Source: a virus. From it: 22,280 nucleotides of DNA. The notes beneath the pieces are model-generated. The model ran no database searches. It saw nothing but the letters and a program-made list of their open reading frames with translations, and was not told where the DNA came from. Within the stretch, counting starts at the first letter, position 1. Each line of letters opens with the position of its first letter. Location: positions 1 through 22,280 of IMG/VR virus record IMGVR_UViG_3300032116_001431. The stretch is one strand, 5' to 3'. Position numbers and translations under genes: made by a program. Below, piece after piece: positions 1 to 22,280 of this stretch.

Positions 1-42
1 ATGACCCACAGCCTGTCGGAAGTCGTTGGGTATAACTTATGA
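1..42 (+). CDS. 3' end of an unidentified phage gene (partial)
   Basis: Only the last codons are in the window: frame 1 is open from the first base to a TGA at 40-42 (last residues EVVGYNL). The stop overlaps the next start as ATGA, the spacing seen throughout this operon, which supports a real coding end. The first codon here happens to be ATG, but 13 residues are more likely the tail of a longer upstream gene than a whole gene. Too little is visible to assign a function; a terminase or other packaging gene would be usual upstream of a portal, but that is only positional reasoning. Confidence 0.5.
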   Translation: MTHSLSEVVGYNL

Positions 43-248
43 GCTGGTGGGTTCCCATCGCTGTGGCAATCATCACAGGTCCTGTGGTGGTTGTTCTTCA
101 ACGGTTGCGTCGGGAAAACACCGAACAACACGCCGAATCTCGAGGTCTATTAGAACATCTAGTTATCAAGGTTGACAGAATGGATGACAAACTTGATGCA
201 CACATGGATGACAATCACACACACAGGAGCAATCATGACGTACTCTGA
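39..248 (+). CDS. Small membrane-anchored coiled-coil protein (holin-cluster / DUF2746-like)
   Basis: A 69-residue protein. Residues 3-22 form one hydrophobic membrane segment (WWVPIAVAIITGPVVVVLQ), followed by a basic patch (RLRRE) and a charged helix, about residues 26-60, with heptad-like spacing (HLVIKVDRMDDKLDAHMDD). The basic patch just after the segment suggests the N-terminus is outside and the helix is in the cytoplasm. Actinobacterial phages often carry small proteins of this design beside a holin; the resemblance to that group is recalled, not searched. It overlaps the upstream stop (ATGA), and its 3' end overlaps the start of the next membrane protein gene in another frame. A role in lysis as holin partner, antiholin or membrane anchor is inferred from context. 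Confidence 0.65.
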   Translation: MSWWVPIAVAIITGPVVVVLQRLRRENTEQHAESRGLLEHLVIKVDRMDDKLDAHMDDNHTHRSNHDVL

Positions 249-423
249 TGCAATTAAACGAGCAGTAGCAACATTTCTTTTTGGTGCCCTTAGCACACCA
301 GTTAGTGCTGCTGTATTAAATCTTTCAGCTTGGAAGGTTGCTGCAGCTTCTGGTGTTGCTGCGGTTCTCAACCTAATATACCGGGCTGTTGAAGCATACC
401 TTGAAGAGACCGAGGAAGCCTAA
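235..423 (+). CDS. Putative holin (r1t-type-like)
   Basis: A 62-residue protein. An upstream ATG at 172 is in frame, but the start at 235 is preferred because AGGAG lies six bases before it and the upstream residues would lie wholly inside the preceding gene. An amphipathic N-terminus (SDAIKRAVATFLFGAL) leads into two hydrophobic stretches, about residues 11-28 and 33-48 (AWKVAAASGVAAVLNLIY), and ends in an acidic tail (EETEEA). The AIKRAVATF start and the W-x-A-A-A-S-G-V-A-A-V segment recall the r1t holin family of actinobacterial phages. Holins open the inner membrane at the end of infection so that endolysin reaches the wall. Its stop overlaps the portal start (TAATG). The matching lysin is about 19 kb downstream. 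Confidence 0.65.
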   Translation: MTYSDAIKRAVATFLFGALSTPVSAAVLNLSAWKVAAASGVAAVLNLIYRAVEAYLEETEEA

Positions 424-2240
424 TGGCTCGTCCTTCAAATGCTAGCGTTTTGGCTAGCTACCGTAAAAAGATTACGTATTCACGTAAATGGCGTGATGAG
501 GAAAATTACGACGACCTTTGGCGTCGTTTGATTGATTTGTATCGTGGTAAGCAGTTGAATGATTTAACTGAAGAAGACCGCATGCTAGTCAACACGTGTT
601 TTTCGACTATTAACGTTATTGCCCCTAGTGTCGCTGTTAACCATCCTAAGATTACTGTTGGTGCTCGTAAGCAGGAAGATGCTGACCGTGCTGTTATTAC
701 TGAAGCTGTAATTAACTATTGGTGGCGTCATTTTGATTGCCAAAAACAAATGCGCCGTGCAGTAGACGATTACCTGATTGTTGGTCATGGTTGGTTGAAG
801 GTCGGTTATCGTTTTATTGAAGAATCAAAATATACTGATTTGTTAACTGAAGAGGATGCAGAGATTGCTGCACCCGAGGAAGGTTTCAATATTGAAGCTG
901 AAACTGTTGTGGTGGAAGACCGCCCCTTTGTTGAGCGTGTTTCTCCTTTTGATGTTTTTGTGGACCCTGAAGCCACATCTGTAGATGACATGACATGGAT
1001 TGCCCAGCGTGTACGTCGTCCATTGAAAGATGTCCAGAATGACCCACGATACAATCGTAATGCACGTCAAGAGGTTGAAGGAACCCATTATTCTCGTTGG
1101 GGTGAAGACGAGGAACGTGCACGTCATAATCGCCAAATGGATGAAGCATTTGTCGATGTATGGGAATACTATGATTTAAAACGTGGAACTGTTGCCGTGT
1201 TCTGTGAAAACGGAAACAAGTTTCTTGTGGCCCCCACAAAGATTCCTTTTGGCTTTGGTCATCCTTTTGTGATGATTCGCAACTATGATGTTCCAGACCA
1301 GTTCTACCCGATGGGTGAACTGGAAGCTATTGAGCCTTTGCAGTATGAGTTAAACGCCACTCGTACACAGATGATGAACCATCGTAAGCGTTTCTCACGT
1401 AAATGGCTATATAAGGAGTCGGCTTTTGACAATGATGGACGCAATGCTTTAGAGTCTGATGAGGACAACACGCTTGTGCCGGTAATCACAGAAGACCCAC
1501 TGGGTTCTGTTATTGTTCCTATGCCTGCTGTTGTTAACCCACCAGAAATGTATTCTGTGTCTAACTTGATTCAGCAAGACATTGACCGCATTAGTGGTGT
1601 TGCCGAGTTTATGCGTGGCGGTGCTAGCGAAATTAGCCGTACAGCCACAGAAGCAGCAATCATGCAGGATGCCATGAATGCTCGCACGTCTGACAAGTTG
1701 GCAGAGATTGAACGTGCTATTTCTTTGTGTGCTAAGCGTTTGATTGCTTTGGCTCAACAGTTTATGACTGGTGAACAAGCTGTTCGTGTGGTTGGTTCTT
1801 CCGCTATGCCTATTTGGGTGAACTTTGATGCTGACTACATCAAGGGCGAGTTTGATTTCGAAGTTGAAGCTGGTTCTACACAACCAGTAAACGAATCGTT
1901 CCGACGTCAGATGGCGTTGCAGATGGTTGATGCTATGGCTCCTTTTGTGGGTGCCGGAGTTGTTGACATGGCTGCACTTGCTCGTCACGTGTTGCAGTTT
2001 GGTTTTGGTGTGAAAGCACCTGAAGCTTTCTTGGCTGCACCTGCACCTATGATGCAGGAACAGCAACCACCTATGGGTGAGTTGCCCCAAGGTCTCCCAG
2101 GTCAACCAGGATTACCTGGGGAAGAAATGATGATGGAAGAAGAAGTTCCAACGGGTGGCATGCCAATGCCTAGTTCGATTTCGCCACAGATGATGGCTGC
2201 AATCGAAGCTCAAGGTGCTTCTTTGCCCAACACCATGTAA
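423..2240 (+). CDS. Portal protein
   Basis: A 605-residue portal: the dodecameric ring at one capsid vertex through which DNA is packaged and ejected, and on which the scaffold nucleates the head. Seen in the sequence: an N-terminal charged helical region with WRRLIDLYRGK near residue 35; DYLIVGHGWLKVGYRF near residue 116, typical of podovirus-type portals; ERVSPFDVFVDPEA at about 170-183, a hallmark segment (VSPFDxxxDP); and a Met/Pro/Gln-rich low-complexity tail over the last 60 or so residues. The length fits P22-like or T7-like portals (about 500-725). It is followed directly by scaffold and capsid genes, the canonical order. The start at 423 overlaps the stop of the holin-like gene as TAATG, implying translational coupling; a weak GAGGAAG lies just upstream. 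Confidence 0.9.
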   Translation: MARPSNASVLASYRKKITYSRKWRDEENYDDLWRRLIDLYRGKQLNDLTEEDRMLVNTCFSTINVIAPSVAVNHPKITVGARKQEDADRAVITEAVINYWWRHFDCQKQMRRAVDDYLIVGHGWLKVGYRFIEESKYTDLLTEEDAEIAAPEEGFNIEAETVVVEDRPFVERVSPFDVFVDPEATSVDDMTWIAQRVRRPLKDVQNDPRYNRNARQEVEGTHYSRWGEDEERARHNRQMDEAFVDVWEYYDLKRGTVAVFCENGNKFLVAPTKIPFGFGHPFVMIRNYDVPDQFYPMGELEAIEPLQYELNATRTQMMNHRKRFSRKWLYKESAFDNDGRNALESDEDNTLVPVITEDPLGSVIVPMPAVVNPPEMYSVSNLIQQDIDRISGVAEFMRGGASEISRTATEAAIMQDAMNARTSDKLAEIERAISLCAKRLIALAQQFMTGEQAVRVVGSSAMPIWVNFDADYIKGEFDFEVEAGSTQPVNESFRRQMALQMVDAMAPFVGAGVVDMAALARHVLQFGFGVKAPEAFLAAPAPMMQEQQPPMGELPQGLPGQPGLPGEEMMMEEEVPTGGMPMPSSISPQMMAAIEAQGASLPNTM

Positions 2241-2261
2241 CGAAAATCCTACTTATTAGAG
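2238..2261 (+). promoter_or_regulatory. Recurrent intergenic element, copy 1 (TAACGA...CTTATTAG)
   Basis: TAACGA, eight bases, then CTTATTAGAG, beginning at the portal stop codon and lying before the scaffold gene. It resembles three other gap sequences in this window (4549, 10460, 12772). This is the most divergent copy, with two extra bases between the halves. It could be a late promoter or an operator; the function is unknown. Confidence 0.3.
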
Positions 2262-2289
2262 CAACCTTTTACGGACTCTGGAGAACATC

Positions 2290-3069
2290 GTGGAAAACGA
2301 AATTATTGAAGACGAAACCTCGGAACCCATCATTGATGGACAAATCGAAGGTGGAGAAGAAACAACAACCGAAGAGTCAACTATTGACTATTTTCCGGTA
2401 GATGAATACGGCGATAAATATATCAAAGTAGTTGTTGACGGAGAAGAACTTGAAGTTCCTCTGAAGGAAGCGGTTTCTGGATATCAGCGTCAAGCGGATT
2501 ATACCCGCAAGACACAACAACTAGCTGAAGAGCGACGACAGGTACAATTTGCACAGGCAATCCAACAAGCGTTGGACAATGACCCTGCTGCCACAATTGA
2601 ACTGTTGCAGTCTCATTACGGCGTCAACTTTAACCAAGCCACAGAAGATGAGGATTTGTATGTTGACCCGGTCGAGCAGCAGTACCGACAGTTGGAAAGC
2701 CGTATTCGTTCCTTTGAGGAACAACAGGCATTTCTTGAACTGGAGCGTACTATCGGCAATCTTCAGCAAAAGTACGGAGAAGAGTTCGACGCAAACGAAG
2801 TAGTTGCGACGGCACTTGCTACAGGTTCAACTGATTTGGAGTCAATCCATAAACAGTTGGCTTATGACAAGATTCGTCAGCAGCAACTTGTGAACCAGAA
2901 GGTACAACAGGAGAATGAACGCAAAACAGCCCAGGTTACCCAGGCTAAGCGTGAGTCTTCTGTTATTGCCGGTGGTTCGTCAGCTAAGAACACAACTCCT
3001 GATACTCAACCTGTAACAAGTTTTAGGGATGCTTTTACTGCTGCTAAAAAGCAGTTGGGTATTTCCTGA
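2290..3069 (+). CDS. Capsid scaffolding protein
   Basis: A 259-residue scaffold, which fills the procapsid during assembly and is then lost. It starts at GTG (2290), with GGAGA six bases upstream. The first 40 or so residues are strongly acidic. Near residues 56-85 comes a segment common in phage scaffolds: a VDGEELEVPLKEAV strand-helix followed by GYQRQADYTRKTQQLAEERR. The middle is rich in Gln and Glu and predicted helical or coiled-coil (QQYRQLESRIRSFEEQQAF). The C-terminus (TSFRDAFTAAKKQLGIS) is a basic helix, the part that usually contacts the coat protein. It lies between portal and capsid genes, as expected. No protease domain is visible, so no fused prohead protease is suggested. Confidence 0.85.
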   Translation: MENEIIEDETSEPIIDGQIEGGEETTTEESTIDYFPVDEYGDKYIKVVVDGEELEVPLKEAVSGYQRQADYTRKTQQLAEERRQVQFAQAIQQALDNDPAATIELLQSHYGVNFNQATEDEDLYVDPVEQQYRQLESRIRSFEEQQAFLELERTIGNLQQKYGEEFDANEVVATALATGSTDLESIHKQLAYDKIRQQQLVNQKVQQENERKTAQVTQAKRESSVIAGGSSAKNTTPDTQPVTSFRDAFTAAKKQLGIS

Positions 3070-3093
3070 TTTTAATTTAACCGAGGAGTAAAA

Positions 3094-4026
3094 ATGTCAA
3101 ACCCTAATTTTGACCAACTTCTGTCAACGACGCTTGCGAATTACCGCAACCAGTTGACTGACAACGTGTTCACCGCACGTCCATTGACCTATTTCCTTAT
3201 GGATAAAGGTCGTATCCGCATGCTTGATGGTGGAACCAAGATTGTTGAGCCGTTGATTTACGGCACCAACAGCACTGTGGCTTCATACTCAGGCTATGAC
3301 CCAATTTCATTGACACCACAAAGTGGCATCACTGCTGCTGAATACGACTGGAAGCAATACGCAGCTTCTATCGCTATCAGCGGTATTGAAGAAGCAAAGA
3401 ACAACGGCGAACAAGCAATTGTTAACCTTCTGGAAGCAAAAATCATGCAGGCTGAAGAGTCACTGCGTGAAGGTTTCAACCAGATGTTCTTCGCTAACGG
3501 AACTGGCAACTCGGGCAAAGACTGGAACGGTCTTGGCAACCTTGTTGAAAACGGTAACTCCGTTGGTGGTATCGATGGTGCAACTAGCTCTTACTGGAAC
3601 TCATACGAAGAGAACACCGCTACTGCGTTGACCCTTCTCCAGATGGGTATCGCATACAACACTGTTTCGGTTGGTAACGACCACCCAGACATGGTGTTGA
3701 CCACGCAAACCTTGTACGAAAAGTATGAGTCATTGCTGCAACCACAGTTGCGTTACACTGACAACAAGACAGCAGATGCTGGTTTCCAGAACCTGTTGTT
3801 CAAAGCTGCTCCTGTAACCTATGATGTGCACTGCCCTTCAGGTACCATGTTCTTCTTGAACAGCAAGTACCTCACGCTGGTCGGTCACTCAGGCAAGTGG
3901 TTTGCTCAGACAGAGTTCATGCGTCCAGAAGACCTTGATGCTCGTTATGCGCTCATCATGTGCTACGGCAACTTCACTGTCCGCAACCGTGAGAAGCAAG
4001 GCAAGCTTACAGCCAAGACTGCTTAA
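3094..4026 (+). CDS. Major capsid protein
   Basis: A 310-residue coat protein, the main shell subunit, expected to have the HK97 fold. GAGGAG stands seven bases before the ATG, the strongest ribosome site in the window, matching its expected high expression. Features seen: an N-terminal helix (NFDQLLSTTLANYRNQLTD); a DGGTKIVEPLIYG strand typical of the E-loop region; a long helix with AIVNLLEAKIMQAEESLREG; FFANGTGNSGKDWNGLGNLV, a Gly/Asn-rich turn common in this coat family; and a late strand region (GTMFFLNSKYLTLVG). Codons here are more C-ending than in neighbouring genes, another sign of high expression. It is followed by a GNRA-capped hairpin and then the putative decoration protein gene. 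Confidence 0.9.
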   Translation: MSNPNFDQLLSTTLANYRNQLTDNVFTARPLTYFLMDKGRIRMLDGGTKIVEPLIYGTNSTVASYSGYDPISLTPQSGITAAEYDWKQYAASIAISGIEEAKNNGEQAIVNLLEAKIMQAEESLREGFNQMFFANGTGNSGKDWNGLGNLVENGNSVGGIDGATSSYWNSYEENTATALTLLQMGIAYNTVSVGNDHPDMVLTTQTLYEKYESLLQPQLRYTDNKTADAGFQNLLFKAAPVTYDVHCPSGTMFFLNSKYLTLVGHSGKWFAQTEFMRPEDLDARYALIMCYGNFTVRNREKQGKLTAKTA

Positions 4027-4037
4027 CTTTGATTGTG

Positions 4038-4055
4038 GCGGGGGGAAACCCCCGC
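4038..4055 (+). promoter_or_regulatory. GC hairpin with GAAA tetraloop between capsid and decoration genes
   Basis: GCGGGGG-GAAA-CCCCCGC: a perfect 7-bp stem with a GNRA loop, 12 bases after the capsid stop. It is followed by ACACTTTCAC, not a U-tract, so it is a poor intrinsic terminator. It is more likely a 3'-end stabiliser or attenuator that sets the capsid-to-decoration ratio. The structure is seen; the role is inferred. Confidence 0.6.
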
Positions 4056-4101
4056 ACACTTTCACTATTAACCCAACCCCACTTTATCTCTAGGAGAAAC
4101 A

Positions 4102-4506
4102 ATGCCACTTAAATCTAATGAAACCGATGGTCCAATTACACGCACACGTTTGTCAGCTTATGTGACGGCACATGAAAAGGTTACTGCTGTATCTTTGTCT
4201 GACGCTGCTGCTACGTTGACCGCTGCACAGCTTGTTGATAGCAAGTTGTTTACCATCGACCCATCTGCCAATCGCAACCTTACGACAGCCACAGCTGCTC
4301 AGATTCTGTCTCAGTTGACAGATGAAGCGGTAGGTACATCGTTTGAATTTACGATTGTTAACCTTGCTGGTTCAAGCCATAATGCAGTTCTTGTCGGTGG
4401 TACGACAGTTACTGTGGTCGGCAATGCAACAGTAGGTGCTGGAGAATCAGGCACTTTCGTAGGTGTTGTCACCAGCTCAACTGCTGTATCTATTTACCGC
4501 AAATAG
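4102..4506 (+). CDS. Putative capsid decoration protein (beta-rich, unrecognised family)
   Basis: A 134-residue protein directly after the major capsid gene, with AGGAG five bases before the ATG. Composition is Thr/Ser/Ala/Val-rich with no Cys. Residues 33-75 look helical (LSDAAATLTAAQLVDSKLF, ATAAQILSQL); the second half alternates in beta-strand fashion (SFEFTIVNLAG, NAVLVGGTTVTVVG, ESGTFVGVVTSSTAVSIY). A small, strand-rich, highly translated protein between the capsid gene and a terminator is the usual place for head decoration or stabilisation proteins. The second half also resembles beta-rich tail proteins such as the C-terminal part of the product at 7092, so a small fibre or head-fibre protein is the alternative. 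No named family is recognised. Confidence 0.6.
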   Translation: MPLKSNETDGPITRTRLSAYVTAHEKVTAVSLSDAAATLTAAQLVDSKLFTIDPSANRNLTTATAAQILSQLTDEAVGTSFEFTIVNLAGSSHNAVLVGGTTVTVVGNATVGAGESGTFVGVVTSSTAVSIYRK

Positions 4507-4520
4507 TAATCCCGAGAAAC

Positions 4521-4548
4521 GGGGGGCGTAAGCCCCCTTTTTCTTTTG
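4521..4548 (+). terminator. Intrinsic terminator after the capsid/decoration genes
   Basis: GGGGGC-GTAA-GCCCCC, a 6-bp GC stem with a GNRA loop at 4522-4537, extendable by one G-U pair, followed at once by TTTTTCTTTT. This is a textbook Rho-independent terminator 15 bases after the decoration stop. It would cap the highly expressed head genes and reduce transcription into the tail genes. Confidence 0.85.
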
Positions 4549-4572
4549 TAACGAAATAGGCTATTTAGTATG
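4549..4572 (+). promoter_or_regulatory. Recurrent intergenic element, copy 2 (TAACGA...CTATTTAGTATG)
   Basis: TAACGA, AATAGG, CTATTTAGT, ending in the ATG of the next gene. It starts directly after the terminator T-tract, where a new promoter would be needed. It shares TAACGA and TATTTAGTATG exactly with the copy at 12772. AAATAG-G-CTATTT also forms a small dyad. The likely role is a phage late promoter or regulator site, unproven. Confidence 0.4.
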
Positions 4573-4791
4573 ACATCTCAACCAGCATACTCCCTGTATG
4601 GCGAGCCAGCTAACCGCTATTCTCGCCCAGCCCAATCACAGCCCAATTCTCGTCTAGCTGCTGCCAGTGCCCCCTATGTGGGGCGCAATCGCTGTATAGC
4701 CAACAACGACACCTGTGAAGGACCCAAAGCAAAAGAGACTGACTATTGTGTTGGTCACTTGCGTTCTATGGCTAAAAAGGATGATAAATGA
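4570..4791 (+). CDS. Small Cys/His (zinc-knuckle-like) protein, unknown function
   Basis: A 73-residue protein. The first 40 residues are Pro/Ser/Ala/Tyr-rich and probably disordered. The last 33 hold Cys42, Cys49, Cys60 and His63 (C-x6-C-x10-C-x2-H) in RCIANNDTCEGPKAKETDYC followed by VGHLRS, then a basic tail (MAKKDDK). The spacing suits binding of one zinc ion, but no named zinc-finger family is recognised. No Shine-Dalgarno is clear: the ATG follows TATTTAGT directly, and the only purine-rich run (ATAGG) is nine bases off. Its stop overlaps the adaptor gene (ATGA), so the two are probably co-translated. Being inside the head-tail block suggests a small virion or assembly factor; DNA or RNA binding is the alternative. 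Confidence 0.7.
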   Translation: MTSQPAYSLYGEPANRYSRPAQSQPNSRLAAASAPYVGRNRCIANNDTCEGPKAKETDYCVGHLRSMAKKDDK

Positions 4792-5480
4792 GTACAGTCG
4801 CAGAGCTGACAACTATTGTTCGTGACATCACGGACTTGGACTCTGTTGACTTGCCCCTGTCTCTGATTCAGCAGTACATGAAAGATGGTTTTCAAAGAAT
4901 CATCAATCTTGAACGTCGATGGCCGTTTCTGCAAGAAACATACACAATGAACACCGTCATTAACCAGCGTGAGTACCCAATTTCTGGTATTGGTTCTGGT
5001 GATTTGCGTGAAGTTGTTTCCATGGTGGATAACAGCACATCGGGAAATCGTTTGACTTTGACTAGTACCGATTATGCCGAGGCTATGTGGAATGGTTCTC
5101 TTGATATTCCGTCACGCCCATTAAATTATACTTTGTGGGGAGACACTATAAGTTTGTATCCTAAGCCTGACACTGTATACCCGATTACTGTTCGTGGTTA
5201 TCGTAAGCCTAGTTATACGTGGGTAACTAACAACACTTTAGAAATTGATTGTGATGACCGTTTTCATTTAGCTATTGCGTATTACGCAATTTCTCAGTCA
5301 TACAAAAGGCAGGAAGATAATGAAATGTCTGCTATGTATAAGCAGTCGTTTGATGAGGCTGTTGCGTTGGCTCGTCGTGAAATTATGCGTCCCGATTCTC
5401 ATCGTCCAATGGTTATGTCTAAAGGTTCGACTCGTTTCTCAGAAAAGTTCTGGCTTGAATCACTTGGAAGGACGCTATAA
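4788..5480 (+). CDS. Head-tail adaptor (tail tubular protein A / P22 gp4-like)
   Basis: A 230-residue protein. The N-terminus TVAELTTIVRDITDLDS, the SLIQQYMKDGFQRIINLER helix and a following RRWPFLQETYTM resemble the short-tail adaptor proteins that bind the portal and close the packaged head (T7 gp11, P22 gp4 and relatives, usually 170-230 residues). The core continues with beta strands (INQREYPIS, RLTLTSTDYAEAMW, GDTISLYPKPDTVYPITVRGYRKP) and C-terminal helices (HLAIAYYAISQSYKR, SFDEAVALARREIMRP). It lies immediately before the large tail-hub gene, as TubA precedes TubB in podoviruses. Translation is coupled to the preceding Cys/His gene by ATGA. The family assignment is good; P22-like versus T7-like subtype is not resolved. 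Confidence 0.8.
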   Translation: MSTVAELTTIVRDITDLDSVDLPLSLIQQYMKDGFQRIINLERRWPFLQETYTMNTVINQREYPISGIGSGDLREVVSMVDNSTSGNRLTLTSTDYAEAMWNGSLDIPSRPLNYTLWGDTISLYPKPDTVYPITVRGYRKPSYTWVTNNTLEIDCDDRFHLAIAYYAISQSYKRQEDNEMSAMYKQSFDEAVALARREIMRPDSHRPMVMSKGSTRFSEKFWLESLGRTL

Positions 5481-5481
5481 G

Positions 5482-7092
5482 ATGGCTTCTTCTTTGCGTC
5501 TTATTCGCCAAGATGATTTTACTGGTGGGTTAAATCTTCGAGCTGACCAGTTTCAACTTGCACCTAACGAGTCTCCACGTATGTTGAATGTGGAGATTGA
5601 CCCACGTGGTGGTGTCTTTAGTCGTGGAGCTATGCGTCGTGTAAACACGACCGCTATTACTGGTACGTGGAACCCTAAAAAGGTTTTTGCTTTTGATGGA
5701 GCAACTAACTATGCAATGTTTACAACAGGTTTTGAATCGGCAACAAATGGCAAGGTGTGGTATTCAACTGGTGGAAACTTTACCAACATCACAAACATAG
5801 ATGTTTCCAGCCCTGATGGTGCTTCTTTTGCTCCGTGGGGTAACACACTATATGGCGTTACTGGGGCTAGCACACAGTCGTTTAGTTGGTCTACTGGCAC
5901 TACTGCAACTCTGTTGACTGCTAGTGGTCCTACTTGGCAGAACTCGTATCTTTCTCCTACTGGTGGTTATTTCCCGAAAGCCTCACATGCGATTACGCAT
6001 GCAGGCAAAGTGTTTGTTGCCAACACATACGAGGACTCGACTGCTTACCCTAACCGTATTCGTTGGTCACATCCAAACAGTCCAGAGGATTGGGCTTCCA
6101 CAGACTACATTGATATCAAGGATGGTGGTGAGGAAATAACTGGTCTTGCCAGCATTACTGGTCACCTTGTTGTCTTCAAGAAGAAGTCTGTGTTTGCAAT
6201 TTTTGGTTACGACTCTGACACTTTTCAAGTTGTTGAGGTTTCACGAAACGTTGGTTCATTGTCTGGTAATGCGTACGCATCCACGGAACGTGGTGTGTAT
6301 TTCTTTTCGTATCCTGAGGGTTTGATGGTGTATAACGGTGAGCGTGTGTTGGATTTGTTTGAACCCATGCGACCAATGTTTGATTTGGGGTATGTAAATA
6401 CTGCTTCTCTTGATTCTATTTTTGTTAACTACATTAACCAACGTGTATGGGTTTCTCTTCCATACAGTGAAATAACGACACTTACATATTCAAGTATGTC
6501 TTTTGTGTATGACCCTGGTATTGGTCAGCGTGGTGCATGGGTTCAACATTGCACAGCTGATGGTCGTGGGGTGAATGGTGGAACTACTTTTGTTAGTGAT
6601 GCTGGTACTACATACAATCTTGCTGCACATGCAACGGAACCAAGAATATTGAACATTGACATGTTTGACCAAACTCAAGACAATATTACTGGTACTGACA
6701 CTTCTTTTACTAGTAGGTATCGTACTAAATGGTATGACGCTGGTACTTATAGTCAGAAGAAAATGTTTAAGCGTCCCGATATTGTTGCGAAGCAAAGTGC
6801 TGTTGCAGGGAATATGCAAGTTAAAGTTTTCCGTGATTATGAGGAAGCTGACGGCACAGAAATTCGTGCTTACACATTGGCGTTACCTCAAACTTTGAGT
6901 GGAATGATTTGGGGGACTTCGCAGTGGGGTGTCGCTTATTGGGGTGCACCTAACCGTGGTTCACAGCTTATTAAAGGTCGCAATATGGGTCTTGCTCGTA
7001 GTATTCAGCTGGAGTTTGTGGGTCCAGGTGGTGTTGCGTGGGGAATCAATAGTCATACTTTGAAGTACAGTCCAAGAAGGGTCACAGCATAA
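5482..7092 (+). CDS. Tail hub / nozzle protein (tail tubular protein B / P22 gp10-like)
   Basis: A 536-residue protein starting at the ATG at 5482. The reading frame is open far upstream, but those residues overlap the adaptor gene and read as shadow sequence; GGAAGG precedes the chosen ATG, which lies one base after the adaptor stop. It opens with LRLIRQDDFTGGLNLRADQF, close to the FxGGLN start typical of podovirus tail-nozzle proteins, then NESPRMLNVEIDPRGGVFSRGAMRRV. The body is beta-rich with repeated Gly/Trp strands suggesting a beta-propeller-like core (GNTLYGV, GKVFVANTYED, EEITGLASITGHLVVFKKKS, ERGVYFFSYPEGLMVYNG). It ends with strand-rich SIQLEFVGPGGVAWGINSHT. It forms the tube below the adaptor that conducts DNA and anchors fibres. 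Its stop overlaps the next start (TAATG). Confidence 0.8.
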   Translation: MASSLRLIRQDDFTGGLNLRADQFQLAPNESPRMLNVEIDPRGGVFSRGAMRRVNTTAITGTWNPKKVFAFDGATNYAMFTTGFESATNGKVWYSTGGNFTNITNIDVSSPDGASFAPWGNTLYGVTGASTQSFSWSTGTTATLLTASGPTWQNSYLSPTGGYFPKASHAITHAGKVFVANTYEDSTAYPNRIRWSHPNSPEDWASTDYIDIKDGGEEITGLASITGHLVVFKKKSVFAIFGYDSDTFQVVEVSRNVGSLSGNAYASTERGVYFFSYPEGLMVYNGERVLDLFEPMRPMFDLGYVNTASLDSIFVNYINQRVWVSLPYSEITTLTYSSMSFVYDPGIGQRGAWVQHCTADGRGVNGGTTFVSDAGTTYNLAAHATEPRILNIDMFDQTQDNITGTDTSFTSRYRTKWYDAGTYSQKKMFKRPDIVAKQSAVAGNMQVKVFRDYEEADGTEIRAYTLALPQTLSGMIWGTSQWGVAYWGAPNRGSQLIKGRNMGLARSIQLEFVGPGGVAWGINSHTLKYSPRRVTA

Positions 7093-7616
7093 TGGCTACA
7101 TTAAATATTACAAACACTTTCAGCAACAGCACGGTTGCTAACGCCAACGAAGTTAATACAAACTTCGGTGACGTTAAAACTTTTGTTGAAGGCTCTCTTG
7201 TGCATGCCGATGGTACTGTTCAGGCTGGAAGTTCAGCTATTGCTACTGGTGCCGTAACTACAGCAAAGATTGCCGACGATGCTGTGACCGCAGCAAAGAT
7301 TGGTGTGCTAACTAATACGACAGCCAAGACAGACAGTTTTACTTTGGCGTTGGGTGACGAGAACACAACCATTTTGTGTGATAAAGCTACTGGCATGACG
7401 GTAACTATTCCTTTGAATAGTTCCGTCGCTTTTGCTGTTGGTTCACAGATTTCATTTGTGCAGTTGGGTGCTGGTCAGGTGACGTTTGCTGGTGCTGGTG
7501 GTGTGACTTTGAATAGTGATACAAGTAAGACAAAGATTCTTGTTCAGTATGGTGTGGCTTCTTTGATTAAAACGGCAACGAATACTTGGGTGCTGTTTGG
7601 ACAGTTGACTGCCTGA
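7092..7616 (+). CDS. Short tail fibre / fibre-attachment protein
   Basis: A 174-residue protein. The N-terminus ITNTFSNSTVANANEVNTNF with DVKTFVEGSLVHADG is a common start for phage fibre proteins, where it attaches to the tail. Residues 46-72 contain the repeat pattern AIATGAVTTAKIADDAVTAAKIG, typical of trimeric fibre shafts. The C-terminal half is beta-rich (DSFTLALGDENTTILCD, MTVTIPLNSSVAFAVGSQIS, ITFAG-like turns, TNTWVLFGQL) and looks like a small receptor or capping domain. It overlaps the nozzle stop (TAATG) and the next gene's start (TGATG), so fibre genes are coupled to the hub. No catalytic motif is seen. Confidence 0.7.
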   Translation: MATLNITNTFSNSTVANANEVNTNFGDVKTFVEGSLVHADGTVQAGSSAIATGAVTTAKIADDAVTAAKIGVLTNTTAKTDSFTLALGDENTTILCDKATGMTVTIPLNSSVAFAVGSQISFVQLGAGQVTFAGAGGVTLNSDTSKTKILVQYGVASLIKTATNTWVLFGQLTA

Positions 7617-8452
7617 TGTTTGCTGCGGGTGTTGTCGCTGCTTCGGCTAAAGATACGAGCCGTCAATGGGCTTCGGGTGGTACGGTCACGTTTACTGGTG
7701 CGTACACGGTTCATAGTTTTACTTCAACTGGTTCGTCATCGTTTGTTGCTGGTGGTGCTGGTTCTAAAGACATTGAGTATTTAGTTGTTGCAGGCGGTGG
7801 CGGCGGCGGTGTAGCGGTTCAAGGCGGCGGCGGTGGCGGCGGTGCTGGCGGAATGAAAACTGGCACACTTAGTAGCAAAGCCGCAGGTACATACACCGTT
7901 ACTGTTGGTGTTGGTGGTAATGGTGGGGCGACACCGACATCTGGTGATAACTCTGTTTTTGATTCTGTTACTTCTACTGGTGGCGGGTCTGGCGGCGAAA
8001 ACTCGTCAGGTGGCAACGGGCGTTCTGGTGGTTCTGGTGGTGGTGGTTGCGGTGATTCAACTGGCGGAACAGGAACTTCTGGCCAAGGTAACAATGGTGG
8101 TGATGGTGTTCCGTCTGGTTCTTCTGCTGGCGGTGGCGGAGGTGGTGGTGCTAGTGCTGCAGGTGCAAACTCAGATGCAGCATCACCATACGGTAAAGGC
8201 GGAGATGGTACTGCATCATCTATAACTGGTGCATCTATTACATACGCTGGTGGTGGTGGAGGTGGACGTTCCAACTTTGCTACAAGTGGTGATGGCGGTT
8301 CAGGTGGTGGCGGTAAAGGTGCTACTAATGCTGCTGTTGCTGTTGCTGGTACTGCCAATACTGGTGGCGGTGGCGGCGGTGGTTCGTCAGGTGTTGCTCG
8401 CCCTGCTGCTGCTGGTGGTTCAGGAATAGTTGTCGTCAGGTATCTATCGTAG
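7616..8452 (+). CDS. Glycine-rich tail protein (putative adhesin)
   Basis: A 278-residue protein starting at the ATG at 7616, which overlaps the previous stop (TGATG); an in-frame ATG 30 bases earlier is rejected because it lies inside the fibre gene. The N-terminal 60 residues are strand-like (GTVTFTGAYTVHSFTSTGSS), then IEYLVVAGGGGGG begins a long region of poly-glycine islands (runs of three to seven Gly) separated by short strands, ending in GSGIVVVRYLS. This layout matches the glycine-rich tail domain widespread in phage fibres. Poly-glycine islands are known to fold as packed PGII helices in T-even-type gp38 adhesins; whether that holds here is inference. GGT/GGC repeats dominate the DNA, so length may vary by slippage. 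It sits between two fibre genes. Confidence 0.75.
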   Translation: MFAAGVVAASAKDTSRQWASGGTVTFTGAYTVHSFTSTGSSSFVAGGAGSKDIEYLVVAGGGGGGVAVQGGGGGGGAGGMKTGTLSSKAAGTYTVTVGVGGNGGATPTSGDNSVFDSVTSTGGGSGGENSSGGNGRSGGSGGGGCGDSTGGTGTSGQGNNGGDGVPSGSSAGGGGGGGASAAGANSDAASPYGKGGDGTASSITGASITYAGGGGGGRSNFATSGDGGSGGGGKGATNAAVAVAGTANTGGGGGGGSSGVARPAAAGGSGIVVVRYLS

Positions 8453-8458
8453 GAAACA

Positions 8459-10453
8459 ATGGCAACAACCCCCCGTGACCAACCTCCCGTAAGTATTTGG
8501 ACCGCCCCCTTATTGGGGGCGTTACGTTCTGCTGACGCTAAAACACTGCAACACATTTTCACATCTTTAAAAGAATATTTAAAAGTATTAGATGAATCTG
8601 TAACAGCAAATACATACACACTTGCTATTGGCACGGTAAGTACTGGCACACCATCTGCTGCCACAATAACTGGCACATTCCCTGTTCAAACATTGAACTT
8701 AACATTAGAGCCAGGACCAACTGGAGCGACTGGTGCCACAGGTCCAACAGGTGCGACAGGTCCTCAAGGACCACAAGGCATACAGGGTATACAGGGTGAC
8801 CCTGGTGCTACTGGTCCGACAGGTGCAACTGGTCCAACAGGTGCTACGGGTGCGACAGGTCCACAAGGACCACAAGGTTTTAGTGTTTTAAATGGAACTG
8901 TTGCTCCTACTTCTCTTGACGGCGTTGATGGCGATTTCTGGATTAATACAACAACTGATGAAATTTATGGTCCCAAAACTGCTGGTGTGTGGGGGTCTCC
9001 AACTAGTTTGATTGGTCCTACTGGACCTCAGGGGCCTACTGGTGCAACAGGTCCCCAAGGACCTGCTGGCACTTTAGGTTCTGCCGTTCTTGATGACTTG
9101 AGTGACGTGACTATAACATCTGCTTCAACTGGTCAGATGTTGAAGTATTCTGGTAGTGGTCAGTGGATTAACACAAACATTTTGGATGCTGTTGATTCTA
9201 TTTCTAGTCCAGAGTTTGTGCAGTTCGATTTAGCTCCTACTGCCCCCAATAATGTCGGTAAACTTATGTGGTCTGCCGATGACGGAACTTTTACATATTT
9301 ATTAGCTGGCGGTAACGTTGAGGCTTTTATCGGTCAAGCAGAATACCAGTTGGTGTACAACAATACTGGTTCTACTTTAACTAAGGGTCAGGTTGTTTAT
9401 GTTGATGGTGCACAGGGTCAACGTATACGTGTTGCTTTAGCTGATGCCGACTCTGAAACAACATCTAGTAAAACTTTTGGTGTTGTAGCTGAGTCTATAG
9501 CGAATGGTGCTGAAGGTTTTGTTACTACTAGCGGAATGCTTCGTGGTATTGACACTAGTGCATATTCTGATGGTACTCCTTTGTGGGTGTCTTCTACGGC
9601 TGGTGCTGTTACCAGCACAGCCCCAACACCTCCTGCTCATGCCGTGTTTGTTGGCTGGGTTGTCAAGTCTCATGTTTCTTCTGGTGAGATTTTTGTAAAG
9701 ATTCAAAACGGTTTTGAGTTGAAAGAAATTCATGATGTGTTGATTTCTACTCCAACAAACAATCAAGGTATTTTTTATAATTCTACTACTTCTTTGTGGG
9801 AGAATAAAGATGTTCCTGGTGTTGTGCCTGCTGGTGCTTTGATGCCGTTTGCTGGTTCTTCTGCTCCTAGTGGCTGGTTGTTATGTTTTGGTCAGGCTAT
9901 TAGTAGAACAACGTATGCATCGTTGTTCACCACTATTGGAACTACTTATGGTGTTGGTGATGGTTCTACAACGTTTAACCTTCCTGATTTGCGTGGTCGT
10001 GTTGTAGCTGGTGAAGACGATATGGGTGGTACATCCGCTAACAGGTTAACGAACTTGTCTGGCGGTTTAGATGGTGACGTTTTGGGTGCGACTGGTGGTT
10101 CGGAAAGCCACACATTGACTACTGCTCAGGTACCTAATCATGGTCACACGACTAGTTCTTTTAGTACTGCTGGGTCTCACAGCCACAACACGATTGGCGA
10201 CCACAACCACGTTGTTCAGGGGCGTGCAAGTACCAGTACAACTGCTCACAGTCATGCTGGAGGTAGATTTGCTAAAGCTCCAAGCACTGGTACTACAAAC
10301 TCTGATGAGAATACCGTTACTGGTGGTGGTCACACTCACTCGGCGGATGGTGGTCACACCCACACTTTGACTGTTGATTCTACGGCTGGTGGCGGTGGTG
10401 CCCACAATAACGTCCAGCCGACCATTATTTTGAACTACATCATTAAAACATGA
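8459..10453 (+). CDS. Collagen-like tail fibre with tail-collar C-terminal domain
   Basis: A 664-residue protein with AGGA before the ATG. Residues 1-80 form a predicted helical attachment region with a coil ([20 protein letters not shown]). G-X-Y collagen-like repeats occur at about residues 86-140 ([13 protein letters not shown] type) and again at 186-206, separated by a small [16 protein letters not shown] domain common beside phage collagen tracts. A beta-rich middle follows. Near residues 455-530 is a phage tail-collar domain ([20 protein letters not shown], then [20 protein letters not shown]). The last 110 residues hold six H-x-H motifs (HGH, HSH, HNH, HSH, HTH, HTH), like metal-binding short-fibre tips, and end in [15 protein letters not shown], the normal collar ending. 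It probably trimerises and binds the host surface. Confidence 0.85.
8503..8521 (+). promoter_or_regulatory. GC hairpin inside the 5' end of the collagen-like fibre gene
   Basis: CGCCCCC-TTATT-GGGGGCG: a perfect 7-bp stem with a five-base loop, 45 bases after the start codon. It lies in coding sequence with no U-tract after it. It could slow ribosomes or polymerase and tune fibre output, or be a chance effect of the encoded residues (TAPLLGAL). The structure is seen; the role is uncertain. Confidence 0.4.
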
Positions 10454-10459
10454 TAAATG

Positions 10460-10481
10460 TGACGATTGAGCCTATTTCTAG
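10460..10481 (+). promoter_or_regulatory. Recurrent intergenic element, copy 3 (TGACGA...CTATTTCTAG)
   Basis: TGACGA, TTGAGC, CTATTTCTAG, in the 37-base gap between the fibre gene and the next block. It matches the copies at 4549 and 12772 in the ACGA core, the six-base spacing and YTATTT. Unlike them it is followed by a normal ribosome site (GGGAG, 10481-10485). Possibly a late promoter. Confidence 0.3.
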
Positions 10482-10490
10482 GGAGACTTT

Positions 10491-10931
10491 ATGAGTAACG
10501 TGGATTTCTTTGATTATGAGGGGCAGAAAGGGGCTGCTGGCAGCTCTTATGGTGCTTCCACAGCCAAGAACGCCTACGCACGCTTCCTAGCCCAGCAGAG
10601 GGGTGCTAGACGCAAGTTTGACATCCAGCAGGGTTATGAGCAGCAAGCTCCTCGTGTTGTTTCTAGTTTTACTCGTCGTGGGCTGGCTGGTCCGGGTGTT
10701 CGGTCTGGTGTGTATGAGCGTGGTTTAACCGAGTTTGCTAAGAGGAATCTTGATGAGTTGACTAGTGCCCAGCAAGATATGTCGGATGCTTTGCAGGGTT
10801 TGGATTTATCTGATGCTGAGTTGTTGGCTGGCTATCAGCAACGTTTGCTAGATATTGAAGGTGAGAAGAATCGCAAGATTGCCGAGCAAGCTGCGCTTCT
10901 TCGTGGGTTTCAACCGTTTTTAGGAGGATGA
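10491..10931 (+). CDS. Unknown virion-cluster protein (possible ejection protein)
   Basis: A 146-residue protein of no recognised family. GGGAG stands five bases before the ATG. The N-terminus has G-S-S-Y-G-A-S at residues 17-23, echoed at the same position in the giant protein at 12793. Residues 24-60 are basic and helical (AYARFLAQQRGARRKFDIQ); residues 55-80 are Gly/Arg-rich (RRGLAGPGVRSGVYERG); residues 80-140 are one long charged helix (ELTSAQQDMSDALQGLDLSD, then LLDIEGEKNRKIAEQAALLR). No membrane segment or Cys. It is first of four proteins between the fibres and the lysin, the slot of ejection proteins in podoviruses such as T7 (gp14-16), so an ejected virion protein is the best guess. 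Its stop lies inside the ATGATGATG preceding the next gene. Confidence 0.6.
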   Translation: MSNVDFFDYEGQKGAAGSSYGASTAKNAYARFLAQQRGARRKFDIQQGYEQQAPRVVSSFTRRGLAGPGVRSGVYERGLTEFAKRNLDELTSAQQDMSDALQGLDLSDAELLAGYQQRLLDIEGEKNRKIAEQAALLRGFQPFLGG

Positions 10932-10933
10932 TG

Positions 10934-11986
10934 ATGGCATCTCGTAGACAAACTATGGACAAGGTTCCAAATGTTGATAAACAAAAAAGAGACAGGGAAA
11001 AAGTAGAGAAAGCTTTTGGTGGACAAAATTTTGGTGACTGGTTAAAGTCTATTCCTGGTCAGATTATGCGCCAAGACTTTGGTCGTGAATATCCGTCAAG
11101 ACAGGCAAATTCTACTTCAAATTTTACTCCAACACGTTCGTCGAGCATGCGTGGAGCATGGTCTCCAGCTGGACCTGGGGAACCAAGCACAGCAGAAATT
11201 CTTGAAGGTTTAGGTTTGGATGGTGGTTCACCCACTGACAATATTTATGGTCAGACTGGTGCCGGTGGTTTTTCTGATTTGTTGCGTTTGTTTGGCTCAA
11301 TGAGTGGCGGAGGTGGTAGTTCTGCTGAGGCTGCAAAAGCCAAAGCCGAACTAGAGAAACAAAAAATTATGCAACGCAATCTAAATCGCTATGGCGGTTT
11401 GATTGCTGGAATGATTAATGATGGTGGATACCGCCAACAGCAAGACGCATTGCTGGGTGAATTGCAGAAACAATACTCTGCTGCTACACCAACAATCAAT
11501 ACTGCTGTGGATGCACTCAAGGCCCAGATTTCTGGTCAAGTTAATCCTTATGCAAACATGCAGGCACAGAATGTTGAGGTTACTCCACAGTTGCAACAAC
11601 TGTTGGAGTCTCAGGGTGTAAGCGCAACTCCTTTGCAGGAGTTTGCTTCTGCTTTGCAGGCACAAAATCAAGGTCAGGCTACTGCTTTTAATAATTTAGC
11701 CCAACAGTTAGGTGGGGCTTTTGAGACTGGTCGTACTGGTCAGATGACTGGTGCTGAGGCTATGCGTGCGCAGGCTTTAGCTGCGCTTGAGGGTGCACGT
11801 GCTGGTTATGGTACACAGCTTGAATCTCAGGCTGCTACAGCAAGGAATGATTTGCTTGGTTTGTTGTTGAACGCTGTTGGTCAGGGTGCGAATGTTCCAG
11901 GTTTGGGTGATTTGCTTGGTGTTCAACCTAAGCCTAAAAATCCTAAACCAAAGAACCCTAAACCTAGGAATGGGAGGAATAGGTAA
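10934..11986 (+). CDS. Unknown virion-cluster protein, Gln/Ala-rich (possible ejection protein)
   Basis: A 350-residue protein. Three ATGs run in tandem from 10928; the third (10934) is chosen because AGGAGG at 10922-10927 lies six bases before it and touches the first. The first 120 residues are basic, Ser/Pro/Gly-rich and probably disordered. From about 120 it is helical and rich in Ala, Gln and Leu (AEAAKAKAELEKQKIMQRNL, then LGELQKQYSAATPTINTAVD and AEAMRAQALAALEGARAGYG). The C-terminus is a basic KPKNP repeat ending in NGRNR. No enzyme motif is seen. Ala/Gln-rich helical proteins with basic ends are usual among podovirus internal proteins that leave the head with the DNA; this is an inference from position and composition. 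Its stop overlaps the next start (TAATG). Confidence 0.6.
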   Translation: MASRRQTMDKVPNVDKQKRDREKVEKAFGGQNFGDWLKSIPGQIMRQDFGREYPSRQANSTSNFTPTRSSSMRGAWSPAGPGEPSTAEILEGLGLDGGSPTDNIYGQTGAGGFSDLLRLFGSMSGGGGSSAEAAKAKAELEKQKIMQRNLNRYGGLIAGMINDGGYRQQQDALLGELQKQYSAATPTINTAVDALKAQISGQVNPYANMQAQNVEVTPQLQQLLESQGVSATPLQEFASALQAQNQGQATAFNNLAQQLGGAFETGRTGQMTGAEAMRAQALAALEGARAGYGTQLESQAATARNDLLGLLLNAVGQGANVPGLGDLLGVQPKPKNPKPKNPKPRNGRNR

Positions 11987-12774
11987 TGGCTACTTCTTCT
12001 GAAATGAATGCGTTTATGAAGTATCTTGAGATGCTTCTTAGCCCAGAGTTTGCTGTAATGACTGGAACGTACGACCCTCTTTCTTTGGTTGATGAAGGTG
12101 AGGAATCCAGTTTACCTTTTACTCAGTCTTTGTTGGCTAGCCCTAACGAAGACATCAAGGGTGTCTTCAGTGGTTTGGTTAGTGGTCAGCTTGACCCTAT
12201 TAGTGCTAAGCAGCAGTTGCTTGAAGCTTTGGGTCCTGATTCTTCTACATGGATTAGTTCTGCTGTTGATACGGCTTTTGATGAAATTAATGAATCTACT
12301 TCTTCTTCTTCACGTTCTAGCAAGAAGAAGGATAAGACTATTTTTGAGGAGGGTTATTTGCCTAACCCTCTTGAAACGTATGCGCAGATGCCGGACCTTG
12401 CTCCGATGTCTCCCGAGGTTCAGAATAGGTTGTCGAAGGTTGATGAAAATCTTGCAAAGATTTCATCTATTACGAATCCTGCACCAAAATCAAAGTTTGG
12501 TGGGGTAGCTAAAAAGGCTTTGTTGTCTCAGGGTTTGGGACTGGATACTTCTGCTTTGGACCCTGCTGTGGCTAAACAGATTCAGTCTTTGTCTCCTGCA
12601 CGTAAGAAGGCTTTGGTGAAGACATTGGAGGGGGAGCGTGTGAAGCAGGAGGGGCTGCGACAGGAGTATCTGGCAAAGAATGTCCAGTCTTTGGAATCTG
12701 CTGGTCGTACCCCATTTGTGGATACTCTGTCTCGTCGTGCTGCGATGCTTTCGCAGTTGCGTGGGATGAAGTAA
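11986..12774 (+). CDS. Unknown virion-cluster protein (possible ejection protein)
   Basis: A 262-residue protein overlapping the previous stop by one base (TAATG); GGGAGG at 11972-11977 serves as a ribosome site. The first 100 residues are acidic and helical (MKYLEMLLSPEFAVMTGTYD, with a helix ending in AVDTAFDEIN), then comes a Ser-rich basic linker (STSSSSRSSKKKDK) at about 104-117, a Pro-containing middle, and a basic helical C-terminus (SPARKKALVKTLEGERVKQE, ending in SRRAAMLSQLRGMK). No known domain or catalytic motif was recognised. The acid-to-basic polarity, the serine linker, and its place between two helical proteins suggest a structural or DNA-escort role with the neighbours. Its stop TAA is the first three bases of the conserved element before the giant gene. 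Confidence 0.6.
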   Translation: MATSSEMNAFMKYLEMLLSPEFAVMTGTYDPLSLVDEGEESSLPFTQSLLASPNEDIKGVFSGLVSGQLDPISAKQQLLEALGPDSSTWISSAVDTAFDEINESTSSSSRSSKKKDKTIFEEGYLPNPLETYAQMPDLAPMSPEVQNRLSKVDENLAKISSITNPAPKSKFGGVAKKALLSQGLGLDTSALDPAVAKQIQSLSPARKKALVKTLEGERVKQEGLRQEYLAKNVQSLESAGRTPFVDTLSRRAAMLSQLRGMK

Positions 12775-12795
12775 CGATTTTCCTTATTTAGTATG
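12772..12795 (+). promoter_or_regulatory. Recurrent intergenic element, copy 4 (TAACGA...TTATTTAGTATG)
   Basis: TAACGA, TTTTCC, TTATTTAGT, ending in the ATG of the giant gene. TAACGA at the preceding stop codon and TATTTAGTATG at the start are identical to the copy at 4549, with the same six-base core spacing. There is no Shine-Dalgarno here, so the element may carry both transcription and translation signals. Confidence 0.4.
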
Positions 12796-15700
12796 GCTGT
12801 TGACCCCCGTTTAGAACTTGCTCGCCGTATTGCTGCCCAGGGCGGTAGTGCTTATGGGGCTTCCGGAAACTCTTTGAAACAGCAGGCTGCTGCTAATTAT
12901 GCAGCATATTCTTCTAAGAAGAAAACTGGTTCTGCAGATTCTGGTGGTCCTGGTGGTTGGAAGGGTCTTATTGCTGGGGCTTTGGAAAGTCCTTTAGGTA
13001 AGGCAATCACAAAACCTTTGGAGGTTTTGGATTTGGGTCGTGCCGGTATTGTTTCTGGTATCAAGGAACTTGCTGACCTTGTTGACATGAACGAGAACAC
13101 CAAGGCTTCTTGGAATGATTTTGTTGGGCAAACACAGAGGCATATTGGTTTTGGTGATATTCTTGCCGAGTCTGGTGGTTTAGGTAATAAGTGGCTTGAC
13201 CGTATTGCTGGTTTTGCTGGTGATGTTGTTACTGACCCGTTGACGTATTTGACGTTGGGTGGTTCTGCTGTTGCCGGTGTAACCGGTCGTGCTGCGAGCT
13301 CTGCTGCTATTGCTCGTCAGGGTGTACAGAATGTTGCTCGTGGTCGCATAACTAAAGAAGCTTTGGATGACATTATTACTCGTGCTGGTAAGTATGGTGT
13401 TGGTGATTTAACTAGTGCTGAGCGCACTATGTTTGGTTTTAGCCAGCCAGGTATTTATTTTAATAATAAGTATCGTCTTGTTGGTGGCAAGACTGGCGAG
13501 AATATTTCTCGCAAGCTTGCTCGTGGTCGTGCACGTATTACTGGTTCTGGTCCTGTTCAGAAATTGGTGACCACTAGGGATGGTTTGTTGCGTAGCGCAC
13601 CTCAGGGTCTTGAAGAGGCTATTACGAAGTTGGCTACTGGTCGTGGTGCTATTAGTGCTACACAGGCTGCTACGTTTATTGCAAGTAATAATGAACGTGC
13701 TGCTGTTGGTGGTGCTTTTGCTGGTACATGGAGTGCTGTTGGTCGTGAGCTAGGAAAATCTATTGATGGCAATGAGGAAGCAATTGCTATTACTCGTGCC
13801 TTGGAGTCTGGTGCTGACCCCAATAATATTAAGGCTGCTACATTCAGGAAGTTTTTTGACGATGTTCGTGAGTCTTTCAAACTTTCCACTGGTGAGGAAA
13901 TTGGCTATTTAGATAACTATGTTCCTCACATTTGGAGTCGCTCTGGTCGTCGTTTGTTGGCTGGTGATGAGGAGTTGGCTCGTGATTTGGGTGCAACAAT
14001 GTTTGCTACCGTTGATGATGTTACACAGTCCCCTTTTGCTCAGGCTCGACGTATTAAGGCTGGTAAATACAAGATTCTTGGCAAGGAAGTAATTTTCAAG
14101 ACTGGTACTGCTGAGGATATTAATGCTACTTTGCGTCGTGCTTTCCCAGACCGTATTACTGAAGATGTTTTAGAAACAGATATTCGTCGCATTGCAGACG
14201 CATATGTTCAGGGTATGGGTAAAGGTGTTGGCGATAAAGCTTTGGTTGAAACACTGAAGAAAATGGGTGTCGGTATTGACGACAAAGAAGCTTTTAAGTT
14301 TGTTAAAGATATAGCTGGCACAAAAGAAGCTAACCGTGCTGCTGCAGCAGAAATGAAAGAACTCCTTGACGGAACTGCTGACGCTTTGAAGAGTCTCGAG
14401 ACTAGTGCCAAACAGTCAATAACTCTTGCTACGAAGAGTTTGAAAGACCTTTTGGCTGTTCGTTTGTCTAACCAGAAAAAAGTTTTTCAGGATTTGGTTC
14501 AGCGTTCAGACAATATATTTTCACAGATGTCTAGTGATGCCCTCTCTGTGGATGCAAAAATTTCTGCTTTACATGCTGAACAACTTGATTTATCAGACGC
14601 AATTAAACTTAACGAAAATATTCGTATAGCAAAAATTACTAAACTTAATAACGATATTGCCAAGCATGGCGAAGACATGCGTGCTTTACGCAAAGACCGT
14701 CTTGCTATTCGCAGAGAGTTAATGAACGAAGTTGAAGACGTTAAGGCTCGTTCCAACCAACTAAACGCCACTTTGGATACATACAATGATATGGCTGAAA
14801 CGTTGCAGAAACTAAAAGACGATGTTGATAAGAAAGTCAACATGGGCAAAAAGTTTGAGAGCAAACTTCCAGAGGCTGCTAAGCAGGCGATGGGTAAATC
14901 AACCATCAAGCAGCAGCAACAGCTTGACGCTGTTTCTACTGGTCGTCCAGCTGAAGAAGTGACACAGGTTGTACGCATTGGCACACAGGGTGATGAGTCT
15001 TTTGGTTTGGCTAAACGTCTGCGTCTTGATGGTGAGTCTACTGGTTATCTGTTGCGTCGTTCTATTGATAATGCTGGGTTGATTCTTCCTGATGATGTAA
15101 TGGAAGAAGTTACCCGTATTAAAGATTTGATTTATGATTCAGTTGCTCGTGGTGGTGTTGTTCCTGAGCAGAAACTTAATCGTGCTTTGCAGAATGTTCA
15201 GCGTTTTGAAGCCGATGTTATAAAGAAGCAAAATGCTTTAAATGGAAAGCGTGGACGTAATCTTTCGGCTTCCACAATCAGGAAAGCTGAGAATGATTTA
15301 TATAATGCGCAGAAGAGACTAGAAAATGCGCAAAAGATATATAAGGATTTAACTGAAGGCGTTGATGGCAGTGTTGTTCGTGGGGAGTTCCGTTTCCAGC
15401 CAGAAATTCCGGATTCCAATACTAAACAGTTTTTAGATGAAGCTCGTCAAGAGCTGAATTCTTTGCGTGGTCAGCTTGAGAATATAACCACTCCACAGAT
15501 TAGACAAATTGATTCTGGTGTTCGTTCTTTGACTGCAATGCGTGAAACTGCTGGTCCAAATTTACAGCGCATCGATGATGAAATTAGGCGTTTGGGTCTA
15601 ATTAAAGAACGTGCTGTTCGTGAAGAAACAGCAAGAATTAATAGATTGATTCAAGAAGCTGAATCCAATGTTAAAAGACTTGGTGCTATTTCTCGTGCTT

Positions 15701-18700
15701 ATGATGGTCCTATTGAATTAACTGAACGCGAGATTCGTGAACAGGTAAGAAATCAGGCACAACGTCAGCTGAAGTCTGACCTTGCACGTGTTTCTCAAGC
15801 AACATATGATGCCGTGTTTGCTGAAACTGGATTAGAATCTGCTGCTAACGATGCTCGTAACGTGTTTGAAAAGCTTGCTAAAGCTTTGGAGACAAATGCT
15901 AGGACGTTGAATGATGAGGGTGCTGCTAGGGCTTATCAGTATGCAGCGCAGGAGCAGTTGAATCAGGCTGTTCAGAAGGCTAGGACTTCTATTGATTTTG
16001 GTCGCAGAATGCGCATTATTGATGCCGAGATGGCTAAAACCAATAAGAAACTCACAAAGGTTGAGCGTGAGGTTCTTGAAGATTCTGTGATGATTGAAGT
16101 TATTGAATCACAGAACCGTTCATTGTCTAACAGGATTAAGACAATTAATGAGCAGATTCAGAACTACAGGGTTTCTTCTGGTAAGGCTGTGGAACGTGAT
16201 ACTGCTCTTGGTTTGGCTATTGCCCGTGGCGAGGAACAGGCTGTAGCTACTTGGGGTCAATTGCGTGAGTACCTTAATGATTTGAATGATGTTTGGCAGG
16301 AGTACGCTGCATTAACTAAAGCTAGTAGAACTAAAACTGCTGGTTTGTATTCTTCTGTTGGTGAAATGGTTGCAGACAACCGCAGTATTGAACAGATTTT
16401 GTCTGAGTTCAAGAATCAAGGTTTGACGATGATTTCTGGTCGTACAGCACGACGAGATATTGACAAGGTGTTTATTAATACTCGTAATGAGATTCAACAA
16501 AATATTGCTTTGTTGATTACTGGTGGCGACCCTGTGGCTGCCAAGAATTATATTCAATCAGGAAGATTAAAGAACCTCATTCAGAGAACACGTATTACTG
16601 GTGAAGATTTTTCTACTGCCAAGGGTCTTAAGGGTGAAATTCAACCAACAAAAAAGGGTGTGCAGTATGGTCCAGAATCAGCTAATGCTTGGGTTGAAGA
16701 GATTCAACGTGTAGCTATTGAAGCTGCACAAAAAGAATCAGGTATTAGTTTTGCTGGTGGTGCTAAGGAAACTGGCAAGATGATTCTTGCTGAAAAAGCT
16801 GCTAAGACCCAGATTCAAGAACTGGAAAATCTCAGGTCTTACAACCTTCGATTGGTTAATGGATTGAAGTCTCGCCCACGTGTTTCGGCTACCACAAAAG
16901 AGGTTCAGGATTCTGTTCGTCGCATGTTGGAGCAGGCTGAAAGTTATGATGCTCTTGCTGCAGCGGAGCGTGCAGCGAAGAGACCTAAGAGTGCTAAACG
17001 TGCTCAGGATATTGGTCAGTCTTTCCGTAATGCTGCTTCACAGATGCGTGAGTTTGGTGTTCCACCACAGGGACGTAGGGTTAGTGCTAGAAATATTATT
17101 GATGGCACTAGTGGTGTTCAAGAGGCCCGTTCTTTGACTCGTGAGTTTACTAAGTTGAACTCTGAGATTGTTGCTTTGGAAAAGCAGATGGATGCTATCT
17201 ATTCTGAGGGTGCTTTGGCTACTGCTGTTGCTGGGATGCCTGGTGGTCGTGGCAAAACAGTTCTTTCTAGGGCTAAGGATTATTTGAAGGTTCTTGATGA
17301 GCGTCTTGCTCAGACAGCTGAAACCAAATCAGAGATTGCCACCATGAAGCCTATTAAGCAGCGTTTGGCTGGTCTTGATGACCAGCTTAAAACAGCTAGG
17401 GCTAATCTTGATGCTGCAAGAACAAAACGTAATGATATTCTTTCCAGGGGTAAGCGTTTCACTAAGAAGCAGCAGCAGGATTTGGAAAATCTTCAGAATA
17501 CTGTTAGGGATTTGGAAACACAGCGTGGTGCTGTACGTGATGAACTTAGTTTGAACTCTGAGTCTCGTAAGAATGTTATTGCCGACAGGGCGAAACTTGA
17601 GTTGGAGAAGAAGAATCTTGAGGACGCTATGGAGCGTTATATCCCTCTTGAGGACAGGGTTGCTTCTGCTGCTAACACTTTAAAGACCAAGACAGACGAG
17701 TTGAAAGCTGTGAGTAAGCGTTCTCAAGCGGAGTTAGAGATGGAGGCTTCTATTGAAAAACTGAAAGCTCAGACTCGTGTTGCGCCGTACGAGGTTAATC
17801 CCGATGCTTTGATTGCTGCTGGTGATTTGGCTCAGACACAGGTGTTAATTGGTGGAATACGTGAAACATACGACGCTTCTGTGGCTGCTGCTAGAAACTC
17901 TTTGGATGAGATAGAAAGGTCTAAGGCTTCTATTGAGTCTTGGATTCCAGCTGTTGAGCAGGTATTGAAAGACATTCCAAAGCTAAAGAAAAAGGGCAAC
18001 TACGAAAACATTAATGAGGTGTTTGAGTGGATTGAGGAATCATATAAGTTGATTGACCCTGATGGTTTAACTCAACGTATTGCTGGTTTGCCTAACGATA
18101 TGACTCCTGAGATTATTCAGGATACGAGCATGCTGTATGGCATGGGTATGAAGATGTCCGACATTGTGGCTGCCATAAACAGTTTGCCAACTCCGGAGTC
18201 ACGTACTTCTTTGTCTTTGGCTATGCGTGCACATGAGGATGCAGCAAAGCTTATGGCTTTGTCTGCAGAACGTGCACCACTTGAGGAGGCAATCAAGACA
18301 GCCAAGGCTGGAGAGTTTGTTACGGTGATGCAGCGTGCCTTGATTGATGGTTTCCAAGAAATCGGGAATACCGGGGTTTATGCAGCTGAAGAAATGGCTC
18401 CGTTGTTCCAGCGTGTTCTTGAAATTAAACCAAAAGATGCGCAGGGAATTGTTCAGGCCATTAATAAGTACACTGAGATTTGGAAAGCGATTAAGACTAC
18501 GTCTCCACGTTTCCATATTCGTAACGCTCTTAGTGCAACTGTAATGAATTATGTGGCTGGTGTTTCTACCAAGAACATGCTTCGTGGTGTTGATGTGTGG
18601 CGTGCTTTCAGCCGTAATCCTCTGGGATGGTTGAATGATATTGACCCAGCTTTGCGCCCATACGCTAAGCGTGCTTTGGACGCAGTGTTTGCTGCTGGTG

Positions 18701-19644
18701 GTGGACAGTATCAAGAAATTGCGAATGCTGCCACAAGGATTTCGGAGCGTGGTTTGTTCCGTGTGTCTCGTAACGCTGGTATGAATGTCGAGGGTGCTGT
18801 GCGTATGGGGCAAGCATTAGATGCTATTCTTCCTGTAGAGCTTGGTGGTAAGGGTCTTGGTTTAGACCAAGCTGTTGGGCGTATCGAGAAGTTCCATTTC
18901 AACTACAGCAAGTTGTCTAACTTGGATGAACAGGCTAGAGCGTTTGTTCCGTTCTGGATTTTTATGAGCCGTAACTTGCCGTTACAGTTGGAGCAGATGT
19001 GGCTTAGCCCACGTACGTACGCTATGTATAATTCGTTGGCTCGCAACCTGAATGCCGGGGATGAGGATGACATTGTTCCAGAGTGGATTAAGGAAGGTGG
19101 CGGATTCAAGTTGCCGTTTGGTGGCAACTTGTATGCGGTGCCTGATATTGGTTATACACAGGTGCAACGTGATTTGGAAATGTTGAAGAACCCTGTTCGT
19201 GTTGGTCAAAACTTGAACCCGCTGTTGAAGACAGCGTTGGAGTATTGGTCTGGTCGTCAGTTCTATCAAAATATTCCTTTAAGTAGTGAGAAGTTTGTGC
19301 CTCTACAGGGTGCGTCTCGTGCTGCTGAACCTGTGTTGGCTTTGGCCAACTTGTTTGGTTTGGGTGAGGGTGTGCAGTCTTCTGGTGGGCAACGCCTTGC
19401 CTCACAGAAAGATTTGTACGCTGCCCTTAGTTTGATTCCTGGTTTGCAGGAAGTTGAGCGTTACTTGTTGCCTTCGACTGAACGTTCTGAGGAACGTCAA
19501 GGTTTGAATGTTTTCAACTTCTTGACTGGTGCGCCAATTACTACGGTTGGTGAGCGTCAGATTAACGCTGAGAAGTTGCGTAGACAGTTCGAGGAGCAGG
19601 ACCGTAGAAGCCGTGAAGAAGCCATTAGAAGAGGAGCACAGTGA
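12793..19644 (+). CDS. Giant coiled-coil virion protein (putative internal/ejection protein)
   Basis: A 2283-residue protein, nearly a third of the window. Residues 1-60 are Ala/Lys-rich with G-S-A-Y-G-A-S at 18-24. Residues 64-170 hold a Gly-rich amphipathic region (SPLGKAITKPLEVLDLGRAG, then WLDRIAGFAGDVVTDPLTYL) that could insert in a membrane. At about 354-383 is EIGYLDNYVPHIW, a motif recalled from other giant phage structural proteins. Residues about 517-1860 are mostly charged coiled coil rich in Lys, Glu, Ala and Gln. From about 1907 a globular region begins (RFHIRNALSATVMNY) with LDEQARAFVPFWIFMSRNLP near 2045. No lytic transglycosylase, tape-measure repeat or RNA polymerase motif was recognised. 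The position and size recall T7 gp16-like ejection proteins. No Shine-Dalgarno precedes the ATG. Its end overlaps the lysin start (GTGA). Confidence 0.7.
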   Translation: MAVDPRLELARRIAAQGGSAYGASGNSLKQQAAANYAAYSSKKKTGSADSGGPGGWKGLIAGALESPLGKAITKPLEVLDLGRAGIVSGIKELADLVDMNENTKASWNDFVGQTQRHIGFGDILAESGGLGNKWLDRIAGFAGDVVTDPLTYLTLGGSAVAGVTGRAASSAAIARQGVQNVARGRITKEALDDIITRAGKYGVGDLTSAERTMFGFSQPGIYFNNKYRLVGGKTGENISRKLARGRARITGSGPVQKLVTTRDGLLRSAPQGLEEAITKLATGRGAISATQAATFIASNNERAAVGGAFAGTWSAVGRELGKSIDGNEEAIAITRALESGADPNNIKAATFRKFFDDVRESFKLSTGEEIGYLDNYVPHIWSRSGRRLLAGDEELARDLGATMFATVDDVTQSPFAQARRIKAGKYKILGKEVIFKTGTAEDINATLRRAFPDRITEDVLETDIRRIADAYVQGMGKGVGDKALVETLKKMGVGIDDKEAFKFVKDIAGTKEANRAAAAEMKELLDGTADALKSLETSAKQSITLATKSLKDLLAVRLSNQKKVFQDLVQRSDNIFSQMSSDALSVDAKISALHAEQLDLSDAIKLNENIRIAKITKLNNDIAKHGEDMRALRKDRLAIRRELMNEVEDVKARSNQLNATLDTYNDMAETLQKLKDDVDKKVNMGKKFESKLPEAAKQAMGKSTIKQQQQLDAVSTGRPAEEVTQVVRIGTQGDESFGLAKRLRLDGESTGYLLRRSIDNAGLILPDDVMEEVTRIKDLIYDSVARGGVVPEQKLNRALQNVQRFEADVIKKQNALNGKRGRNLSASTIRKAENDLYNAQKRLENAQKIYKDLTEGVDGSVVRGEFRFQPEIPDSNTKQFLDEARQELNSLRGQLENITTPQIRQIDSGVRSLTAMRETAGPNLQRIDDEIRRLGLIKERAVREETARINRLIQEAESNVKRLGAISRAYDGPIELTEREIREQVRNQAQRQLKSDLARVSQATYDAVFAETGLESAANDARNVFEKLAKALETNARTLNDEGAARAYQYAAQEQLNQAVQKARTSIDFGRRMRIIDAEMAKTNKKLTKVEREVLEDSVMIEVIESQNRSLSNRIKTINEQIQNYRVSSGKAVERDTALGLAIARGEEQAVATWGQLREYLNDLNDVWQEYAALTKASRTKTAGLYSSVGEMVADNRSIEQILSEFKNQGLTMISGRTARRDIDKVFINTRNEIQQNIALLITGGDPVAAKNYIQSGRLKNLIQRTRITGEDFSTAKGLKGEIQPTKKGVQYGPESANAWVEEIQRVAIEAAQKESGISFAGGAKETGKMILAEKAAKTQIQELENLRSYNLRLVNGLKSRPRVSATTKEVQDSVRRMLEQAESYDALAAAERAAKRPKSAKRAQDIGQSFRNAASQMREFGVPPQGRRVSARNIIDGTSGVQEARSLTREFTKLNSEIVALEKQMDAIYSEGALATAVAGMPGGRGKTVLSRAKDYLKVLDERLAQTAETKSEIATMKPIKQRLAGLDDQLKTARANLDAARTKRNDILSRGKRFTKKQQQDLENLQNTVRDLETQRGAVRDELSLNSESRKNVIADRAKLELEKKNLEDAMERYIPLEDRVASAANTLKTKTDELKAVSKRSQAELEMEASIEKLKAQTRVAPYEVNPDALIAAGDLAQTQVLIGGIRETYDASVAAARNSLDEIERSKASIESWIPAVEQVLKDIPKLKKKGNYENINEVFEWIEESYKLIDPDGLTQRIAGLPNDMTPEIIQDTSMLYGMGMKMSDIVAAINSLPTPESRTSLSLAMRAHEDAAKLMALSAERAPLEEAIKTAKAGEFVTVMQRALIDGFQEIGNTGVYAAEEMAPLFQRVLEIKPKDAQGIVQAINKYTEIWKAIKTTSPRFHIRNALSATVMNYVAGVSTKNMLRGVDVWRAFSRNPLGWLNDIDPALRPYAKRALDAVFAAGGGQYQEIANAATRISERGLFRVSRNAGMNVEGAVRMGQALDAILPVELGGKGLGLDQAVGRIEKFHFNYSKLSNLDEQARAFVPFWIFMSRNLPLQLEQMWLSPRTYAMYNSLARNLNAGDEDDIVPEWIKEGGGFKLPFGGNLYAVPDIGYTQVQRDLEMLKNPVRVGQNLNPLLKTALEYWSGRQFYQNIPLSSEKFVPLQGASRAAEPVLALANLFGLGEGVQSSGGQRLASQKDLYAALSLIPGLQEVERYLLPSTERSEERQGLNVFNFLTGAPITTVGERQINAEKLRRQFEEQDRRSREEAIRRGAQ

Positions 19645-20162
19645 AGCTGAATTATCCAACTAAGAGATTGGTTGTGCCTGAAGCTTTGGGACATGTAGCC
19701 AATGGGAAGCTTCCCAGAAGGCTGCTACGTAAAACAAAAGCTGGAGGGTACCTGTATGTACCCGTTGCCAAGTCTTTCAATGCTATGTGGAAGCATGCAA
19801 GGTCTGAGGGTGTTGATTTGAGGTTGACTGGCAACGGTTATCGTTCGTATGAACGTCAGTACGTCATGTTTATGGACCGTTTCAGTTTGAAGAATGAAGG
19901 CAGAATCCCTACGGTGATTCGCCGTTTCGATAAGAAGACGTATTACTTGAAGCGTGGAAAGGCACCTAGTGCGGTGCCAGGTACATCTAATCATGGTTAT
20001 GGTTTGGCTGTTGATTTTGATTTGTCTGACCCTGCTGTGTTCGCATGGCTGGATAAGAATGCACCCACATACGGTTTCTATTTACAGGGTAAGCCTGTTC
20101 GCCCTGATGGCTCAAAGAATCCTGAGTATGAGCCGTGGCATTGGCAGAAGGTTGACGCTTAA
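19641..20162 (+). CDS. Endolysin, M15 family (VanY/L-alanyl-D-glutamate peptidase type)
   Basis: A 173-residue zinc peptidase that should cut peptide cross-links of host peptidoglycan. It starts at GTG (19641) with GAGGAG four bases upstream, overlapping the stop of the giant gene by four bases. The M15 signature is complete: GNGYRSYERQ near 65-73; S-N-H-G-Y-G-L-A-V-D at 116-125, giving zinc ligands His118 and Asp125; and E-P-W-H-W at 164-168, giving catalytic Glu164 and ligand His167. No signal peptide or separate wall-binding domain is present, so it would rely on a holin, probably one of the membrane proteins at 39-423. Coupling to a virion gene allows the alternative of a virion-borne wall hydrolase. 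Its stop overlaps that of the convergent gene in a shared TTAA. Confidence 0.9.
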   Translation: MKLNYPTKRLVVPEALGHVANGKLPRRLLRKTKAGGYLYVPVAKSFNAMWKHARSEGVDLRLTGNGYRSYERQYVMFMDRFSLKNEGRIPTVIRRFDKKTYYLKRGKAPSAVPGTSNHGYGLAVDFDLSDPAVFAWLDKNAPTYGFYLQGKPVRPDGSKNPEYEPWHWQKVDA

Positions 20163-20764
20163 CGTTCCTGCACCATAGTGCTGAATGGTGGACCTGTGTA
20201 CGGGTCAAACTTTGAAGCAACCTGCAGTGATTGCAGGATTGCTTTCTTGGCTGTCGCTTGTGGGATGTTGTTATTTTTGGCTAACACAGCTAGTGCACCC
20301 AATGCGTATGGTGCGCCTGTTCCTAGTGCGTAGATGCCTGTGGAGTCGGAAGTCCAGCTGTAGTCGCCTTCAATAACATAGATTGTGCCATGTATTGCGA
20401 CAAGTATGGTTGAACCATGTTCTGCAAGGTGTTCAGAAGAATCTCGTTCGGGCATGGCGTATCCTTGCAGTTCGAAGCATTCTCGCAGGGCAGGGATAAA
20501 CTTATTTGTAATGAATGCATCAAGTTTCTTTCCTTTGGTTGTGGGTGATGGTACTGGTGGGGTGAATGAGTGGTGCAGGATGTTGATTGCTCGTACGTCT
20601 CCTGCTGCTCCAAGAATGTATTTGCCGTTGAACGCTATCTTGGATGAGCCTGCACCTAGTGTGGTGATTTGGTACGCTAACCCGCCCTCATCGAATGATG
20701 AGATGCGGGAGTCGGTGCCGATTGCTGCGTAGCTGGAACCTTGTATTGCAACAATGGTTGTCAT
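20159..20764 (-). CDS. Proteasome beta-subunit/HslV-like Ntn hydrolase
   Basis: A 201-residue protein starting at the ATG at 20764, which overlaps the upstream stop (ATGA); an in-frame ATG 12 bases earlier (20776) would add MGRR and is disfavoured. With this start the protein begins M-T-T-I-V-A, so removal of Met exposes a threonine. Counting that as Thr1, Asp17 falls in IGTDSR exactly as in proteasome beta subunits; Lys41 in SSKIAFNGKYILGAAGD matches Lys33 after a short insertion; and GTGAPYALGAL at 147-157 matches the SGSPYALG segment. The C-terminal helix (KKAILQSLQVASKFDPYTG) also fits. Such proteins form barrels with the active site inside. No alpha subunit or ATPase is in the window. 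Function in the phage is unknown; protease activity is likely but unproven. Confidence 0.8.
   Translation of the reverse strand: MTTIVAIQGSSYAAIGTDSRISSFDEGGLAYQITTLGAGSSKIAFNGKYILGAAGDVRAINILHHSFTPPVPSPTTKGKKLDAFITNKFIPALRECFELQGYAMPERDSSEHLAEHGSTILVAIHGTIYVIEGDYSWTSDSTGIYALGTGAPYALGALAVLAKNNNIPQATAKKAILQSLQVASKFDPYTGPPFSTMVQER
20214..20250 (+). terminator. Hairpin past the convergent stops, possible plus-strand terminator
   Basis: GAAGCAA-CCTGCA, loop GTGAT, then TGCAGG, a bulged A and TTGCTTTC: a stem of about 12 bp with one bulge, followed by the T-rich TTTCTTGG. It lies about 50 bases past the lysin stop, inside the antisense hydrolase gene. On the minus strand no T-run follows it. It could end rightward late transcripts; the T-tract is weak. 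Confidence 0.4.
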
Positions 20765-21042
20765 TCGTCTTCCCAAACATCTATGTCGTCACGGTCTAAT
20801 GCGTACTCCATTGTGTCAATCAATGCAGCAAGTATCGACATGCCCATCATCCATGAGTCCATATCTCCGCCTTGCATTAAATGAAATGCACGCACAGCAT
20901 GAATCATGTCTTCTTGTGTCATAAGGACTGTCATCTCATAGTATGTTTCTTGTCCTTTGATTATTTTGTTTGCGTTTGCCTGAATTTGTTCCACCTGTTC
21001 TGATGGAATGAATTCATTTATCCAGTCGTCTTTGTCGCTCAT
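20761..21042 (-). CDS. Small acidic protein of unknown function
   Basis: A 93-residue protein of no recognised family. It is acidic (ends DRDDIDVWEDE) and rich in methionine (10 of 93). The first 30 residues are charged (MSDKDDWINEFIPSEQVEQI); residues 35-85 look like two or three helices (YYEMTVLMTQEDMIHAVRAF, then MMGMSILAALIDTMEYALD). The Met-rich SWMMGMSILAALI is hydrophobic but short for a membrane span and may be a protein-binding helix. It overlaps the preceding gene's end by 29 bases and the hydrolase start by ATGA, so it is translated just before the proteasome-like protein. That makes an adaptor, inhibitor or partner of the hydrolase possible, but this is only context. Confidence 0.6.
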   Translation of the reverse strand: MSDKDDWINEFIPSEQVEQIQANANKIIKGQETYYEMTVLMTQEDMIHAVRAFHLMQGGDMDSWMMGMSILAALIDTMEYALDRDDIDVWEDE

Positions 21043-21196
21043 TGTGTACCACTACCCATCCTAAGTCCAGCCCGTTGGTTTGCATCCCTGCACCAACCTC
21101 TACGTTCTCCGCCCCGTAGTAAGCAGCAAGAATCTTGGACAGTTCACGTACGTTAACCTCTTTGTGGAAAGCGACTGTGAACTGCCGTGACCTCAT
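21014..21196 (-). CDS. Small protein of unknown function
   Basis: A 60-residue protein with no recognised family. It reads as a compact alpha/beta fold: a strand (RQFTVAFHKEV), a helix (VRELSKILAAYYGAE), a strand (NVEVGAGM), a Gly-containing turn and a strand (LGWVVVHNE), ending in a basic tail (RQRRLDK). Its start overlaps the stop of the 58-residue gene (ATGA), and its end overlaps the next gene by 29 bases in another frame. The regular overlaps and protein-like composition support it as real despite its size. No function is proposed. Confidence 0.55.
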   Translation of the reverse strand: MRSRQFTVAFHKEVNVRELSKILAAYYGAENVEVGAGMQTNGLDLGWVVVHNERQRRLDK

Positions 21197-21369
21197 TGCT
21201 GTTGGTTCTCTTCTTTCATCGACTTTTCGATTTCTGTGGCTACTTGAACAAGTTGCTCTATTGTTTGTGCACCAAACTTTTCTTCGATGATATAGATAAG
21301 TGCAAAGATGTTTGCTACTACCCAGAACATATCAATCTGTTCACGGTCTTGATTTTCGTTTTCGCTCAT
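21193..21369 (-). CDS. Very small protein of unknown function (58 residues)
   Basis: Reading the minus strand from the ATG at 21369 gives 58 residues starting MSENENQDREQIDMFWVVAN and ending in EENQQQ, with the stop at 21193-21195. The middle MFWVVANIFALIYIIEE is hydrophobic, flanked by an acidic N-terminus and a charged helix (IEQLVQVATEIEKSMKEE). It could be a single membrane span or the core of a helical hairpin. Its start overlaps the sigma4-Nmad1 gene's stop (ATGA) with AGGAGAAG upstream, and its stop overlaps the next start (ATGA). It fills what would otherwise be the only gap in this operon. No family was recognised. Confidence 0.6.
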   Translation of the reverse strand: MSENENQDREQIDMFWVVANIFALIYIIEEKFGAQTIEQLVQVATEIEKSMKEENQQQ

Positions 21370-22190
21370 TGTTCTTCTCCTAGTTCGAGCTGGAATGTTC
21401 CGTCAAGGAACATGAGTGCTATTAGACAGTATCCCACGATGTCGTGGATTGTGTCTACCAGTGACTCGTGGCTGGGTTCTCTTTTCTTTAACATCAAGTT
21501 TTTGTATCGCTCAATCTTATCAGACAATCTGACAACGATACCGATGAGACCAAAGCTATTGATGTTGCCGTGTCCGTAGTCTCGTTGCTTGCCGATTACC
21601 ATCGACAGCATCTCGCCTGTATCCCATTCGTCTAGTTCACGAGCGAGCGCAACTGTGCGCTTCGCTAAAATAAGAAATGAATCTGAGCGTGGCTCCGTAT
21701 CGGCTAACACAGCTTGGCGCATGTATTCGAGTACGTCTTCCATGTAGGCGATTGACGACGGACGTTGACCGTCTGTGTCGGAGATTGCCATCATCCATTG
21801 TGTTGCGGATTCTTCCCATGTGGAAGCCATTTGAATCTTCTTTCGTATTTTGGTGTCTTGTGACATTAGTGCTTTTAGTTTAGCGAATGCTTGGTTTCTT
21901 AGTCTCCACACGTGAGTTTTAGTGAAAGACAATTCATCGGCAATGTTTTGCAATGATTTATTTTCACTCATGATTGCGTTAACAATCCAGAGTTCCCTTG
22001 GGTCTAACTCATACATGTAGTTGGAGATGAGTTCTTTCATCTCCATTCTTCCCCACTGTTCATCATCTATTTCTTCGTGGGGTGCAGCCATCATTATGGC
22101 TTCATAGTTGATTCTGCCATCACCATACTGTGTTGGCTTAGCCCTCATGTTAATGAGTTGCTCGTATGGGGTTTCTCTACGCTTCGTCAT
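21366..22190 (-). CDS. Fusion of a sigma-region-4-like helix-turn-helix and a DUF1599/Nmad1-like domain
   Basis: A 274-residue protein with two parts. Residues 62-109 read as a sigma-factor region 4: LDPRELWIVNAIMSENKSLQ followed by NIADELSFTKTHVWRLRNQA, with the recognition helix about 90-101 and a trailing AFAKLKALM. No region 2 is seen, so it is not a whole sigma factor. Residues about 193-262 carry KQRDYGHGN, RLSDKIERYKNL, ES..DT..D and GYCLIAL, the pattern of DUF1599 (Nmad1, linked by others to phage nucleotide-modification clusters). The acidic and Arg residues suggest metal or nucleotide binding. The middle (110-190) is helical and unassigned. It may regulate transcription in response to, or alongside, nucleotide metabolism; that is inference. 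Its first 14 bases overlap the preceding gene. Confidence 0.7.
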   Translation of the reverse strand: MTKRRETPYEQLINMRAKPTQYGDGRINYEAIMMAAPHEEIDDEQWGRMEMKELISNYMYELDPRELWIVNAIMSENKSLQNIADELSFTKTHVWRLRNQAFAKLKALMSQDTKIRKKIQMASTWEESATQWMMAISDTDGQRPSSIAYMEDVLEYMRQAVLADTEPRSDSFLILAKRTVALARELDEWDTGEMLSMVIGKQRDYGHGNINSFGLIGIVVRLSDKIERYKNLMLKKREPSHESLVDTIHDIVGYCLIALMFLDGTFQLELGEEQ

Positions 22191-22280
22191 ATTGTGGGTT
22201 AATCATCATGTCCATTACGTCTTCAGGTTGAAGAACATAGCCTCTTGCTGGATTGTCTGAATTCTTTGCGAAGTCAGTCA
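22177..22280 (-). CDS. 3' end of an unidentified gene (partial)
   Basis: The minus strand is open from the window edge to a TAG at 22177-22179. The visible 33 residues (including DFAKNSDNPARGYVLQPEDV and ending NPQYDEA) are acidic with no recognisable domain. The end overlaps the start of the sigma4-Nmad1 gene by 14 bases, in keeping with the overlaps downstream, so it is probably the preceding gene of the same operon. The start lies outside the window and no function can be given. Confidence 0.5.
   Translation of the reverse strand, partial: TDFAKNSDNPARGYVLQPEDVMDMMINPQYDEA

Follow-up and report, generated by a model that had tools for sequence, protein, structure and literature searches.

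What use does a tailed phage have for a single proteasome-like gene? The question is raised by a 22,280-base viral record that represents part of a tailed, freshwater-type phage; the whole of this stretch is referred to here as the window. Its plus strand encodes a portal, a scaffold-like protein, a capsid, an adaptor, a 2,283-aa protein and a VanY/M15 peptidase, and is followed by a block of minus-strand genes. Within this block, the open reading frame 20764-20159 (minus strand, ATG start) encodes a 201-aa member of the proteasome/HslV superfamily of Ntn hydrolases, with the translation MTTIVAIQGSSYAAIGTDSRIS...SSKIAFNGKYILGAAGD...LGTGAPYALG...KFDPYTGPP. The ATG (20764-20762) overlaps the stop codon (TGA, 20763-20761) of the gene that precedes it (21042-20761, minus strand); this ATGA overlap and the M-T-T start had been pointed out in a preliminary description of the DNA, and both are present in the translated frame. 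The upstream gene encodes an acidic 93-aa protein for which profile searches gave no convincing family match; it is found in the same place in two relatives (L002 and L003), and its translation may be coupled to that of the peptidase gene. At its 3' end, the peptidase gene has a 4-base overlap with the stop of the convergent VanY/M15-type gene (19641-20162, plus strand; PF02557, 4.4e-17), which is the last gene of the late module.

An alternative TTG start at 20776 would add Met-Gly-Arg-Arg to the protein. In the relatives examined, the M/V-T-T start is at the same position and the preceding sequence is unrelated; consequently, the ATG is the likely start. At the level of sequence, this supports the earlier proposal that Met removal would leave a bare Thr1 with no propeptide. 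A bare N-terminal Thr is not unusual (Fuchs et al., PMC8665760). Compared with the closest relative, the peptidase gene has a dN/dS ratio of 0.03 (154 codons); the nine pairs that could be measured give 0-0.14, and the six closest of them 0-0.07. These low ratios show that the reading frame is not a chance one; the gene is under strong purifying selection. In a 93%-identical relative (L001, 9227-9721), the match ends at about residue 155 and is followed by unrelated sequence, which reflects either recombination or an assembly join.

Profile searches match the protein to phrog_1040 ('peptidase HslV family') at 6.2e-21 over residues 1-200; this family also takes in homologues from Actinomycetia phage DSL-LC01, Arthrobacter phage Pitbull and Microbacterium phages. 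The match to the Pfam Proteasome family (PF00227) is slightly short of the cut-off at 0.0011, and the HslV models of NCBIfam are matched at 1e-6 to 1e-5, far below their cut-offs. An AlphaFold2 model based on 40 sequences from the window and the loci (pLDDT 84.9, pTM 0.83) has paired sheets and four helices (H1, 57-66; H2, 78-99; H3, 151-161; H4, 169-186). The nearest solved structures in Foldseek are BPH, HslV, 20S beta and Anbu (probability 1.00, best E 6e-11), which places the model inside the Ntn hydrolase fold and bears out the proteasome/HslV fold first suggested for it. Foldseek also returns 37 predicted viral proteins at E < 0.001, the top one being a phage 'HslV' protein. A defence-family scan gave no match for the peptidase. 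Identity with the 20S proteasome beta subunit was rejected, as the score against the archaeal model is 15.6 bits vs a cut-off of 224 (the bacterial model is not listed for the peptidase).

The active site is strongly conserved. Residues are numbered with the Thr after Met as 1, and conservation was counted over 93 distinct viral sequences. Thr1, Asp17 and Lys41, the three residues on which the first assignment leaned and which it expected in close homologues, are invariant in all 93, as are Gly54, Gly147 and Gly149. Thr1 (codon 20759-20761, minus strand) is the predicted N-terminal nucleophile; Asp17 is encoded at 20711-20713 and Lys41, within the motif SSKI, at 20639-20641 (both minus strand). 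Lys41, the equivalent of Lys33 in HslV and 20S beta, aligns with E. coli HslV Lys33 after an S3/S4 hairpin that is longer by 8 residues. From the alignment, Gly54 (20600-20602, minus strand) would be the equivalent of the oxyanion-hole Gly47. Residue 148 (20318-20320, minus strand) is Thr in 68/93 sequences and Ser in 25/93; in the Asp186-x-x-Thr189 motif (20195-20206, minus strand), Asp is found in 92/93 sequences and Thr in 92/93, with one Ser. We take Thr1, Asp17, Lys41, Gly54, residue 148, Asp186 and Thr189 to correspond to Thr1, Asp17, Lys33, Gly47, Ser129, Asp166 and Ser169 of the 20S proteasome. Asp17, the Lys-Ile pair before the KYILGAAGD strand and the GTGAPYALG segment, all noted previously, are found in the translation. 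The peptidase almost certainly belongs to the proteasome superfamily of Ntn hydrolases and has an intact active site; overall, the preliminary description of the reading frame, which named no strand, is confirmed.

The same minus-strand block of the window encodes a protein with a sigma70 region-4-like HTH and DUF1599 (21366-22190, minus strand; profile matches), a family that often neighbours the peptidase in relatives. Other phages keep the DUF1599-side part of this protein without a recognised HTH. The 38,774-base contig of L002 (G001), which is among the closest relatives, is taken as complete on account of the direct repeat of about 252 bases at its termini. In G001, the peptidase gene is the last gene of a minus-strand block that also encodes a DnaB helicase, a PD-(D/E)XK nuclease, RusA and the sigma-like protein. 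The peptidase gene ends an early-type replication and regulation block that faces the late genes; its position suggests early timing. G001 also encodes a GATase_4-type protein adjoining an Amidoligase_2 protein (L106, 2300-4413). A tagging link recalling Pup ligase was considered for this pair and rejected, since Amidoligase_2 is found in only 2/23 records searched.

Taken together, the fold, the intact active site, the strong purifying selection and the early-type position of the gene are best explained, with a probability of roughly 60%, by a catalytically competent N-terminal-threonine hydrolase of a phage-specific clade, which would be chambered, self-compartmentalising and early-expressed and would act in takeover. 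Host Met-aminopeptidase would expose Thr1. By analogy with HslV and BPH, the subunits would then close into a chamber of one ring or two, and this chamber may degrade proteins of the host or of the phage during takeover, either independently of ATP or with the help of an AAA unfoldase of the host.

The preliminary description had also offered a use in virion maturation. In such a role, the peptidase would process scaffold, capsid or ejection proteins during assembly. No recognised prohead protease is found among the window structural genes examined, and one lineage (L019, L020, L034 and similar) has its portal gene 2-3 genes downstream of the peptidase gene, which makes a link to assembly conceivable. 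However, the early-type block and the structural genes converge, both in the window and in its closest relatives, and the peptidase gene accompanies very different structural modules. Moreover, Microbacterium phage LeeroyJenkins has a capsid maturation protease annotated separately from its peptidase homologue. A maturation role is highly unlikely on this evidence, and the peptidase is probably not a virion-maturation enzyme.

Fold and Thr1 are not in themselves proof of a protease, since connectase, a monomeric ligase, belongs to the same superfamily (PMC8665760). Like connectase, the window protein could be a specific Ntn amidase or transpeptidase acting on one target instead of a chambered bulk protease; conserved blocks beyond the catalytic core that are particular to the phage clade (FxPPxP, GYxxPE and DYSWTSD) can be read in this way. 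In contrast, the large connectase-type S3/S4 insertion is missing, the model contains all four helices (H1-H4) of the ring-forming members, and ring formers are the best structural matches. A single-target enzyme is distinctly unlikely, and the chambered hydrolase is preferred.

Relatives of the peptidase are found in diverse phages. In a tblastn search with a permissive limit, the best phage record is Actinomycetia phage DSL-LC01 (50% identity over 99%, E 2e-54); other phage records have about 24-31% identity to the peptidase. In IMG/VR, a first scan found 201 loci and a second scan, which overlaps with it, 177. The relatives occupy at least five distinct gene neighbourhoods in unrelated genome contexts. 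The first is that of small window-like phages with the sigma-like/DUF1599 gene, and the second that of mid-size phages with a gene of the same family, a second HTH-type protein and an FmdB-type zinc ribbon. In the third, a metallophosphoesterase gene precedes the peptidase gene and the portal gene follows it; the fourth comprises phages with WhiB after the peptidase, and the fifth jumbo phages with a UDG-family gene. Within four genes of the peptidase, the commonest neighbours are the metallophosphoesterase (43/91 loci) and WhiB (32/91). The metallophosphoesterase is calcineurin-like (L019, 320-1480, and relatives) and is located one or two genes upstream of the peptidase.

The WhiB neighbour indicates actinobacterial hosts for the phages that carry it, which agrees with the host predicted in the literature for DSL-LC01 (PMC10611076). 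A phage subunit could also act as a decoy or poison by co-assembling with the 20S proteasome or HslV of its host. Actinobacteria are known to have 20S proteasomes, and some relatives infect or probably infect Actinobacteria, given the presence of WhiB near the gene. However, the catalytic residues are fully conserved, and identity to 20S beta or HslV is only about 15-22% by structural alignment; a decoy is extremely improbable, and a catalytically competent hydrolase accounts better for the gene.

In a cellular collection of about 85,000 genomes, a seed-based scan, which reaches close relatives only, gave a single match (L085). This contig is part of a 'Gammaproteobacteria' MAG, has a WhiB-family neighbour and encodes a peptidase with a 100% identical counterpart on a viral contig; it is probably a phage contig. 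A cellular origin of the peptidase was rejected on the basis of this identity. In legume-nodulating alpha- and betaproteobacteria, namely Rhizobium, Sinorhizobium, Mesorhizobium and Paraburkholderia, large plasmids carry homologues of the peptidase (L094, 9001-9546; L095; L096); Streptomyces plasmids carry homologues as well. In Rhizobium sp. CB3090, the homologue lies about 7 kb from nifH.

Proteasome-like peptidases may work with an unfoldase. It had been noted earlier that there is no alpha ring or unfoldase nearby, and this holds: the window contains no second superfamily member that could be an alpha subunit, and no AAA_2 match that could represent HslU is found in either the window or G001. 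The superfamily member is single-copy in 19/20 related records. One jumbo contig (G014, 267,766 bases) contains two diverged peptidase copies (32096-32698 and 251442-252044), each with an AAA gene of its own upstream; this is due to either a real duplication or a chimeric assembly.

Larger relatives raise the prospect that the peptidase works only with an AAA unfoldase, host- or phage-encoded, as HslV does with HslU. Seven large contigs encode a CDC48/PAN-like AAA protein (about 535 aa) some 9-14 kb upstream of the peptidase in the same orientation; 6/7 also encode a ClpB-D2-like AAA protein, and no ClpP is found in them. In jumbo freshwater phages (L086, 306-1907; L087, L088, L089; L108-L116; L201-L233), the N-terminal domain of the CDC48/PAN-like protein matches no named family. 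The separate ClpB-D2-only AAA protein of jumbo freshwater phages is 354 aa long in L091, with frames of up to 509 aa, and is likewise found without ClpP. However, the peptidase is absent from 6/18 contigs with a closely related CDC48/PAN-like AAA protein, including contigs of 193.9, 193.5 and 179.6 kb; these three are of near-genome length and retain the ClpB-D2-like protein. There is no HbYX motif at the C-termini of the AAA proteins, and the complete 38.8-kb genome of G001 has no AAA, AAA_2 or ClpP match. These phage-encoded AAA proteins were rejected as obligate partners because both AAA types persist without the peptidase in near-genome-length relatives. As AAA proteins are kept without the peptidase and lack the HbYX motif, pairing between the two is at most facultative. 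Strict dependence on an AAA unfoldase is unlikely, and a self-compartmentalising hydrolase is the better reading.

More broadly, freshwater phages ranging from about 38 kb to more than 200 kb may share a one-gene, ATP-independent, proteasome-like chamber which serves early host takeover or counter-defence, operates without an alpha ring, a tag or a dedicated unfoldase, and has been passed between unrelated phages. This generalisation is tentative and open to considerable doubt.

Phage-borne proteasome homologues have been described previously. Fuchs, Alva and Lupas (2021) reported AAH, PPH, CPH and others, the functions of which are unknown, and found no co-occurring AAA partner (PMC8665760). 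HslV-like or proteasome-like genes are mentioned without tests in papers on individual phages (PMC7289586, PMC7823757), and we found no paper in the literature that tests what phage proteasome-like subunits do. The window peptidase represents a well-conserved new clade of these already described homologues. The clade is a well-bounded case, with small genomes (38.8 kb for the complete one), a single catalytic gene, an active site that does not vary and no demonstrable phage-encoded partner. Work on one recombinant protein could tell whether self-compartmentalising threonine proteases are put to use by a virus, and the substrates would reveal what the phage needs removed. The 2021 survey reported no Actinobacteria-specific phage with AAH (PMC8665760); the present analysis adds proteasome homologues, not necessarily AAH, for actinobacteriophages, namely phages of Arthrobacter and Microbacterium and WhiB-bearing phages.

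The window peptidase resembles AAH, PPH and CPH in being of the Group I type, which is found in tailed phages and has no propeptide, no C-terminal S12/H5 and an intact Thr1-Asp-Lys (PMC8665760). The plasmid-borne homologues of rhizobia and Streptomyces are consistent with the hosts reported for AAH. In contrast, the tree places the peptidase in one phage clade with DSL-LC01, outside the rhizobial/Streptomyces/Moorella group; this tree, which covers phage homologues, the rhizobial/Streptomyces/Moorella group and HslV, has long branches and weakly supported deep forks. PPH was rejected as an identity: it is about 140 residues long and lacks H2, whereas the window peptidase has 201 residues and all four helices in the model. 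The M-T-T start, Asp17, the equivalent of Lys33 and the G-S/T-G motif are shared with HslV (ClpQ). However, HslV identity was rejected on the equivalog cut-offs (28.4 vs 137 bits and 25.1 vs 157.75 bits); moreover, there is no HslU alongside and the branch is 6.8 changes per site. BPH, the double-ring peptidase of Thiobacillus and Cupriavidus, is the best structural match (TM 0.68-0.72), with a longer pore-loop region after H2 as a further likeness; it differs in that identity is 17-20% and the BPH gene is cellular. The clade profile matches 5ovs at only 8e-4, similar to several HslV chains. The window peptidase shares its PHROG with the phage homologues of phrog_1040, whose profile it matches at full length; the window clade is distinguished from them by its longer S3/S4 hairpin and its own conserved loops.
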